Part shown: in pieces, positions 1-64,000 of the stretch
Layout: the number at the start of each line of letters is the position of its first letter
Numbering within the stretch: the stretch's first letter is position 1
Assembly: GCA_945952105.1 (NCBI GenBank)
Contig: CAMFGZ010000006.1
Span: forward strand, 145,275-209,274
Direction of reading: 5' to 3'
Length of the DNA: 64,000 bases
Source: an uncultured Rhodospirillaceae bacterium
Lineage (GTDB): Bacteria; Pseudomonadota; Alphaproteobacteria; Reyranellales; Reyranellaceae
The notes under the pieces: model-generated
Databases searched by the model: none
What the model saw: the letters and a program-made list of their open reading frames with translations, nothing else
Told to the model about the DNA's origin: nothing
Made by a program: the position numbers and the translations under genes

Positions 1-683
1 GCGCCGGTCTCGTGCCGATCGAGATGGTCGAACACCTCGGGCATCAGTACATAGCGGCCGATCAGGGCCAGCGTCGAAGGCGCTTCCTCGGGCTTGGGCT
101 TCTCGACCATTCCGGTGATCTCGGACAGGTTGCCGTTCTCGTTCTTCACGGCCGCAATGCCGTAGCTCTTGGTCTGCTCGCGCGGCACATCCATCACGGC
201 AACGACGCTGCCGCCGGTCTTCTCGTGAGCCTGCACCAGCTGGCCGATGCAACTCGGCTCGTCGAGCGTCAACTCATCCGGCAACAGGACCGCGAAGGGC
301 TCCTGCCCGATCCAATGGCGCGCGCACCAAACGGCATGGCCGAGACCCAATGGCTTCTGCTGGCGCGTGAAGATCGCATTGCCAGGCTTGATCGTGGCGT
401 CCTGCGTCTGCTTCAGCTCCGGCGCCTTCTTGCGCTGTTCGAGCGTCACTTCCAGCTCGAAGGCATGATCGAAATGATCTTCCAGCGCGCCCTTGTTGCG
501 GCCGGACACGAAAACGAACTCCTCGATGCCAGCGGCCAGGCACTCCTGCACGGCATACTGGATGAGCGGCCGATCGACGACCGTCAGCATCTCCTTGGGC
601 ATGGCTTTGGTCGCGGGGAGGAATCTGGTTCCCAAACCGGCAACCGGAAGTACGGCTTTTCGGACTCGCTGCGCCATGCTCAT
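1..683 (-). CDS. galU: UTP-glucose-1-phosphate uridylyltransferase (partial, C-terminus outside window)
   Basis: The enzyme makes UDP-glucose from UTP and glucose-1-phosphate for cell-envelope polysaccharides. 227 residues are visible on the minus strand; the gene runs off the left edge, and the family is usually about 290 residues. The nucleotide-binding signature GLGTRFLPATKAMPKEML lies at residues 16-33, followed by VVDRPLIQYAVQECLAAG and the LLPDE motif, all typical of GalU. The start could be the ATG at 683 or the one at 677 (MSMAQ or MAQ); the first is used here. A plausible promoter lies directly upstream. It is a lone gene, with the J-domain gene next on the same strand. Confidence 0.95.
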   Translation of the reverse strand, partial: MSMAQRVRKAVLPVAGLGTRFLPATKAMPKEMLTVVDRPLIQYAVQECLAAGIEEFVFVSGRNKGALEDHFDHAFELEVTLEQRKKAPELKQTQDATIKPGNAIFTRQQKPLGLGHAVWCARHWIGQEPFAVLLPDELTLDEPSCIGQLVQAHEKTGGSVVAVMDVPREQTKSYGIAAVKNENGNLSEITGMVEKPKPEEAPSTLALIGRYVLMPEVFDHLDRHETG

Positions 684-701
684 CGACCTCGTTCAGCAAC
701 T

Positions 702-738
702 GGATTGTATATGAAAATCAATGATTTGACAGGATCAA
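702..738 (-). promoter_or_regulatory. Candidate sigma-70 promoter of galU
   Basis: On the minus strand, TTGATC (733-738) and TCATAT (709-714) are 18 bp apart, about 25 bp before the galU ATG, in a short AT-rich patch. The -35 matches well and the -10 moderately. This rests on sequence only. Confidence 0.4.
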
Positions 739-793
739 GGCAGGATGCCCCGCGGGTCCGCTAGATGGCATGGCGGCGCTCGCCGTGGCAAGG

Positions 794-1507
794 TCATCCA
801 CCGAGCAACACGTCCTTCGCCCGGTTGATGCGCGCAGCAAGTTCAGCCGATCCTCCCACGTCGGGATGCATACGGAGGATCAGCCGCCGATGTGCCGCCT
901 TGATCTGCTCGTCCGTGGCACCTTCGGACAGACCCAGCACCGCCAGGGCGTCTTCGCGAGTCATGTCGGTGCGGGCGGAGTGCGGCGGCGGCGCTCCCCG
1001 CATGCTGCGCCAGTCGTCGCCCAAGCGACGGTCGAGATAGGCTTCGAGCACCCTGAGCGAATCCGCGTCGGCCGTGCATTCGGTCCGCAAGTCGAGCAGG
1101 TCCGCGTCCGTGAGCACATCCAGCGTCCGTCCCGCAAAACGACCGGCCAGCACCGCGCCGCCGACATCGCCGGTCGTATGGTCGATCCACGCTTGCAGGA
1201 AGGTCGTGCGCACCTCGGTGCGCTGGCCGGTGCCCGGCGCGCTGAAGCCTCCCGACGGGCGATTGCGGACGGCGCGCACGATCAGCGCCGCGATGGCGAT
1301 ACCCGCCAGCCCCATGAGTTCAGGCAGGAGGCCGGGCAGGAAACGGAGCCCGAAAATCAACATGGCGCCAATGCCGACGCCACCAAGCACCACCATGACC
1401 AGGCGCAGCACGCGCGCCAGCGAGGAAGGGCTGGCGCGCAGGAGCCAGGCAATGACCAAAGCGATTGCAGCGAAGAGCAGCAGCGCCAGGAGAAGCGCCG
1501 GCATCAC
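794..1507 (-). CDS. Membrane-anchored J-domain protein
   Basis: A 237-residue protein with a hydrophobic N-terminal third (segments near residues 3-23 and 34-78), a soluble middle of unknown fold, and a C-terminal J domain (about 182-237) with the HPD tripeptide at 214-216. The HPD motif stimulates the ATPase of a DnaK-type Hsp70, so this is probably a membrane-tethered co-chaperone. The partner Hsp70 and client are unknown. It lacks the G/F and zinc-finger regions of true DnaJ. The GTG at 1507 follows the mltG stop codon with no gap (an ATG comes one codon later), so it is translationally coupled to mltG. Confidence 0.8.
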   Translation of the reverse strand: MMPALLLALLLFAAIALVIAWLLRASPSSLARVLRLVMVVLGGVGIGAMLIFGLRFLPGLLPELMGLAGIAIAALIVRAVRNRPSGGFSAPGTGQRTEVRTTFLQAWIDHTTGDVGGAVLAGRFAGRTLDVLTDADLLDLRTECTADADSLRVLEAYLDRRLGDDWRSMRGAPPPHSARTDMTREDALAVLGLSEGATDEQIKAAHRRLILRMHPDVGGSAELAARINRAKDVLLGG

Positions 1508-2548
1508 CTATTGCCGGGTCGGCGGCGTCTGGGGCGCCGTCGTCTGCGGCTGAGTCTGTGATTGCGATTCGGCTTTTTCGCGCTGGATCTGGCGCCAGCG
1601 CTCGACATTGCGATTGTGCTCGAGGAGCGTGGTGGCGAAGGCGTGCCCGCCCTGCCCATCGGCGACGAAATAGAGCGAACGGTCACGCGCCGGATTGGTC
1701 GCCGCGACGATCGACGCCCGGCCGGGATTGCAAATGGGCCCGCGCGGCAGGGCCGCGATCACGTAGGTGTTGAACGGCGTGTTCGACTGCAGGTCGGCGC
1801 GCGTCAGGTCTCGTCCGAGCGGCGCTTTTCCTTCGGTCAGGCCGTAGATGGTGGTCGGGTCGCTCTCGAGCTTCATGCGACGGCGCAGGCGGTTCATGAA
1901 GACCGCTGCGACCTTGGTGCGCTCGGCTGGCACCGCCGTTTCTTTCTCGATCATCGACGCCAGGATCAGCGCCTCGCGCTTGTTGGCGAGCGGCAGGCCG
2001 GCCGCGCGCTTGCGCCATGCCTCGTCGAGCGTCTTCTCCATCGCCTCCTTCATGCGCAACAGCAACCCGTCGCGGGTGTCGTCGCGCGAATAGAAGTAGG
2101 TCTCGGGCAGGAGGTCTCCCTCCTTCACGTCGAGCGTGATGTCGCCGGTAAGCGCCTCGGTCTTGCGCACCAGTTCCAGCACCTCGGGCGTCGTCGTGCC
2201 TTCGGGAATGGTGAGCCGGCGCTGGACGACCTTGCCCGACTGCAGCAATTCGACCAGCGCCTGCATCGACGTATGCGCCGGCACTTCGTATTCGCCCGCC
2301 TTGATCGGCTTGGGCGACGGGTCGATCAGCAGGGCCACGCGGAAGAGACGCGGGTGGGCGATGACGCCCTCCTCCTCCAGCAGCTTGGCCATGGTCGTGG
2401 GACCCGCACCGCGCGGGATCACGACGTTCTTGGTCTTCTCGAGCGGTCCCTGCGCCGTCAGGATCACGTGGCCGACGTAGATCGACCCGCCCATGATTGT
2501 GGCGAACAACGCAATGAAGAACAGAACCCAGCGGAAGTAGCTGAGCAT
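1508..2548 (-). CDS. mltG: Endolytic transglycosylase MltG
   Basis: This 346-residue inner-membrane enzyme cleaves nascent peptidoglycan strands and is thought to set glycan chain termination (YceG family). One N-terminal membrane segment (about 5-30) is followed by a periplasmic LysM-like part and the catalytic domain. The catalytic glutamate is E201 in the motif ASMIEKETAVPAER, followed by VFMNRLRRRMKLESDPT, as in the E. coli protein. The tail (about 327-346) is rich in Gln, Thr and Pro. The start ATG has an AGGGAG Shine-Dalgarno sequence 7 bp upstream. It lies 17 bp after fabF, a common arrangement in alphaproteobacteria. Confidence 0.95.
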   Translation of the reverse strand: MLSYFRWVLFFIALFATIMGGSIYVGHVILTAQGPLEKTKNVVIPRGAGPTTMAKLLEEEGVIAHPRLFRVALLIDPSPKPIKAGEYEVPAHTSMQALVELLQSGKVVQRRLTIPEGTTTPEVLELVRKTEALTGDITLDVKEGDLLPETYFYSRDDTRDGLLLRMKEAMEKTLDEAWRKRAAGLPLANKREALILASMIEKETAVPAERTKVAAVFMNRLRRRMKLESDPTTIYGLTEGKAPLGRDLTRADLQSNTPFNTYVIAALPRGPICNPGRASIVAATNPARDRSLYFVADGQGGHAFATTLLEHNRNVERWRQIQREKAESQSQTQPQTTAPQTPPTRQ

Positions 2549-2565
2549 GACTCAGCTCCCTGAGT

Positions 2566-3822
2566 TCAGGCAGGCCCGACGATCAGGGCCGCGTTGGTTC
2601 CGCCAAATCCGAACGAATTGCTGAGCGCGTAGCGAACCTTGCGCTGCTTGGCCTGCTTCGGCACCAGGTCGATGTCGCAACCCTCGTCCGGTTCGTCGAG
2701 ATTGAGCGTCGGCGGAACCGCCTGCTCGATCAGCGACTTGATCGCATAGATCGCCTCGATCGCGCCCGCAGCGCCCAGCAGATGGCCGGTTGCCGACTTG
2801 GTCGACGACATGGACAGCTTGTAGGCATCGGCGCCGAAGGTCTTCTTGACCGCACCGAGCTCGATGACGTCCGCCATGGTCGAGGTGCCATGGGCGTTGA
2901 CGTAGTCGATCTGGTCCGTGCCCAGGTTGGCGCGCTTCAGCGCCGCCTTCATCGCGCGCATCGCACCATCGCCGTCCTCCGACGGAGCGGTGATGTGATA
3001 GGCGTCGCCCGAAAGCCCGTAGCCCAGAATCTCGGCGTAGATCTTGGCGCCGCGCTTCCTGGCGTGTTCGTACTCTTCGAGCACGAGGCAGCCGGCACCC
3101 TCGCCCATCACGAAGCCGTCGCGCTTCTTGTCCCACGGCCGCGACGCCTGCGTCGGGGTATCGTTGAAATCGGTCGACAGCGCCTTGCAGGCATTGAAGC
3201 CCGCGATGCCGATGCGGCAGATCGCGGCTTCGGCACCGCCCGCCACCATCACATCCGCATCCTCGAACTGGATCAGCCGCGCGGCATCGCCGATCGCATG
3301 CGCACCGGTGGCGCAGGCCGTGACGACCGCGTGGTTCGGCCCCTTGAAGCCGTACTTGATCGAGACCTGGCCAGAGACGAGGTTGATCAGCGCCGAGGGA
3401 ATGAAGAACGGGCTGACGCGGCGCGGTCCCCGCTCCTTCAAGGTCAGCGATGTCTCGTAGATCGTCTGGAGTCCACCGATACCGGAGCCGATCATGACGC
3501 CGGTCCGGGTGAGACCTTCCTCGTCCTGCGGCATCCAGCCCGAATCCTCGACCGCCTGCTGGGCGGCCGCGATTCCGAACACGATGAACTTGTCCAGCTT
3601 CCGCTGCTCCTTGGGCGCAAGGTAATCGTCCACGTTGAAGTGGCCGTTTGCCTTGTCGCCCTGGGGCACCTCGCCCGCGATCCGGGTTGCGAGATCGGAT
3701 GTGTCGAAAGCCTGGATCGGGCGGATGCCCGATTCCGCCGCCATGAGGCGGCGCCAGTTGGTGTCGACACCGTCACCCAACGGCGTCACCATACCCATGC
3801 CGGTTACGACGACTCGCCTCAT
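2566..3822 (-). CDS. fabF: 3-oxoacyl-[acyl-carrier-protein] synthase II
   Basis: KAS II condenses malonyl-ACP with acyl-ACP in type II fatty acid elongation in the cytoplasm. The 418-residue length matches the family. The thiolase-fold Cys-His-His triad is C170 (in VVTACATGAH), H311 (NAHGTSTMAD) and H347 (TKSATGHLLGAAG), with K342 also in place. It lies 34 bp downstream of acpP and 17 bp upstream of mltG on the same strand. Confidence 0.97.
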   Translation of the reverse strand: MRRVVVTGMGMVTPLGDGVDTNWRRLMAAESGIRPIQAFDTSDLATRIAGEVPQGDKANGHFNVDDYLAPKEQRKLDKFIVFGIAAAQQAVEDSGWMPQDEEGLTRTGVMIGSGIGGLQTIYETSLTLKERGPRRVSPFFIPSALINLVSGQVSIKYGFKGPNHAVVTACATGAHAIGDAARLIQFEDADVMVAGGAEAAICRIGIAGFNACKALSTDFNDTPTQASRPWDKKRDGFVMGEGAGCLVLEEYEHARKRGAKIYAEILGYGLSGDAYHITAPSEDGDGAMRAMKAALKRANLGTDQIDYVNAHGTSTMADVIELGAVKKTFGADAYKLSMSSTKSATGHLLGAAGAIEAIYAIKSLIEQAVPPTLNLDEPDEGCDIDLVPKQAKQRKVRYALSNSFGFGGTNAALIVGPA

Positions 3823-3856
3823 CTTCCGACGTCCCTCTTGCAGGAAACGATGGAGA

Positions 3857-4096
3857 TCAGGACTTCGCGTTGCCCTTGATGAAGCCGATCGCGTCGCCGA
3901 CGGTCTGGATCTTCTCGGCGGCGTCGTCGGGAATCTCGATTCCGAATTCTTCCTCGAACGCCATCACCAGCTCGACCGTGTCGAGGCTGTCTGCCCCGAG
4001 GTCGTCGATGAACTTGGCCTCTTCCTTGACCTGAGCGGCCTCGACGCCGAGATGCTCAACGACGATCTTCTTAACGCGCTCGGCAATATCGCTCAT
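3857..4096 (-). CDS. acpP: Acyl carrier protein
   Basis: A 79-residue acidic carrier protein that holds growing acyl chains on a phosphopantetheine arm. The attachment serine is S37 in [12 protein letters not shown], the standard ACP motif. It sits between fabG and fabF on the same strand. Unlike the tight fabD-fabG pair, 136 bp separates it from fabG, and this gap contains an intrinsic-terminator-like hairpin. It therefore probably has its own promoter or is set by read-through, which fits the high ACP level cells need. Confidence 0.97.
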
Positions 4097-4117
4097 TGTC
4101 TTGTCCTTCCCGTGTAT

Positions 4118-4159
4118 CCAAAAATCCCGGTCGCCGAAGGGGGTTCGGCGAATGCCGGG
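4118..4159 (-). terminator. Terminator or attenuator between fabG and acpP
   Basis: Read on the minus strand, CCCGG/CCGGG outer arms enclose an 8-bp perfect stem TCGCCGAA/TTCGGCGA with a C5 loop, followed by ATTTTTGG. This has the form of a Rho-independent terminator after fabG. It ends about 20 bp before the acpP start, so any acpP promoter upstream of it would be attenuated. Confidence 0.65.
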
Positions 4160-4232
4160 CTATTAACATAGCTTCCCGGCCATTGGCTAGGTCCGAAAAG
4201 CCCACAAAATCAGGCACTTGCAGCCTTTACCC

Positions 4233-4973
4233 TCAGATCATCGCCATCCCGCCGTTGATGTGCAGGGTCTGACCCGTGACATAGGCCGCCTCGTCGCTGG
4301 CGAGATAGACCACGCCGGCCGCGATCTCCTCCGGCGTGCCGAGGCGATCGGCGGGAACGCGACCCAAGATCGCCTTCTTCTGGTCGTCGGTCAGCACGTC
4401 GGTCATCGGCGTGGCGATGAAGCCCGGCGCCAGGCAATTCACCGTGATGCCGCGGGACGCCAGTTCCTGCGCCAGCGACTTCGACATGCCGATCAGGCCG
4501 GCCTTGGCCGCCGCATAGTTGGCCTGGCCGGGATTGCCGGTGACGCCCACGATCGAGGTGATGTTGATGACCCGGCCGAACCGCCGCTTCATCATTCCGC
4601 GCATGGCCGCGCGGGTGAGGCGGAAGGTGCCGGTGAGGTTCACCTGCAGGACCTTCTCCCACTCCTCGTCCTTCATGCGCATCGAGATGTTGTCGCGCGT
4701 GATGCCGGCGTTGTTCACCAGGATGTCGAGCTTGCCGCCCATCGCGGCCTCGGCTTCCTTGGCGAGCCGGTCGATGTCTGCCGGATCGTCCATCTTGGCG
4801 GCCACGACATGCGCGCGCTCGCCCAGTTCGCCTTTGAGCTTCTCCAGCGCCTCGGCCCGGGTGCCCGAAAGCGTCACCGTCGCGCCCTGCTTGTGGAGTG
4901 CGCGCGCAATCGCACCGCCGATACCACCCGATGCACCCGTGACGAGAGCCGCCTTGCCGGTCAGGTCAAACAT
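4233..4973 (-). CDS. fabG: 3-oxoacyl-[acyl-carrier-protein] reductase
   Basis: NADPH-dependent reduction of 3-oxoacyl-ACP in fatty acid elongation. 246 residues, a classical short-chain dehydrogenase: TGASGGIGGA cofactor motif (12-21), NNAG (87-90) and catalytic S140, Y153 and K157 (in NYAAAKAG). The C-terminal INGGMAMI ending is typical of FabG. It starts 10 bp after fabD. Its place in the fabD-fabG-acpP-fabF run separates it from the many SDRs of other function, including two elsewhere in this window. Confidence 0.96.
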   Translation of the reverse strand: MFDLTGKAALVTGASGGIGGAIARALHKQGATVTLSGTRAEALEKLKGELGERAHVVAAKMDDPADIDRLAKEAEAAMGGKLDILVNNAGITRDNISMRMKDEEWEKVLQVNLTGTFRLTRAAMRGMMKRRFGRVINITSIVGVTGNPGQANYAAAKAGLIGMSKSLAQELASRGITVNCLAPGFIATPMTDVLTDDQKKAILGRVPADRLGTPEEIAAGVVYLASDEAAYVTGQTLHINGGMAMI

Positions 4974-4983
4974 GGCTTTCTCC

Positions 4984-5925
4984 TCACGCCGTCTTCAGAA
5001 AGGCTTCGATGTCGGCCGGCGTGTTGAGCGCCATGCCGGTCATCTCCTTGTCGATGCGCTTCACGAGGCCCGACAGGACCTTCCCTGTACCGCACTCGAC
5101 GAGCACCTCCACTTCCCGGCTCTTCATGTACTGCACGCTCTCGCGCCAACGTACGAGGCCGGTGACCTGTTCCACCAGACGCTGCTTGATGGAGGCTGGA
5201 TCGCTCAGTTCGGCCGCCAGCACGTTCGACACGAGCGGCACGCGCGGCGGCATCAGCGTCACGCCTTCGAGTGCGACCTTCATCGCGTCGGCGGCCGGCT
5301 GCATCAGCGGGCAATGGAAAGGCGCGCTCACCGGCAGCAGCATACCGCGCTTGCAGCCCTTGGCCTTGGCGACCTCGATCGTGCGCTCGACCGCTTCCTT
5401 GTGACCGCTGACCACGACCTGACCGCCGCCGTTGTCATTGGCGACCGCGACAACTTCCCCCTGCGCGGCCTCCTTGCAGGCTTCCTGGGCGGGCTCCAAC
5501 TCGATGCCCAGCAGGGCCGCCATGGCGCCGACGCCGACCGGCACCGCCTTCTGCATCGACTGCCCGCGCAGCTTCAGGAGGCGTGCCGCGTCCGAAAGCG
5601 AAAGGGCACCGGCCGCGGCCAGCGCCGAGTATTCGCCGAGGGAATGGCCCGCGACGTAGGCCGCGAGCGACGGCAGCGGCTTGCCGCCATCCTTTTCCAG
5701 GATCCGGGCGACGGCAACGCTGACGGCCATCAGGGCCGGCTGGGCGTTCTCGGTCAGGACGAGGTCGCTTTCGGGTCCTTCCCGCATCAATTTCGAGAGA
5801 TTCTGCTTCAGCGCCTCGTCGACTTCCCCGAATACTTCCCGGGCCGTGGCGAAGGCGCCGGCGAGGTCGGCCCCCATGCCGACGGCCTGCGATCCCTGTC
5901 CCGGAAAGACAAAAGCCCGACTCAT
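4984..5925 (-). CDS. fabD: Malonyl-CoA:ACP transacylase
   Basis: Transfers malonyl from CoA to ACP, supplying elongation units for fatty acid synthesis. 313 residues. The alpha/beta-hydrolase-like nucleophile is S95 in GHSLGEYSAL and the partner histidine is H204 in APFHCPLMQP. The N-terminal FPGQGSQ motif (8-14) is intact. It is the first gene of the minus-strand fab cluster; the 238 bp upstream is shared with the divergent rpsF promoter region. Confidence 0.96.
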   Translation of the reverse strand: MSRAFVFPGQGSQAVGMGADLAGAFATAREVFGEVDEALKQNLSKLMREGPESDLVLTENAQPALMAVSVAVARILEKDGGKPLPSLAAYVAGHSLGEYSALAAAGALSLSDAARLLKLRGQSMQKAVPVGVGAMAALLGIELEPAQEACKEAAQGEVVAVANDNGGGQVVVSGHKEAVERTIEVAKAKGCKRGMLLPVSAPFHCPLMQPAADAMKVALEGVTLMPPRVPLVSNVLAAELSDPASIKQRLVEQVTGLVRWRESVQYMKSREVEVLVECGTGKVLSGLVKRIDKEMTGMALNTPADIEAFLKTA

Positions 5926-6006
5926 GCGCGTTTTCCCCTGATTTCGGCTTGAATTGAGGCAGTCATACCGGGGTGCCGGACGCAGTCAAGCCGCACCGGT
6001 AATGCC

Positions 6007-6034
6007 TTGATTTCGAGCCGCCGGCCTGTATAAC
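6007..6034 (+). promoter_or_regulatory. Promoter of rpsF-rpsR-rplI
   Basis: TTGATT (6007-6012) and TATAAC (6029-6034) are separated by 16 bp. The predicted start near 6041 would give a 5' leader of about 120 nt before rpsF, long enough to hold the hairpin at 6106-6135. Confidence 0.6.
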
Positions 6035-6105
6035 CGCCCCTCTTCGGGGCCTGAATCGGCTCCGATCTCCTTGCCGCCCCGGTGCATTCCGCGATGGGAC
6101 GGCTA

Positions 6106-6135
6106 GATCCGGCCGGTTCCTCGGAACTCCGGGTC
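6106..6135 (+). promoter_or_regulatory. Candidate S6:S18-binding leader hairpin
   Basis: The rpsF leader can fold as GATCCGG (6106-6112) paired with CCGGGTC (6129-6135), an unpaired CCG (6113-6115) opposite a single T, and an apical GTTC/GAAC stem with a CTCG loop. Known autoregulatory leaders bound by the S6:S18 complex show a CCG trinucleotide in a bulge next to a hairpin, mimicking the 16S site. The fold was worked out by eye and the assignment is an inference. The AAGGAG Shine-Dalgarno sequence follows about 12 nt later. Confidence 0.5.
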
Positions 6136-6163
6136 GCTAACAGCCATAAGGAGCCGAATCTAC

Positions 6164-6616
6164 ATGGCACTCTACGAGAATGTCTTCATTGCGCGTCAGG
6201 ACGTTGCGACGACGCAGGTGGAGGCTCTGACCACCCAGTTCTCCGAACTGGTCACCAGCCTGGGCGGCACCGTCTCCAAGAAGGAGTACTGGGGCCTGCG
6301 TTCGCTGACCTACCGCATCAAGAAGAACCGCAAGGGTCACTACACCCTGCTCAACATCGACGCCCCCGCGGCGGCGGTGAAGGAGCTGGAGCGCACGATG
6401 TCGATCAACGAAGACATCATCCGCTACATGACCGTGCGCGTCGACGAACTCGAGGAAGGCCCGTCGGCCATCATGGTCCGCAGCGCCGAGAAGTCCGACC
6501 GTCCGGGCGGCGATCGTGGCGACCGCTGGGGCGATCGCCCGCCGCGCCGCGAGCGTCCGCGCTTCGGTGATGAGGGCGGTTCCGCCCCGGCTGCTGACAC
6601 GGGAGAAGAAGCATGA
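6164..6616 (+). CDS. rpsF: 30S ribosomal protein S6
   Basis: Primary 16S-binding partner of S18 in the platform of the small subunit. The 150-residue protein has the S6 ferredoxin-like core in its first ~100 residues (start [32 protein letters not shown]). An Arg/Asp/Gly-rich then acidic tail (about 108-150) makes it longer than the roughly 100-residue core; such variable tails are common in the family. The AAGGAG Shine-Dalgarno lies 10 bp before the ATG. Its stop codon overlaps the rpsR start (ATGA). Confidence 0.97.
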
Positions 6617-6846
6617 GCGCCCAGCGTCGTCCGTTTACCCGCCGCCGCAAGAGCTGCCCGTTCTCCGGCGCCAACGCGCCGAAGATCGACTACAAGGACG
6701 TGCGCCTTCTGCAGCGCTTCGTCTCCGAACGCGGCAAGATCGTCCCGAGCCGCATCTCGGCGGTCTCGTCCAAGAAGCAGCGCGAACTCGCCCAGGCGAT
6801 CAAGCGCGCCCGCTTCCTGGCGCTCCTGCCTTACCTCATCGCCTAG
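6613..6846 (+). CDS. rpsR: 30S ribosomal protein S18
   Basis: A 77-residue basic protein that binds 16S rRNA as a heterodimer with S6. It contains the family stretch [22 protein letters not shown] and the C-terminal [21 protein letters not shown]. The start ATG overlaps the rpsF stop, so the S6 and S18 partners are translationally coupled, as in most bacteria. Confidence 0.98.
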
Positions 6847-6861
6847 TCGGGAGATGCAATC

Positions 6862-7503
6862 ATGCCGATGAACGTCATCCTGCTCGAGCGCGTGCCGAAG
6901 CTCGGCCAGATGGGCGACGTTGTGAAGGTGAAGCCCGGCTTCGCCCGCAACTTCCTCCTGCCGCAGAAGAAGGCGCTGCGCGCGACCAAGGACAACATCA
7001 CCTACTTCGAATCGCAGCGTAAGGTCCTCGAGGCGCAGAACCTCGAGCGCCGTCAGGAAGCCGAAGCCGTCGGCACGAAGATGAGCGACCTCAAGGTCGT
7101 CATCATCCGCCAGGCGTCCGAGGCCCTGCAGCTCTATGGTTCGGTGACGTCGCGCGACATCGCCGAGGGCGCCGCCGCCCAGGGCGTCAAGATCGAGCGC
7201 AGCCAGGTCGAACTGGACAAGCCGATCAAGGCGCTGGGTGAGCACAAGATCAAGATCCACCTCCATCCGGAAGTCGTGGTCGAGATCTCGGTGCTGGTCG
7301 CCCGTTCGGCCGACGAAGCCGAGTTCCTCGCCAAGGGCGGCAAGCTGGTCGCCGAGACCGAGCGCGCGGCCATGGAGGCGGCGGAAGCCGCGCAGCGCGC
7401 GGCCGACCAGGCTGCCGCACTGTTCGAAGCCAAGGCCGCCGAGGGCGCCGAGGGTGAGGCTGCCGAGGCTGCCGCCGAGGAAGCGCCGGCCGACCAGAAG
7501 TAA
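6862..7503 (+). CDS. rplI: 50S ribosomal protein L9
   Basis: L9 spans the large subunit stalk region and helps keep reading frame. The 213-residue protein starts with the conserved N domain ([19 protein letters not shown], then [16 protein letters not shown]) and a long connecting helix before the C domain. Residues from about 150 on form an Ala/Glu-rich extension beyond the usual ~150 residues, a feature seen in many alphaproteobacterial L9 proteins. GGGAG lies 8-9 bp before the ATG. A strong terminator follows. Confidence 0.97.
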
Positions 7504-7537
7504 CGCGCGTGCCGACAGGCACCGCGCATCTCTTCGA

Positions 7538-7576
7538 ACGCATGCCATCGCACCGCGATGGCATGCGTTTTCTTTT
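7538..7576 (+). terminator. Intrinsic terminator of the rpsF-rpsR-rplI operon
   Basis: A perfect 14-bp stem ACGCATGCCATCGC / GCGATGGCATGCGT with an ACC loop runs straight into TTTTCTTTT. It ends 35 bp after the rplI stop and just before the next gene. Confidence 0.93.
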
Positions 7577-7585
7577 GGTGCGTCC

Positions 7586-9235
7586 ATGATCTGGCGGCTG
7601 GGGGCATTCGCCGTGGCCACCGTAGTGGCGCTGCCGCTGCTCGGCATCGGCTCCAGCCTGTTCACCGACCAGTTCGACCTCTGGCGTCACCTCGCCGAGA
7701 CGCAGCTCCCGGACATCCTCGGAAACACGATCATCCTCCTGCTCGGCGTCGGTGTCGGAACGGTCGTGCTCGGCACGGGGACGGCGTGGCTGGTGACGAT
7801 GTGCCGTTTCCCGGGCGTCGGCGTGCTGCAATGGGCGTTGCTATTGCCGCTCGTCCTGCCGACCTACATCATCGGCTACGCCTACGCCGACCTGATGGCC
7901 TTCGCCGGGCCCCTCCAGAGCGGCCTGCGGAGCGCGACCGGCTGGTCGCGGGCCGACTACTGGTTCCCCGACCTCGGCTCGGCGGCCGGCGTCGCCTTCC
8001 TGTTCACGCTGGTCCTCTACCCTTACGTCTATCTCGCCGCCCGTGCGTCGTTCCTGACGCAGTCGCAGGCGCTGCTCGAAGCCAGCCGCATCCTGGGCAA
8101 CGGACCCTGGCGGACCTTCCTGCGCATCGGCCTGCCACTCGCCCGCCCGGCCATAGCGGCCGGCACGGCGCTCGCCCTGCTGGAGACGCTCGCCGATTTC
8201 GGCACCGTCCAATACTACGGCGTCCACACCTTCACGACGGCGATCTACCGGACCTGGTACGGCATGGGCAATCGCGAGGGCGCGGCGCAGATCTCGTTCG
8301 TGCTGATCGCCATCGCGATCGGCCTGATCCTCCTCGAACGGCATTCCCGCGGACGCGCGAGCTTCGCCATCGCCTCCAATCTTCGCCATCGCTCCGAGCC
8401 GGCTGCCCTACCGCTCGGCCGCGCGCTGGCGGCCCTACTCGCCTGCGCCCTGCCCGTGCTGCTGGGGTTCGTGCTGCCGACGCTTCACCTCGCCCAGCTC
8501 GCGTTTCGCTCGGGGACAGCTGTGGCCGACCAGCGTTTTCTCGGTGACGCCGTCAACAGCCTGATCCTCGCGTCCCTTGCAGCCCTCATCATCGTGGGGT
8601 TGGCACTGTTTCTGAGCTATGCCGGCCGCCTCGTGCGTCGGCGCGCGCTCAATCGCACGATCGAATTTGCCTCGCTGGGCTATGCTATCCCGGGCGCCGT
8701 CATCGCGGTCGGCGTCCTGCTGCCGCTGGCCGTCGCGGACCATGGCATCGATCTCCTGTCGCGCGGACTGTTCGGCATGCCGACGGGCCTGCTTCTGAGC
8801 GGCACGGCCTTCGCGCTGCTGCTCGCCTATACGGTGCGCTTTCTCGCCGTCGGCATGGCCAACGTCGCGCCGGGCCTGGCGGCAATCGATCCGGCGATGG
8901 ATGCGAGCGCGCGCGTGCTCGGCGCGCGGCCCAACCAGGTGCTGCGCTACATCCACCTGCCGATGCTGCGGGCGCCGGCCCTGACGGCCGGCATCGTCGC
9001 TTTCGTCGAAGTGCTCAAGGAATTACCGGCAACACTGCTGATCCGCCCGTTCAACTTCGACACGCTGGCGATCGGCGTCTTCCGCTTCGCGTCCGACGAG
9101 CGCCTTGCACAGGCGGCCGTCGGCGCAATCGTTATCGTTCTCGTCTCGCTGGTGCCGGTGATCCTGCTCAGTCGTGCCGTTGCGGCGGGATCACCGGCCG
9201 GCCGGCAGCCTACTTCCAGCCCGCCCGGTCCATGA
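7586..9235 (+). CDS. fbpB: Ferric iron ABC transporter permease (FbpB/AfuB type)
   Basis: A 549-residue inner-membrane protein made of two permease halves, each with about six membrane segments, which forms the whole channel of an Fe(III) importer. Each half has the cytoplasmic loop that docks the ATPase: EASRILGNGPWRTFLRIGLP in the first, and ASARVLGARPNQVLRYIHLP in the second. The ATG at 7586 is chosen because the open frame upstream overlaps rplI and the terminator. Its 3' end overlaps the convergent binding-protein gene by 26 bp. No fbpC-type ATPase gene is present in the window, so it must be supplied from elsewhere. Confidence 0.9.
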   Translation: MIWRLGAFAVATVVALPLLGIGSSLFTDQFDLWRHLAETQLPDILGNTIILLLGVGVGTVVLGTGTAWLVTMCRFPGVGVLQWALLLPLVLPTYIIGYAYADLMAFAGPLQSGLRSATGWSRADYWFPDLGSAAGVAFLFTLVLYPYVYLAARASFLTQSQALLEASRILGNGPWRTFLRIGLPLARPAIAAGTALALLETLADFGTVQYYGVHTFTTAIYRTWYGMGNREGAAQISFVLIAIAIGLILLERHSRGRASFAIASNLRHRSEPAALPLGRALAALLACALPVLLGFVLPTLHLAQLAFRSGTAVADQRFLGDAVNSLILASLAALIIVGLALFLSYAGRLVRRRALNRTIEFASLGYAIPGAVIAVGVLLPLAVADHGIDLLSRGLFGMPTGLLLSGTAFALLLAYTVRFLAVGMANVAPGLAAIDPAMDASARVLGARPNQVLRYIHLPMLRAPALTAGIVAFVEVLKELPATLLIRPFNFDTLAIGVFRFASDERLAQAAVGAIVIVLVSLVPVILLSRAVAAGSPAGRQPTSSPPGP

Positions 9236-10244
9236 TCTTCAGGGCCTCGGCATTGTTCTGCGCGAACACCCGGGCATTAAGCTGGTCTTCCTTGAACGTG
9301 CCGAGCGACTTCAGCTCCGGAGACAACTCCACACCAGCCACAACCGGGAACTCCGAGTTGCCTTCGGCGAAGTAGCGCTGCGCCGGCGGCGAGACGAGAT
9401 ACTCGAGGAACTTCACGGCGGCTTCCTTGTTGGGCGCATGTTTGGCGACGGCGCCGCCGCTGATGTTCACGTGCGTACCGCGCCCCGCCTGGTCGGGAAA
9501 AACGACGCCCAGCTTGGCCGCGACCTCACGGTCCTCCGGCTTTTTCGAGCGCAGCAGATTCACGTAGTAGTAGGTGTTCGACACCGCGAGCATGGCCTCG
9601 CCGGCCGCCGCCCCCTTGAGCTGGTCGGTGTCGCCGCCGCGCGGCGGGCGCGCAAGGTTGGCGGCCACGCCCTTGGCCCAGGCTTCGGTCTTTTCCGGTC
9701 CGAGCGCGGCCAGCAACGAGCCCACCAGCGACTGATTGTAGATATGACCCGAGGGGCGGATCAGTATCTGGCCCTTCCATTTCGGATCGGCCAGCGCCTC
9801 GTAGGTCTTCGGCGCATCGGCCGCCGTCACCTTCTCCTTGTTGTAGAAGATCACGCGGGCACGCTTGGAGAAGCCGAACCAGTTATTGTCCGGATCGCGC
9901 AGGTGCGCGGGCACCGCCTTCGCCAGGACAGCCGAGTTGACCGGCTGCAGAAGGCCCATCTCTCGCGCCCGCTCGATGCGGCCCGCGTCGGTGGTGATGA
10001 GAACATCGCAGGGGCTCTTGTCACCTTCGGTGCGCAGGCGCTGGACCAGCGGATCCGGTTCGGCGTCGACGCGGTTGATCTTGATGCCGGTGAGGTCGGC
10101 GAAGTTGCCGTACAGCGCCTCGTCCGTGTTGTAGTGGCGGGCCGAATACAGGTTTAGAGTACCGCCCTGCGCCCAGGCACGCCGGGCGACGAATACGCCA
10201 GACCCGAACGCCAGTCCGGCCTTCACGAGCGCGCGTCTCTTCAC
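9210..10244 (-). CDS. fbpA: Fe(III) ABC transporter substrate-binding protein
   Basis: A 344-residue periplasmic ferric-binding protein of the transferrin-like family. An N-terminal KRRALVKAG stretch, a hydrophobic run and ARRAWA form a signal peptide, perhaps Tat-type. The mature part starts near LNLYSARHYNTDEALY, and the iron-ligand tyrosine run NTYYYVN occurs in the second half. The GTG at 10244 is preferred over the one at 10256 because GGAGGA lies 5 bp before it. It is convergent with its presumed permease fbpB, an odd arrangement for a normally co-directional operon. Confidence 0.9.
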   Translation of the reverse strand: MKRRALVKAGLAFGSGVFVARRAWAQGGTLNLYSARHYNTDEALYGNFADLTGIKINRVDAEPDPLVQRLRTEGDKSPCDVLITTDAGRIERAREMGLLQPVNSAVLAKAVPAHLRDPDNNWFGFSKRARVIFYNKEKVTAADAPKTYEALADPKWKGQILIRPSGHIYNQSLVGSLLAALGPEKTEAWAKGVAANLARPPRGGDTDQLKGAAAGEAMLAVSNTYYYVNLLRSKKPEDREVAAKLGVVFPDQAGRGTHVNISGGAVAKHAPNKEAAVKFLEYLVSPPAQRYFAEGNSEFPVVAGVELSPELKSLGTFKEDQLNARVFAQNNAEALKIMDRAGWK

Positions 10245-10311
10245 ATCTTCCTCCACTGCGAGTGAATTTCAATCGCCCGATATCACTCGATATGAAGGCG
10301 CGCAATGCAAA

Positions 10312-10326
10312 TGCAAGTTATTTACA
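10312..10326. promoter_or_regulatory. Candidate Fur-family operator upstream of fbpA
   Basis: TGCAAGT-T-ATTTACA is an imperfect 7-1-7 inverted repeat about 68 bp before the fbpA start. It resembles the TGCAAAT-n-ATTTGCA-type sites I recall for alphaproteobacterial Fur-family regulators; this was not checked. A TTGCAT -35-like element overlaps it on the fbpA strand. Confidence 0.3.
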
Positions 10327-10419
10327 GGCAGACCGAATTAATTTCGCGTGATCTGCCCTTTGCCGCGAATTTGAGGTTGGGATTAACATCGCACCCGCGA
10401 CGAGCGGGAGAAAGATTTC

Positions 10420-11658
10420 GTGTTGCTGGCGCGGGTCCTTGCCCGTGTGGTGGGCGAAGGCGAACTGACCATCATCGATGAGTCTGGTCGGTCGCATCGG
10501 CTCGTCGGAGCGAAGTCCGGCCCGACCGTCGCCCTCCGAGTCCACGACTGGTGGACTGGAATACGTCTCGCGCTGAGGCCGCGGCTTGCCCTGGGCGAGG
10601 CATACATGGACGGCCGGCTGACTGTCGAGGAAGGCAGCCTGTACGACCTGCTGGACCTTCTCGGGCGCAACATCGCCGCCGTCGACTCCACGGCGCTGAT
10701 GCGCTGGTCCTACGCACTCCAGCGCCAACTGAGGGTGCTGGAGCAATACAATCCCGTCGGCAAGGCGCAGAAGAACGTCGCCCATCACTACGACCTGCGC
10801 GGCGAGCTCTACGACTTCTTCCTCGACCGCGACCGCCAGTATTCCTGTGCTTATTTCAGGAATGGCAGCGAGCCCCTCGAAGCGGCACAAACCGACAAGA
10901 AGTTGCACATTGCCGCAAAGCTGCTGCTGAAGCCCGGCCACAAGGTCCTCGACATCGGCTCGGGCTGGGGCGGCATGGGTCTCTTCCTCGCGCGCACCTT
11001 CGGTGTCGACGTCACCGGGGTCACCCTCTCGCGGGAGCAGCACGCCGTCTCGAACCGGCGGGCGATCGAGGAAGACGTCACCGGGCAAGTGCAGTTCAAG
11101 CTTCTGGACTATCGCAAGGAGACGGGCCGCTACGACCGCATCGTGTCGGTCGGCATGTTCGAGCATGTCGGGTCCGCGCACTATCTCGAATACTTCCGGA
11201 AGGTGAAGGAGCTGCTGGCCGAAGATGGCGTCATGCTGCTGCACTCGATCGGACGCATGGAGCCGCCGGGCGGCACAAATACGTGGCTGCGCAAATACAT
11301 CTTCCCAGGCGGCTACGCTCCCGCCTTGTCCGAAGTCCTGGCCGCGATCGAGAAATCCGGCCTTTGGGTCACCGACATCGAGGTGCTCCGCCTGCACTAC
11401 GCGGAAACCCTGCGCCACTGGCGCGAGCGCTTTCTCGCCAACAAGGACCAGATCAAGCAGCTCGCCGGCTACGACGATCGATTCTGCAGGATGTGGGAAT
11501 TCTATCTGGCCGGCTGCGAAGTGGCCTTCCGTTACATGAACCAGATGGTTTTCCAGGTTCAGATCGCCCGGCGCCAGGACGCCGTACCACTGACGCGCGA
11601 TTACATGGTCGCTGGAGAACGGCTGCAGAACGTGTCAGGCTCCCTGGCTGCCGAATAG
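10420..11658 (+). CDS. cfa: Cyclopropane-fatty-acyl-phospholipid synthase family methyltransferase
   Basis: Adds a methylene group from S-adenosylmethionine across double bonds of membrane phospholipid acyl chains. 412 residues. The N-terminal lipid-binding part leads into NVAHHYDLRGELYDFFLD (119-136) and YSCAYF (141-146), then the SAM-binding motif VLDIGSGWGG (176-185) and FEHVGSAHYLEYF, all signatures of the family. It starts with GTG, supported by GGGAG about 10 bp upstream. The gene is single, divergent from fbpA. Confidence 0.93.
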   Translation: MLLARVLARVVGEGELTIIDESGRSHRLVGAKSGPTVALRVHDWWTGIRLALRPRLALGEAYMDGRLTVEEGSLYDLLDLLGRNIAAVDSTALMRWSYALQRQLRVLEQYNPVGKAQKNVAHHYDLRGELYDFFLDRDRQYSCAYFRNGSEPLEAAQTDKKLHIAAKLLLKPGHKVLDIGSGWGGMGLFLARTFGVDVTGVTLSREQHAVSNRRAIEEDVTGQVQFKLLDYRKETGRYDRIVSVGMFEHVGSAHYLEYFRKVKELLAEDGVMLLHSIGRMEPPGGTNTWLRKYIFPGGYAPALSEVLAAIEKSGLWVTDIEVLRLHYAETLRHWRERFLANKDQIKQLAGYDDRFCRMWEFYLAGCEVAFRYMNQMVFQVQIARRQDAVPLTRDYMVAGERLQNVSGSLAAE

Positions 11659-11747
11659 AGAGCTATCCTCGATACGCTCTGGATATCTTCGCGCTCTGAA
11701 TTCTTTGCGCTGGTGATCCCCCTCCCATCTTGGGCAAAGACAATGTC

Positions 11748-13274
11748 ATGGAGCCTCTGAAAGAATCCTCGAACGTCACCCGCCTGCCCGGCGCGGAGGA
11801 TACGCGCCTGCGCGAGCCGCCGCACAATTTCGAGGCCGAGCAGGCCCTGCTGGGCGCCATCCTGGTGAACAACGCCGCCTACCAGCGCGTCGCCGAATTC
11901 CTGAGGCCTGAACATTTCGCCGACCCCCTGCACGGCAAGCTCTTCGACTCGCTGACCCGCCTGATCGAGCGCGGCCAGGTCGTGAGCGCCGTCACGCTCA
12001 AGACCTACGTCGAGCAGGACGCGGCAATGAAGGAAGCCGGCGGAGCGGCCTATCTCGCGCGCCTGGCGGCCGCCTCGGTGCACGTGATCGACGCCGCCGC
12101 CTTCGGCCGCGCGGTTCACGACCTCTACCTGCGCCGGCAGCTCATCGATCTTGGCGAGAACGTCGTCAACGGCGCCTTCTCCGGCGACGTGGACGAGACC
12201 GCGCTGCAGCAGATCGAGGTCGCCGAAAAGAAACTCTACGACCTCGCTACGACCGGCCAGACCGAGGGCGGCTTCAAGCCGTTCCGCACCGCCCTCACCG
12301 AGGCCATGACGGCGGCGGAGGCTGCCTTTCATCGCGAGGGCAAGCTCACAGGCGTGGCAACGGGCCTGTTTCAGCTCGACCAGTTGCTCGGCGGCCTGCA
12401 CAGATCGGACCTTCTGATCCTTGCCGGTCGTCCGTCGATGGGAAAGACGGCGCTGGCGACCAACATCGCCTTCAACGCCGCCAAGGCATACCGTGAAGAA
12501 ATCGTCGAAGGTCATCCCAAGGCGGTGGACGGCGCCGTCGTCGGCTTCTTCTCGCTCGAAATGTCGGCCGAACAGCTCGCCACCCGCATGCTCTCGGAGC
12601 AGGCCGAGCTTTCCTCGGAAAAGATCCGCAAGGGCGAGATGAACAGCACCGAATTCGACCGGGTGATGAACGTCAGCCACGAACTGGAGCATCTCAACTT
12701 TTTCATCGACGATACGCCCGCTTTGTCGATTGCCGCGCTGCGCACGCGCGCCCGTCGCCTGAAGCGGACGCATGGGCTGGGCCTGATCATCGTCGACTAC
12801 CTTCAACTCCTCAATCCGTCGGGAAAGAGCCGACAGGAGAACCGCGTGCAGGAGGTCTCGGAGATCACGCGCGGCCTCAAGACGCTCGCCAAGGAACTGG
12901 ACGTGCCGGTAATCGCGCTGTCGCAGCTGTCGCGCGCCGTAGAACAGCGCGAGGACAAGCGCCCGCAGCTTGCCGACCTTCGCGAGTCTGGCTCAATCGA
13001 GCAGGACGCCGACGTCGTCATGTTCGTGTACCGCGAGGAATATTATCTGACGCGGACCGAACCGGGACGGCGCGCCGAGGAGAGCGACCAGAAGTTCAAC
13101 GAGCGCCACGACGCCTGGAAGCAGCGTTGCGAGGAGACCTACGGCAAGGCCGAGGTCATCGTGGCAAAGCAGCGTCACGGCCCCACGGGCATCGTACGGC
13201 TGTCGTTCGAAGGCCAGTTCACCAAGTTCGGCAACCTCGATGGCGTTGCTGACGAGCCCGTGTCAGCGTTCTAA
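11748..13274 (+). CDS. dnaB: Replicative DNA helicase DnaB
   Basis: Hexameric 5'-3' helicase at the replication fork. 508 residues from the ATG at 11748; a TTG at 11730 would add six residues. An N-terminal helical domain (about 25-130) binds primase; the RecA-like motor has Walker A GRPSMGKT at 227-234, Walker B LIIVDYLQLL, and the arginine-finger region toward the end (KQRHGPTGIVRLSF). Length and order are standard, with no intein. It is followed 9 bp later by alr, and dnaB-alr-radA is a familiar proteobacterial run. Confidence 0.97.
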   Translation: MEPLKESSNVTRLPGAEDTRLREPPHNFEAEQALLGAILVNNAAYQRVAEFLRPEHFADPLHGKLFDSLTRLIERGQVVSAVTLKTYVEQDAAMKEAGGAAYLARLAAASVHVIDAAAFGRAVHDLYLRRQLIDLGENVVNGAFSGDVDETALQQIEVAEKKLYDLATTGQTEGGFKPFRTALTEAMTAAEAAFHREGKLTGVATGLFQLDQLLGGLHRSDLLILAGRPSMGKTALATNIAFNAAKAYREEIVEGHPKAVDGAVVGFFSLEMSAEQLATRMLSEQAELSSEKIRKGEMNSTEFDRVMNVSHELEHLNFFIDDTPALSIAALRTRARRLKRTHGLGLIIVDYLQLLNPSGKSRQENRVQEVSEITRGLKTLAKELDVPVIALSQLSRAVEQREDKRPQLADLRESGSIEQDADVVMFVYREEYYLTRTEPGRRAEESDQKFNERHDAWKQRCEETYGKAEVIVAKQRHGPTGIVRLSFEGQFTKFGNLDGVADEPVSAF

Positions 13275-13283
13275 GGTCGCCGC

Positions 13284-14453
13284 GTGTCAATTCCTGCCGA
13301 CGACGAAGCCGCGCGACGTGCCGGGGCGATTCTTTCCATCGACCTGGGGGCGATCGCCGCCAATTGGCGCGGTCTGCGCGATGCCGGGCGCGCGACCGGC
13401 CGGCCGATCGACTGCGCCGCGGTTCTGAAGGCCGATGCCTATGGTACCGGGGCGGCCGTGGTGGGTCCGCGGCTGGCGGCCGAAGGGTGCCGCCAGTTCT
13501 TCGTCGCCCACATCGACGAGGGCATCGCGCTGCGCCGGGTCTTGCCGGAACCGCCGATCTACGTGCTGAACGGCCTGCTTCCCGGCACCGAGGGCGATTT
13601 CGTGGCGCACCGCCTCGTCCCGGTGCTCAATCACCTGGGCCAGCTGAACGCCTGGCGGGCGGCCGCCCAACGCTTCAACCAGCCACTCGACGCGGTGGTC
13701 CATCTCGACACCGGCCTCCATCGGCTGGGTTTCAGCGCGGAGGACGCGCAGGTGCTGATCAACGAGCGCGGCCGGTTGCGCGGCCTGCGGCTGGCCCTGA
13801 TCATGAGCCACCTCGTCGCATCCGAGGAGACGTCGAACCCGATCAACGGCGAGCAGCTTTCCCGTTTCCGCAGCTTCGTACGGGCGATGCCGGGTGCGCC
13901 GACCTCGCTCGCCAATTCCTCCGGTATCTTCCTCGGGCCCGATTTTCATTTCGACCTGCTTCGCCCGGGAGCGGCGCTCTATGGGATCAACCCCCTGCCC
14001 GGCCAACCGAACCCCATGCTGAGCGTCGTGACGCTGCGGGCCCACATCCTGCAGACGCGCCGGATCGACGCGTTCCAGACGGTGGGCTATGGCGGCGCCT
14101 GGCGGTCGGCCCGGCCCAGCCGGATCGCCACGATTGCACTGGGGTATGCGGACGGCTATTTCCGTAACCTCATCAACCGCACCCAGGTCCATCTTGCCGG
14201 ACACAACGTGCCCGTGATCGGCCGCATCTCCATGGACCTCGTGACGATCGATGTGACCGACGTGCCGGAAGCGGAGTGCCAGCCCGGCGCGATGGTCGAG
14301 GTGCTGGGCCCCCATCTCACGCCGGACGACCTGGCGGATCACGCCCGGACCAACGCCTATGAAGTCATGACGGCGCTCGGCCGCCGGTACTTCCGCGCCT
14401 ATGTCGACGGCTACGCCGACGTGCCGACCGAAGAATCGGGAGAAACCGCGTGA
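13284..14453 (+). CDS. alr: Alanine racemase
   Basis: PLP-dependent conversion of L-alanine to D-alanine for peptidoglycan. 389 residues. The PLP lysine is K49 in VLKADAYGTG, and the second catalytic base is Y269 in TVGYGGAW. The C-terminal beta domain carries GYADGYFR and GRISMDLVTIDV. The start is GTG. Its stop codon overlaps the GTG of mlaE (GTGA), so the two are translationally coupled. Confidence 0.95.
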   Translation: MSIPADDEAARRAGAILSIDLGAIAANWRGLRDAGRATGRPIDCAAVLKADAYGTGAAVVGPRLAAEGCRQFFVAHIDEGIALRRVLPEPPIYVLNGLLPGTEGDFVAHRLVPVLNHLGQLNAWRAAAQRFNQPLDAVVHLDTGLHRLGFSAEDAQVLINERGRLRGLRLALIMSHLVASEETSNPINGEQLSRFRSFVRAMPGAPTSLANSSGIFLGPDFHFDLLRPGAALYGINPLPGQPNPMLSVVTLRAHILQTRRIDAFQTVGYGGAWRSARPSRIATIALGYADGYFRNLINRTQVHLAGHNVPVIGRISMDLVTIDVTDVPEAECQPGAMVEVLGPHLTPDDLADHARTNAYEVMTALGRRYFRAYVDGYADVPTEESGETA

Positions 14454-15229
14454 GCATCCCCCTGCTCACGGTTCTCGGCCGAATGACCCTCGCCTTCCTG
14501 ACGGCAGTCGGGGGCGTGACGGCTTTCGCCTTCCAGGCGATCCGGCAAGGACTGCAGCCGCCCTGGTACCGGCAGCAGATCCTGCGGCAGGTCATGGAGA
14601 TCGGCTACTACTCGCTGCCGGTCGTGGGCCTCACCGCGATCTTCACCGGCATGGTTCTGGCCCTGCAGAGCTACACCGGCTTCGCGCGCTTCTCCGCCGA
14701 AAGCGCGATCCCCAACGTCGTCGTGGTCTCGTTGACCCGCGAACTGGGGCCGGTGCTGGCGGGCCTCATGGTCGCCGGCCGTGTCGGCGCCGCGATGGCC
14801 GCCGAGATCGGCACGATGCGCGTGACCGAGCAGATCGATGCGCTTACTACGCTCTCGACCGATCCCTTCAAGTACCTGGTCGTGCCGCGCCTCATCGCCG
14901 GCATCGTCACCCTGCCGTTCCTCGTGCTGATCGCCGATATCATCGGCGTGCTGGGCGGCTTCCTGGTGGGCGTCTACAAGCTCGACTTCAACGACGCGGC
15001 CTATCTGCGCAACACGATGGATTTCCTGCAGTTCCAGGATGTCTTTTCCGGCCTGGTGAAAGCCGCCGTGTTCGGGTTCCTGATCACACTGATGGGCTGC
15101 TATCACGGTTACAAGTCGCGCGGTGGCGCCCAGGGCGTCGGCATGGCGACCACCAGCGCGGTGGTTTCCGCCTCGATCCTCATCCTGACGTTCAACTACT
15201 TCATCACCGAAGCCTTCTTCGCGCGCTGA
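14450..15229 (+). CDS. mlaE: MlaE-type phospholipid ABC transporter permease
   Basis: Inner-membrane permease of the Mla/MCE system that moves phospholipids between inner and outer membranes to keep outer-membrane asymmetry. 259 residues with five to six hydrophobic segments and the family stretch SLTRELGPVLAGLMVAGRVGAAMAAEIGTMRVTEQIDAL, whose first part defines YrbE/MlaE proteins. A GTG start overlaps the alr stop. mlaF follows after 13 bp. The MCE-domain partner MlaD is not in this window. Confidence 0.93.
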   Translation: MSIPLLTVLGRMTLAFLTAVGGVTAFAFQAIRQGLQPPWYRQQILRQVMEIGYYSLPVVGLTAIFTGMVLALQSYTGFARFSAESAIPNVVVVSLTRELGPVLAGLMVAGRVGAAMAAEIGTMRVTEQIDALTTLSTDPFKYLVVPRLIAGIVTLPFLVLIADIIGVLGGFLVGVYKLDFNDAAYLRNTMDFLQFQDVFSGLVKAAVFGFLITLMGCYHGYKSRGGAQGVGMATTSAVVSASILILTFNYFITEAFFAR

Positions 15230-15242
15230 TCGGCCCTTCCCC

Positions 15243-16016
15243 ATGGCGTCTCCCAAGATCTCGTTGCGCGGCGTCCACAAGGCCTTCGGGCCGAAGAAGG
15301 TGCTGCAGGGAATCGAGCTCGACGTCGCGCCCGGCGAGTCGATGGTCGTCATCGGCGGCTCGGGCACCGGAAAGTCGGTGCTCTTGAAATGCATCCTGGG
15401 CCTGATGCGCCCCGACAACGGCTCCATCAAGGTCGATGGCGAGGAGACGGCCGACCTTTCCAGTCGCGATCGGGCACGCGTCATGCGCAAGTTCGGCATG
15501 CTGTTCCAGGGCGGCGCGCTGTTCGACTCGCTGCGCGTCTGGGAGAACGTCGCGTTCGGTCCGATCCAGAGCGACGGCATGGCGCCCGCGCGGGCCCGCG
15601 AGGTGGCCATCGCCAAGCTGGGCGCCGTCGGGCTCAGCCCGGAAATCGGCGATCTCTTCCCCTCCGAACTTTCCGGCGGCATGCAGAAGAGGGTGGCGCT
15701 CGCCCGCGCGATCGCCCGCGAACCCGAGATCATCTTCTTCGACGAGCCGACTACCGGCCTCGATCCGATCATGGCCGACGTCATCAACGACCTGATCGTG
15801 AAGTGCGTCAGCGATCTTGGCGCCACCGCCGTCTCGATCACCCATGACATGGCCAGCGCCCGCAAGATCGGCCATCGCATCGGCATGCTCTACGAGGGCA
15901 AGCTGATCTGGCAGGGGCCCGTTGCCGACATCGATCGCTCGGGCAATGCCCATGTCGAGCAGTTCATCCACGGCCGGGCCGAGGGCCCGATCCGGATGCA
16001 GGTCCGGAAGCTCTAG
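15243..16016 (+). CDS. mlaF: MlaF-type phospholipid ABC transporter ATPase
   Basis: A 257-residue ABC ATPase that drives the MlaE permease. Walker A is GGSGTGKS (38-45), the signature is LSGGMQKR, and Walker B is IIFFDEPTTGLDP, followed by the switch histidine in SITHDM. The GGMQKR form of the signature and the pairing with mlaE identify the lipid-transport type. The MCE protein (MlaD) must be encoded elsewhere. Confidence 0.93.
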   Translation: MASPKISLRGVHKAFGPKKVLQGIELDVAPGESMVVIGGSGTGKSVLLKCILGLMRPDNGSIKVDGEETADLSSRDRARVMRKFGMLFQGGALFDSLRVWENVAFGPIQSDGMAPARAREVAIAKLGAVGLSPEIGDLFPSELSGGMQKRVALARAIAREPEIIFFDEPTTGLDPIMADVINDLIVKCVSDLGATAVSITHDMASARKIGHRIGMLYEGKLIWQGPVADIDRSGNAHVEQFIHGRAEGPIRMQVRKL

Positions 16017-16018
16017 GC

Positions 16019-17482
16019 GTGGCGCGCCCGACCAAGCGCTTCGTCTGCCAGTCCTGCGGGGCCGTCACCACCAAATGGAGCGGTCGCTGCGAATCATGCG
16101 GTGAGTGGAACACCATCGTCGAGGAGGCAGCGCCTGCGCCGGGTCCCGCCGGCGGCGGACTGGCGCGCGGCGGCAAGGGCCGGCTCCTCGAATTCACCGG
16201 CCTGACCGGTTCGACGCCGCAGCCGCCCCGCCTGAGGAGCGGCATCAACGAATTCGATCGCGTGTGCGGCAGCGGGCTGGTCGTGGGCCAGGCGCTGCTG
16301 ATTGGCGGCGATCCCGGCATCGGCAAGTCGACCCTGCTCCTTCAGATGGCGGCGGCGCTTGCCAAGCAAAACACCGCCTGTGCTTACATCTCGGGCGAAG
16401 AAGCGGTCGACCAGGTTCGCCTCCGCGCCGAGCGACTGGGTCTGGCCGATGCGCCGGTGCAGCTCGTCGCCGCGACCTCGATCAGGGATATCGTGGCCTC
16501 GCTGGAACGACCGGACGCCCCCAGGGTGGCCGTGATCGATTCGATCCAGACGATGTGGCTCGATACGGTCGATTCTACTCCCGGCACCGTCACCCAGGTT
16601 CGCGCCTCGGCGCAGGCGCTGGTCGAACTCGCCAAGCGACGCGGCATCGCCGTCCTGCTGGTCGGCCACGTCACCAAGGACGGCGCCATTGCCGGTCCCC
16701 GCGTGCTCGAGCACATGGTCGACACGGTCCTCTACTTCGAGGGCGAACGCGGTCATCAATTCCGTATCCTGCGCACGGTGAAGAATCGCTTCGGGCCGAC
16801 CGACGAGATCGGCGTCTTCGAGATGTCCGACCGCGGCCTTTCCGACGTCGCCAACCCCTCGGCTCTGTTCCTCGCCGAGCGGCGCGGCCACGTCTCAGGT
16901 GCCTGCGTCTTCGCCGGCATCGAGGGCACCCGCCCGGTCCTGGTCGAAATCCAGGCGCTCGTGAGCCCCTCCTCCCTCGCCACGCCGCGGCGTGCGGTGG
17001 TCGGCTGGGATTCGAACCGCCTCGCCATGGTCCTCGCCGTCCTCGAGGCCCGGTGCGGCGTGACGGTTGGCGCAAACGACGTCTACCTGAATGTCGCAGG
17101 TGGCCTGCGGATCGGCGAACCGGCAGCCGATCTCGCGGTGGCGGCGGCCGTCATCTCCTCGCTCGCCGACGAGCAGGTCCCAGGCGACATGGTCGTATTC
17201 GGCGAAATCGGTCTCGGCGGCGAGGTCAGGCCGGTCGGGCAGCGCGAGGCCCGCCTGCGTGAGGCGGCCAAGCTTGGCTTCCGAAGCGCGCTCGTTCCTC
17301 AGGCCCGCAGCGGGTCGGGACCTTCCTCTCGTGCACCGGAGGGCATCGCCATTGACGAAATCGAGCATCTATCGGACCTTGTGGCGCGTTTCCAACCGGC
17401 CGACCGGCCTTTAAAACGTGGCCGGCGCGACGGGTCCCGTGAAGGATCTGGGGACCGCCGCCGCGACTACGATCAGGACTAG
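16019..17482 (+). CDS. radA: DNA repair protein RadA
   Basis: A RecA-family ATPase/helicase that helps process recombination intermediates. 487 residues: a zinc finger with C10, C13, C24 and C27; a RecA-like motor with Walker A GGDPGIGKST (96-105); the RadA-specific KNRFGPTDE motif; and a C-terminal Lon-like domain (about 300-450) with an inactive protease fold. A low-complexity Arg/Asp-rich tail follows. The GTG start comes directly after the mlaF stop. Confidence 0.95.
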   Translation: MARPTKRFVCQSCGAVTTKWSGRCESCGEWNTIVEEAAPAPGPAGGGLARGGKGRLLEFTGLTGSTPQPPRLRSGINEFDRVCGSGLVVGQALLIGGDPGIGKSTLLLQMAAALAKQNTACAYISGEEAVDQVRLRAERLGLADAPVQLVAATSIRDIVASLERPDAPRVAVIDSIQTMWLDTVDSTPGTVTQVRASAQALVELAKRRGIAVLLVGHVTKDGAIAGPRVLEHMVDTVLYFEGERGHQFRILRTVKNRFGPTDEIGVFEMSDRGLSDVANPSALFLAERRGHVSGACVFAGIEGTRPVLVEIQALVSPSSLATPRRAVVGWDSNRLAMVLAVLEARCGVTVGANDVYLNVAGGLRIGEPAADLAVAAAVISSLADEQVPGDMVVFGEIGLGGEVRPVGQREARLREAAKLGFRSALVPQARSGSGPSSRAPEGIAIDEIEHLSDLVARFQPADRPLKRGRRDGSREGSGDRRRDYDQD

Positions 17483-17495
17483 GGCAACGGGGCCG

Positions 17496-18137
17496 ATGGA
17501 ACAGCTGGGAATTACCGTTTTCGACGTGGCCGTCATCGCCATTGCCGTGTTTGGCGCCGTTATCGGCATGTCCACGGGGTTTGCGCATGCGGTCCTCTTC
17601 ATCGCGTCCTGGATCGGCGCCGGCTGGGTCGCCTGGCGTTTCTCCGCGGTCGTCCAACCAGAGGTCGAGAAGCTCGTCGGCAGCACGGAACTCGCCTATT
17701 TCATCTCCATGCTGGCAGTCTTCGTGGCCGCCCTGATCGTGCTGATCATGCTCACCAGCGTCCTGACCCGCTCGATCCGCAGCAGCCCGCTGGGCAAGCC
17801 CGACAAGATCCTGGGCGCCGGCTTCGGCGTGCTCTGCGCCTGGGTGGCCATGGGCACGGCGTTCCTGTTCTACGGCTATCTGGGCCCCCGCCAGCTGCCG
17901 CCCGCGGTCGAGGGCGCGGCAAGTTTTCCCATGATCCGGGAGATGGCGACCTTCGTCGAACCGCAGCTTCCCACCGGATTCCGGACACGACTCCAGCGGC
18001 CGGGCATGGAAAGCGGCGTCATCCAGCCTTCGAATCGGGCCGCGACCGCTCCCCCGGCCCCGTCAGCCCCCGCCGCGCCGTCCAACGCGGCGCCGACCTC
18101 CTCGCCACCCGCCGGCGAAACCAAACCGCCGCAGTGA
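17496..18137 (+). CDS. CvpA family membrane protein
   Basis: A 213-residue protein with about four membrane segments in its first 125 residues (first near 5-30, then about 34-50, 64-90 and 103-128), then a Pro/Ala-rich soluble tail. The N-terminal pattern VFDVAVIAIAVFGAVIGMSTGF matches the CvpA family, named for colicin V production in E. coli. The position directly before purF is the classic cvpA-purF arrangement. The ATG at 17496 is chosen because the open frame upstream overlaps the radA end. Confidence 0.87.
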   Translation: MEQLGITVFDVAVIAIAVFGAVIGMSTGFAHAVLFIASWIGAGWVAWRFSAVVQPEVEKLVGSTELAYFISMLAVFVAALIVLIMLTSVLTRSIRSSPLGKPDKILGAGFGVLCAWVAMGTAFLFYGYLGPRQLPPAVEGAASFPMIREMATFVEPQLPTGFRTRLQRPGMESGVIQPSNRAATAPPAPSAPAAPSNAAPTSSPPAGETKPPQ

Positions 18138-18183
18138 GTTATCCTTGATAGCGTCGGGGCGACACCCCAGCTATAACCCCGCC

Positions 18184-19647
18184 GTGCAAAGCACCCCGAA
18201 ACGCTCCGACGACGCCGACCTCGACAAGTTTCACGAGGAATGTGCGTTGTTCGGCATCTACGGGACGGCGGACGCCGCCGCTCACAGCGCGCTGGGTCTG
18301 CATGCCCTGCAGCATCGTGGCCAGGAAGCTTCCGGCATCGTCACCTTCGACGGCCGCCATTTCCACAACCACCGCGCCGCCGGCCTGGTCGGAGATATCT
18401 TCGGCACCCAGGCCGTCATGGAAAAGCTGGTCGGTTATTCCGCGATTGGCCACAACCGCTACGCCACCACGGGCGGATCCTCGGATCGCAACATCCAGCC
18501 CATCTTCGCCGATTTCGACTTTGGCGGCCTGGCGCTGGCGCACAACGGCAACCTGACCAACGCCTACCTGCTGCGCAAGGAGCTGGTCCGGATCGGCTGC
18601 CTGTTCCAGTCGACCACCGACACCGAGGTCATCAACCACCTGATCGCGCGCTCCAACTATTCGACCGTGGTCGACCGGCTGATCGACGCGCTCGGCCGGG
18701 TGAAGGGCGCCTACTCGCTCCTGCTGCTGACCAATGAGGCGCTGATCGGCGTCCGCGACCCGATGGGCGTGCGCCCGCTGGTAATCGGCCGGCTGGACGA
18801 TGCCTGGATCCTGACCTCCGAGAGCTGCGCGCTCGACATCATCGGCGCCCGTTTCGTCCGCGACGTGGAGCCGGGCGAGATCGTCATCGCCGACGGTAAC
18901 GGACTTCGTTCGATCAAGCCGTTTGCCAAGCAGAAGCGCCGCTTCTGCGTGTTCGAGCACATCTACTTCGCCCGACCCGATTCGAAGGTCGAGGGCATCG
19001 GCGTCTACGATGCGCGCAAGCACATCGGCAGGGAACTCGCCAAGGAAAGCCCGGTCCCGGCCGATGTCGTCGTCCCGGTGCCGGATTCCGGCGTGCCGGC
19101 CGCGATCGGCTATGCCGCCCAGTCGGGCCTGCCGTTCGAACTCGGCATCATCCGCAACCACTATGTCGGCCGCACCTTCATCGAGCCGGCGGACCACATT
19201 CGCCATCTCGGCGTGCGCCTGAAGCACAATGCCAACCGCGCTCACATCGAAGGCAAGCGCGTGATCCTGGTCGACGATTCGATCGTCCGTGGCACGACCT
19301 CGATGAAGATCGTCGAGATGGTGCGCAACGCCGGCGCCAAGGAAGTGCACATGCGCATCGCGGCACCGCCGACCACCGATCCCTGCTTCTACGGTATCGA
19401 CACCCCGGACAAGGACAAGCTGCTGGCCTCGCGCTACGACGTGGCCGGCATGGCGAAGTTCATCGGCGTCGATTCGCTGGCCTTCGTCTCGATCGACGGC
19501 CTCTATCGCGCCATGGGATTGCCCGGTCGCGACGCCGCCTCCCCCGCTTTCTGTGACGCCTGCTTCACCGGCGACTACCCGATCGAACTCGACGACGTAC
19601 TGGGCGTCGAGGATCGTCAACTCTCCCTTCTCGTCGAATCGGCCTGA
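18184..19647 (+). CDS. purF: Amidophosphoribosyltransferase (glutamine PRPP amidotransferase)
   Basis: First committed step of purine synthesis: PRPP plus glutamine gives phosphoribosylamine. 487 residues from the GTG at 18184; a TTG at 18145 is possible but has no ribosome-binding site. The catalytic cysteine, C20 in EECALFGIYG, is internal, so a 19-residue propeptide must be removed, as in Bacillus-type PurF. The cysteines in RRFCVFEH and FCDACF fit the [4Fe-4S] ligands of that class. The PRPP motif is VILVDDSIVRGTT. Confidence 0.95.
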   Translation: MQSTPKRSDDADLDKFHEECALFGIYGTADAAAHSALGLHALQHRGQEASGIVTFDGRHFHNHRAAGLVGDIFGTQAVMEKLVGYSAIGHNRYATTGGSSDRNIQPIFADFDFGGLALAHNGNLTNAYLLRKELVRIGCLFQSTTDTEVINHLIARSNYSTVVDRLIDALGRVKGAYSLLLLTNEALIGVRDPMGVRPLVIGRLDDAWILTSESCALDIIGARFVRDVEPGEIVIADGNGLRSIKPFAKQKRRFCVFEHIYFARPDSKVEGIGVYDARKHIGRELAKESPVPADVVVPVPDSGVPAAIGYAAQSGLPFELGIIRNHYVGRTFIEPADHIRHLGVRLKHNANRAHIEGKRVILVDDSIVRGTTSMKIVEMVRNAGAKEVHMRIAAPPTTDPCFYGIDTPDKDKLLASRYDVAGMAKFIGVDSLAFVSIDGLYRAMGLPGRDAASPAFCDACFTGDYPIELDDVLGVEDRQLSLLVESA

Positions 19648-19657
19648 GGCTTCCGCC

Positions 19658-20407
19658 ATGCCCGCAGACACCGCCGGCCGTCTTGCCGGACGCGTCGCGC
19701 TGATCACCGGCGCGTCGCGCGGTCTCGGCGCCGCCACCGCGCTGGCCTACGCCGCCGAAGGTGCACATTGCATACTGGTCGCGCGCACCGTGGGCGGGCT
19801 CGAAGAAGTCGACGACCGGATCAAGGCCGTGGGCGGGTCCGCCACCCTGGTGCCGCTCGACGTCACCGACGGCCCCGGGATCGACCGGCTGGGTCTCGCG
19901 CTCTACGAGCGCTTCGGCCGCCTCGACATCCTGCTGGGCAACGCGGGCGTCCTCGGCACGCTCTCGCCCATGGGTCATTTCGAACCGAAGACCTTCGAGC
20001 AGGTCATGGCGGTGAACGTCACGGCCAACTGGCGCTTCATCCGGTCGATGGATCCGCTGCTGCGCCGCTCCGACGCTGGCCGGGCCATCTTCGTCACCTC
20101 GGGCGTGTCCCGGCGCATCCTGCCATATTGGGGTGCCTACGCCGCCAGCAAGGCGGCGCTCGACATGATGGTCGGCGTCTATGCCGCCGAAGTCGCGCAC
20201 ACGCCGTTGAAGGTCAATCTCTTCAATCCCGGCCCGACCCGCACCTTCATGCGCCGCGAGGCCTTTCCGGGCGAGGACGAAGCGCTGCAGATCCCGCCCG
20301 AGGCGCATGCTGAATCGCTGATCCAGCTCGCGCTGCCGACCTGCACGATGAACGGCGAATGGATCGCCGGCGACGAAGCGGTGCGGCAGCGCTCCAGCGT
20401 CAACTGA
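19658..20407 (+). CDS. Short-chain dehydrogenase/reductase, substrate unknown
   Basis: A 249-residue NAD(P)-dependent classical SDR. The cofactor motif TGASRGLG lies at 17-24, NAG at 95-97, and the catalytic residues are S148, Y161 and K165 (AYAASKAAL). It follows purF by 10 bp on the same strand and probably shares its transcript. The C-terminal part (PGPTRTFMRREAFPGED) resembles alphaproteobacterial SDRs often found beside purF. The substrate cannot be read from the sequence. Confidence 0.85.
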   Translation: MPADTAGRLAGRVALITGASRGLGAATALAYAAEGAHCILVARTVGGLEEVDDRIKAVGGSATLVPLDVTDGPGIDRLGLALYERFGRLDILLGNAGVLGTLSPMGHFEPKTFEQVMAVNVTANWRFIRSMDPLLRRSDAGRAIFVTSGVSRRILPYWGAYAASKAALDMMVGVYAAEVAHTPLKVNLFNPGPTRTFMRREAFPGEDEALQIPPEAHAESLIQLALPTCTMNGEWIAGDEAVRQRSSVN

Positions 20408-20429
20408 AACGCCACCGCATCTCCCGTCC

Positions 20430-22715
20430 CTAGTCGGCAGCCATGTCCATCGTCGCCAGGATCTTCGGCGGCGACATGGGCAGGCTGTAGAACCGGCGGC
20501 CGAGCGCGGCGTGGACCGCGTTCGACACGGCGGCCAGAGGCGGCACCAGCGGCACCTCGCCTACGCCGCGCACGCCCTGCGGATGCTTCGGGTTCGGGAT
20601 TTCCAGGATCACCGAATCGAGCATCGGCAGGTCGGAGCTGACCGGCATGCGGTAGTCGAGGAAGCTCGGATTATCGAGCTTGCCGTCCTTGTTGAAGATG
20701 TACTCCTCGCTCAGCGCCCAGCCGATGCCCTGGGCGGCCCCGCCCTGGATCTGGCCCTCGACGTAGCTGGGATGGATGGCGCGGCCGACATCCTGGAAGG
20801 CCGTGTAGCGCAGCACGCGGACGATGCCGAGATCGGGATCGACCTCGACGTCGCAGATATGCGTGGCGAAGCCGCCCTCGGCGCCCGTCGTGTTGAGCTG
20901 CTGGCCGGCCCCGATGGGCCCGCCCGTGGCGCTGGCCTGGGCCGCGATCTGGCCGAGGCTAAGCGGCTCGAACTTGCCGGCATTGTCGCCGGCCGGACGT
21001 GCCTCGCCATTCTCCCAGACGACCGCGTCGGGATCGATCTTCCAGATCTTGGCGGCGCGCTCGCGGAGCTGGGTGATGACCCGCTCCGTCGAATGCGTGA
21101 CGACCATCGCCGAGGCATAGGTCACGCGGCTGCCGCCGGTCAGGTTGCTGAAGCCGATGACGCTGGTGTCGCCGATCAGCACCGAGACCTTCTTGTAGTC
21201 GATGCCCAGAATCTCGGCGGTGATGTTGGCCGTGGAGGCGCGCGAGCCGCCGATGTCGGGATGGCCGGTGATCACGACGACCGTTCCGTCCTCGTTGATG
21301 TTCACCTGCGCGCTCGACTCGCCGCCGGCATTGAACCAGAAGCCGGAGGCCACGCCGCGACCATACAACATGCCTTTCTTCGACTTGGGCAGCGGCGTCG
21401 TGTAGTGCGCGTGCTTCTTGGCCTCCTCGATCGTCTCGACGAAGCCGATACGCGGATAGACCGGGCCGTGCGCGGCCTTGGTGCCCTGCTTGGCCGCGTT
21501 CTTCAGACGGAAATCCAGCGGATCCATCTTCAGCACCTCGGCCATCTCGTCCATGACGCACTCGACGCCGTAGGCGCCGATCGGCGCGCCTGGCGCGCGA
21601 TAGGCCGCGACCTTCGAGCGGTTGGACACCACGTCGAAGCCCAGCGAGTGGACATTCGGTATGTCGTAGGGCGCGAAGGCACAGCCCGCCGCGCCGCGGA
21701 TGGGCGAACCGGGCAGCGCGCCGGCCTGCAGGCAGAAAGTGCCCTGCGCGGCCACCAGCTTGCCGTCCCTGGTCGCACCCAGCTTGACCTTGCTGTAGGA
21801 GCCCGACGTTGGCCCGGAGGCGTGGAACACCTCGCCGCGTGTCATCGTCATCTTCACCGGGCGGCCGGACTTCTTGGCCAGGATCAGCGCCAGCGGCTCG
21901 AGGTAGATGATGGTCTTGCCGCCAAAGCCGCCACCGATCTCGGCGGGGATGGCACGGATGTCGTTCTGCGGCAGGCCCGTCAGGTAGGCGCACATGGCGC
22001 GGACCATGAACTGGCCCTGGCTCGAACTCCAGATCGTGGCCTTGCCGTCCGAGACGCTGACCAGGCAGGCATGCGGCTCGATATACCCCTGGTGCACCGG
22101 CTGGGTGCGGAAGCTGCGCTCGATGACGACATCGGCCTTGGCGAAGCCCTCGCCGATATCACCGAGCTTGTGCTCCAGCGTGCCGGCGATGTTCGAGGGC
22201 TTGTCCTTGAACTCGATGAAGTCGTGCAGGATCGGCGCGTCGGGCTTCATCGCCTCCTCGACGTCGATCACGAACGGCAGCACCTCGTACTCGACCTCGA
22301 TCAGCTTGCAGGCTTCAGCCGCGATCTTCTCGGTGGTCGCCGCGACCGCTGCCACCGGATGACCGGCGAACAGCGCCTTCTCGCGCGCCATGACGTTGCG
22401 GCACATCCAGCGCATGTCCTGGATGCCGAGCATGACGGACTTATCGAGCGGAAAGTTCACGATGTCCTTGGCCGTCATCACGGCCTTCACGCCGGGATGG
22501 GCCTCGGCCTTGCTGGTATCGATCGACTTGATACGCGCATGCGGATGCGGGCTGCGCAGCACCTTGCCCCAGATCATGCCGGGCATGGTCGTGTCGGCGG
22601 CGTAGGCGGCACGGCCCGTCACCTTGTCGGCGCCGTCGGGGCGGATCGTGCGCTTGCCGATCCACTTGTTGTCGTTGGCGGTATCGGGGGTCTTGCTGCT
22701 CCCAGTCGTGCTCAT
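20430..22715 (-). CDS. Molybdenum hydroxylase large (Mo-cofactor) subunit, xanthine dehydrogenase family
   Basis: A 761-residue catalytic subunit that binds the molybdopterin-cytosine-dinucleotide-type cofactor. It has the GGGFGGKT loop, VAYRAPGAPIGAYG at the active-site loop, and the catalytic glutamate motif GVRGVGEVP near the C-terminus. The active-site loop lacks the cysteine of true CO dehydrogenase (form I has AYRCSFR), so CO oxidation is unlikely. The AFRGPG-like loop is closer to hydroxybenzoyl-CoA reductase, nicotinate or aldehyde oxidases. The ATG overlaps the stop of the small-subunit gene. Substrate unknown. Confidence 0.88.
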   Translation of the reverse strand: MSTTGSSKTPDTANDNKWIGKRTIRPDGADKVTGRAAYAADTTMPGMIWGKVLRSPHPHARIKSIDTSKAEAHPGVKAVMTAKDIVNFPLDKSVMLGIQDMRWMCRNVMAREKALFAGHPVAAVAATTEKIAAEACKLIEVEYEVLPFVIDVEEAMKPDAPILHDFIEFKDKPSNIAGTLEHKLGDIGEGFAKADVVIERSFRTQPVHQGYIEPHACLVSVSDGKATIWSSSQGQFMVRAMCAYLTGLPQNDIRAIPAEIGGGFGGKTIIYLEPLALILAKKSGRPVKMTMTRGEVFHASGPTSGSYSKVKLGATRDGKLVAAQGTFCLQAGALPGSPIRGAAGCAFAPYDIPNVHSLGFDVVSNRSKVAAYRAPGAPIGAYGVECVMDEMAEVLKMDPLDFRLKNAAKQGTKAAHGPVYPRIGFVETIEEAKKHAHYTTPLPKSKKGMLYGRGVASGFWFNAGGESSAQVNINEDGTVVVITGHPDIGGSRASTANITAEILGIDYKKVSVLIGDTSVIGFSNLTGGSRVTYASAMVVTHSTERVITQLRERAAKIWKIDPDAVVWENGEARPAGDNAGKFEPLSLGQIAAQASATGGPIGAGQQLNTTGAEGGFATHICDVEVDPDLGIVRVLRYTAFQDVGRAIHPSYVEGQIQGGAAQGIGWALSEEYIFNKDGKLDNPSFLDYRMPVSSDLPMLDSVILEIPNPKHPQGVRGVGEVPLVPPLAAVSNAVHAALGRRFYSLPMSPPKILATMDMAAD

Positions 22716-23188
22716 CGGGCGGCCCTCATGTCGGCGGCGGTGTCCATCACGGCGCGGATGATCTTGTCGTAGCCCGTGCAGCGGCACAGGTTGCCGGCCA
22801 GCCAGAAGCGGACTTCGTGCTCGGTCGGATCGGGATTGCGCTCGAGCAATGCCTTTGCGGCCATCAGGACGCCCGGCGTGCAGATGCCGCACTGGAGGGC
22901 CGCCGATTCCAGGAACTTCTGCTGCAGCGGATGCAGTTCCTCGCCGGCCATGCCCTCGATGGTACCGATCTTCTGGCCCTCGGCCTCGGCCGCGAGCATC
23001 AGGCAGGAGCAGACGATGCGGCCGTTCAGGGTGATGGTGCAGGCGCCGCAGTCGCCGGTACCGCAGCCTTCCTTGGCGCCGGTCAGGCCGAGCGGTCCGC
23101 GCAGGACATCGAGCATGCTCTGCTCGGCGTCGCAGAGGAATTCCTGCGGCTCGCCGTTGATCGTGGTGGAGACGTGGAGCTTCGCCAT
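22712..23188 (-). CDS. Molybdenum hydroxylase [2Fe-2S] small subunit
   Basis: A 158-residue electron-transfer subunit with two [2Fe-2S] clusters. The plant-type cluster ligands lie in GCGTGDCGACT, with a later cysteine in CSCL; the C-terminal four-helix cluster has CGICTPG and CRCTGY. The start MAKLHVSTTING is used because the longer frame overlaps the upstream gene region. It lies 4 bp after the FAD subunit and overlaps the large subunit start (ATGA), forming an M-S-L operon. Confidence 0.92.
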   Translation of the reverse strand: MAKLHVSTTINGEPQEFLCDAEQSMLDVLRGPLGLTGAKEGCGTGDCGACTITLNGRIVCSCLMLAAEAEGQKIGTIEGMAGEELHPLQQKFLESAALQCGICTPGVLMAAKALLERNPDPTEHEVRFWLAGNLCRCTGYDKIIRAVMDTAADMRAAR

Positions 23189-23192
23189 GGTC

Positions 23193-24059
23193 CTACTTTC
23201 CTCCCGCGCGTTCGGCGGCAATGAGTGCGGTGCGCTTCAGCAGGACGCCGGCCACCTTGGTGCGATAAGCGATGGTGCCGCGCTTGTCGTCGATGGGACG
23301 GCAGGCGGCGCTGCAGGCCGCGGCGGCCTTGGCCAGCGCGGTGTCGTCGAGTTTGGATCCGACGAGGGCCCTGGCGGCCTCCTCGACCAGCAGAACCGTC
23401 GGGGCGACGGCGCCGAGACCGACGCGCGCGGCGGTGCAGGTCCCCTTGTCCATCGTCAGGCTGACGGCGCACCCGACGACGGCGATGTCCATCTCGGTGC
23501 GCGGGATCATGCGCAGGTAGGCGTCGCTCGATCCCTTGGCCCGCGGCGGCAGGTTGAAGCAAACGACGATCTCGCCGGCCTCGAGATTGAGGCGGCCCGG
23601 ACCCTTCGGCACCTTCTCGACGGCAAGCTCGCGGCGGCCATTCGGCCCCTGGATGGTGACGGTCGCGCCCGCCGCGACCATGGCCGGCACGCTGTCGCCG
23701 GCCGGCGAGCCGTTGCACAGGTTACCACCCGGCGTGGCGCGGCCCTGCACCTGGGTGGAGCCGATCAGGTTGGCGGCCTCGACGACGCCCGGCCAGACCT
23801 TGCTGAGTTTCGGATGCTCGCGCAGCACCATGCCGGAGACCGCGGCGCCGACCCGGAAGCCCCCGTCCTTGGTTTCGTCGATCGAGGTCATCTCGCCGAT
23901 CTTCTTGATGTCGATGATCGTGCCCGGCGAGACGATGCCGGTGCGCATCTGGACCAGGAGGTCGGTGCCGCCGGCCAGGATCCGGCCCGAGCCCGCCGCC
24001 GCTGAGAACGCGCGAATCGCTTCGTCCAGCGTCTTCGGCGCTACGTATTGGACATCCAT
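23193..24059 (-). CDS. Molybdenum hydroxylase FAD-binding medium subunit
   Basis: A 288-residue CoxM-type subunit that passes electrons from the Fe-S clusters to an external acceptor through FAD. The FAD motifs are AGGTDLLVQMR (29-39) and ATPGGNLCNGSPAGDS. It is the first gene of the three-gene minus-strand operon. The 150 bp upstream (24060-24209) separates it from der and should hold its promoter; no clear element stands out there. Confidence 0.9.
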   Translation of the reverse strand: MDVQYVAPKTLDEAIRAFSAAAGSGRILAGGTDLLVQMRTGIVSPGTIIDIKKIGEMTSIDETKDGGFRVGAAVSGMVLREHPKLSKVWPGVVEAANLIGSTQVQGRATPGGNLCNGSPAGDSVPAMVAAGATVTIQGPNGRRELAVEKVPKGPGRLNLEAGEIVVCFNLPPRAKGSSDAYLRMIPRTEMDIAVVGCAVSLTMDKGTCTAARVGLGAVAPTVLLVEEAARALVGSKLDDTALAKAAAACSAACRPIDDKRGTIAYRTKVAGVLLKRTALIAAERAGGK

Positions 24060-24209
24060 TGCTTACCCTTTCATCCCGACGGCGGCTGCGATGCAGCTCG
24101 TTATTTCAGCTTTGTTGGAAACAAGCCTAGGGCAGCAGGTCGGTCGCGGGCAAGGCGCGTCTCCGCCGTCGGCCGCCATGCGGGCCGATCGGCAGCCTGA
24201 CGGGCCAGC

Positions 24210-25646
24210 CTAACGCTGGGGCTTGCGACGCCCCTCGTAGGGGTTCTTCGGCTTGCGCATGCTGAGGCGGATCGGCACCCCGGGCAGATCGAAATCGTCG
24301 CGCAGGCGGTTCGTCAGGAAGCGCAGATAGTCAGCGCCCAGCTCGTCCGGCTGGCTGACCGACAGGATGAAGGTCGGCGGCCGGCGCTTGATCTGGGTCA
24401 TGAAGCGCAGCCGGATGCGGCGGCCATTACTCGCGAGCGGCGGCGGATGAAGCGTTTCCATTTCGCGCAGCCAGCGGTTGAGCTTGGGGGTCGTGACCCG
24501 CTTGTTCCAGAGGTCGTATGTCTCGAACACCTTGGGCATGAGGCGTTCGATTCCACGGCCGGTCAGCGCCGAGAAGCCGACGATGGGCACGTCCTTCACC
24601 TGGGAGAAGGACATTTCGAGCCGGTCGCGCAGTTTACGCCACTGCCGTGCCGATCCCGACTGATCATCGGCCAGCAGGTCGGTCTTGTTGACCGCGATCA
24701 CCAGCGCACGGCCTTCCTCGATCACCCAGCCGGCGATGTTGAGGTCCTGCTTCTCGGCCATGTCCGCGGCATCGAGGACGACGACCGCCACGTCCGCAAG
24801 GCGAATCGTGTCGAGGGAATCAGCAACCGAAGCCGCTTCGAGCTTGGCCTCGATGCGGCTGCGCCGGCGCATCCCGGCCGTGTCCACCAGGCGGACCGGA
24901 CGGCCCTTCCATTCCCACTCGACGCGGATCGAATCGCGCGTGATGCCGGCCTCGGGCCCGGTCAGGACACGCTCCTCGCCGACCAGGCGGTTGAGAAGCG
25001 TCGACTTGCCGACGTTCGGCCGGCCCACGATCGCCAGCAGCAACGAGCGGCCTTCCGGCACGTCGGCGAGATCGGGATCGACCGCCTCGGCGTCCCCCGC
25101 CTCGTCCTCGTCCGGCATCGGCTCGATGTAGCGCCCAAGCGCCTCGTGCAGGTCACTGAGGCCCTCGCCATGCTCGGCCGAGACAGGAATGGGTTCGCCC
25201 AGCCCGAGACCGTGTGCTTCGGCCAGCCCCTGCTGGCCGGCCCGGCCTTCGCACTTGTTGGCAACGAGGATCACCTTCGCCGAGCGCTTGCGCAGCCAGC
25301 TTGCGAAGCTTTCGTCGAGCGGCACGATCCCGGAGCGGGCATCGATCAGGAACAGGACGACGTCCGCGCTCTCGATGGCGCGCTCGGTGAAGCGGCGCAT
25401 CCGCGCCTCCAGCGCCTCGCCTCCGGCCGTTTCCCAGCCCGCGGTATCGAGTAGCATGAAGGCGAGATCGCCGAGCTGCGCCGGTTGCTCGCGAATGTCG
25501 CGCGTGACGCCCGGCGTGTCGTCGACGATGGCCCGGCGCCGGCCGACCAGCCGGTTGAACAGCGTCGACTTTCCCACATTGGGCCGCCCGACGATGGCGA
25601 CCCGGCGCAGTCCCTGGCCGGGCAGGCGGTGCTCAGCGGAGGGCAA
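24210..25646 (-). CDS. der: Ribosome biogenesis GTPase Der
   Basis: A tandem-GTPase protein needed for 50S subunit assembly. 478 residues: G-domain 1 has GRPNVGKSTLFNRLVG (about 20-35) and NKCEG; G-domain 2 has GRPNVGKSTLLNRLVG and NKTDL; a KH-like domain ends the protein with PIRLSMRKPKNPYEGRRK. It starts with TTG and overlaps the bamB end by 14 bp; no in-frame ATG lies before the first G1 motif. The YfgM-BamB-Der order is conserved across proteobacteria. Confidence 0.96.
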   Translation of the reverse strand: MPSAEHRLPGQGLRRVAIVGRPNVGKSTLFNRLVGRRRAIVDDTPGVTRDIREQPAQLGDLAFMLLDTAGWETAGGEALEARMRRFTERAIESADVVLFLIDARSGIVPLDESFASWLRKRSAKVILVANKCEGRAGQQGLAEAHGLGLGEPIPVSAEHGEGLSDLHEALGRYIEPMPDEDEAGDAEAVDPDLADVPEGRSLLLAIVGRPNVGKSTLLNRLVGEERVLTGPEAGITRDSIRVEWEWKGRPVRLVDTAGMRRRSRIEAKLEAASVADSLDTIRLADVAVVVLDAADMAEKQDLNIAGWVIEEGRALVIAVNKTDLLADDQSGSARQWRKLRDRLEMSFSQVKDVPIVGFSALTGRGIERLMPKVFETYDLWNKRVTTPKLNRWLREMETLHPPPLASNGRRIRLRFMTQIKRRPPTFILSVSQPDELGADYLRFLTNRLRDDFDLPGVPIRLSMRKPKNPYEGRRKPQR

Positions 25647-26970
25647 CGAGTCGCCCGGAATCGGTCAGGACATAGATGGTCCGGTTCGCGATGACGGGAC
25701 CGAGGCGCACGCGGTCGCGCACGTCGATCTTGCCCAGCACCTCACCCGTATAGGGCGAGACGGCCAGCAGGTCGCCCAGCGAACTGGTCAGCAGCAGGCG
25801 GTCGCCCGCCAGCACCGGCCCCCCCCACAGAACCGGCGTGCGCGCCTTCACGTCCTCATAGCGCGTGAGCGGCGTGACCCAGCGGACCTTGCCGGTGTCG
25901 CGGACCATGGCAACGACATCGGCATTGCCGGTCATCAGGAACAGGAAACGCCCCGCCGTCCACGGCGTCTGGTTGCCGCCGATGTTGCGATCCCACTGGC
26001 GCTGGCCTGAACGGAGATCGATGCCGGCGATCTGTCCGGCCGAGCCCATCGCGATCACCAACCCTCGGTCGATCACCGGACGGCCGCGAATGTCGGCCAG
26101 GTTGCCGAAGGCGCGAATATCGGCGCGCGCACCGATCAGCGATTCGTTCCAGACGGGCCGCCCGTTGTCGATGCGCAGCGCCACCAGCTCGCCCGAAGTG
26201 AAGGGCGCGATGACATAGTCGCCGGAGCCAGCCGGGCTGTTGCCGCCGACATAGCCCGCGGTTTCCTGAAGGCCGGCGAACTGCCAGAGATCGGCGCCAT
26301 CCGAGGCGGCAAGAGCGTGCAGCTTGTTGTCGATGGCGATGACGAAGACACGGTCGCCGAACACCAGCGGCGAGCCGCGGACAGGCGCGCTTACGGTCGA
26401 GTTCCAGTCTTCCTTGCCGGTGGCCGGATCGAGCGAATAGACCATGGCGAAGCCGGTCGTGACGAAGAGCCGGCCTCCGTAATAGGCCAGGCCGCCGCCG
26501 AACTCGTCGGAATCGCGGGCCTTTTCCGGCGCGAGCGAGACACGCCACAGCAGCGCGCCCGTGTCGGCATTGAAGGCCGAGACAGTGCCCTGGGAGTCCT
26601 TCGCGAACACCTTGCCTTCGGCCACGACGGGAGGCGTGGTGAGAATGCGCGTCGAGCTGCTGCCCGAGCCGACATCCGCCGTCCATATGACCCGGGGCGA
26701 ATCGCCGATCGCCAGGTTATGCATGGCATTGTTCGGGAAGCCCCCCGACTGCGGCCAGGATTCGTTGACTGTCGGCGGCGGCAAGACGATCTGCAGGCCC
26801 GCCACATCGCTGTCGGGCTGGAGATCCTTCCGGTCGCCCAGCACGGAAATCCGCTCGCCCGGAATGGGGGTCTTCTTCTTGTCGAAGATGTCACAGCCCG
26901 ACAGGGCGCTGACCATCAGGAGGGCGGCAAGAAGAAGGCGGGGATCGGCCACACGCAACACGCTCGACAT
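25633..26970 (-). CDS. bamB: Outer membrane protein assembly factor BamB
   Basis: Lipoprotein of the beta-barrel assembly machine. 445 residues from the ATG at 26970. The signal peptide ends in the lipobox LSGC with the lipidated cysteine C26. The rest is a PQQ-type beta-propeller with repeats such as ADTGALLWRVSL, DPATGKEDWNSTV and DLRSGQRQWDRNI. It sits between the YfgM-like gene (5 bp upstream) and der (14-bp overlap). Confidence 0.93.
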   Translation of the reverse strand: MSSVLRVADPRLLLAALLMVSALSGCDIFDKKKTPIPGERISVLGDRKDLQPDSDVAGLQIVLPPPTVNESWPQSGGFPNNAMHNLAIGDSPRVIWTADVGSGSSSTRILTTPPVVAEGKVFAKDSQGTVSAFNADTGALLWRVSLAPEKARDSDEFGGGLAYYGGRLFVTTGFAMVYSLDPATGKEDWNSTVSAPVRGSPLVFGDRVFVIAIDNKLHALAASDGADLWQFAGLQETAGYVGGNSPAGSGDYVIAPFTSGELVALRIDNGRPVWNESLIGARADIRAFGNLADIRGRPVIDRGLVIAMGSAGQIAGIDLRSGQRQWDRNIGGNQTPWTAGRFLFLMTGNADVVAMVRDTGKVRWVTPLTRYEDVKARTPVLWGGPVLAGDRLLLTSSLGDLLAVSPYTGEVLGKIDVRDRVRLGPVIANRTIYVLTDSGRLVALR

Positions 26971-26975
26971 CGAAC

Positions 26976-27623
26976 CTACTTCGCCTCCGTGCCGCCGTAG
27001 AGATTGAGCATCGCCGACACCCTCTGGGACGTACCCTGCGGAACGGCCGGATCCTTGGAGATTTCGCTCCACAATTCCTTTGCGCGCTTGGTGTCGCCCT
27101 TGCGGACCGCCAGCATCGCCTGAAGCTCACGCACGCTCAGGCGGAACGGACGGTCCGCGCCAGCGAGCGGTTCGAGCTTGGCGATCATCTCCTCGGCCTT
27201 CGGCGTATCGATGCTCTTGTAGGCGGCGATCACCATCGCGAGGTCGCTGAGCTCGGACGCCGAAAGCTTCGGCGCCACGGCTGACAGCGCCGTCACCTGT
27301 TCCTCGAGCGTCGGCAGGAGCTGGGCCGCCGCAAGCGCCGCGAGCGAGCGGTAGGGCTGAAGGGCATTCGCGCCCTGCTTCTCCAGTTCGGCGCGCGCTG
27401 CCGCCGGATCCGTCGCGATCTGTGCCAGGGCCGCCGAATAGGCGGCGCTCGCCGCGGCGCGCTGGGCCTGATCGTACTGCCGCCAGCCCACGAACCCCGT
27501 CGCGGCCACAACGATGACGACGGCGCCCGCCACCACCCAGGTGCCGTAACGCGCCCACCACGCCTTCATTTCGTCCTTGCGGACGGCCTCGTCGATCTCA
27601 TGGAACGCGGCGGAGTCGGACAC
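26976..27623 (-). CDS. YfgM-like membrane-anchored TPR protein
   Basis: A 215-residue protein with a cytoplasmic N-terminus, one membrane segment (about 28-47, GTWVVAGAVVIVVAATGFVG) and a periplasmic helical repeat domain. The N-terminal EIDEAVRKDEMKAWWARYG pattern and its place before bamB and der match the YfgM/ancillary-SecYEG TPR family. The start is GTG. In E. coli YfgM works with periplasmic chaperones at the translocon; that role is inferred here from synteny. Confidence 0.85.
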   Translation of the reverse strand: MSDSAAFHEIDEAVRKDEMKAWWARYGTWVVAGAVVIVVAATGFVGWRQYDQAQRAAASAAYSAALAQIATDPAAARAELEKQGANALQPYRSLAALAAAQLLPTLEEQVTALSAVAPKLSASELSDLAMVIAAYKSIDTPKAEEMIAKLEPLAGADRPFRLSVRELQAMLAVRKGDTKRAKELWSEISKDPAVPQGTSQRVSAMLNLYGGTEAK

Positions 27624-27786
27624 AAAGTGCTCCCGGAATATCGCGGAATATCAACAGCTTCAGCGCCGGTTCATAGCCCTCCCCCCAGCCTTTGGCAAAC
27701 AACGGAATGGGGTCGGAAGGACGCTTTACCCCCACCGGCGGTTCTGCAAGAATTCACGCAACTGACATGTTCAGAAACGCGGCGGC

Positions 27787-28122
27787 ATGAACAACCTGTA
27801 CCGTCTGGCCGATCAGCGGGCGCGGCGCCGAATTGTCTCCTTCGACAAGCGGGAACTCTCGCGGCTCCTCGGTCTCTACAGCATGCGTGTGGCATCAGGG
27901 GAATGGCGAGACTACGCCATCGACTTCCGGCCGGGCATGGCGATCTTCTCGATCTTCCGCCACACGGCCGAGCAGCCGCTGTTCGCCATCGCCAAGGTGC
28001 CGGGGGGCGGCAGCGGCGGTGCATACATGGTCTACAACGGCCCGCGCAAACTCGCGCACGGAGAGTCGCTCGAAGACGTCCTTCGCGTCTTCGACCGCAA
28101 GCTCAAGCTTCTGCTGGGATAG
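27787..28122 (+). CDS. DUF2794 family protein
   Basis: A 111-residue soluble protein of unknown function. The core RELSRLLGLYSMRVASGEWRDYAIDF, then FSIFRHTAEQPLFAIAKVPG and the C-terminal VLRVFDRKLKLL, match DUF2794, a family restricted to alphaproteobacteria as far as I recall. It is divergent from the YfgM-like gene and ends 2 bp before the convergent lipoprotein gene. No catalytic motif is visible. Confidence 0.8.
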   Translation: MNNLYRLADQRARRRIVSFDKRELSRLLGLYSMRVASGEWRDYAIDFRPGMAIFSIFRHTAEQPLFAIAKVPGGGSGGAYMVYNGPRKLAHGESLEDVLRVFDRKLKLLLG

Positions 28123-28124
28123 TG

Positions 28125-28343
28125 CTACTTCTTCGGCGTGGTGGCCGCGCCAATGCCGGCGCCGACCGCCGTACCGACCAGTACGGGCGCAACCAGCGGC
28201 CAGCCGGCAATCGCACCGACCGCGAGACCAGTGCCGGCGCCGATGGCGCCACCCGTCACGGCGCGTTCACCCCAAGTGTCGCCGCATGCGGAAACCGACA
28301 AAGCCAGGGGCAGCACGACGAGAGCAACAGCAGCGGTTTTCAT
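28125..28343 (-). CDS. Small lipoprotein with glycine-zipper segment
   Basis: A 72-residue protein: a signal peptide ending in the lipobox SVSAC, then DTWGERAVTGG and a Gly/Ala-rich stretch (GAIGAGTGLAVGAIAG; GTAVGAGIGAAT) of the glycine-zipper kind found in small envelope lipoproteins. The inner ATG at 28343 is chosen because it gives a clean signal peptide; the open frame upstream adds 21 charged residues. Function unknown; outer-membrane or osmotic-stress lipoproteins have this look. Confidence 0.7.
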   Translation of the reverse strand: MKTAAVALVVLPLALSVSACGDTWGERAVTGGAIGAGTGLAVGAIAGWPLVAPVLVGTAVGAGIGAATTPKK

Positions 28344-28453
28344 TTTGAACCTCGAATAAAGAGGGGCACGTCGTATTCGACATTGGCAATCAATTTTCTT
28401 GTCCATTAAAGGACTTATGCCTCGATCTTTAGTGATTTATCTCGAAGTGTCAA

Positions 28454-28482
28454 TTATATCGTTTATCTTATTGAAATATAAT
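28454..28482 (+). promoter_or_regulatory. Promoter of the homocysteine methyltransferase-like gene
   Basis: A perfect -10 TATAAT (28477-28482) follows TTATAT (28454-28459) with a 17-bp spacer. It lies within an unusually AT-rich stretch (about 28370-28500) for this genome. The predicted start near 28489 leaves a 33-nt leader. Confidence 0.5.
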
Positions 28483-28521
28483 GTCTTTCATTGATCGCTT
28501 CTGGGAATCGAGGGTTGCGAG

Positions 28522-29487
28522 ATGGATTCAAACCCAAAGTATCGCCATCGCCTGCCCCAAGCTGGCGGCACTCTGTTCATCACCGATGGCGGCATTGAAA
28601 CCTGCCTGATCTTCCTGGACGGGCTCGACCTGCCCTTCTTCGCCGTATTCCCCTTGTTGCAAGATCCGGCGAAGCGCGCCCTCTTGGTGAGGTATTACAA
28701 GCGCTATATCGACATTGCCCGCGCCACCGGCACGGGCTTCATCCTCGAGAGCCCGACCTGGCGGGCGAGCGCCGACTGGGGCGCGAAGCTCGGATACTCG
28801 TCGGCGGACGTTGCGGCCCTCAATGCGGAGGCGATCGACCTCATGCAAGAGTTGCGGCAAGCCCATGAAACCGCAGCCATGCCAATGGTTGTGAGCGGCT
28901 GCATCGGCCCACGTGGCGATGGTTATGTCGCGGGCGAGGTCATGTCCGAGGACGCCGCCGAAGCCTACCACGCGCTTCAGGTAACTGCATTCGCCGAGGC
29001 CGGCGCCGACATGGTGACCGCCATCACCATGACCAACGCCCCGGAGGCGATCGGCATCGTGCGCGCTGCTACCAGATCCGCGATGCCGGTAGTGCTCTCC
29101 TTCACGCTCGAGACCGACGGCCGCCTGCCAACCGGTCAGACTCTCGGCGAGGCGATCGGGCTGATTGACGAGGTGACCTCGAACGGTCCGGCCTACTACA
29201 TGATCAACTGCGCCCACCCGACCCACTTCGAGGGCGTCCTGGGATCAGGGCAGCCCTGGACGAAGCGCGTTCGGGGGCTGCGCGCCAACGCTTCGCGGCG
29301 CAGTCATCAGGAACTGAACGACGCCCCCGATCTCGACGCCGGAGACCCGGTCGAACTCGGAGGCCAGTATCGCGACCTCGTCCGGAGCCATCCGCAGATG
29401 AACGTCCTCGGCGGGTGTTGCGGCACCGACCACCGCCACGTCGAGAGCATCGCCCTCGCCTGCAAGCCGGCCGCCAGGATGGCTTAG
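28522..29487 (+). CDS. Homocysteine S-methyltransferase family protein
   Basis: A 321-residue TIM-barrel protein of the family that moves a methyl group to homocysteine (BHMT/MmuM/MetH N-domain type). The N-terminal FITDGGIETCLIF, the zinc cysteine in MINCAHPTHF and the paired cysteines in LGGCCGTDHRH are all present, so it should be active. The methyl donor (S-methylmethionine, betaine or other) cannot be told. It is a single gene between unrelated neighbours; its 3' end overlaps the convergent ArsC-like gene by 4 bp. Confidence 0.88.
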   Translation: MDSNPKYRHRLPQAGGTLFITDGGIETCLIFLDGLDLPFFAVFPLLQDPAKRALLVRYYKRYIDIARATGTGFILESPTWRASADWGAKLGYSSADVAALNAEAIDLMQELRQAHETAAMPMVVSGCIGPRGDGYVAGEVMSEDAAEAYHALQVTAFAEAGADMVTAITMTNAPEAIGIVRAATRSAMPVVLSFTLETDGRLPTGQTLGEAIGLIDEVTSNGPAYYMINCAHPTHFEGVLGSGQPWTKRVRGLRANASRRSHQELNDAPDLDAGDPVELGGQYRDLVRSHPQMNVLGGCCGTDHRHVESIALACKPAARMA

Positions 29488-29825
29488 GCGAGCGTTTCGT
29501 ACTGGTCGGGCTTGAAGCCGACGAGCAGCTTGCCGCCCGCCTCCAGAACCGGCCGCTTGATCATCGAGGGCTGGGCGATCATCAGAGCGATCGCCCTGGT
29601 TTCCGTCAGCTCTTCCTTGTCGCCGTCGGGCAGCTTGCGAAAGGTCGTGCCGGACCGGTTCAGCAGCGTCTCCCAGCCGACCTTGCGTGCCCAGCCTTCG
29701 AGACGGCTGCGATCGATGCCGGCCGTCTTGTAGTCGTGGAAGTCATAGGCGACCCCCTTCTTGTCCAGAAAGGCGCGCGCCTTCTTCATCGTGTCGCAGT
29801 TCTTGATACCGTAGATCGTGGTCAT
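29484..29825 (-). CDS. ArsC/Spx-family reductase (YffB-like)
   Basis: A 113-residue thioredoxin-fold protein. The N-terminal YGIKNCDTMKKARAFLD carries the single active cysteine C10. C-terminal SMIKRPVL and VGFKPDQYE are typical of the YffB branch, which is glutathione-dependent and not proven to reduce arsenate. No arsenic genes are nearby, so it should not be called an arsenate reductase with confidence. Confidence 0.85.
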   Translation of the reverse strand: MTTIYGIKNCDTMKKARAFLDKKGVAYDFHDYKTAGIDRSRLEGWARKVGWETLLNRSGTTFRKLPDGDKEELTETRAIALMIAQPSMIKRPVLEAGGKLLVGFKPDQYETLA

Positions 29826-29909
29826 GCCCCACGATCCCGGAGTCGAGGCTGGACGTCCAGTCCCTTGTAGAGGGCGGCACTACAGGTGCCGAGAGCGCAC
29901 GTTCTTGAT

Positions 29910-29934
29910 GCTCTTCCTGGCGACAAGGAAGAGC
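29910..29934. repeat. Unexplained 9-bp inverted repeat in a 237-bp intergenic region
   Basis: GCTCTTCCT (29910-29918) and AGGAAGAGC (29926-29934) form a perfect 9-bp stem with a GGCGACA loop. Neither side is followed by a T-run, so it is not a standard terminator. It lies between the starts of two divergent genes. Nothing else is evident in 29826-30062. Confidence 0.35.
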
Positions 29935-30062
29935 CACGAATGCGCCCCCCTGATAATGTCGCTTCCTCGCATCGGGGTACCGGCTATCGGGAGAGCCTAT
30001 CCGGGTTGAGCGGCCCGCCAAGCGCCTCGACGTCCGCCGCGCGGTTCGCTTAAAGTCCCGGC

Positions 30063-30452
30063 ATGCCCATCGAGTACACGATCGACCACGCGAAGCGCTT
30101 CATCCACGCCCGGGTCCTGGGTGTCATCACGCTGAAGGACATCGAGGCTTTCACCGATGCCATCGTGGCTCAGGACGCCCTCACCTACCGCAAGCTGTTC
30201 GACGGCAGCCAGGGCGATGGCACCTACAACGACGAAGACGTCATGGCGCTCGCCGCCCGCGCTGCCGCCTATGCGAGCCTCGCCAAAAGGGGGCCGCTGG
30301 CTCTGATACCGCGCCCCGGCATGGGAGCGGGCCTCGCCAAACGCTACGTCAATCTCGGCAAGTTCACGGGAGAGGCCAGGATATTCGACGCGGCCGAAGA
30401 AGCCCTTGCCTGGCTCGAATCCCAGACGGACTCGCCTACCCCCGAGACCTGA
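30063..30452 (+). CDS. Hypothetical protein, possibly SpoIIAA/STAS-like
   Basis: A 129-residue protein I do not firmly recognise. The pattern IEYTIDHAKRFIHARVLGVITLKDIEAFTDAIV, then a KLFDGS strand and alternating helices and strands, resembles small single-domain SpoIIAA/STAS-like proteins; this is an impression from pattern only. No signal peptide or membrane segment. Its stop abuts the convergent DUF934 gene with no gap. Probably a single-gene unit. Confidence 0.6.
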   Translation: MPIEYTIDHAKRFIHARVLGVITLKDIEAFTDAIVAQDALTYRKLFDGSQGDGTYNDEDVMALAARAAAYASLAKRGPLALIPRPGMGAGLAKRYVNLGKFTGEARIFDAAEEALAWLESQTDSPTPET

Positions 30453-30893
30453 TCAGAGGATCGCGCTTTCGCGTTCGAGCCTGCGGAGCGCCGCCGGCAC
30501 CTGGCCGTCCTCGGCCGGCTGATAGACGACGGAGAAAAGCGTGCGGGCCTTGGCAAGCGCCTCTCCGAACCCCTTCTGCTCGCTTTCGAAGGAATCGAAG
30601 CCGCAGCGCAGCATGAACGCGATCTGGTCCTGCAGCACCCCGCCCGTCGCGCGCAGTTCGCCGCGATAGCCCATGCGCCCGCGCAGCAGGCGCGCCTGAC
30701 TGTAGGCCCGCCCGTCGCTGAACTTGGGGAAGTCCAGCACGATCAGGCGCAGCCGATCGATATGCGGCGCCAGGTCCTCGAGCGGATCGGTGTTGGCCAG
30801 CGAGACCGCTGGCCATTCGGGACGCGACTGCCACTCGCTGAACGGCAGGGCGACATAGGACGCGGGCAGGCCAGCTTCACTATACAGCGGCAT
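30453..30893 (-). CDS. DUF934 family protein of the sulfite reduction cluster
   Basis: A 146-residue protein of the DUF934 family, found almost always beside sulfite/nitrite reductase hemoprotein genes. Recognisable stretches are LIVLDFPKFSDGRAYSQARLLRGRMGYRGELRATG and LRCGFDSFE. Its start overlaps the cysI end by 14 bp. The exact job is unknown; a role in sulfite reduction is inferred from the neighbourhood. In many relatives cysH comes next, but here the neighbour is an unrelated gene on the other strand. Confidence 0.85.
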   Translation of the reverse strand: MPLYSEAGLPASYVALPFSEWQSRPEWPAVSLANTDPLEDLAPHIDRLRLIVLDFPKFSDGRAYSQARLLRGRMGYRGELRATGGVLQDQIAFMLRCGFDSFESEQKGFGEALAKARTLFSVVYQPAEDGQVPAALRRLERESAIL

Positions 30894-32553
30894 AGACTCT
30901 CTCCTTGAAAGGCTGGGCGCCTATGCGCCGGTAGGTATCGACGAAACGCTCGCCCGGTAGGCGGACGTCGAGGTAGGTCCCGACGAGGGCATCGACCGCC
31001 TCGACCACCTTGTCGGCCGTGACCGCCGGGCCGAGGATCGTGCCGATCGCGGTGTTGCCGAAGTCGACGTCGCCGCCGAGGCTGATCTGGTAGAGTTCGA
31101 CGCCGTTCTTATCGACGCCAAGGATGCCGATGTGGCCGACATGGTGATGACCACAGGCATTGATGCAGCCCGAGATCTTGATCTTTAGGTCGCCGATGTC
31201 GTGCTGTTGCGCCAGACTCGCGAAATGGGTCGAGATACGCTGTGCCACCGGGATCGAGCGCGCGTTGGCCAGCGCGCAATAGTCGAGCCCCGGGCAGGCG
31301 ATGATGTCGGTGATCTTGCCGACATTGGCTTCGGCGAAGCCCAGCGCAGCCAGCGAACGATAGACCTGCGGCAAATCCTCGACCGCGACATGCGGGAAGA
31401 TCAGGTTCTGCTCGTGGCTCACGCGCAGCTCGGACTGGCTGTAGGCCTCGGCGATGTCGGCAACGCCCTCCATCTGCGTGGCGCTGGCATCGCCCGGCGG
31501 CGCGCCGGCCGGCTTCAACGACGCCGTCACGATGGCGTAGCCTTGCACGCGATGCGGCGCGACGTTGGACTTGAGCCACAGCGCAAAGTCAGGATCGGCG
31601 AGACGCCGTGCCTCGACCGGACCCGACACCGCCGGTCGCACCGGCAACTCCGGCGGTGCGAACTGTCGCGTGATCGCCTCGATGGTTTCCGCCGGCAGGG
31701 TCAGCGCATCGTCGCGCATCGCCGCATACTCGGCCTCCACTTCATCGCGCATCTTCGCGGCGCCGACCTCGTGCACCAGTATCTTGATGCGCGCCTTGTA
31801 GAGATTGTCGCGGCGGCCGTAGCGGTTGTAGACGCGCAAGGTCGCCTGGAGATAGGCGAGCAGTTCGCTCTTCGGCAGGAACTCGCGCAGGGTCTTGCCG
31901 ATCATCGGCGTGCGGCCGAGGCCGCCCCCCACGATGACCTCGAAACCGACCTCGCCCTGCTCGTTTCGCCACAGGCGCAGCCCGATGTCGTGCACCCGCA
32001 CGGCGGCGCGGTCGTTGGGCGAACCGGTGATCGCGATCTTGAACTTGCGCGGCAGGAAGGTGAATTCGGGATGAAGCGTCGACCACTGGCGCACGATCTC
32101 GGCCCAGATGCGCGGATCCTCGATCTCGTCGATCGCGGCGCCGGCATAGTGATCGGCCGTCACGTTGCGGATGCAGTTGCCCGACGTCTGCATCGCATGC
32201 ATGTCGACTTCGGCGAGCGCCGCGAGAGCGTCGGGCGCGTCCTCGAGCTTGATCCAGTTGAGCTGCAGGTTCTGGCGAGTCGTGAAGTGGCCGTAGCCGC
32301 GATCGTACTTGCGCGAGATGTCGGCGAGCTTGCGGAGCTGCCTCGACGATAGCGTGCCGTAGGGAATGGCGATCCGCAGCATGTAGGCGTGGAGCTGCAG
32401 ATACAGGCCGTTGTGCAGTCGCAACGGTTTGAACTGTTCCTCTGTCAGCTCGCCGGCAAGACGGCGACGCACCTGATCGCGAAACTGGTCGACCCGCTCG
32501 GAAACCAGCGTGCGGTCGTAGTCGTCGTACCGGTAGAAATGGGTATCAGGCAT
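30880..32553 (-). CDS. cysI: Sulfite (or nitrite) reductase hemoprotein
   Basis: A 557-residue siroheme and [4Fe-4S] enzyme for six-electron reduction, here most likely of sulfite to sulfide. The cluster-siroheme cysteines are in CPGLDYC (C-x5-C) and GCINAC (C-x3-C), followed by GHHHVGHIGI. The ferredoxin-type half-repeats include RQNLQLNWIKLED and HEQNLIFPHVAVEDL. The ATG at 32553 overlaps the DUF2849 stop by 8 bp. Nitrite reductases share these motifs; cysG and the DUF2849/DUF934 partners favour sulfite. Confidence 0.9.
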   Translation of the reverse strand: MPDTHFYRYDDYDRTLVSERVDQFRDQVRRRLAGELTEEQFKPLRLHNGLYLQLHAYMLRIAIPYGTLSSRQLRKLADISRKYDRGYGHFTTRQNLQLNWIKLEDAPDALAALAEVDMHAMQTSGNCIRNVTADHYAGAAIDEIEDPRIWAEIVRQWSTLHPEFTFLPRKFKIAITGSPNDRAAVRVHDIGLRLWRNEQGEVGFEVIVGGGLGRTPMIGKTLREFLPKSELLAYLQATLRVYNRYGRRDNLYKARIKILVHEVGAAKMRDEVEAEYAAMRDDALTLPAETIEAITRQFAPPELPVRPAVSGPVEARRLADPDFALWLKSNVAPHRVQGYAIVTASLKPAGAPPGDASATQMEGVADIAEAYSQSELRVSHEQNLIFPHVAVEDLPQVYRSLAALGFAEANVGKITDIIACPGLDYCALANARSIPVAQRISTHFASLAQQHDIGDLKIKISGCINACGHHHVGHIGILGVDKNGVELYQISLGGDVDFGNTAIGTILGPAVTADKVVEAVDALVGTYLDVRLPGERFVDTYRRIGAQPFKERVYAAV

Positions 32554-32860
32554 AACGCACCGCATCGGCCGCAATGGCATCGAAGGTCAGGCCCGAGGCG
32601 CGGATCTTCTCGCGCAGCGAGAGCGGCTCGATCATACCGTCATCATCCTCGATCACCGCGACAAGGAACGGATCGACCACGGAGAAAGCTTCCACCCGGG
32701 CACGGTCGAGAAGGATCTCGGCGTTGCGCTTGTCGCGCGCGACAGCGGCGTGTTCCAGCCGGTCGGTCCACTGGCCGGCTTCGTCGAGCCAGACCACCAT
32801 GCCGTCGATCAGGCGGTTGGCGGACGCGACCTGTAGGTCACCGCTGAGATTCTTGGCCAT
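32546..32860 (-). CDS. DUF2849 family protein
   Basis: A 104-residue protein of a family found between cysG and cysI in alphaproteobacteria. The pattern ANRLIDGMVVWLDEAGQWTDRLEHA and the later EPLSLREKIRASGLTFD match. It overlaps the cysG end by one base and cysI by 8 bp, so it is translated as part of the cluster. Function unknown; possibly an accessory of siroheme delivery or sulfite reductase assembly, which is inference. Confidence 0.82.
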   Translation of the reverse strand: MAKNLSGDLQVASANRLIDGMVVWLDEAGQWTDRLEHAAVARDKRNAEILLDRARVEAFSVVDPFLVAVIEDDDGMIEPLSLREKIRASGLTFDAIAADAVRYA

Positions 32861-34203
32861 CAGGACACCTTTGCGAGGGGCGCGGGTTCGACCGCGACCG
32901 CATAGGCCGCGACGTCCCCGACGATGATGAGGCTGGGTCCGCCGCCCCGGACATGGGCGGCCGCGAGCCGCGCCAGGTCGGCGAGCCGGCCGGTGGAAAC
33001 GATCTGATCGGCGCGCGTGCCGTTCTCGATGACGGCAACGGGAGTGGCCGGGTCGGCGCCGGCCTCAAGCAGACGATCCCGCACCGATGGCGCTTCCGTC
33101 GCGCCCATGTAGATCGCCAGCGTGTGGCCGTGTGCAGCGAGTGCCGGCCACGCGACGGGCCGGCTGCCGACGGCGCTGTGCCCGCTGACGAAGGTCACCG
33201 CGGAGGCATGATGACGATGGGTTAGCGGAATGCCGGTAGATGCTGCGCATCCCAGCGCCGCGGTGATGCCGGGCACGATCGTGTAGGCGAGGCCCGCGGC
33301 CCGCAGGGCGTCTACTTCCTCGCCGCCTCGGCCGAACACGAACGGGTCGCCTGCCTTCAGGCGCACCACCGTCTGGCCGGCACGCACCCGGCGCACGAGT
33401 TCGACATCGATATCGGGCTGAGACCAGCTTGGGCGCCCCTTGCGCTTGCCGACGGAAACGATCTCGGCATCGCGGCGCGCCCGGCCGAGCACGGCCGGCG
33501 GCACGAGATCATCGTGCAGGATGGCGTCGGCCTCTTGGAGGAGCTGCGCGGCCTTGAGTGTCAGAAGATCGGGGTCTCCGGGACCGGCGCCCACGATGTG
33601 GGCGATACCGGCGGAGGCGGTCTGACGGCGCGCTGCATCCAGTTCGCCGAGGATGATGCGACGCGCGCCGGCCTCGTCGCCCGCGAGTGCCAATCGCGAT
33701 GCCGGTCCCTCGACCAGACGGCGGAAGAAGGCCCGGCGGCGGGCGGGATCGCCAATCAGCGCATTCACCTGCGCCCGGAAAGTCGTGGCGAGACGCGCGA
33801 GCGAGCCGATCCGCTCCGGCAGCACCGCCTCGATGCGGCTACGCAACACACTGGCCAGCGTCGGCGATGCGCCACCGGTGGATATTGCGACCACCACGCC
33901 ATCACGGTCGACGATGGCCGGCATGATGAAGTCGCACAGCGCCGGCCGGTCGACCACGTTTACCGGCACCCCGGCCGCCTTGGCCAGATGCCGGGCGGCA
34001 GCGTCCGTTGTCTCGTCGGTCGTGGCGACGAAGGCGGCGACCGCTCCTTCCAAATCTTCAGGCGTGACCGAGCCGGCCGCGAACTGCCGCACATTGGCAC
34101 CTGCCGACAGCGCCAGCCGGACGCGCAGGTCCGCCTTCGGCCCCTCGCCGATCACGACGACCTTGCGGCCGGCCAGATCGAAGAAGAGCGGCAGGTGTTT
34201 CAC
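32860..34203 (-). CDS. cysG: Siroheme synthase (bifunctional)
   Basis: Makes siroheme for the sulfite reductase downstream: methylates uroporphyrinogen III, then dehydrogenates precorrin-2 and inserts iron. 447 residues. The N-terminal dehydrogenase/chelatase half has VVVIGEGPKAD (NAD site), the catalytic aspartate D99 in MPAIVDR and STGGASP with S113. The methyltransferase half starts near residue 215 with GAGPGDPDLLTLKA and contains VRLKAGDPFVFGRGGEE. The start is GTG, overlapping by GTGA the stop of a tiny upstream frame. Confidence 0.94.
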   Translation of the reverse strand: MKHLPLFFDLAGRKVVVIGEGPKADLRVRLALSAGANVRQFAAGSVTPEDLEGAVAAFVATTDETTDAAARHLAKAAGVPVNVVDRPALCDFIMPAIVDRDGVVVAISTGGASPTLASVLRSRIEAVLPERIGSLARLATTFRAQVNALIGDPARRRAFFRRLVEGPASRLALAGDEAGARRIILGELDAARRQTASAGIAHIVGAGPGDPDLLTLKAAQLLQEADAILHDDLVPPAVLGRARRDAEIVSVGKRKGRPSWSQPDIDVELVRRVRAGQTVVRLKAGDPFVFGRGGEEVDALRAAGLAYTIVPGITAALGCAASTGIPLTHRHHASAVTFVSGHSAVGSRPVAWPALAAHGHTLAIYMGATEAPSVRDRLLEAGADPATPVAVIENGTRADQIVSTGRLADLARLAAAHVRGGGPSLIIVGDVAAYAVAVEPAPLAKVS

Positions 34204-34307
34204 GACACGGCCACGCGCAGAGCGACGTTGAGGGCAAGCATGCCCACCGCCTGGGAGATCGACAGGACCCAGAGGGATGTTTCGGATTTGGGAAGGAACT
34301 TTGACAT
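34200..34307 (-). CDS. Possible 35-residue membrane peptide coupled to cysG
   Basis: A 35-residue frame starting MSKFLPKSETSLW with one hydrophobic segment (about 12-33). Its TGA overlaps the cysG GTG (GTGA), the same coupling used elsewhere in the window. The ribosome-binding site is weak. It may be a small membrane protein or a leader peptide that controls cysG, or chance. Confidence 0.35.
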   Translation of the reverse strand: MSKFLPKSETSLWVLSISQAVGMLALNVALRVAVS

Positions 34308-34429
34308 GCTGTGAACCGCCTTTGATCTGGCGATTCCTCGCATATCCGCCACGAAGTGAATTCCCGAAGGTTGTTGGGAGGGGAGCAATTCCTGCCGTTC
34401 AAGGGTGCCGAAAGGAAATTTTTATCGCC

Positions 34430-34457
34430 CTTGAAGCCGCCCCTTGCCTCCCCAAAT
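34430..34457 (+). promoter_or_regulatory. Candidate RpoH (sigma-32) promoter of hsp20
   Basis: CTTGAA (34430-34435) and CCCAAAT (34451-34457) fit the heat-shock consensus CTTGAA / CCCATnT in sequence and roughly in spacing (15 bp). A start near 34464 would give a leader of about 60 nt that contains the two hairpins described next. Confidence 0.5.
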
Positions 34458-34467
34458 CACCAGCGTT

Positions 34468-34523
34468 CCCCGCGCCCATCCGGGGCGGGGACGTCCAACA
34501 TCGCTCAAGAGAGGATGATCAAG
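34468..34523 (+). promoter_or_regulatory. ROSE-like RNA thermometer in the hsp20 leader
   Basis: Two hairpins lie before the hsp20 ATG. The first (34468-34490) is a 9-bp GC stem with one bulged G and an ATCC loop. The second pairs CATC-G-CTC (34499-34506) with GAGGATG (34511-34517): seven pairs with a single bulged G34503 and an AAGA loop. The 5' side reads UCGCU, the ROSE signature U(U/C)GCU, and pairs with the AGGA of the Shine-Dalgarno. Melting on heat shock would free the ribosome-binding site. The pairing was derived by eye. Confidence 0.7.
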
Positions 34524-34976
34524 ATGCGTACTGTCGACTATTCCCCGTTCTATCGCGCCACCGTCGGTTTCGACCGAGTCTTCGACCTGCTCGACTCGGT
34601 GGCCAGCCAGTCCGGCGCCAACGGCTACCCCCCGTACAACATCGAGAAGGCCGGCGATAACGCCTACCGGATCGTGATGGCGGTTGCGGGCTTCGCCGAA
34701 GCCGAGCTGAACGTGACCCAGAAGGAAAACGAGCTCCTGGTCACCGGCCAAGCCGCGCCGAACGAAGGCCAGGACGAGAAGCAGTATCTCTATCGTGGCA
34801 TTGCCGGCCGCAACTTCGAGCGCCGCTTCCAGCTCGCCGACCATGTGAAGGTCACGGGTGCGAAGCTCGCCAACGGCCTGCTTACGATCGAGTTGCAGCG
34901 TGAGATTCCGGAGGAGAAGAAGCCCCGCGCGATCCCCGTCCAGGCCGGCAACGGCCAGGCCGCTCTCACCCACTAA
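34524..34976 (+). CDS. Small heat shock protein, Hsp20/IbpA type
   Basis: A 150-residue ATP-independent holdase. The N-terminal MRTVDYSPFYRATVGFDRVF is the IbpA-type start; the alpha-crystallin domain (about 35-125) includes YRIVMAVAGF, ELLVTGQ, YLYRGIAGRNFERRFQLADHV and ANGLLTIELQREIPE, and the C-terminal tail carries an I-x-V-type motif (RAIPVQ). The ATG at 34524 is preferred over 34515 because the AGAGAGGA ribosome-binding site lies 8 bp before it and the first ATG is inside the thermometer stem. Confidence 0.95.
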   Translation: MRTVDYSPFYRATVGFDRVFDLLDSVASQSGANGYPPYNIEKAGDNAYRIVMAVAGFAEAELNVTQKENELLVTGQAAPNEGQDEKQYLYRGIAGRNFERRFQLADHVKVTGAKLANGLLTIELQREIPEEKKPRAIPVQAGNGQAALTH

Positions 34977-35000
34977 GCAGGTAGCAGCCTGCTGTCTCGA

Positions 35001-35035
35001 AGGGGCGTCGCGGGAAACCGTGGCGCCCTTTCTTC
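35001..35035 (+). terminator. Terminator of hsp20
   Basis: A 13-bp stem (35001-35013 with 35018-35030, three G-T wobbles) closed by a GAAA tetraloop is followed by TTCTT, 25 bp after the hsp20 stop. Confidence 0.75.
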
Positions 35036-35231
35036 GTCTTCGGTTTGCTCGACGCAATTACCCCAGAAAGGCCGGCGCCTTCGGCGTATCGAAGATTGCG
35101 AAAAATCCCTGGCGGCATTCGGAATGGCCGTCTAGTCGGGCCTGTGAACCCATCAAGCAAGAGGTGTATCCCGGCCGCAGTGAGGGACCTTTGCCTCATA
35201 TTCGATAGCCTCGCCGGTCGACGAGTGTCCC
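35036..35231. other. Intergenic region without recognised content
   Basis: Between the hsp20 terminator and the terminator of the facing FAH-family gene I see no convincing gene, RNA or repeat. Base composition is slightly less GC-rich than the flanks. Confidence 0.5.
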
Positions 35232-35267
35232 AAGGAAAAGGGAGCCTTGCCGGCCGGCAAGACTCCC
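35232..35267 (-). terminator. Terminator of the FAH-family/CMD operon
   Basis: On the minus strand GGGAG...CTCCC outer arms enclose the palindrome TTGCCGG/CCGGCAA, followed by TTTTCC. It lies about 30 bp after the stop of the hydrolase gene. Confidence 0.75.
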
Positions 35268-35297
35268 TCCTTTGTCGCTTCGGAAGCGGACGAGTGC

Positions 35298-36227
35298 TTA
35301 CTTCGCGTACTTGCCGGTGAGCTGCGGCGTGTGCGGGCCCTCGCCGCCCTTCTCCTTGTGCTGCAGGCGCGTGGTGCGGGCCCAGGTGCGCTTCAGCTCG
35401 TCCTTCACGCTGAACTTCAGCGTGCCGATCTTCTCGACCGTCAGCTCGATCTTGTCCCCGTCCATGAACGAATGAAGGCCGCGATGATTGGTGCCGGTGG
35501 CGACGATGTCGCCGGGCTCCAGCGTATGGATCGAGCTCACCCATTCGATGATGCGCGGGATGTGGTGCGCCATGTCGGATGTGTTGAACTTCTGCATGAC
35601 CTCGCCGTTGTTGGTCAGCGTGATGTTCAGTTTCTGCGGATCGGCGATCTCGTCGGCTGTGACGATGCACGGACCGATCGGCGCGAAAGTGTCGCGCGAC
35701 TTCATTTGGAAGAAGACATTGCCCGGCGGCGGCAGGCCGCGTGCCGAACCGTCGATGAAGCAGGTGTAACCGAAGATATGCTTGAAGGCATCGGCCTGCG
35801 TGGCACGCGTCGCGCGCTTGCCGATGACCAGCGCCATCTCCGCCTCGCCCTCGAAGATCGTGGCCGGCGCGTCGGGCAGCACCATCGTGTCACCGTCGCC
35901 GATCACAGCGGTCGCGGCCTTGTGGAAGGCATTGATGGCGGGCTTCTCCGGAAGGGTGCCGTCTTCCATGTAATTCACCGCCATGCAGACGATGTTGCCG
36001 GGCTTCGGCACCGGCGGGCGTAGCTTCACGCCCGACACCGGCACGCCCTTGCCGGACACGGCGGCCTTTTCGACCTTGCCTTTGTATTCGTCCCATCGGG
36101 CGATCAGCCCGATGATGAGGTCCCGGGCTTCCAGATGCGGGATGTCCTTGACGGCGTCCGTCACGTCGACGACCTGGTCACCCTTGATGACGCCCAGCCG
36201 ATAATCGTTGAAATAACAAAGCTTCAC
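35298..36227 (-). CDS. Fumarylacetoacetate hydrolase family protein
   Basis: A 309-residue FAH-fold hydrolase or decarboxylase acting on a ring-cleavage-type oxo acid. Metal-site residues are in IFEGEAEMALVIG and the aspartate of CFIDGSARGLP; the C-terminal EPGDIVATGTNHRG is the usual FAH ending. It starts with GTG, overlapping the stop of the CMD gene (GTGA). In catabolic pathways such enzymes cleave C-C bonds of 2,4-dioxo acids; the substrate here is unknown. Confidence 0.85.
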   Translation of the reverse strand: MKLCYFNDYRLGVIKGDQVVDVTDAVKDIPHLEARDLIIGLIARWDEYKGKVEKAAVSGKGVPVSGVKLRPPVPKPGNIVCMAVNYMEDGTLPEKPAINAFHKAATAVIGDGDTMVLPDAPATIFEGEAEMALVIGKRATRATQADAFKHIFGYTCFIDGSARGLPPPGNVFFQMKSRDTFAPIGPCIVTADEIADPQKLNITLTNNGEVMQKFNTSDMAHHIPRIIEWVSSIHTLEPGDIVATGTNHRGLHSFMDGDKIELTVEKIGTLKFSVKDELKRTWARTTRLQHKEKGGEGPHTPQLTGKYAK

Positions 36228-36556
36228 TTCTTCTCTCCCTCTTCGAGCACTTTCCTGGCGACGTTGGCGGCTGACATGGCGGTCGGCCAGCCGGAGTAGA
36301 ATGCGAGATGCGTGATGAGCTCGATCAGCTCGTCCTTGGTAACTCCATTGTTGATGGCACGGGTGAAGTGTCCTGTCTGCTGTTCGGTGCGGTTCATCGC
36401 GACCAGCGCTGCACACGTTATGAGACTGCGGTCCCGCTTGGAGAGGCCAGGCCTTTGCCAGACGTCGCCGAAAAGCACATCGTCGGTGAGTTCGATCAGC
36501 TTGGGGGCGAAGGATCGTAGCCCGTCGCGCGGATTGGCGGCCGGCGGCTTGGACAT
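36224..36556 (-). CDS. Carboxymuconolactone decarboxylase family protein
   Basis: A 110-residue small helical protein. RDRSLITCAALVAMNRTEQQTGHFTRAINNGVTKDELIELITHLAFYSGWP is the CMD core; quoted in full it is longer than needed, but the RSLIT, GHF and LAFYSGWP blocks identify it. It resembles PcaC (4-carboxymuconolactone decarboxylase) without the AhpD CxxC pair, so peroxidase function is unlikely. It is coupled to the FAH-family gene and divergent from the VOC gene. Confidence 0.85.
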   Translation of the reverse strand: MSKPPAANPRDGLRSFAPKLIELTDDVLFGDVWQRPGLSKRDRSLITCAALVAMNRTEQQTGHFTRAINNGVTKDELIELITHLAFYSGWPTAMSAANVARKVLEEGEKK

Positions 36557-36619
36557 GGTTTCTCTCCTTTTCAGGGTCTGAGGGTCGCGGTAGCGTTCCT
36601 CCAAAGAGCGGAGGAAACA

Positions 36620-37567
36620 ATGGCCGTAATCAAGGCTGCGGAATTTGCCTGGCCCCGCATGGAGGCGCCCGACCTCGACCAGATGGAAGAGTTCCTCACC
36701 CATTTCGGCCTGGTGCGTTCCGAGCGCACGGCCGACGCGCTCTACATGCGCGGCACCGACGATCACCATCACCTGCACGTCACGCACAAGGGCGGCACGA
36801 AGTTCATCGGCTTCGCCTATCACGCCGCCGACGAAGACGACCTGAAGCGGCTGGCGAAGCTGCCGGGTGCCTCGGGAATCGAGACGATCGACGAGCCGGG
36901 CGGCGGCAAGCGCGTGCGCCTCAGCGAGCCGAACGGCTACCAGATCGAAGTCGTCGCCGGGCAGAACCGGATCGAGCCGATCAAGGTCGCGCGCGACGAA
37001 CAGAACACCGCCCGCGAACCGGGTCGCCGCGTCGGACGGGTTATGCGTCTCGGCAAGTCGCCCACATCGATCCAGCGCATCGGCCACGGCGTGCTGTCGT
37101 CGCCCAAGGTGACGGAGACCGTGGCCTGGTTTCGCGAAACGCTGGGCATGATCCGGTCCGACGACGTCTATGTCGGGAGCGCGGACAACATCATCGGCTC
37201 GTTCAACCGGCTCGATCGCGGCGATGCCTATGTCGATCACCACGTCTTCTTCTGCAATCACAATACAAGGGCCGGCCTGAACCACGTTTCCTACGAGGTT
37301 CAGGATATCGACTGCGTCTTCCAGGACCACGAGTACATCAAGCGGCTGGGCAAGTACGACCATATGTGGGGCATCGGCCGCCACCTGCTCGGCAGCCAGG
37401 TCTACGACTACTGGTGCGACCCCTGGGGCCGGGTCCACGAACGCTGGGCAGATACCGACCGGCTGAACGCAGCCAATGGCGGCAACCTGCTCAGCGCCGA
37501 GGAAGGCTTCCAGTCGCAATGGGGCGACCGGCCGCCGGACCGTTTCCTGGGTCACGCCAGCCCCTGA
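36620..37567 (+). CDS. Type I extradiol dioxygenase (VOC family)
   Basis: A 315-residue two-domain vicinal-oxygen-chelate protein of the size of 2,3-dihydroxybiphenyl or catechol 2,3-dioxygenases. The C-terminal domain has the full Fe(II) triad: H156 (RIGHGVL), H222 (GLNHVSYEV) and E274 (RVHERW). It should open a catecholic ring beside the hydroxyls. It is the only plus-strand gene between two minus-strand blocks of the catabolic region; an AGCGGAGG stretch 8 bp upstream of the ATG is a good ribosome-binding site. Confidence 0.85.
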   Translation: MAVIKAAEFAWPRMEAPDLDQMEEFLTHFGLVRSERTADALYMRGTDDHHHLHVTHKGGTKFIGFAYHAADEDDLKRLAKLPGASGIETIDEPGGGKRVRLSEPNGYQIEVVAGQNRIEPIKVARDEQNTAREPGRRVGRVMRLGKSPTSIQRIGHGVLSSPKVTETVAWFRETLGMIRSDDVYVGSADNIIGSFNRLDRGDAYVDHHVFFCNHNTRAGLNHVSYEVQDIDCVFQDHEYIKRLGKYDHMWGIGRHLLGSQVYDYWCDPWGRVHERWADTDRLNAANGGNLLSAEEGFQSQWGDRPPDRFLGHASP

Positions 37568-37572
37568 GGCCG

Positions 37573-38442
37573 TTACTTCGTTTTGAACTTGTCCGGCAGG
37601 CGCTCTTCGTTACCCAGCGCCACCTTGCGGACGCCCTCGCTGTCGGGGCTGGGCGGGAAGCCTTCCGAAGCGCGCGGCGCCGGCGTCTCCACGACCGTGT
37701 TCGACAGGCGACCGATGCCCGTCACCTCGATGTCGATCGTGTCACCGGCTTCGAGCGGACGTGAGTTGGCCGGCGTACCCGTCAGCAGGATGTCGCCCGG
37801 CAGGAAGGTGATGTGCCGCGCAAGGTCGGCGATCAGGTACCCGCAGTCGAAGATCTGCTCGCTGACCGCGCCCTCCTGAACCATCTTGCCGTTCTTGTAG
37901 CTGCGGAGCGTCGACTGGCGCACATCGACGCCCGAGACGAGCCCGGGGCCGATCGGGCAGAAGCCGTCCATGCCCTTCACCCGCAGCATCGACCCCGCAT
38001 CGGTATCGCGGAAATCGTGGCAGCCGAAATCGTTGGCCGGCGCGAAGCCCGCGATGCAGTCCCAAGCCTCCTCGCGGCTCACGTTCTTCGTGACCTTCGA
38101 GAAGACGACGGCCATCTCGCCCTCGTAGTTCACGTACTTGTAGCCCTTGGGCTTAACCAGCTCGCCCTTGTGGGCGTTGAGCGCGGTCAACGGCTTCTGG
38201 AAATAGGTCGGCGTCTTTGGCGGTGTGTGCGTGTTGTTGAATTCGTAGTAGCGCGAAATGTAGTTCACGTGGACGCACAGGATCTTGGTCGGGTTGCACG
38301 GCGGCAGGTGGACCACGTCCTTCTCTTCCGCGGTGCGCCCGTCGGCAAAGACGATCTTGCCGTCCTTGAATTCCACCCAATAGGCGCTGCCGTCCTTCAT
38401 GACGTGACGGATTTCCTTGCGCGGTCCCTCGAGTACGCTCAT
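37573..38442 (-). CDS. Fumarylacetoacetate hydrolase family protein (second copy type)
   Basis: A 289-residue FAH-family enzyme, only distantly like the one at 35.3 kb. Signatures: CVHVNYISRYYEF, YEGEMAVVFSKV (metal glutamates), NDFGCHDFRD and LPGDILLTGTPAN. HpaG-type decarboxylase/isomerases and 2-oxo-hydrolases look like this. It is the last gene of the long minus-strand catabolic operon, 14 bp after the LigB-type dioxygenase, which points to action on its ring-cleavage product. Confidence 0.85.
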   Translation of the reverse strand: MSVLEGPRKEIRHVMKDGSAYWVEFKDGKIVFADGRTAEEKDVVHLPPCNPTKILCVHVNYISRYYEFNNTHTPPKTPTYFQKPLTALNAHKGELVKPKGYKYVNYEGEMAVVFSKVTKNVSREEAWDCIAGFAPANDFGCHDFRDTDAGSMLRVKGMDGFCPIGPGLVSGVDVRQSTLRSYKNGKMVQEGAVSEQIFDCGYLIADLARHITFLPGDILLTGTPANSRPLEAGDTIDIEVTGIGRLSNTVVETPAPRASEGFPPSPDSEGVRKVALGNEERLPDKFKTK

Positions 38443-38456
38443 CTCAACAACTCCCC

Positions 38457-39314
38457 CTACTGAAGATCGAACCAGACATGAACATTGCCGGTGCCGGCCG
38501 CGTTCTCGTATTCCGAGAGCTGCGTGCCGCGGGCGCGGCAATTTCTGCCGCCCAGCGCCCCCATCATCTGCGCGTAGTGCGCGCCGTGGCCCTCGTACCT
38601 GGCCGCTTCCAGCTCCGGAAACCGGTCGATCACCGTGTCGTGCCGTCCCTCCTTCCAGAGTTCCAGCACCTCCATGTCGAGCGCGCGGTTCCTGGGCTCC
38701 GAAACATTGTCCGGATGCCAGACCCGCGGATTGGGCGGCACATGATCAAGGTCGTAGAATTTGTGGCTCATCGCGCCCGAGGCCAGCAGCACCACCCTGG
38801 CATCCGAGCGCCGGATCGCCTCGCCCACCACCTCGCCCATCTGGAGGAAGTGCTTCAGCTTCGCGGTCTGGCAGGTGCCGACGCTCAGCACCTTCTCTCC
38901 GCGGCCGAGATAGTGGATGACGTTGATCGTCGGATAGTGCAGCGGCAGCGTCTCCTCGACGACGTTGCGCGCCGCGACCTTCTTCTCCTGCGCCACCTTC
39001 TCGACCTCGGCCGCCAGTGCCGGCGCGCCGGCATGGTCGTAGGGAAAGCGCGTCATCGAGAACGGCAGCTCGTCGGACGTGTAGCTCCCTTTGTAGTGGG
39101 CCGCGCCCGCCACGAGATGCAGCGACGTGGTGAGCCAGTGCGTGTCGAACAGCACGAACGTGTCGGGCTTCACCGCGTCTATCTTTGCCCGCACGCGATC
39201 GAAGCCCTCGATCAGATCCGAGTCGCGACCATTACCCCGCTGGACCCGGATTTCCTTCGGCTGCACCAGGCCGGGATGGTGCGAAACGACGGCCGCGCCA
39301 ACGATCTGGCCCAT
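38457..39314 (-). CDS. Class III extradiol dioxygenase (LigB family)
   Basis: A 285-residue non-heme Fe(II) enzyme of the protocatechuate/homoprotocatechuate/gallate type. N-terminal AAVVSHHPGLV supplies the histidine ligands H12/H13; LPLHYPTINVIHYLG and GHGAHYAQMMGALGG are the other active-site blocks. The start MGQIVGA is chosen because the longer frame overlaps coxL. It sits 4 bp after the CoxL-like gene and before an FAH-family gene, a ring-opening followed by C-C hydrolysis. Confidence 0.85.
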   Translation of the reverse strand: MGQIVGAAVVSHHPGLVQPKEIRVQRGNGRDSDLIEGFDRVRAKIDAVKPDTFVLFDTHWLTTSLHLVAGAAHYKGSYTSDELPFSMTRFPYDHAGAPALAAEVEKVAQEKKVAARNVVEETLPLHYPTINVIHYLGRGEKVLSVGTCQTAKLKHFLQMGEVVGEAIRRSDARVVLLASGAMSHKFYDLDHVPPNPRVWHPDNVSEPRNRALDMEVLELWKEGRHDTVIDRFPELEAARYEGHGAHYAQMMGALGGRNCRARGTQLSEYENAAGTGNVHVWFDLQ

Positions 39315-39318
39315 GGAT

Positions 39319-41655
39319 CTATGCTCCCTTAGCCGCCTGGATGGCGCGCCAGACATTCTCCGCCGTCGCCGGCATGACCATGTCACGAACACCCAGCGGC
39401 GCCAGCGCATCGATCACCGCGTTCATCACCACCGGCATGGCACCCACCGTGCCGGCCTCGCCCGCCCCCTTTGCGCCGAGCGGATTGTACTTGGTCGGCA
39501 CGGGGTTGGACTTCACCTCCACGCTGCACATCGTGTCCGCGCGCGGCATCGTGTAGTCGAGGAAGCTCGCGGTCAGGAGCTGACCGCTCTCGCGGTCCCA
39601 AACCACGCGCTCGCCCAGGATCTGTCCGACTCCCTGCGCCACGCCGCCATGGATCTGCCCCTTGAGGCCGATCGGGTTCATCACCGTGCCGACATCGTCG
39701 ACCACCGCATAACGGTCGAGCCGGACCTCGCCCGTGTCGGGATCGACCTCGACCTCGCAGATGTGGCAGCCGTTGGGATAGGTATCCTTTTCGCCGAGAT
39801 AGGTTGCGTTCTCGTAGAGACCGCCCTCGAAGCCGCTCTTCGGCCACTTGGTCGGATTGAACGCCGCCATCGCGACCGCCTTCAGCGACACCGTCTTGTC
39901 GGTGCCCTTCACCTTGAAGATGCCGTCGGCGAACTCGATGTCCTGCTCGCCCGCCTCCAGGAGATGGCCGGCCAGCCGCTTGCCCTTCTCGATCACCTTT
40001 CCGGCCGCAAGGAACAGCGCCGAACCGCCCAGCACCGTCGAGCGCGAACCGTTGGTGCCCATGCCGAAGGCCACACGGTCGGTATCGCCGTCGATGAACT
40101 GCACCTCGTTGGGATCGATGCCCAGACGCTCGTTCAGGATCTGCTTGAACATGGTCTCGTGACCTTGTCCCTGGGCCTTGGTGCCCATCAGCAGCGCCGC
40201 CGTGCCGGCCGGATTGAAACGGATCTCGGCATATTCGGGCTGCGCCGTGCCGGCCGCCTGTTCGATGGCGTTGATGATGCCGAGGCCGCGCAGCTTGCCG
40301 CGCTTCTTCGACTCGTCGGCCCGCGCCGCGTAGCCCGCCACGTCCGCGAGCTTCAGCGCCATGTCCATGTTCTTCTCGAACTCGCCGCAGTCGTAGAACG
40401 GACCGACGGGGCTCTGATACGGCAGGGCCGCCTCGGACAGCATGTTCTTGCGCCGCAGCTCGACCCGGTCGACGCCCAGCTCGCGCGCCGCGTCGTCGAT
40501 CAGCCGCTCGATCAGGTAGATGGCTTCCGGCCGTCCTGCCCCGCGATAGGGCGCCGTGGGGTTGGTGTTGGAGAGAACGCCCACGACGTTGATGTAGGCC
40601 TTGGGGATCAAGTAGACGCCCAGCACCGTGCCGATCATGCCGAAGGGCGACAGCAGATTGCGATCCGAGCCGACATAGGCGCCGATGTTCGCCAGCATGT
40701 TGAGACGCAACGCGACGAACTTGTTGTCCGCATCGAGCGCCAGTTCCAGCTCGCCGACATTGTCGCGGCCATGCTCGTCGGCCATGACCGCCTCGGAGCG
40801 CTCGCAGCACCATTTCACCGGCCGCAGCAGCTTGCGGGCCGCCCACAGGGTCAGGCGGTGCTCGACATACTGCCAGCCCTTGGTCCCGAAACCGCCACCG
40901 ACGTCGCCCGAGATGACCCGCATCTTGCTCTCGGGCACCTTGAACACGTTCTGCGCCAGCATGTTGCGCACGCGATGGGGATACTGCACGTCCGCATAGA
41001 GCGTCATGCGGTCTTCGCCCTGGTCGTAGACACCGAGCGTTCCGCGCGGCTCCATGTACTGGGCATGCACCCGCGTGATGACGTAGCGGCGCTTGATGAC
41101 CTTGGCGGCGCCCCTTATCGTCTCCTCCGTCGCCGCCTTGTTCCCGCGCTCGATGAAGTTCGAGATATTGTCCGGACAGTCGTCCCAGACTGCTGGCGCG
41201 CCGGGCTTCACCGTGTCCTCGGTGAGCGTCACCGACGGAATGGGCTCGTAGTCGATCTCGACCAGTTCGGCGGCGTCCTTGGCCTCCGCCAGCGTCTCGG
41301 CGATCACCATCGCCACAGGGTCGCCGACATAGCGGACCCGATCGACGATCAGCGGTGGCCGCTGCGGCGCGAACATCGGCTTACCGTCGGGCCGCTTCCT
41401 CGGCATGTTGGCCTTGGGCATGCCGAGCCCGTCTGCCGCCACGTCGTGGCCGGTATAGACGGCCAGGACGCCGGGTGCCGCCGACGCCGCCTTCGTGTCG
41501 ATCGAGCGGATGTTGGCATGCGCATGCGGTGAGCGGACGAACACCGCATAGGTCTGCCCGTGCAGATTGACGTCGTTGACGAAGCGGCCCTGCCCGCGCA
41601 GCAGCCGTGGATCCTCGAAACGCAACACCGGCTGGCCGATTCCGTACTTGCTCAT
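39319..41655 (-). CDS. CoxL-like molybdenum hydroxylase large subunit, form II signature
   Basis: A 778-residue molybdenum hydroxylase subunit. The active-site loop reads PYRGAGR, matching the AYRGAGR signature of so-called form II CO dehydrogenases, whose real substrates are mostly unknown; the form I cysteine is absent. GGGFGTKG and the catalytic glutamate in GAKGAGEAG are present. No small or medium subunit gene lies nearby, unlike the three-gene set at 20-24 kb. The surrounding dioxygenase and hydrolase genes suggest ring or side-chain hydroxylation. Confidence 0.87.
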   Translation of the reverse strand: MSKYGIGQPVLRFEDPRLLRGQGRFVNDVNLHGQTYAVFVRSPHAHANIRSIDTKAASAAPGVLAVYTGHDVAADGLGMPKANMPRKRPDGKPMFAPQRPPLIVDRVRYVGDPVAMVIAETLAEAKDAAELVEIDYEPIPSVTLTEDTVKPGAPAVWDDCPDNISNFIERGNKAATEETIRGAAKVIKRRYVITRVHAQYMEPRGTLGVYDQGEDRMTLYADVQYPHRVRNMLAQNVFKVPESKMRVISGDVGGGFGTKGWQYVEHRLTLWAARKLLRPVKWCCERSEAVMADEHGRDNVGELELALDADNKFVALRLNMLANIGAYVGSDRNLLSPFGMIGTVLGVYLIPKAYINVVGVLSNTNPTAPYRGAGRPEAIYLIERLIDDAARELGVDRVELRRKNMLSEAALPYQSPVGPFYDCGEFEKNMDMALKLADVAGYAARADESKKRGKLRGLGIINAIEQAAGTAQPEYAEIRFNPAGTAALLMGTKAQGQGHETMFKQILNERLGIDPNEVQFIDGDTDRVAFGMGTNGSRSTVLGGSALFLAAGKVIEKGKRLAGHLLEAGEQDIEFADGIFKVKGTDKTVSLKAVAMAAFNPTKWPKSGFEGGLYENATYLGEKDTYPNGCHICEVEVDPDTGEVRLDRYAVVDDVGTVMNPIGLKGQIHGGVAQGVGQILGERVVWDRESGQLLTASFLDYTMPRADTMCSVEVKSNPVPTKYNPLGAKGAGEAGTVGAMPVVMNAVIDALAPLGVRDMVMPATAENVWRAIQAAKGA

Positions 41656-41689
41656 GACGCCCTCTCTCCTGCGAACGCTCGATCTGACT

Positions 41690-42655
41690 CTAGGACTGGC
41701 TGACGACGTGCGCGAGCGGGCGCCAGCGGGCCATGTCGGCCTCCACCCGTGTCCGGAACTCGGCGGGGCTCGAGACGCGCGTGTCGTTGCCCAGCTCTTC
41801 CAGCCTGGCCTTCACGTCTGGCCGCGCCATGGCCTGCCTAAGCGCCTCGTACAGCCGATCCCGGATGGCAGGCGGCAGGCCGGCCGGCGCAGTGAAACCC
41901 AGCCACGACACGACGTCGTAGTCCGGCACGACCGTTTCCGCGACCGTGGGCACGTCGGGAAAGCCCGGATGCCGCTCCTTCGAGGTCACGGCGAGCGCGC
42001 GCAGCTTGTCGGTCTTCATCAGTGGCTGGGCGTTGGAGAACGTCACGACATGCATGTCGAGCCGGCCGCCCACTAGGTCGTTGAAAGGCTGGCCGATGCC
42101 GCCCTTGTAGGGAATATGGGTCATCTTAGCGCCTGTCTTCTCGAGGATCAGCTCCATCGCCATATGAAGCGTAGATCCAACGCCCGACGTGCCGTAGGTC
42201 AGTTTGCCGGGTTCGCGCTTGCCCTCCTCCAGGTAGGCCTGAACAGTCTTGAAGCGGGACTCTGGCGCGACGGTGAGCACGAAGGGAAAGCGCGTGACGA
42301 TCGAGATGAAGTCGAAATCCTTCAGGAGATCGTAACTGAGGCTGCGATCGGTCGCCGAGACGACCGCCTGCCCACCCGTCATGAGATAGAGCGTATAGCC
42401 GTCGGGCTTCATGCGCGCGATCTGGCTGGCTGCCAGCCGCTCGGCGGCACCAGGTCGCGGCTCGATGACGATCTGCTGGCCCAATATCTCGGTCAGCGGG
42501 ACGCTGAGGTGACGGGCGATCGTGTCAGGATTCGAGCCGGCGTCGTAGCCGTGCATCAGACGAATGGTCTGCGACGGGTAGGCCTGCGCACGCGCAATCG
42601 CGGGTGCGCCGACCGCCGCCGCTGCGGCAGACATCAGCAAAGTCCGGCGTCTCAT
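41690..42655 (-). CDS. Bug/TctC-type tripartite tricarboxylate transporter binding protein
   Basis: A 321-residue periplasmic solute-binding protein. An MRRRTLLMSAAAAAVGAPAIARAQA signal peptide (possible Tat) is followed by YPSQTIRLMHGYDAGSNPD, then YGTSGVGSTLHMAMELI and HIPYKGG, the Bug family pattern. These proteins bind carboxylates. The TctA/TctB membrane partners are absent from the window, common for this large family, so it may act as a sensor or use a distant transporter. Confidence 0.88.
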   Translation of the reverse strand: MRRRTLLMSAAAAAVGAPAIARAQAYPSQTIRLMHGYDAGSNPDTIARHLSVPLTEILGQQIVIEPRPGAAERLAASQIARMKPDGYTLYLMTGGQAVVSATDRSLSYDLLKDFDFISIVTRFPFVLTVAPESRFKTVQAYLEEGKREPGKLTYGTSGVGSTLHMAMELILEKTGAKMTHIPYKGGIGQPFNDLVGGRLDMHVVTFSNAQPLMKTDKLRALAVTSKERHPGFPDVPTVAETVVPDYDVVSWLGFTAPAGLPPAIRDRLYEALRQAMARPDVKARLEELGNDTRVSSPAEFRTRVEADMARWRPLAHVVSQS

Positions 42656-42691
42656 GTTTCCTCCTCCTGTTCTTCATTGTTCGGGCCGTCG

Positions 42692-43921
42692 TTATCCCAA
42701 CGGTCCCATGAACGTCTGATCGGCATAGGTGTCGGACATCGGCTCGATCGCCTCCGGCCAGTCCTTGCCGACCTTGCGCCGCAACTCGGCAGGGCGCGGC
42801 TTGCCGTCCCAGCCGATGCGCTCCATGTAGTAGTGCAGCATCAGGCAGTGCCCCGCCGGGTCGAGAATGTGCGCGGCGTAGTCGACGCCGGGATAGAGCT
42901 CGGGCGGAATGGCGTCGATGAACTGCACGCCCTTCTTCTTAAGGTAGCTCACCGCGTCGCGGAGCTGCTGGTAGCTGCCGACCTCGACCCCCATCGAAGC
43001 GCAGCTCGTCTCGGGATTGAGCCCCAGGTCGCTGCGCAGCGCCTTCGGGAACAATGAGAGCGAATGATGCTCGCTGCCGTTGCGGAGGAAGACGCAACGA
43101 TGGCCCTTCCATGTCACCGCCTCGGTGCGGATGAAGCCCATCGTCTGGGTGTAGAAGGCCTCCGATGCGCCGACATCGGCCACGAACAGGCTCATCGGCC
43201 CGATGCTGGTGACCTTGAACGGCCGTGGCAGGCGCGTGCCGGCGACGATGTATTCCTCGCCGGTCTCGTCCTTGATGACGTTGCCGGCGTTGATGTCGAC
43301 GCCCTTGGCGATGGCGTCGCGTACCTCCTGCTCCTCCGAGATCTGCGGCAGTTCCGGTGTCTCGCGAAAGGCGCGGTAGTACATCGATTCCGGCTTGGAG
43401 CGGCCGTCCCAGCCGATCTGCTCCATCCCATAGTAGAGCTCGACCGTATGACCATCCGGGTCGCGGATGTAGGTGTGCCAGTTGCTGCCCGGCATGTCGC
43501 GGCCAACACGGCGGATTTCGACGTCACGCTCGCGGAAGTAGTCGGCGGCGGCAAACACCTCGTCCATCGTACCGACCTGCCAGGTGATCTGGTTCACCGT
43601 GACATCGCGGGAGACCGCATCGTCGCCGAAGATCGCGCCCAGCGACTTGTGTGCCAACAGGAAGGCGTGATGGTCGGAATTGTGGCTCATGAAGACGATC
43701 CGTGGATCCTGCAGCCGCTTTGCCATCTCCTCGCGCCCCGGCACCTTCGAGAAATCGCGCGTGTCGGTGACGCGGAAGCCCAGGAGGCGGGAGTAGAAAT
43801 CGAGGCCCTTGCCCAGATCGGCGACGTTGAAGCCGAAATGGCCGAGCCGGCGGATCTTGAACGGTCGCGGATAGCGCACACCGCCGACATCGTAGCTCGC
43901 GGTCTTTTGAATCGTATCCAT
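42692..43921 (-). CDS. Two-domain VOC (glyoxalase/bleomycin-resistance fold) protein
   Basis: A 409-residue protein with two VOC halves. The first starts RRLGHFGFNVADLGKGL and has H28 and E161 (HTVELYYG), but the position of the second metal histidine reads NQITWQV (Q111). The second half (about 238-370; SIGPMSLFVADVG, GHCLMLHYYME) has lost the metal ligands. It is therefore probably not a standard extradiol dioxygenase; a glyoxalase-like lyase or hydrolase is equally possible. It sits between the regulator and the binding-protein gene. Confidence 0.75.
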   Translation of the reverse strand: MDTIQKTASYDVGGVRYPRPFKIRRLGHFGFNVADLGKGLDFYSRLLGFRVTDTRDFSKVPGREEMAKRLQDPRIVFMSHNSDHHAFLLAHKSLGAIFGDDAVSRDVTVNQITWQVGTMDEVFAAADYFRERDVEIRRVGRDMPGSNWHTYIRDPDGHTVELYYGMEQIGWDGRSKPESMYYRAFRETPELPQISEEQEVRDAIAKGVDINAGNVIKDETGEEYIVAGTRLPRPFKVTSIGPMSLFVADVGASEAFYTQTMGFIRTEAVTWKGHRCVFLRNGSEHHSLSLFPKALRSDLGLNPETSCASMGVEVGSYQQLRDAVSYLKKKGVQFIDAIPPELYPGVDYAAHILDPAGHCLMLHYYMERIGWDGKPRPAELRRKVGKDWPEAIEPMSDTYADQTFMGPLG

Positions 43922-43931
43922 GATTCCCTCC

Positions 43932-44714
43932 CTAGTTCTTCCGGCGCTTGCCGGGCTTCAGCACGCGGGCATTGCCGCGGATCAGCCCCGGCACGTCGGC
44001 TACCGCCTGCTCGACGGTGGTGCGAATGTGCTGCTCCAACAGGGAGCAGGCGAGATCGGAATCGCGCGCCAGCACGGCGTCGCGGATTTCGAGATGCTCA
44101 TTGCGGCGGTGCAGCCGGCTATGGATCATGGTCAGCCAGTGATAGCGGCGAGCCTGATCGAACAGCTCGCTACGGTAATGCAGCGACCAGGGCGAACGGC
44201 AGGTCGCGACCAGCGCATCGTGGTAGCGCTTGTGGCGCTTGCCCCACTCCTGTTTCACTGAAAGCGGATCGTCCGGCCTGGGCGCCGCAAGCTTGCTCAG
44301 CAGAAAGTACGAGCTGACGATCTCGGCCTCCCAGGCATCCGTGCCGTGACGGATGGCGTCGGCCAGCGTCTTGGTCTCGAGGTAGACGCGGAGCTCGGAG
44401 AGATCGAGGAAGTCGGCCAGCGAGATCGGGGCCACCTGAAAGCCGCGCCCTGCCTCGGTGCGTGCGAGTCCTTCCGAAACCAGGTGGGACAGCGCCTCGC
44501 GCAGGGTGCCGACGCTGGTGTCGTAGCGCTGGCGCAGCTCGCCGAACTTGAGCTTCTGGTCGGGCTTCAGGACGCAGCAGAGGATGTCCTCGCGCATCTT
44601 GCGCAGGACATCGAAGGTCGCGGCGTCCTCGCGGCTGACATCCTGCGGCGCCGTCGTGGCCGAGAGGTTCTCGTTGGCGCCCTCGAAGGGTGCGGTCGGA
44701 AGGATCTTGGGCAT
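43932..44714 (-). CDS. GntR family transcriptional regulator (FCD type)
   Basis: A 260-residue repressor-type protein: winged helix-turn-helix at about 33-100 (VLRKMREDILCCVLKPDQKLKFGELRQRYDTSVGTLREALSHL) and a C-terminal all-helical FCD ligand domain with the metal-binding histidines in the KRYHDALVATC and SEHL-like helices. It lies inside the catabolic operon between livF and the VOC gene. It probably controls the operon in answer to the substrate or an intermediate; a palindrome at 49324-49344 is one candidate operator. Confidence 0.88.
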   Translation of the reverse strand: MPKILPTAPFEGANENLSATTAPQDVSREDAATFDVLRKMREDILCCVLKPDQKLKFGELRQRYDTSVGTLREALSHLVSEGLARTEAGRGFQVAPISLADFLDLSELRVYLETKTLADAIRHGTDAWEAEIVSSYFLLSKLAAPRPDDPLSVKQEWGKRHKRYHDALVATCRSPWSLHYRSELFDQARRYHWLTMIHSRLHRRNEHLEIRDAVLARDSDLACSLLEQHIRTTVEQAVADVPGLIRGNARVLKPGKRRKN

Positions 44715-44720
44715 GCGGCA

Positions 44721-45428
44721 TCAAACTCCCAGATAGGCTTCGCGTATGTGCGGCTGCTTGATTAGCTCGTCCGGAAGGCCGGTCGCCACGATGCGCCCCT
44801 GCTCCAGCACGTAAGCCCGATCCGCGACGCTCAACGCTTTCAGCACGTTCTGCTCGACCAGTAGCACGGCGGCGCCGCCGTCACGGACGCGGACGATGAT
44901 GTCGAACATGTCGTCGACGATGGTCGGGGCGAGTCCAAGGGAAGGCTCGTCGAACAACACGATCCGCGGCTGCGCCATCAGCGCCCGGCCGATCGCCACC
45001 ATCTGCTGCTGCCCCCCGGACAGTTCGCCGGCTGGCTGGGCCCGCTTCTGGCGCAGGATCGGGAACAGGTCGTAGACCCTTTCCAGCGATTGCGCGCGCG
45101 CTGCCCTCGGTCCGGGCAGATAACAGCCCAGTTCCAGGTTCTCCTCGACGGTCATTCTGGTGAAGAGCCGACGTCCCTCGGGAACCAGGGCGATACCGTG
45201 CTCGCAGAAGCCGTGCGGCCGCACGCGCGTCATGTCGGCGCCATCAAAGCGAAGATGTCCCTGCCGCGAGCGCAGCATTCCTGCGATGGCGTTGATCAGC
45301 GTCGTCTTGCCCGCGCCATTGGGTCCGATGACCGAAACAATCTCGCCGGCATCGACGTCGATCGAGGCGTCCCACACGGCGGGCGCGTCGCCGTAGCCGA
45401 CGTGGAGATTGCGGACTTCAAGCAGCAT
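44721..45428 (-). CDS. livF: Branched-chain-type ABC transporter ATPase LivF
   Basis: A 235-residue ATPase of the HAAT importer family. Walker A GPNGAGKTT, signature LSGGQQQMVAIGRAL, Walker B RIVLFDEPSLGL, and the ending PHIREAYLGV are typical of LivF. It overlaps the livMG fusion by 11 bp. In the catabolic context the transporter more likely carries an aromatic or other acid than leucine, as is common for Liv-like systems in alphaproteobacteria. Confidence 0.92.
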   Translation of the reverse strand: MLLEVRNLHVGYGDAPAVWDASIDVDAGEIVSVIGPNGAGKTTLINAIAGMLRSRQGHLRFDGADMTRVRPHGFCEHGIALVPEGRRLFTRMTVEENLELGCYLPGPRAARAQSLERVYDLFPILRQKRAQPAGELSGGQQQMVAIGRALMAQPRIVLFDEPSLGLAPTIVDDMFDIIVRVRDGGAAVLLVEQNVLKALSVADRAYVLEQGRIVATGLPDELIKQPHIREAYLGV

Positions 45429-47166
45429 AGGCCTTGCCGAGATAGATGCTGACGACTCGCGGGTCGCGCATGACCTCCCGCGGGGCGCCGAGGGCGAAGA
45501 GCTTGCCTTCGTTCAGGACGGCCACACGGTCTGAGAGCTCGACCACGGCCCGCATCAGATGCTCGACGAAGACGATGGTGGCGCCCTGGGCCCGGATGGC
45601 CCGCACGAGGCGAATGGCGTTGTCGACCTCGGCCGGGTTGAGACCGGACAGGACCTCGTCGAGCAGCAGCAGCTTGGGTTTGGCCGCCAGCGCGCGCGCC
45701 AGTTCCAGGAACTTGCGCTCGTGCAGGTTCAGTTCGTCCGGCAGCGCCTCTTCCTTGCCCGCGAGGCCCGTGAAGCCGATCCAGTGCAGCGCCTCCTCGC
45801 GGATTTCAGCCGCGTTGCGCGAGGGGCCGCCGAAAGTTGCCGCCATCGACACATTGTCGAGCACGGTCATGTTCACGAACGGCCGCGGGATCTGGTAGGT
45901 GCGTGCGATGCCCCGGTGCGCGATCTCGTGCGCCGGCAGGCGGCCGATCTCCGCACCGTCGACCATGATGGTGCCGCTGCTCAGCGGATAGAAGCCCGAG
46001 ATGACGTTGATCAGGGTGGTCTTGCCCGAGCCGTTCGGCCCGACCAGCCCGAGGATCTCGCCCTCCCGCACGTCGAGGTCGACACCGGCCAGCGCCTGGA
46101 GACCACCGAACCGCTTGGTCACTCCCCTCGCCTCGAGAATGTTGCGGGCTCCGACCTGATGCGGCTTGTCCGGCACGACGGGCACCACGACGGCGTGCGG
46201 TTTCGCCTCGACGCGGCGGCGCCGCTTCATCCAGCCCTTGATCGCCGGCACGACGCCGTCGGGCAGCCACAGGATCGCGATGATCAGGATCAGGCCGACC
46301 ACGGCGCGACCGACCATCGCCTCGCCGCCGCTGATGAAAGCGTAGAGCAGCGTCGTGATGACCGTGGCCCCGATCGCCGGGCCGAACCAGTTGCGCGAGC
46401 CGCCCAGCACGCTCATCAGCACCACATAGAGCGGTACGGTGAGCTCGAACGTGCCCGCCACCGTGAGGAAGCCGACATACATCGCATGGATGCCGCCGAC
46501 GGCACCGGCGATGCCGGCCGAGAGGGCGAAGGCGATCAGCTTGTAGCGGAAGGTCGGAACACCCTTGGCCTCGGCGACATCCTCGTCGTCGTGGATCGCG
46601 AACAAGCCAAGTCCCAGCCGGGAATGGGCGACCCACCAGGCGATGCCCAGCGTCAGCACGCACATCGCGAAGCCCAGCACGTAGATCGTGCCGGTCTGGG
46701 TGGGCATCAGGTGCGGCAGCGGGACCGCGCTCATGAAGACGCCGGCCCCGCCGTCGATCGGCGTATTGAGGATCACCGTGGCGATGACGAACGTGACGGC
46801 CAGTGTCAGCAAGGCGAACAGCTCGCCACGCAACCGCTTCATGCGAAACACGACCGCGCCGATGCCCACGCCCAGAAGAGCCGCCATGGCCCCGGCGATC
46901 GGCACCGTCACCAGGAACGGCACGCTCGCCTTCGTCGTCAGCGTTGCCGTCGTGTACATGCCAACGCCGAAGAAAGCGGCATGGCCCAGACTGAAATAGC
47001 CCGCGAAGCCGGAGAGCAGCGCCCAGCTCGTCGACAAGGAGACCCAGAAGAAGACAAGGTAGAAGAACGAGTCGTAGAAGGCCGGCAGGCCCGCCGTCGG
47101 CAGGATCGCGAAGGCCACGATGCCGAGCGCCGCGGCGACTTTGGGAAGGCTTTGCCCGGCCGTCAT
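45418..47166 (-). CDS. Fused LivM permease-LivG ATPase
   Basis: A 582-residue fusion. The first ~325 residues are a LivM-type permease with eight to nine membrane segments (FAGYFSLGHAAFFGVGMYTTATL; FRYKLIAFALSAGIAGAVGGIHA). After a linker of basic and proline-rich residues, a LivG-type ATPase starts with LEARGVTKRFGGLQALAGVDL, Walker A GPNGSGKTT and Walker B LLLLDEVLSGLNP. The ABC signature is the divergent LNLHERK form. The ATG overlaps the livH stop (ATGA). The longer open frame upstream is a shadow of livH. Confidence 0.92.
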   Translation of the reverse strand: MTAGQSLPKVAAALGIVAFAILPTAGLPAFYDSFFYLVFFWVSLSTSWALLSGFAGYFSLGHAAFFGVGMYTTATLTTKASVPFLVTVPIAGAMAALLGVGIGAVVFRMKRLRGELFALLTLAVTFVIATVILNTPIDGGAGVFMSAVPLPHLMPTQTGTIYVLGFAMCVLTLGIAWWVAHSRLGLGLFAIHDDEDVAEAKGVPTFRYKLIAFALSAGIAGAVGGIHAMYVGFLTVAGTFELTVPLYVVLMSVLGGSRNWFGPAIGATVITTLLYAFISGGEAMVGRAVVGLILIIAILWLPDGVVPAIKGWMKRRRRVEAKPHAVVVPVVPDKPHQVGARNILEARGVTKRFGGLQALAGVDLDVREGEILGLVGPNGSGKTTLINVISGFYPLSSGTIMVDGAEIGRLPAHEIAHRGIARTYQIPRPFVNMTVLDNVSMAATFGGPSRNAAEIREEALHWIGFTGLAGKEEALPDELNLHERKFLELARALAAKPKLLLLDEVLSGLNPAEVDNAIRLVRAIRAQGATIVFVEHLMRAVVELSDRVAVLNEGKLFALGAPREVMRDPRVVSIYLGKAYAA

Positions 47167-48014
47167 GACCACTCCGGATCCCAGAGAAGGATGGCGATCA
47201 GCACCGAGAAGGAGACGACCGGCGCCCAGGCCGGGCTGAAGACCGCCATGGCGATGGACTCGCTGGCACCAATCAGCATGCCGGCGGCCAGCGCGCCCAG
47301 CGGATTGCCGAGCCGTCCGATGATGACCACCGCGAAGACGACGCCCAGCCACGCCCAGATCTGGGCCGGCGCCAGCGTCGCGATCAGGGCGATGAAGGTG
47401 CCGGCGACGCCGGCATAGGCGGCGCCGATCCCCGAAAGCAGGTAGGCGAGCTTGCGATGATCGACGCCGTAGGCCGCGGCGATGTCGGCATCCTCGGCGC
47501 TGGCCCGCAGCGCCTTGCCGACATAGGTCTTGCGCAGCCACAGCCACGTGCCCCAGGCGAGCGCGCCGGCCACCAGGCACAGGATCAGTTCGAGGACCGG
47601 GATGTAGAAAGGTCCCGCTTTGATCGACCAGGTCGCATAGTGCGTCTCGAAGCGGCGATAGTCGGCGGTCCAGTAAAGCTGGATCCCGACTTCGAGCATG
47701 ACGGCAAAGCTGAAGGTGATGAGCAGCGAGCCGAGTTCGTTCACCTTGAACCGGACGAACACCCAATGCTGGGCCAGGCCGATGGCGAACATCGCCGGCA
47801 CGATGACCATCACCGACCACCAGGGGGCGACATCATAGGTCGTGCCCAGCTCGTATGTCAGATAGGCCGCCAGGAAGGCGAGCGCGAAATGGCTGAGATT
47901 GACCAGCCGCAGCAGTCCCCAGCTCAGACTGAGGCCGAGCGCCAGCAATCCGTACATTCCGCCGGCCAGGACGCCCGAGATCAGCGCCTGACCGAGTAGC
48001 GTTGCGCTTGGCAT
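47163..48014 (-). CDS. livH: Branched-chain-type ABC transporter permease LivH
   Basis: A 283-residue inner-membrane permease with about eight segments. The N-terminal GVLAGGMYGLLALGLSLSWGLLRLVNLSHFALAF is the LivH signature (only partly quoted here as a guide), and RASAEDADIAAAYGVD is the ATPase-docking loop. It follows livK by 7 bp and overlaps the livMG start. It forms the channel with the permease half of LivMG. Confidence 0.92.
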   Translation of the reverse strand: MPSATLLGQALISGVLAGGMYGLLALGLSLSWGLLRLVNLSHFALAFLAAYLTYELGTTYDVAPWWSVMVIVPAMFAIGLAQHWVFVRFKVNELGSLLITFSFAVMLEVGIQLYWTADYRRFETHYATWSIKAGPFYIPVLELILCLVAGALAWGTWLWLRKTYVGKALRASAEDADIAAAYGVDHRKLAYLLSGIGAAYAGVAGTFIALIATLAPAQIWAWLGVVFAVVIIGRLGNPLGALAAGMLIGASESIAMAVFSPAWAPVVSFSVLIAILLWDPEWS

Positions 48015-48021
48015 CCGTCGG

Positions 48022-49242
48022 TTACGGCAGCAGCTTCACGCCGGGAGCCGCGAATTCCTTGGGCCAGACGACTTTCCATTCCTTGTTCTGCACCTGGCGG
48101 ATGAGCTGCGCCGGGGCGCCGTGATTGTAGAGACCGTCGAACTTCAGCGGCCCGTAGATCGTGTTTATGACGTTCTTCTTCAGGAACGCCGCGATCTGCT
48201 TGTCCTCGAGACTCTTGGCGCCGTTCACGCCCTGCTCGAGGATCTGCCACTCCGAGACCATGCCGGCGGCCTGCGCATCGATCATCGGATACGGCAGGTT
48301 CGCCTTTGTAGCGCGCTCCTTGTAGGCTTCGGCAATCTTGCGCACGCCCGGCCGGCTCATGAAGGGCTCGTCCGGCTCGAGGAAGGTCGAGGACCAGGCG
48401 AGATTGCCGTCGGGCGACAGCGCCAGCGGCCCCGGCGCAGGATAGAGGTGAAAGCTGCCCTTGGGCGTGTAGTCGAGCTTGCGCAGTGCCTCGAGGATCT
48501 GGTTGCTCTCGAGGCCCAGCGAACCGACCCACAGGAAATCGGCATTGGCCTCCTTCACGCGCGCGGCGATCGCGCCGAAGTCGCGGTTGCCCGCCTCGTA
48601 TTCCAGATAGAGCGGCACCTTCACACCGCGCTTCTCGGCCTCGACCCTCATGCCCTGCGCCATGAACTGCGCCGACGGGAACTTGCTGGTCAGCACCACC
48701 ATGCTCTTGGGCGGCGCGGGCAGGCTCGCCATCGCATCGAGGATCACGTTGGGATAGGTCTTGTCGGGCTCTGGCCCGAACGGCGTGGCGGGAAACGCCA
48801 TGTCGTAGGTCTGCAGCTTGGGGATGCCCATGCTGCTCTGGATGATGACCTTGCCGTAGCGCTGGGCCACGCCCATGGCCGCCAGGATCGGCGCGGTCGC
48901 GTAAGGTCCCTGGATCAGGTCGACCTTGTCGACGGTGATCAGCTTCTCGTAGAGGCTGCGCGCCACGTCCGGCTTGGACTGGTCGTCCAGCAGCACGTAT
49001 TCGACCGGGCGGCCAAGGAAGCCGTCACGGCTATTGATCTCCTCGACCATGATCTCGGAAGCGATCTTGTGGATGACCGCAGTCTGCGCCAGGAAGCCCG
49101 TCAGCGAGAGCGTGCCGCCCACCCGCACCGGCTTGCCCGAAGGCGCCGCACGCAGGATGGCCGGCGAGGCCAAAGCCGCCGTCGAGCCCAACAATCCCGC
49201 CAAGACATGGCGCCGCCGCCATGAGCCCAACCGCTCGCTCAT
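48022..49242 (-). CDS. Liv-type ABC transporter substrate-binding protein
   Basis: A 406-residue periplasmic binding protein of the Leu/Ile/Val-binding (type I) fold. The signal peptide carries a twin-arginine stretch WRRRHVLAGLLGSTAALASPAILRA, suggesting Tat export. The mature part starts near VRVGGTLSLTGFLAQT and contains DDQSKPDVARSLYEKLI. It is the first gene of the ten-gene minus-strand operon that ends near 37.6 kb. The ligand is probably an aromatic or related acid, judged by neighbours only. Confidence 0.9.
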   Translation of the reverse strand: MSERLGSWRRRHVLAGLLGSTAALASPAILRAAPSGKPVRVGGTLSLTGFLAQTAVIHKIASEIMVEEINSRDGFLGRPVEYVLLDDQSKPDVARSLYEKLITVDKVDLIQGPYATAPILAAMGVAQRYGKVIIQSSMGIPKLQTYDMAFPATPFGPEPDKTYPNVILDAMASLPAPPKSMVVLTSKFPSAQFMAQGMRVEAEKRGVKVPLYLEYEAGNRDFGAIAARVKEANADFLWVGSLGLESNQILEALRKLDYTPKGSFHLYPAPGPLALSPDGNLAWSSTFLEPDEPFMSRPGVRKIAEAYKERATKANLPYPMIDAQAAGMVSEWQILEQGVNGAKSLEDKQIAAFLKKNVINTIYGPLKFDGLYNHGAPAQLIRQVQNKEWKVVWPKEFAAPGVKLLP

Positions 49243-49323
49243 CTGCTTTCCTCCTTCGACGTTTATTTAATTTGAACGTCGTTGAAATGGATCGTGGAGG
49301 ATCGATCCTCGTAAGTAAACCTG

Positions 49324-49344
49324 ATTTTCGAAACTTTCGAAAAT
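49324..49344. promoter_or_regulatory. 21-bp palindrome, candidate operator of the livK operon
   Basis: Perfect 10-bp arms, ATTTTCGAAA and TTTCGAAAAT, flank a single central C49334. The site lies in an AT-rich 203-bp divergent region, 82 bp before livK and 102 bp before the alcohol dehydrogenase gene. TTGAACGT also occurs twice (49272 and 49360) around it. A regulator of the GntR or IclR type could bind here; which one is unknown. Confidence 0.5.
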
Positions 49345-49445
49345 ATTGAATAGGGTTGTTTGAACGTTTCGCTGCGTCGCCGGCAACGCAGACGTGGCGT
49401 GTCTTTCGGCCTATTCTCCGCCGGTTCGTAACGGAGAGAGTCCCA

Positions 49446-50498
49446 ATGAAGAGCTACAAGGTCGTCGAATTCGGCCAGCCGCTGCAGAAAGTCGAGGAAA
49501 GCAATCCCGCGCCGCAGGGTGCCGAGGTCCTGGTCAAGGTCACCGCCGCCGGCGTGTGCCACAGCGACGTCCACCTGTGGGAAGGCTTCTTCGACATGGG
49601 CGGCGGCAACAAGGTGTCGACGCAAAAGACGATGAACCCGCCGCGTACCATGGGCCACGAGATCGTAGGCGAGGTCGTGGCGCTCGGCCCGAATGCCAAG
49701 GGCGCGAAGGTCGGAGACAAGGCCGTCGTCTATCCGTGGATCGGCTGCGGCACCTGCTGGTATTGCGGCAACGGCCGCGAGCATCTGTGCCCTGCCCCGC
49801 GTGCGCTCGGTGTCAACAAGGACGGCGGCTACGCCGACCATGTCCTCGTGCCGGACGCCAAGTATCTCTATCCCTACGGCGACATTCCCACCGATCTGGC
49901 CTGCCTCTATGCCTGTTCCGGCATCACCGCCTTCAGTGCTGTCAAGAAGACGGTCGGTGAGGATGGCGGCAAGCCGATCCTGGTGATCGGCGCTGGCGGC
50001 GTCGGCCTGATGGGCGTGAAATTCGCCCAGTCAGTGCTGGGCCGCGCGCCGATCGTGGCCGACATCGACGAGGGCAAGCGCAAGCTGGCACTCGACAACG
50101 GCGCACTCGCCGCCATCGATCCGCGCGACAAGGACGCCCGCAAGAAAATCTTCGAACTGACCGACGGCACCGGTGTTGGCGCCGCCATCGACTTCGTGGG
50201 TGCCGACAGCACCGCCCAGTTCGGCGTCAAGGCGCTGGCCCGTGGCGGCCGCCTGGTCGTGGTCGGCCTGTTCGGCGGCACCTTCTCGCTGCCCATGCCG
50301 ATGTTCGCCTTCACCGGCTGCCAGATCGTGGGTTCCGTAACGGGCAGCCCAGGCGAGATGAAGGAGATGATGGACCTCGTCACCGCCGGCAAGGTGACGC
50401 CGGTGCCGATCGTCACGCGCAAGCTCGATGAGGCCGACGCCACGCTGCAGGAGTTGCGCAAGGGCCTGATCATGGGGCGGGCCGTCCTCGTTCCGTGA
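49446..50498 (+). CDS. Zinc-dependent alcohol dehydrogenase
   Basis: A 350-residue medium-chain dehydrogenase. Catalytic zinc ligands C38 (GVCHSD), H71-E72 (GHE) and C157 (CSGITAF); structural zinc cysteines C101, C104, C107 and C115. NAD(P) motif GAGGVGLMG. The start at 49446 follows a GGAGAG ribosome-binding site. It is divergent from the livK operon and shares its upstream region, so it may belong to the same regulon and oxidise an alcohol intermediate; the substrate is not readable. Confidence 0.9.
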   Translation: MKSYKVVEFGQPLQKVEESNPAPQGAEVLVKVTAAGVCHSDVHLWEGFFDMGGGNKVSTQKTMNPPRTMGHEIVGEVVALGPNAKGAKVGDKAVVYPWIGCGTCWYCGNGREHLCPAPRALGVNKDGGYADHVLVPDAKYLYPYGDIPTDLACLYACSGITAFSAVKKTVGEDGGKPILVIGAGGVGLMGVKFAQSVLGRAPIVADIDEGKRKLALDNGALAAIDPRDKDARKKIFELTDGTGVGAAIDFVGADSTAQFGVKALARGGRLVVVGLFGGTFSLPMPMFAFTGCQIVGSVTGSPGEMKEMMDLVTAGKVTPVPIVTRKLDEADATLQELRKGLIMGRAVLVP

Positions 50499-51457
50499 GC
50501 CAGGCGACACGCGCCCTCGCCCACGCCTTCGACACCGGAGCGCTCGCCGAGAGGCGGGCGTTCTTTCTGCGTGCCGAGGATCCGCCCTTTGCGGACATCG
50601 ACGCGGAGCAGTCGTTCCGGCCGGCGTTCCTGCGCCTGAAGAAGGCCGTGCCGCGCCTGGAAAGCGGCGGCCATGAGCTCGGCCTGGTGCTGCTGACCAA
50701 ACACAAGGAAGAGAACTTCGCCAACATTGCCCGAGGCTGGGCGCTGCTCGCGCCCGGCGGAACGTTGGTCTGTGCCGGCGCCAACGATGACGGCGCGGCC
50801 AGCCTGGAGAAGCATGTCGGCAAGGCCTTTGCCGGCGTCGACACGCTCTCGAAGTTCCATAGCCGCGTCTTCTGGTTCGTGAAGAGCGAGCGCACGCCGC
50901 CCGATTTTTGGCGGAAGCTCTCGATCTTGCAGCCGGTCGGCGATGGTTCATGGCAGAGCCAGCCCGGTGTCTTCTCCTGGGACCATGTCGACGACGGCTC
51001 TGCGCTGCTGGCCGCCCATCTGCCGAGCGATCTCGCGGGCCATGTCGGCGATTTCGGCTGCGGCTGGGGCTTCCTGACGCGCCATGTCCTGGGCACCAGC
51101 CCTGCCGTGACGAGGATCGACGGCATTGACGCCGAGCACCGCGCCATCGAAACCGCGCGTGCCAACGTCACCGATCCGCGCGCGGCCTTTCACTGGCTCG
51201 ACCTGATCAACGAAGCCGCGCCCACATCCTACGACGCGATCGTCTGCAATCCGCCGTTCCATGCCGGCCGTGCCGCCGAGCCCGCGCTCGGGCAGGGTTT
51301 TATTGCCGTTGCCGCCCGCGCACTGAAGCCGGGCGGAAGGTTCTACATGGTCGCCAATCGTGGCCTGCCCTACGAGCCGCTGCTGAAGGCAAACTTCGCG
51401 TCGTTCGAGACGCTGGCCGACAACAACAAGTTCAGGGTGACGCTGGCGCGCCGCTGA
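50495..51457 (+). CDS. RsmC-like rRNA (guanine-N2) methyltransferase
   Basis: A 320-residue SAM-dependent methyltransferase with the two-domain RsmC/RlmG layout: an N-terminal degenerate domain, then the catalytic domain with VGDFGCGWGFLT (SAM site) and IVCNPPFH, the NPPF motif of base N-methylation. RsmC modifies G1207 of 16S rRNA. The GTG overlaps the stop of the dehydrogenase gene (GTGA). The pairing with a metabolic gene seems incidental. Confidence 0.85.
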   Translation: MSQATRALAHAFDTGALAERRAFFLRAEDPPFADIDAEQSFRPAFLRLKKAVPRLESGGHELGLVLLTKHKEENFANIARGWALLAPGGTLVCAGANDDGAASLEKHVGKAFAGVDTLSKFHSRVFWFVKSERTPPDFWRKLSILQPVGDGSWQSQPGVFSWDHVDDGSALLAAHLPSDLAGHVGDFGCGWGFLTRHVLGTSPAVTRIDGIDAEHRAIETARANVTDPRAAFHWLDLINEAAPTSYDAIVCNPPFHAGRAAEPALGQGFIAVAARALKPGGRFYMVANRGLPYEPLLKANFASFETLADNNKFRVTLARR

Positions 51458-52187
51458 ACAGGCCGGCGATCAGGAACTCCTTGTTCCCCTCCGCGCCGGT
51501 AATCGGGCTCTCCGTCACGCCGAGCACTTGCCAGCCCGGCTGCTCCGCCAGCCATGACGAGATCGTCTCGACGACCTCGGCGTGAAGCTCGGGCTCGCGC
51601 ACGATGCCGCCCTTGCCGACGCGCCCCTTGCCCACTTCGAACTGCGGCTTGATCAGCGCCGCGAGATGCGCGCCCGGCGCGGCAAGCGCGAGCGCAGCCG
51701 GCAGCACAAGGCGCAAGCCGACGAAAGACGCATCGCAGACGACAAGGTCGATCGGATCGGGGATCTCCGCGCCCGTCACGTCGCGGATGTTGGTCTTCTC
51801 CATCGAAACGACCCGCACATCGGTGCGCAGCTTCCAGGCGAGCTGGTTAGTTCCGACATCGACGGCGAAGACCTTTGCGGCGCCGCGCTGCAACAGGCAG
51901 TCCGTGAAACCGCCGGTCGAGGAGCCGACGTCCAGCGCGATACGGTCGGTCACGGGAATCGCAAAATGATCGAGTGCCTTTTCGAGCTTCAGCCCGCCGC
52001 GGGAGACATAGGGATGGAGCTGGCCACGCACTTCGAGCGGCGTGTCGGCGGCCACGCTCTGGCCCGCCTTTTCCAGACGCCGGTCGTTCGAGAAGACGAG
52101 CCCGGCCATGACCAATCGCTGCGCAGCCGCGCGTGTTTCCACGAGCCCGCGCTCGACCAGCGCCACGTCCAGCCGTGTCTTCGCCAA
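51432..52187 (-). CDS. tlyA: TlyA family rRNA 2'-O-methyltransferase
   Basis: A 251-residue protein: S4 RNA-binding domain (about 1-65; LDVALVERGLVETRAAAQRLVMAGLV), then an FtsJ-like domain with ALDVGSSTGGFTDCLL and VCDASFVGLR. TlyA proteins methylate rRNA and, in mycobacteria, give capreomycin sensitivity. The TTG at 52187 is chosen because GGGAG lies 7 bp before it; the ATG at 52217 would overlap the divergent SDR gene. It is convergent with the RsmC-like gene (26-bp overlap). Confidence 0.88.
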   Translation of the reverse strand: MAKTRLDVALVERGLVETRAAAQRLVMAGLVFSNDRRLEKAGQSVAADTPLEVRGQLHPYVSRGGLKLEKALDHFAIPVTDRIALDVGSSTGGFTDCLLQRGAAKVFAVDVGTNQLAWKLRTDVRVVSMEKTNIRDVTGAEIPDPIDLVVCDASFVGLRLVLPAALALAAPGAHLAALIKPQFEVGKGRVGKGGIVREPELHAEVVETISSWLAEQPGWQVLGVTESPITGAEGNKEFLIAGLFSGAPASP

Positions 52188-52215
52188 TACTGTCTCCCTT
52201 CGATTTCCTGCTAGC

Positions 52216-52968
52216 ATGACGGACATGAGCTTGAAACTTCTCGAGGGCGAACGCGCCCTCGTCACCGGCTGTGCAGGCGGCATCGGCCGCGGCATCGCCA
52301 ATGCCCTCCAGGCTGAAGGCGCCATCGTGCTGGGCAGCGACATCACCGCACCACCGGCCGAGGACGGCATCGATTTCCTGCCGGCCGACCTGTCGAGGAA
52401 GGACGGCTGGAAAGCCCTGCTCGACAGCGCACTGGCGAAACTCGGCACGATCTCCCTGTTCGTTCATGCGGCGAGCCCGCGCCGCCTCGAGACCGATACC
52501 GCGCTCTCGGTCAGCGAGGAGACCTGGGATCGGATGACCGACATCAACCTGCGCTCCAGTTTCTTCCTCGGGCGCGAGGTCGGACGTCACATGCGCGACA
52601 ACGGGATCAAGGGCCGCATGATCCTGGTCACGTCGCAGCACCGCCAGACGCCGCGCAACCTGCCGCATTACAGCGCCTCCAAGGCCGGCATGACGATGGT
52701 GATGAAGGAACTGGCCCGCGTGTTGGCGCCGGACGGCATCCGCGTGAACGCGATCGCGCCGGGAGCCATTCCTGGCGGCGGCTTCGTTTCCAATGACCTC
52801 GAATCACTGGTTGCGCAGATCCCGCTCGGCCGCGCCGGCACGCCCGAAGACATCGCGCAGGTCGCCGTCGCCCTTCTGTCGGAAAGATTTGGCCGCTATG
52901 TCGTGGGGACGACGGTAGAAGTTGATGGCGGACTGGGCCTCGCGAGCTGGATTCCTTCCAAGGCTTGA
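52216..52968 (+). CDS. Short-chain dehydrogenase/reductase, substrate unknown
   Basis: A 250-residue classical SDR. VTGCAGGIGRGIA cofactor motif, HAAS in place of NNAG, and HYSASKAGM with the catalytic Tyr and Lys; the C-terminal GTTVEVDGGLGLASWIP is standard. A start at 52225 is equally possible. It lies between tlyA (divergent, about 28 bp) and the peroxiredoxin (52 bp downstream, own ribosome-binding site). Function unknown. Confidence 0.85.
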   Translation: MTDMSLKLLEGERALVTGCAGGIGRGIANALQAEGAIVLGSDITAPPAEDGIDFLPADLSRKDGWKALLDSALAKLGTISLFVHAASPRRLETDTALSVSEETWDRMTDINLRSSFFLGREVGRHMRDNGIKGRMILVTSQHRQTPRNLPHYSASKAGMTMVMKELARVLAPDGIRVNAIAPGAIPGGGFVSNDLESLVAQIPLGRAGTPEDIAQVAVALLSERFGRYVVGTTVEVDGGLGLASWIPSKA

Positions 52969-53020
52969 CCGCGCCTTGCGGAACGGTTGAGGTGCGGTCC
53001 GCAAAAGGAGAACATCAGCC

Positions 53021-53683
53021 ATGACGCTTCGCATCAATTCGACCGCCCCCGACTTCAAGGCCGAGACGACCCAGGGTCCGATCGAGTTTCATAAGTGGAT
53101 CGGTGACGGCTGGGCGATCCTGTTCTCGCACCCGAAGGACTTCACGCCGGTCTGCACGACCGAGCTCGGCTACATGGCCGGCCTCAAGCCGCAGTTCGAC
53201 AAGCTCAACACCAAGATCATCGGCCTCTCGGTCGATCCCGTAACCAACCACTCCAAGTGGGCGAAGGACATCGAGGAGACGCAGGGCCACGCCGTCACCT
53301 ATCCGATGATCGGCGATCCGGAGCTGAAGGTCGCCACCGCCTACGACATGCTGCCGGAAGGTGCCGGCACGACGTCAGAGGGCCGCACTGCCGCCGACAA
53401 CGCCACCGTGCGCTCGGTGTTCATCATCGGCCCGGACAAGAAGATCAAGGCGATGCTCACCTACCCGATGAGCACCGGCCGCAACTTTGACGAGGTGCTG
53501 CGCCTCCTCGAATCGTGCCAGCTCACGGCGAAGCACCAGGTCGCGACACCGGTGAACTGGAAGAAGGGCGAGGACGTGATCATCGTTCCGGCCGTCTCCG
53601 ACGAGGCTGCCAAGGCCAAGTACCCGAACGGCTGGAAGGCTCCCAAGCCCTACCTGCGCATCGTTCCCCAGCCCAAGGACTGA
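53021..53683 (+). CDS. Peroxiredoxin, Prx6 (1-Cys) type
   Basis: A 220-residue thiol peroxidase that reduces hydrogen and organic peroxides. The peroxidatic cysteine is C45 in DFTPVCTTELG, preceded by the conserved SHPKD. The length and the long C-terminal domain (NWKKGEDVIIVPAVSDEAAKAKYP) are those of the Prx6/AhpC-TSA family. AAAAGGAG lies 13 bp before the ATG. It is convergent with dxs. Confidence 0.93.
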   Translation: MTLRINSTAPDFKAETTQGPIEFHKWIGDGWAILFSHPKDFTPVCTTELGYMAGLKPQFDKLNTKIIGLSVDPVTNHSKWAKDIEETQGHAVTYPMIGDPELKVATAYDMLPEGAGTTSEGRTAADNATVRSVFIIGPDKKIKAMLTYPMSTGRNFDEVLRLLESCQLTAKHQVATPVNWKKGEDVIIVPAVSDEAAKAKYPNGWKAPKPYLRIVPQPKD

Positions 53684-53693
53684 GGAAACGCGA

Positions 53694-55610
53694 TCAGCCT
53701 CGCGCGCGCTCGGACTGCTGGCCGAGTGCCGCGAGCGCGGTCGCCACGATCTGCGGCGCGTTGAGGCCGGCCCATTCATACTGCCGGGCCGGCGCGGCGT
53801 GATCGATGAAGCGGTCGGGCAGAACCAGCGGCCGCACCTTCAGGCCGGCGTCGAGCAGGCCCGACGTTGCGAGATACTGCAGCACGAAGCTCGAGAAGCC
53901 GCCGACCGAGCCTTCCTCGATCGTGATCAGCACCTCGTGCTCGCGCGCGAGACGGCGGATCAGGTCCGTGTCGAGCGGCTTGGCGAAGCGGGCATCGGCG
54001 ACCGTGGTGCTGAGCCCCTTGGCGCCGAGATCCTCGGCCGCCACCAGGCACTCCTGCAGGCGCGCGCCGAAGTTCAGGATGGCGATCTTGGTCCCCTCGC
54101 GCACGATCCGGCCCTTGCCGATTTCCAGCGGGGTTCCCCTGGCCGGCAGTTCGACACCGACGCCCTCGCCGCGCGGATAGCGGAAGGCCGAGGGGCGGTC
54201 GTCGATCGCGGCGGCCGTGGCCACCATGTTCATCAGTTCGAGTTCGTCGGACGCCGCCATGAGGACGAAGTCCGGCAGGTTGCCGAGATAGGCAACGTCG
54301 AAGGAACCGGCATGCGTGGCGCCGTCCGCGCCCACGAGGCCGGCGCGATCGATGGCGAAGCGCACCGGCAGCTTCTGCAGGGCAACGTCATGAACGACCT
54401 GGTCGAAGGCGCGCTGCAGGAAGGTCGAGTAGATCGCGGTGAACGGCTTGAAGCCTTCGGTCGCCAGACCGGCGGCGAAGGTCACGCCGTGCTGCTCGGC
54501 GATCGCCACGTCGAAGGTGCGCTCGGGAAAGCGCTCGGCGAACTTGTCGAGGCCGGTACCCGAGGGCATGGCCGCGGTGACGGCCACGATCTTCTTGTCG
54601 GCCTCCGCCTCCGCGATCAACGCCTTGGCGAAGACGGCGGTATATTGCGGCGCGTTGGCGACCGGCTTGGCTTGCTTGCCGGTGACGACGTCGAACTTCA
54701 CCACGCCGTGATACTTGTCCGCGCTCGCCTCGGCCGGCCCGTAGCCCTTGCCCTTCTTGGTGACGACATGGACCAGGATGGGCTTGTCGAGCTGGCTGTC
54801 GCGGGCGTTCTTCAGCACCGGCAGCAGGTGGTCGAGATTGTGACCGTCGACCGGACCGACATAGTAGAAGCCCAATTCGTCGAACAGCGTGCCGCCCGCC
54901 ACGAAGCCGCGCGCGAATTCCTCGGCGCGCTTGGCCGCGAGTTCCAGCGGCTTGGGCAGGTTCTCGGCGAAGGAACGGCCAAGGTTGCGAAGTGTGACGT
55001 AGGGCCGGCCCGAGAGAAGGCGCGAGAGATGGCCCGAAAGCGCACCGACCGGCGGCGCGATCGACATGTCGTTGTCGTTCAGCACAACGATCAGGCGCGA
55101 GCGCAGCGCGCCGGCATTGTTCATCGCCTCGTAGGCCATGCCGGCGCTGAGCGCGCCGTCACCGATCACTGCGATCACGTTGTTGGACTTGCCCGCGAGG
55201 TCGCGCGCCACCGCCATGCCGAGGCCGGCCGAGATCGAGGTCGACGAGTGAGCCGCGCCGAACGGGTCGTATTCGCTCTCCGAACGTCGCGTGAAGCCCG
55301 ACAGGCCTCCCTCCTGGCGCAAGGTACGGATGCGGCTGCGGCGGCCGGTGACGATCTTGTGCGGATAGGCCTGATGGCCCACGTCCCAGATCAGCCGGTC
55401 GCTCGGCGTGTCGAAGACGTAGTGAAGCGCGACCGTGAGTTCGACCACGCCGAGGCCCGCGCCGAGATGGCCGCCGGTGACGGACACCGCCGAGATCGTC
55501 TCCTGGCGCAGTTCATCGGCGAGCTGGCGCAACTGGTCGGGGCGCAGGCGTCGGATGTCGGCGGGAACGTCGACGGTATCGAGGAGCGGCGTCGTACTGT
55601 GGCCGGTCAT
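53694..55610 (-). CDS. dxs: 1-deoxy-D-xylulose-5-phosphate synthase
   Basis: Thiamine-diphosphate enzyme that makes DXP from pyruvate and glyceraldehyde-3-phosphate, the entry to the MEP isoprenoid pathway. 638 residues. [20 protein letters not shown] near the N-terminus, the ThDP motif [18 protein letters not shown], and the catalytic glutamate in [17 protein letters not shown] are present. It follows ispA (40 bp) and xseB on the same strand. Confidence 0.97.
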
Positions 55611-55650
55611 TGAACTATCATACTCCTGGGCGGGGCCTTCTGCCCCAACT

Positions 55651-56559
55651 TCAAGTGCGACGCGCCACGACGAATTCTGTGGCTTGCCTTAGCAAATCCG
55701 CCGCTTCCCCAAACGGTTCCAGGTGCGCGGCCGCCTGTCGCGCCAGCATTCCAGCCTGCGCCCTCGCCCTCTCGACACCCAGGATGGACACGAACGTCGC
55801 CTTGCCCGCGGCTTGGTCCTTGCCGGTCGCCTTGCCGAGTTCTTCGGCACTGCCCTCGATGTCGAGCAGGTCGTCGACGATCTGGAAGGCGAGGCCGAGA
55901 TCATGCGCATAGCCCGACAGCGCCATTCGCAGCGACTCGCTCGCCTTGCCGAGAACCGCGCCCGCGGTGCACGAGAAGGAGATCAGCGCACCGGTCTTCA
56001 ACCGCTGCAGGTGGGTTATCGCGCCGATCGACTGGTCCGAATCGTCCTGCTCGGCCAGCAGGTCGAGCATCTGGCCGCCCACCATGCCGCGGGCGCCTGC
56101 GGCTTTGGCCAGTTCGCTCACCAGCGCCGTGCGCACCGCCGGATCGCCATGGGTGTCCTCGTGCGCCAGAACCTCGAAGGCCAGTGCCTGCAGCGCATCG
56201 CCCGCCAGGATCGCCGTCGCCTCGTCGAACTGCTTGTGGCAGGTGGGTTTTCCGCGCCGCAGATCGTCATCGTCCATCGCCGGCAGATCGTCGTGGATCA
56301 GCGAATAGGCGTGCACGAACTCGATGGCGGAGGCCGTGCGCAACGCGGGTAGCGTCCTGACCTTGAACAGCGTGGCGCCGGCCAGCACGAAGAAGGCCCG
56401 CAATCGCTTGCCGCCGCCCATGCTGGAATAGCGCATCGCGTCGAACACGCGGGCTTCGCCCGAGGTGCCGCTCGGCAACAGGCGATCCATCGTGCGTTCG
56501 ACCGATTCGGCCGCAAACGCCAAGGCGGTCTCGAACTCTCTGTGCGACGACAACGGCAT
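55651..56559 (-). CDS. ispA: Farnesyl diphosphate synthase (polyprenyl synthetase)
   Basis: Condenses IPP with DMAPP and GPP. 302 residues. First aspartate-rich motif in [20 protein letters not shown], second in [19 protein letters not shown] is the IPP-binding N-terminal block. Product length is inferred from context (xseB-ispA-dxs) and size; geranylgeranyl synthesis cannot be excluded by sequence alone. Confidence 0.93.
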
Positions 56560-56569
56560 GGCAAGAAAA

Positions 56570-56824
56570 TCAGCCGAGGTCGGCGGGTTGCGTGGCGACC
56601 GAACCGTCGGCGGAGAAGACGATCTTCTCCACCTTCATCTTGGCCTCCGCCAGCCGCTGCTCGCAGTGGCGCTTCAACAGTGCGCCCCGTTCGTAGGCCG
56701 AAATCGCCTCGTCGAGCTTCACCTGGCCGCGCTCGAGCTGCTGGACGATGCCCTCCAGCTCTTTCAGGGCGTCCTCGAACGACAGGGCGGTGATGTCCTT
56801 CGGAAGGGTGGGTTCTTTAGCCAA
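56570..56824 (-). CDS. xseB: Exodeoxyribonuclease VII small subunit
   Basis: An 84-residue helical protein that, with XseA, degrades single-stranded [36 protein letters not shown] is the family core, of which LEGIV and LERG are diagnostic. It starts the xseB-ispA-dxs run; the ispA start lies 10 bp downstream. xseA is not in the window. Confidence 0.93.
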
Positions 56825-57099
56825 TTTTTGCCTCTTGAGGGGGTCGGCCGGGATCGTAGCCGGACGGCGCGAACATGTCGAAAGATGCCGCCCACGTCAT
56901 CAAAATAGGCTGAAAATTCCCGTTTCGAGAGCAAAACAGCGTGTCTGCAACTAACGATAATCAAAACACGCATCTGTGACATGGCCGCTTTGCATGTTCG
57001 CAGGACAAAACCCGTTCAGGCGCATTGCGATATAGTTAAGCCAATGGCAGGTTCCGCTCCGCAAAGAAATAAACGGCCATTCACCAGGAGCAGACGCCC

Positions 57100-58038
57100 A
57101 TGGGCAACGTAAGCCATCTCGTCACGCGAACCGCCGCCTTCCAGAGCTCGATCGAGAACGGTCTCGCCGAGGGATCCAGCAGCAAGGATCGCCAGTTCGT
57201 CACGGCGCTCGCGCGTGGCCTCGACATCCTCCGCGCCTTCCATGCCGGCGAAGGCATGCTGGGCAACCAGGAGATCGCGCACCGCACCGGCCTGCCGAAG
57301 CCGACCGTCGCCCGCCTCACCCACACGCTGACCGAGTTGGGCTACCTCAACTACATCCGCCGCTTCCGCAAATACGAGCTGGGCGCCTCGGTCCTGGCGC
57401 TGGGCTATGCCGCGATCTCGAGCATGGACGTGCGCCGTGCCTCGCGTCAGCCGCTGGAGCAGCTCGCCCACGCCCTCAACGCCTCGACGGCTCTGGGCGG
57501 CCGCGATCGTCATTCGATGATCTACCTCGAAGCCTGCCGTGGTCCCTCGGTCGTGGCGATCACGCACGATGTCGGCACGCGCGTGCCGATGGCCACCACC
57601 GCGATGGGCCGCGCCTATCTCTTCTCGCTGCCCGACGTCGACCGCAACAAGCAGATCGACGCCATCCGCCGCCGCTGGCGCGACGACTGGGCCAAGGTGA
57701 AGACCGGCCTCGAGCGCTCGTTCAAGGAACTGACCGACCGCGGCTTCTGCGTCACCTGGGGCGAGTGGCTGCCCGAACTCTGCGGCGTCGGCGCTCCGCT
57801 GCGCAACTCCGACGGCACGGCGGCCTATGCCATCAACGCCTCGGCGCCGATCTACCAGATCAGCCGCGACCGCCTCGAAGCCGATTGGGGCCCGCGCCTC
57901 GTCAAGGTCGCGCGCGACATCCGTACGGGCATGGCTGCCCAGCCTGCCGTCAGCGCCTCGGCCGGCTCGCCCATGCGGCCGATGATGTCCAACGGCAACG
58001 GCCATCGCCCGCCGATGGCAGCGATGGCGCGCCGCTAG
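57100..58038 (+). CDS. IclR family transcriptional regulator
   Basis: A 312-residue regulator. Winged helix-turn-helix at about 33-95 (FVTALARGLDILRAFHAG; LPKPTVARLTHTLTELGYL) and the C-terminal ligand domain (about 115-285; ALGGRDRHSMIYLEACRG, GTRVPMATTAMGRAYLF). A Ser/Pro/Met-rich tail follows. IclR proteins often govern aromatic-acid pathways; the thioesterase gene 30 bp downstream is the nearest possible target. AGGAGC lies 8 bp before the ATG. Confidence 0.9.
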   Translation: MGNVSHLVTRTAAFQSSIENGLAEGSSSKDRQFVTALARGLDILRAFHAGEGMLGNQEIAHRTGLPKPTVARLTHTLTELGYLNYIRRFRKYELGASVLALGYAAISSMDVRRASRQPLEQLAHALNASTALGGRDRHSMIYLEACRGPSVVAITHDVGTRVPMATTAMGRAYLFSLPDVDRNKQIDAIRRRWRDDWAKVKTGLERSFKELTDRGFCVTWGEWLPELCGVGAPLRNSDGTAAYAINASAPIYQISRDRLEADWGPRLVKVARDIRTGMAAQPAVSASAGSPMRPMMSNGNGHRPPMAAMARR

Positions 58039-58068
58039 GCGCGCCGTTTTTCCGAAGGCTTTCCAGAC

Positions 58069-58545
58069 ATGGCTATCCAACGACCGGCCGACGCTCGGCC
58101 GGTCGCTCCTTATGAGTTTCGCGGCTTCAACGGCGTCATCGGCCATCGGGTCGTGGCGTGGCGGCACGGCTTCGTCGAGATGCAGCTCAAGGTGCGGCCG
58201 GAACTGTGCAACGCCAACGGCCTGCTGCACGGTGGCGTGCTGATGACGCTCCTCGATTCGGCAAGCGGCTTCGCCTGCACCTTCAACGAGACGGCAACGG
58301 CGCGACGCCTCTCGGTGACGCTGGCCTTCACGACCCAGTTCATCAAGGCCGGCCGCGAGGGCGACCTGCTCACGATCCTGGGCGCCTGGCGTCCCTCGAC
58401 CAGCCAGAGCACGTTTGCCGCCGAGACCGAGATCTACAACCAGGCGAACGAACTGCTCGCCACCGGTGCCGGCACCTTCCGCTACCTGAAGGGCGAACGC
58501 AGCGACGGCACGCTCGAATTCCTCGACCAGAAAGCCGCGGACTAA
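58069..58545 (+). CDS. PaaI-type hotdog thioesterase
   Basis: A 158-residue acyl-CoA thioesterase of the hotdog fold. The motif NANGLLHGGVLMTLLDSASGFA (the HGG and the aspartate are the active-site parts) and TTQFIKAGREGDLL are typical of PaaI-like enzymes, which release CoA from aryl-acetyl or other acyl-CoAs. It probably shares a transcript with the IclR regulator. The stop overlaps the convergent UdgX gene by 4 bp. Confidence 0.87.
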   Translation: MAIQRPADARPVAPYEFRGFNGVIGHRVVAWRHGFVEMQLKVRPELCNANGLLHGGVLMTLLDSASGFACTFNETATARRLSVTLAFTTQFIKAGREGDLLTILGAWRPSTSQSTFAAETEIYNQANELLATGAGTFRYLKGERSDGTLEFLDQKAAD

Positions 58546-59951
58546 CCGTTCGCCGCGATCAGGCGGCGGACGGCGACGAGATCATCACGGAACGCGTCGT
58601 AAGCCTCACGCTTGGCCGGCTCGTCGGCCAGGCGCAGCAGATAGGACGGATGCACCGTGGCGTATCCAGCTCGCCCGTCGAGCTCGATCGGCCCGCGCAC
58701 CTTCAGCACCGAATGCGGCTTGCCGGTCAGCCCCAGCAGCGCCGTGCCGCCCATCGCGACGATGAGCTTCGGCCGCACGAAGGAAAGCTCCCGTTGCAGC
58801 CACCAGCGATAGCGCTTCACCTCGCCGGGGTTGGGCCGCTTGTGCAGCCGCTTCTTGCCGCGCGGCTCGTACTTGAAGTGCTTCACCGCGTTGGTGACAT
58901 AGACGCGCCGACGATCGATGCCGGCCTCCGCCAGGGCCTTGTCGAACAGCTGCCCCGCCGGCCCGATGAACGGCCGGCCTTCCCTTTCTTCCTGATCGCC
59001 CGGCTGCTCGCCAACAAACGCAACGTCGGGCTCCATCGGTCCCTCGCCCAGAACGGCGCGATTGGCGCCCGGCGTCAGCGGCTCCGAGGCCGCGATCAGC
59101 CGGTTTAGCTCCTCCAGAGTTTGCGGCCCCTGCTCCGCCATCGCCGCTACCGCCTTCAGCGGATCACGCTTCTGCCGCTCCGCCACCTCGCGTGCCATCA
59201 TCTCCCGGGCGCGCGCCGGCGCCTGCTGCACGAGGCCGGCAATCGACGTGGCTTCCGGCAGGTTGCGCCAGTACTTCTCCGGCATGTGCTGCCGCATCGC
59301 CCTGGGATTAAGCCGCGCCGGATTGAAGACGTTCTCGTAGTAGCAGCGCCACGCCTCCTCGAAGGCGTCGGGCTCGGGCGCGTCGCAGCGTTGCGCGGGC
59401 GGACCGACTGTCAAGTTCGCACGATCCCAGTGCAGGGAGCCGACCGGCGTCAGGATCGACCAGACGAGGCTGCGGAAGCGCTCGACGAAGAAGCCGGCCG
59501 TCGCCTCTACTATGAAGTGCTGCGGCTCGAACCAGGCGACGAACCGCTCCGTGCCGTCCGGATCATGCGTCTCGCGGAAGCGCACGAAGGCGTGCATCTT
59601 GTGCAAGTCGCGCCGCACCGACTTCGCCATCGTCTCCAGGCGATGCACAAGCGGATCGCTCTGTATTTCGAGCAGCGCACGCTCGCCGTTCAGCACACGC
59701 CAGATGGCAGCGTAGAGCAGCGCATAGCGCTCGCGTTCGGAATGGCAGACGACGAGCCGGATCAACTCACCCAACGCACGCGGCAGGCCGACCGGCGGCG
59801 CAGTCTCCACAGGCGCCTCGCCGAACAGGTCGCTTTCACCTGCCGGGCACCAGGAAACGGAATCGGGCGGGGCCTTGCGGGCCGCCAGCATGCGGACGGC
59901 AGCCCGAAAGCCGTCGATGTCCGCACCTTCTCGCAGCGGCACGCCGATCAA
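58542..59951 (-). CDS. udgX: DUF4130-UdgX fusion: uracil-DNA-binding glycosylase-like protein
   Basis: A 469-residue protein. The N-terminal half (about 60-260; YAAIWRVLNGE, LHKMHAFVRFRE, RFVAWFEPQH) is DUF4130, found with a radical-SAM partner. The C-terminal half (about 275-469) is a UDG superfamily domain with GEQPGDQE (314-321), HPSYLLR, and GKKRLH at 365-370. In UdgX the loop is GKRRIH, and its histidine forms a covalent bond with the abasic site after uracil removal; here it would be H370. The ATG overlaps the radical-SAM stop (ATGA). Confidence 0.9.
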   Translation of the reverse strand: MIGVPLREGADIDGFRAAVRMLAARKAPPDSVSWCPAGESDLFGEAPVETAPPVGLPRALGELIRLVVCHSERERYALLYAAIWRVLNGERALLEIQSDPLVHRLETMAKSVRRDLHKMHAFVRFRETHDPDGTERFVAWFEPQHFIVEATAGFFVERFRSLVWSILTPVGSLHWDRANLTVGPPAQRCDAPEPDAFEEAWRCYYENVFNPARLNPRAMRQHMPEKYWRNLPEATSIAGLVQQAPARAREMMAREVAERQKRDPLKAVAAMAEQGPQTLEELNRLIAASEPLTPGANRAVLGEGPMEPDVAFVGEQPGDQEEREGRPFIGPAGQLFDKALAEAGIDRRRVYVTNAVKHFKYEPRGKKRLHKRPNPGEVKRYRWWLQRELSFVRPKLIVAMGGTALLGLTGKPHSVLKVRGPIELDGRAGYATVHPSYLLRLADEPAKREAYDAFRDDLVAVRRLIAANG

Positions 59952-61156
59952 AAGAGACTCGCCTGCACGGGCGCCTCGGCGAGAGTGCTGCGGATCTCCA
60001 ACCGGTCGGCCACCTTCGTCGGTCGATAGTCGGCGGTGACGAGGAAGGGCAGCAATCGCTTCACGCTGCGCGCCAGTCTGCCGATGTCGGCCAGCCGCAG
60101 CCGCGCGTGCCGTCGTGCCGCGATGATCCTGTCGACGGAGCGCACGCCGAGCCCCGGCACGCGCAGCAGCATCTCGCGGTCGGCGGTGTTTACGTCGAGC
60201 GGAAAGCGATCGCGGTTCTGCAGCGCCCAGGCCGACTTCGGATCGATGTCGAGCGCAAGCATGCCGTCCTGTCCCGCACTCGCAACCTCGTCCGTGGAGA
60301 AGCCGTAAAAGCGCAGCAGCCAGTCGGCCTGATAGAGCCGGTTCTCCCGCTGCAGCGGCGGCGCCTTGAGCGGCAGCACCGCGCTCGGCTCTGGAATCGG
60401 ACTGAAGGCCGAATAATAGACGCGGCGCAGCGCGTAATCCTTATAGAGCACCGCACTGGTCTGCAGCAGAGTCGCATCGGTGGTCGCGTCGGCGCCGACG
60501 ATCACCTGCGTGCTTTGACCGGCCGGCGAGAACTTGCGGCGATCCTCCTTGGCCTCGTCGATGCGCTCCTTCATCTGACCCATGGCGCCGGTAATCGACT
60601 TGGTGCTCTTTTCCGGTGCGAATCGGGCGAGACTGTCGGGCGATGGCAGTTCGATGTTGATCGACAGACGATCCGCGAAGAGGCCCGCCTGCTCGATCAG
60701 CCAGGGATTGGCCTCGGGGATCGTCTTGAGGTGAATGTAGCCCGCGAAACCATGTTCGCGCCGCAGCTTCTTCGCGACGAGCACCATCTGTTCCATCGTG
60801 TGATCGGGATTACGGATGATGCCCGAGGAGAGGAACAGACCCTCGATGTAGTTGCGCTTGTAGAAGTTCAGAGTCAACGAGACGACCTCGTCGACCGTGA
60901 AGCGCGCGCGCTCGACGTTCGAGGAGCGCCGGTTGATGCAATAGGCGCAATCGAACAGGCAGTAGTTGGTCAGCAAGATCTTGAGCAGCGACACGCAGCG
61001 CCCATCGGGCGTGTAGGCGTGGCAGATGCCGTTGCTGGTCGAGCCGATGCCGTCGAGCCCGGCGGCTCGCTTGGGCGCGCCCGACGAGGCGCATGATGCA
61101 TCGTATTTGGCGGCGTCCGAGAGAATGCGAAGCTTGGTGGTGAGCTTTTCGTCCAA
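59948..61156 (-). CDS. Putative DNA modification/repair radical SAM protein
   Basis: A 402-residue radical-SAM protein. The cluster motif CLFDCAYC has C66, C70 and C73. Then come SLTLNFYKRNYIEGLFLSSG and a C-terminal helix-hairpin-helix (about 320-345; DREMLLRVPGLGVRSVDRIIAARR), a DNA-binding element. It matches the family always paired with DUF4130/UdgX genes. The TTG at 61156 is preferred to that at 61159 because AGGAGG lies 5 bp before it. Its promoter carries a LexA-like box. Confidence 0.88.
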   Translation of the reverse strand: MDEKLTTKLRILSDAAKYDASCASSGAPKRAAGLDGIGSTSNGICHAYTPDGRCVSLLKILLTNYCLFDCAYCINRRSSNVERARFTVDEVVSLTLNFYKRNYIEGLFLSSGIIRNPDHTMEQMVLVAKKLRREHGFAGYIHLKTIPEANPWLIEQAGLFADRLSINIELPSPDSLARFAPEKSTKSITGAMGQMKERIDEAKEDRRKFSPAGQSTQVIVGADATTDATLLQTSAVLYKDYALRRVYYSAFSPIPEPSAVLPLKAPPLQRENRLYQADWLLRFYGFSTDEVASAGQDGMLALDIDPKSAWALQNRDRFPLDVNTADREMLLRVPGLGVRSVDRIIAARRHARLRLADIGRLARSVKRLLPFLVTADYRPTKVADRLEIRSTLAEAPVQASLF

Positions 61157-61184
61157 CAACGCCTCCTGTAAACGCGAGAGCGTT

Positions 61185-61218
61185 GTTCTCTATATGTTCC
61201 ATTTGACTGTAAGCGCAA
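61185..61218 (-). promoter_or_regulatory. LexA-type box over the radical SAM-udgX promoter
   Basis: GTTC-N7-GTTC at 61185-61199, the direct-repeat form of alphaproteobacterial LexA boxes. On the gene strand a -10 TATAGA (61189-61194) sits inside the spacer, and TTGCGC (61213-61218) lies 18 bp upstream. A repressor here would block polymerase. The box ends about 29 bp before the start codon. Confidence 0.75.
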
Positions 61219-61255
61219 GCGCTGCCAATTTCTCAATTACTTCAATAGCTTAATG

Positions 61256-61966
61256 TCACTCCTCTTGGGCCGGTTTCGAACGCAGGCGATAGCGGAGCCA
61301 CATCGTTCCGCCCTCGAGGACATCATGGCTCACCAGCGTCATGCTCTCGACCGGCGCCGGGCCGAGATCGGTCTCGCCGGAATTGAACACGATCGGTCCG
61401 CCCGTGCTGCCGTCGATCACCGGGCAGATCACCAGGCTCAATTCGTCGATCAGGCCCGCTCTCAGCAAGGCGCCGTTCGCCCCGCCGCCGCCCTCCAGCA
61501 TGAGACGCTCGATGCCGAGCTCGCGGTTCAAGGTCTCGAGCGCTATCGCGAGATCGATCTCGGTCTTGCCGGCGAAGATGTAGGACACGCCGTCGGCGCG
61601 CAGCCCCGCAAGATGCCTGTCCGGCACCGCCTCGGTCAGGATGACGAGGATCGGATCTCCGCCGATATCGCGCCGCGCCCACACCGCCTTGCCATGACGA
61701 TCGAGGAAGATTCCCCACGCCTTGGCCTCGCGCTGCGCGAACCAGTTTTCGCGCGAGAACGCCTGATCCGTGTCGGGGTAATGCGGCTCCCTGCCCTTGG
61801 CGAATTCCTGCGCCGTGACGCGCCCGCACAGCCACGACCCGCCGCCCATCTGGTCGTGCAGCCGCTCGAACAGGTTGGGCACGACGTTGACCTTCGGCCG
61901 CCAGCGGCTGCCCCAGATGCGGCCATCGACGCTGCAGACCATATGGCAAAGGACGTAGGGTTTCAT
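61256..61966 (-). CDS. RibD C-terminal domain/dihydrofolate reductase-like protein
   Basis: A 236-residue NAD(P)H-dependent reductase fold. The start MKPYVLCHMVCSVDGRIWG, the middle DPILVILTEAVPDRHLAGLR and the LMLEGGGGANGALLRAGLIDEL block are those of the RibD-C/YyaP-like group. It lacks the deaminase half of RibD. It is downstream of no obvious riboflavin gene and ends 97 bp before the radical-SAM promoter. Substrate unknown; alternative start TTG at 61984. Confidence 0.82.
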   Translation of the reverse strand: MKPYVLCHMVCSVDGRIWGSRWRPKVNVVPNLFERLHDQMGGGSWLCGRVTAQEFAKGREPHYPDTDQAFSRENWFAQREAKAWGIFLDRHGKAVWARRDIGGDPILVILTEAVPDRHLAGLRADGVSYIFAGKTEIDLAIALETLNRELGIERLMLEGGGGANGALLRAGLIDELSLVICPVIDGSTGGPIVFNSGETDLGPAPVESMTLVSHDVLEGGTMWLRYRLRSKPAQEE

Positions 61967-62027
61967 GGCCTGATCATAGCTCAATGAGACCGATCAGAAA
62001 CCGGCCTCGATGGCAGGCCCATCCCGC

Positions 62028-62690
62028 CTAGCAGCCCAGCGGGATGCGCGCGATGTGGCGGTGAGTCGTCTGGCCGATGAGGCTGTGCACCAGCACGACC
62101 TCGCGGACCGTCCAGGCGATCGGCTCGACCGGCTCGGCCTCGATGTGCTTTCCGTCGTAGAGCAACGTCACGTGCGGCGTGTAGCGGCGCGCCGGACGCG
62201 GCGTGTCGTCGAGCGAATCGCTCAGGCGCTGCTGCAGCACTTCCATGCCGACGGTCGAGTCGTCGCCGGTCAACACCAGCGCCCCATTGGAGAAGCTCAT
62301 CAGGCGGTCGAAGCCGACGCGGAACGACGGCATCGAGATCCCCTCGGCGCGCGCCATCCAGCCGTCGATCTCGTCGGCATCCGGGAGCCCATGGCCTTCG
62401 TGCACGGTCGACAGGGTGACGTGGAAATGCCCGGTCTTGAGAAGCCGCCCCGTCAGGCCATGCGCGGTGCGCCAGCCGGCGGCGCGCTCGGCAATCCGTT
62501 CGGCGGTCTCGGCATCCGGCAGGGCGGCAAAGAACAGCCTGTCCGTGAAGCGCGGCCCGGTCCGGCGGAGACCTGCATGGCGACGGCGGAGACGCTCAAC
62601 GGCGAGCCGGGAAAGGCCCTGCTCCGGTCGCGGCGCCGGCGCAGGGCGTCCCGCGAAACCCTCGATCGTCGCCCCGAAAACTGCGGTCAC
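62028..62690 (-). CDS. 2'-5' RNA ligase family protein (ThpR-like phosphodiesterase fold)
   Basis: A 220-residue protein of the 2H phosphoesterase family. The paired active-site motifs are HFHVTLS and YTPHVTLLYD, and FTDRLFFAALPDAETAERI is the family start. Bacterial members ligate tRNA halves in vitro or act as cyclic phosphodiesterases. The GTG at 62690 is chosen because AGGAGG lies 6 bp before it; this leaves about 50 unusual basic residues before the family start. Its promoter overlaps a LexA-like box. Confidence 0.83.
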   Translation of the reverse strand: MTAVFGATIEGFAGRPAPAPRPEQGLSRLAVERLRRRHAGLRRTGPRFTDRLFFAALPDAETAERIAERAAGWRTAHGLTGRLLKTGHFHVTLSTVHEGHGLPDADEIDGWMARAEGISMPSFRVGFDRLMSFSNGALVLTGDDSTVGMEVLQQRLSDSLDDTPRPARRYTPHVTLLYDGKHIEAEPVEPIAWTVREVVLVHSLIGQTTHRHIARIPLGC

Positions 62691-62711
62691 GGCTTGCCTC
62701 CTCATCTGTAT

Positions 62712-62744
62712 GTTCATGATATGTTCTATATGGGGATAAGGCAA
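62712..62744 (-). promoter_or_regulatory. LexA-type box over the RNA ligase-like promoter
   Basis: GTTC-N7-GTTC at 62712-62726. On the minus strand a -10 TATCAT (62716-62721) lies inside the box and TTGCCT (62739-62744) is 17 bp upstream, an excellent promoter. The same design as the box at 61185. The unknown plus-strand gene begins 58 bp to the right. Confidence 0.75.
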
Positions 62745-62784
62745 TCCCTCCGACGCCGGGCGATACATTTGATACGATGGGACC

Positions 62785-63156
62785 ATGCAGATTCGCGGCT
62801 TCTACGAATTCGGCCATACGCTCGACGTCCTCGACGCCGAGAGCCATGGCTTCGCGCCGGCGGACGTCGCCCATGTCGAACGGTTCTGGGCGTTCGGCGA
62901 CATGCACGACAGTTCGGCCGGCTTCGTGCTGAAGCTGCGCGACGGCCGCCACGCCTATGCCGAGTTCCTGCACTGGCACGGCTTCGAGCAGGACGAGGAT
63001 TTCAGGATCGACGTGGAGATGCTCGACGGCGACGAGCTGCCGACCGCGCCTCTGCGCGAGCCCCTGCCCGGAGACGCCACCTGGCCGCCGGGCGGCTGGT
63101 CAGGCGAGACGGCACATCTCGACCGTCTGCTGCTCCAGGCTGAGGCGGCCCCGTAG
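62785..63156 (+). CDS. Hypothetical protein divergent from the RNA ligase-like gene
   Basis: A 123-residue soluble protein I do not recognise. It starts MQIRGFYEFGHTLDVLDAES and has a beta-rich middle (SAGFVLKLRDGRHAYAEFLHWHGFEQDEDFRIDV, partly quoted as a guide), then a Pro/Gly-rich acidic tail. Codon use looks like that of its neighbours. The shared promoter region with a LexA-like box suggests possible co-control with the RNA ligase-like gene. No cysteine or nuclease motif is seen. Confidence 0.65.
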   Translation: MQIRGFYEFGHTLDVLDAESHGFAPADVAHVERFWAFGDMHDSSAGFVLKLRDGRHAYAEFLHWHGFEQDEDFRIDVEMLDGDELPTAPLREPLPGDATWPPGGWSGETAHLDRLLLQAEAAP

Positions 63157-63166
63157 CGGCGACGCG

Positions 63167-63586
63167 CTACTTCTTCGTCGCCTGCTCGCGCAGCGTCTCG
63201 GCGATCTTCTTGGCGTCGTAGGTCGGATAGAACTCGGTGCGGAAGGCCTTCCACGCCCCCTGCTCCACTGCGCGATTGACCTCACGCAGTCGCGCTGGCG
63301 GCACGCGGAGCGTCACGATGTAGCCGAGGCCCATCGCGATGTACCAGGACTCGACCTGGATGCCCTCGGGCGGGAACTTCGCCCAGAAACCCTGCTCGGC
63401 CTGGATCTTGTTGATCTCGTCCAGGTTCATCGTCTGGTCGTGCCGCATGATGACCGTGAGCAGGATGTAGTCGGACGGCGTCGCCGCCGGACCGGGCACG
63501 GCGGCCACCGGCGGCGGAGTCTGGGACATCGCGGGGAACGTGAACATCATTACCCCGACAGTGAGCGAAACTCCGAACCGCTTCAT
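63167..63586 (-). CDS. Hypothetical secreted protein
   Basis: A 139-residue protein with a cleavable signal peptide (MKRFGVSLTVGVMMFTFPAMS, cut near AMS-QT), a Pro/Ala-rich linker and a small alpha/beta domain (DYILLTVIMRHDQTMNLDEI, ESWYIAMGLGYIVTLRVPP, partly quoted). I do not know its function; the domain resembles periplasmic proteins of unknown role in alphaproteobacteria. It is convergent with the previous gene, and the membrane protein gene lies 34 bp upstream on the same strand. Confidence 0.6.
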   Translation of the reverse strand: MKRFGVSLTVGVMMFTFPAMSQTPPPVAAVPGPAATPSDYILLTVIMRHDQTMNLDEINKIQAEQGFWAKFPPEGIQVESWYIAMGLGYIVTLRVPPARLREVNRAVEQGAWKAFRTEFYPTYDAKKIAETLREQATKK

Positions 63587-63620
63587 CTAAGCCTCCCCAA
63601 GTTACGGCCAGCAACACGGC

Positions 63621-63947
63621 CTACGGTTTCAATGGGACTTTCGGCCAGAACCGCAAAGTAGCCCAGAAGGCCGAACCGCCAAGCGCCCCACAGACCCCGG
63701 CGCGGATAACGCTCTCGATCATGTCCGCCGACAAACTGTGCCTTATCGGGGCATCGCCGAAGAACGGACCGAACACAAAGAACCCCGTGGCTCCGACAAG
63801 CGAGCTCACAACGATAGCCGCGATCGGCCCCGTCCATCCGAACCGCCTGCAAAGCAGTATCAACGGAAGGCCAGCGACAACCACAATTGGAAGAACAAAG
63901 ACCACCATTGTGTAGACCGCCAGATAGGCGGTCACGTCCAATGCCAT
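63621..63947 (-). CDS. Hypothetical small membrane protein
   Basis: A 108-residue protein with about three membrane segments (about 7-30, 39-62 and 79-98) and a short basic tail. No family motif is recognised. It lies upstream of the secreted-protein gene on the same strand and could share its transcript. The last 53 bp of the window to its right hold no gene that I can see. Confidence 0.6.
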   Translation of the reverse strand: MALDVTAYLAVYTMVVFVLPIVVVAGLPLILLCRRFGWTGPIAAIVVSSLVGATGFFVFGPFFGDAPIRHSLSADMIESVIRAGVCGALGGSAFWATLRFWPKVPLKP

Positions 63948-64000
63948 TAGAGCGTTTCATGGCTTGAGTGAATCGAAGGGGATTCCCGAGCGGTCGAGAC

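Follow-up and report, generated by a model that had tools for sequence, protein, structure and literature searches.

In Deinococcus, the operon cinA-ligT-recA is described, in the sections of the literature covered, as a radiation-induced member of the DdrO/IrrE damage regulon, so that the LigT enzyme of this genus (drCPDase, PDB 5h7e) is under DdrO/IrrE control instead of that of LexA and lies in an operon different from the one described below. In Salmonella, the RNA-repair operon rsr-yrlBA-rtcBA is induced by mitomycin C and requires RecA and LexA cleavage in an indirect manner, via the sensing of tRNA fragments by RtcR; RNA ends with a 2',3'-cyclic phosphate arise in this organism, whose tRNAs are cleaved upon mitomycin C treatment in dependence on RecA (PMC7790460, sections covered); the RtcB and RtcA proteins of this operon are not 2H enzymes. 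Human ASCC1 is a eukaryotic protein with a KH domain and no LexA, whereas the 2H protein examined here is bacterial and its gene is preceded by a LexA-type box. This box is of the type GTTC-N7-GTTC that defines the alphaproteobacterial LexA regulon, the same motif as that published for Caulobacter (PMC12700426, sections covered).

No 2H gene is named in the sections covered on the LexA regulons of Caulobacter and Dinoroseobacter, and the term 'RNA ligase' does not occur in the covered sections of PMC6473078, PMC12700426, PMC13384398 and PMC9380542. In the open-access literature searched, no report was found of a 2H enzyme controlled directly by LexA, with the reservation that supplementary gene lists could still hold such an entry, and none that treats UdgX and LexA together; the reports found on LexA, an SOS regulon and RNA ligase concern no alphaproteobacterium. 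The statement in the earlier note that no case linking DNA damage to RNA repair had been described is nevertheless too strong, given ligT in a damage-induced operon with recA in Deinococcus and the indirect need for LexA cleavage of the RNA-repair operon of Salmonella.

The window analysed here is a stretch of 64,000 nucleotides from the genome of a Reyranella relative. The following features were identified at the 2H gene:

62028..62690, minus strand: 2H-phosphoesterase gene (220 aa, GTG start at 62690-62688, predicted LigT/ThpR fold)
62697..62703, minus strand: ribosome-binding site GAGGAGG ahead of the 2H GTG, read from the sequence (family consensus close to GGGAGG, +24..+29 relative to the start of the box)
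62712..62726, plus strand: LexA-type box GTTCATGATATGTTC, an exact match to GTTC-N7-GTTC, reading GAACATATCATGAAC on the strand of the 2H gene
62716..62721, minus strand: -10 hexamer TATCAT inside the box, from the promoter scan and aligned across 47 promoters
62739..62744, minus strand: -35 hexamer TTGCCT, from the promoter scan, with a TTGCTT consensus at the same place in 47 promoters

The DNA itself shows the box, promoter-like hexamers, a ribosome-binding site, two HxT motifs in the protein and a single boxed LexA gene in the genome. The gene encodes a 2H enzyme of predicted LigT fold; in the most probable reading, LexA blocks it until DNA damage occurs, and the enzyme would then be likely to act on cleaved RNA by opening its 2',3'-cyclic phosphate ends.

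The 2H phosphoesterase and its likely substrate

The 2H protein was found to score above the Pfam gathering thresholds of PF13563 (35.1 against 27) and PF02834 (29.7 against 23.3), which places it in the 2H phosphoesterase superfamily, and to possess two HxT motifs (HVT at 90 and HVT at 173). Its nearest solved structure is that of E. coli LigT (PDB 5ldi, 5ldo), deposited as an RNA 2',3'-cyclic phosphodiesterase, with which it is approximately 24% identical. The 'RNA ligase' of the earlier note is a family label only, and the ligase part of its reading is not supported. The protein was not recognized by the ThpR/LigT equivalog TIGR02258 (score 36.9, below the cut-off of 65.7), and scanning of ten further members of the subfamily placed nine below the cut-off and one just above it, giving a range of 36.9 to 67.3 for all eleven. 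Seven named relatives of the gene were identified, namely five from Reyranella and one from Rhodospirillales (80-93% identical), with the seventh being from Pelomonas (38%).

Both HxT/S motifs are present in 51 of 63 best 2H copies, and both in the strict HxT form in 44. The threonine of the first motif is replaced by Asn, Ser, Ala, Lys or Met in 16 of the 63, and activity across the subfamily may therefore vary.

An alternative that retains LexA control assigns the enzyme another substrate, such as a by-product of DNA repair in the form of a 2',3'-cyclic phosphate in DNA at a removed ribonucleotide, cyclic ADP-ribose phosphate or another nucleotide. Removal of ribonucleotides from DNA could leave a 2',3'-cyclic phosphate. 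No partner gene indicates a defined substrate of this kind, however, and LigT is clearly the nearest fold, for which reasons this alternative is considered unlikely, though it survives better than those discussed below.

The neighbouring UdgX operon

Downstream of the 2H gene, a reductase gene separates it from a second boxed unit:

61256..61984, minus strand: RibD_C-family reductase gene (PF01872, 64.4 bits; start uncertain, 61984 or ATG 61966)
61185..61199, plus strand: second LexA-type box GTTCTCTATATGTTC, a motif match ahead of the radical-SAM/UdgX operon
59948..61159, minus strand: radical-SAM gene of the UdgX-linked family (TIGR03916, 539.8 bits, cut-off 343.5)
58542..59951, minus strand: UdgX-family gene fused to TIGR03915/DUF4130 (TIGR03914 280.5 bits and TIGR03915 198.7 bits, both above cut-off)

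The RibD_C gene begins 43 nt past the 2H stop codon (61 nt if the start is ATG 61966) and was found 37-89 nt behind the 2H gene, or a tandem copy of it, in 15 of 49 loci; the two genes may be transcribed together. On the plus strand, the start of the second box is overlapped by terminator-like inverted repeats (61171-61190).

The earlier note had linked the 2H gene to this operon, and an explanation in which the radical-SAM/UdgX pair acts with the 2H enzyme as a single DNA-damage system would account for the box at both promoters. Of 75 family genomes, 11 have TIGR03916 above cut-off, each with an exact box at the corresponding position, and the radical-SAM and 2H genes lie within about 2 kb of each other in six of these (G000, G047, G037, G010, G008 and G009), the 2H gene even following udgX by 53 nt in G008 and by 115 nt in G009. 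In four other genomes in which both were found, the matches are on separate contigs. Against a single system stands the difference in distribution, as the 2H gene was identified in 56 of the 75 genomes and the co-occurrence expected of one operon was not observed: the two co-occur in ten genomes, 46 of the 56 with a 2H gene are without TIGR03916 (many being drafts), and G058 has TIGR03916 without a 2H gene. Moreover, in G008 and G009 too the 2H gene retains a box of its own, and scanning of ten neighbour proteins at five 2H loci outside the family revealed no repair gene. At these loci outside Reyranella, acetyltransferase (GNAT) genes lie near the 2H gene in G426 and G113, and sensor kinases in G251 and G346, the latter two belonging to one genus. 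A joint system is consequently regarded as quite improbable. The link with the UdgX operon is weak, this operon being mostly a shared-regulon neighbour, which is a better account of the proximity than a joint machine; their nearness would reflect common membership of a regulon.

Less probable still is an explanation in which the 2H enzyme, in the manner of the anti-CBASS protein Acb1 of phages, would cleave a cyclic oligonucleotide that serves as an alarm signal, so that damage triggers no abortive defence.

In separate scans, the 2H protein gave no match to defence and phage families, and five window proteins gave none to the PADLOC models at E 0.01, a library that holds described systems only. 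No Rfam match was found in the window at 56500-64000.

Promoter, box conservation and predicted LexA control

The predicted promoter of the 2H gene (TTGCCT, 17 nt, TATCAT, minus strand) was the sole sigma-70-like promoter reported by the promoter scan in 61100-62850, and its -10 hexamer lies inside the box, the end of which is 21 nt from the GTG. The sequence together with the scan confirmed the observation of the earlier note. The further claim that the two boxes of the window are built exactly alike did not hold, as by eye the one at 61185-61199 is accompanied by TTGCGC, 18 nt and TATAGA, which the promoter scan did not report.

In an alignment of 47 family promoters on the box, the half-sites are fixed through row selection, and the spacer, the -35 and the GGGAGG outside them are the informative parts. 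The spacer was found to carry 1.2 bits per column against a mean of 0.28 over 60 upstream columns, the -35 (TTGCTT) occupies -18 to -13 and the GGGAGG +24 to +29, and the -10 was mostly TATCAT or TATAGT. Such a layout would be expected from a repressor covering the -10.

Occurrences of GTTC-N7-GTTC in the window number four against 1.5 expected (four being reached by 6 of 100 shuffles), and those in the whole genome 88 against 58 for the reversed motif. Motif counting alone was dropped as an argument, as the site cannot be separated from chance in this way. Scored with a small matrix derived from six SOS boxes, the 2H box ranks 12th of the 88, a result that is neutral to negative. It is conservation in relatives that raises the site at 62712-62726 above chance.

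Matches to the 2H protein (E 1e-8) were found in 56 family genomes, and a box was identified ahead of the best copy in 49 of the 54 that have upstream DNA. Among higher-scoring best copies, 47 of 50 had an exact box no more than 350 bp from the match, the exceptions being G068 and G041, which have none, and G020, which ends at a contig edge. Among the six weaker matches, G072 and G025 have the box, G005, G074 and G033 have none and G002 ends at a contig edge.

Beyond the family, the subfamily is rare in Alphaproteobacteria, with high-scoring members (155 bits or more) in 11 of 385 sampled genomes, four of them in the genus of the window and seven outside the family. Order-level searches, which covered the orders of four of these seven, added five members from the orders of G426, G251 and G411 and none from that of G113. 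The box was found in 8 of the 12 members outside the family, namely G251, G346, G501 and G502 (family f57), G426 and G476 (f61), G113 (f40) and G078 (f5), and was absent in all four members of f38 (G411, G111, G507 and G512). Its orientation relative to the gene is reversed in f61, f40, f5 and G025. In G078, which has two 2H copies in tandem, it precedes the first. No GTTC box is found ahead of either 2H copy of the betaproteobacterial relative Pelomonas (L066).

The lexA gene itself was preceded by a box in 15 of 15 genomes with a lexA match (16 tried), f38 included, and in all eight tested of the nine genomes with a boxless 2H gene, G041 being the one left out. As lexA is boxed in f38 and the 2H gene is not, this family seems to have lost, or never to have had, control of the 2H gene.

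As a control, 40 loci of ordinary LigT/ThpR-type paralogues were taken from low-scoring 2H matches (under 55 bits), 21 from the order of G426 and 19 from the class sample. None had a box within 500 bp upstream, two of the loci having only 285 and 443 bp of upstream sequence. Of these paralogues, 20 were scanned with TIGR02258 and all passed (136-174 bits). The box goes with the 2H subfamily, which is partly defined around boxed members as most sequences behind profile A1 carry the box, and not with the ThpR-type paralogues.

The earlier note had proposed LexA control and had named conservation of the box in relatives as a check. Conservation of the box before orthologues and its absence from the 40 paralogue loci strongly support the prediction that LexA controls the 2H gene in Reyranella and in several distantly related alphaproteobacteria, and they make the observation stronger than could be known from the window alone. 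The rival explanation by a chance match, or by a site of another regulator with the 2H gene outside LexA control, would fit the genome-wide counts, by which most single matches are chance, and the modest rank of this box, but is the least probable explanation of all in view of its presence in 49 of 54 and 8 of 12 genomes against 0 of 40 in the control.

Under LexA control, with the -10-like hexamer inside the conserved box, LexA would sit on 62712-62726 and cover the -10, blocking the 2H gene until RecA on single-stranded DNA sets off LexA self-cleavage and frees the promoter. The gene would then be transcribed, perhaps together with the RibD_C gene on the same transcript, and translated from the GTG, and the two histidines could provide the acid and the base for opening a 2',3'-cyclic phosphate. 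A likely purpose would be the healing or clearing of RNA ends made by nucleases active in the SOS response.

The outcome is a LexA-box-bearing subfamily within a known enzyme superfamily. A wider reading is conceivable, with the balance somewhat against it, in which LexA directly commands a dedicated RNA-end-healing 2H subfamily split from LigT/ThpR, a stand-alone effector that selection acting on the box itself has kept under LexA in five families and that would form a direct RNA-repair arm of the SOS response. Were this so, the SOS response here would include an RNA-processing enzyme directly under LexA, in contrast to the indirect sensing of damaged tRNA in Salmonella, and, together with ligT of Deinococcus, two unrelated repressors would each have recruited a 2H enzyme to the response to DNA damage. 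The purpose of LigT-type enzymes would also become testable.

Some additional observations were made at these loci. In 15 of 50 family genomes, the boxed 2H gene is followed by another copy (L087 2450-2962 and L089 5547-6065, among others), which the genome of the window lacks at this place. In G078, the boxed first tandem copy (L206, C2:128527-129076) looks frame-broken. One loose CTG-N10-CAG match was seen near the start of the second copy of Pelomonas L066. A divergent gene of 123 aa (62785-63156, plus strand), with no match in Pfam or NCBIfam, shares the intergenic region with the 2H box and adjoins the box in the closest relatives.

LexA and other boxes of the genome

A single LexA match was identified in the genome of the window (TIGR00498, 151.3 bits, above cut-off), with a box of the same type 57 nt before it. 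The surroundings of 23 of the 88 motifs were read in 20 stretches. Besides lexA and the two sites of the window, boxes were found to precede recA (TIGR02012), YifB/ComM (TIGR00368), NrdJ (TIGR02504) and a PA0069 radical-SAM gene (NF033668), as well as an ImuA-like gene (58 bits, below the cut-off of 150), while no known SOS gene was recognized by eye at the other 14 of the 23 motifs inspected.

Several of the boxes have particular settings. The box GTTCCTGTTTTGTTC (L010 1496-1510, genome C1:33995) overlaps the possible start of a 220-aa reading frame without a match in Pfam or NCBIfam at E 1e-5, which is a candidate for an unknown SOS gene. A T-rich box (L012 1516-1530, C2:285715) lies 41 nt ahead of a possible start of an adenosylcobalamin-dependent ribonucleotide reductase gene. 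The box at L017 1525-1539 (C7:123024) is flanked by a radical-SAM gene of the PA0069 family and, in divergent orientation, an acetyltransferase-like gene. Furthermore, a GTTC-N7-GTTC box (L021 1520-1534, C16:50819) overlaps the ATG at which a DprA gene (TIGR00732, above cut-off) is likely to start.
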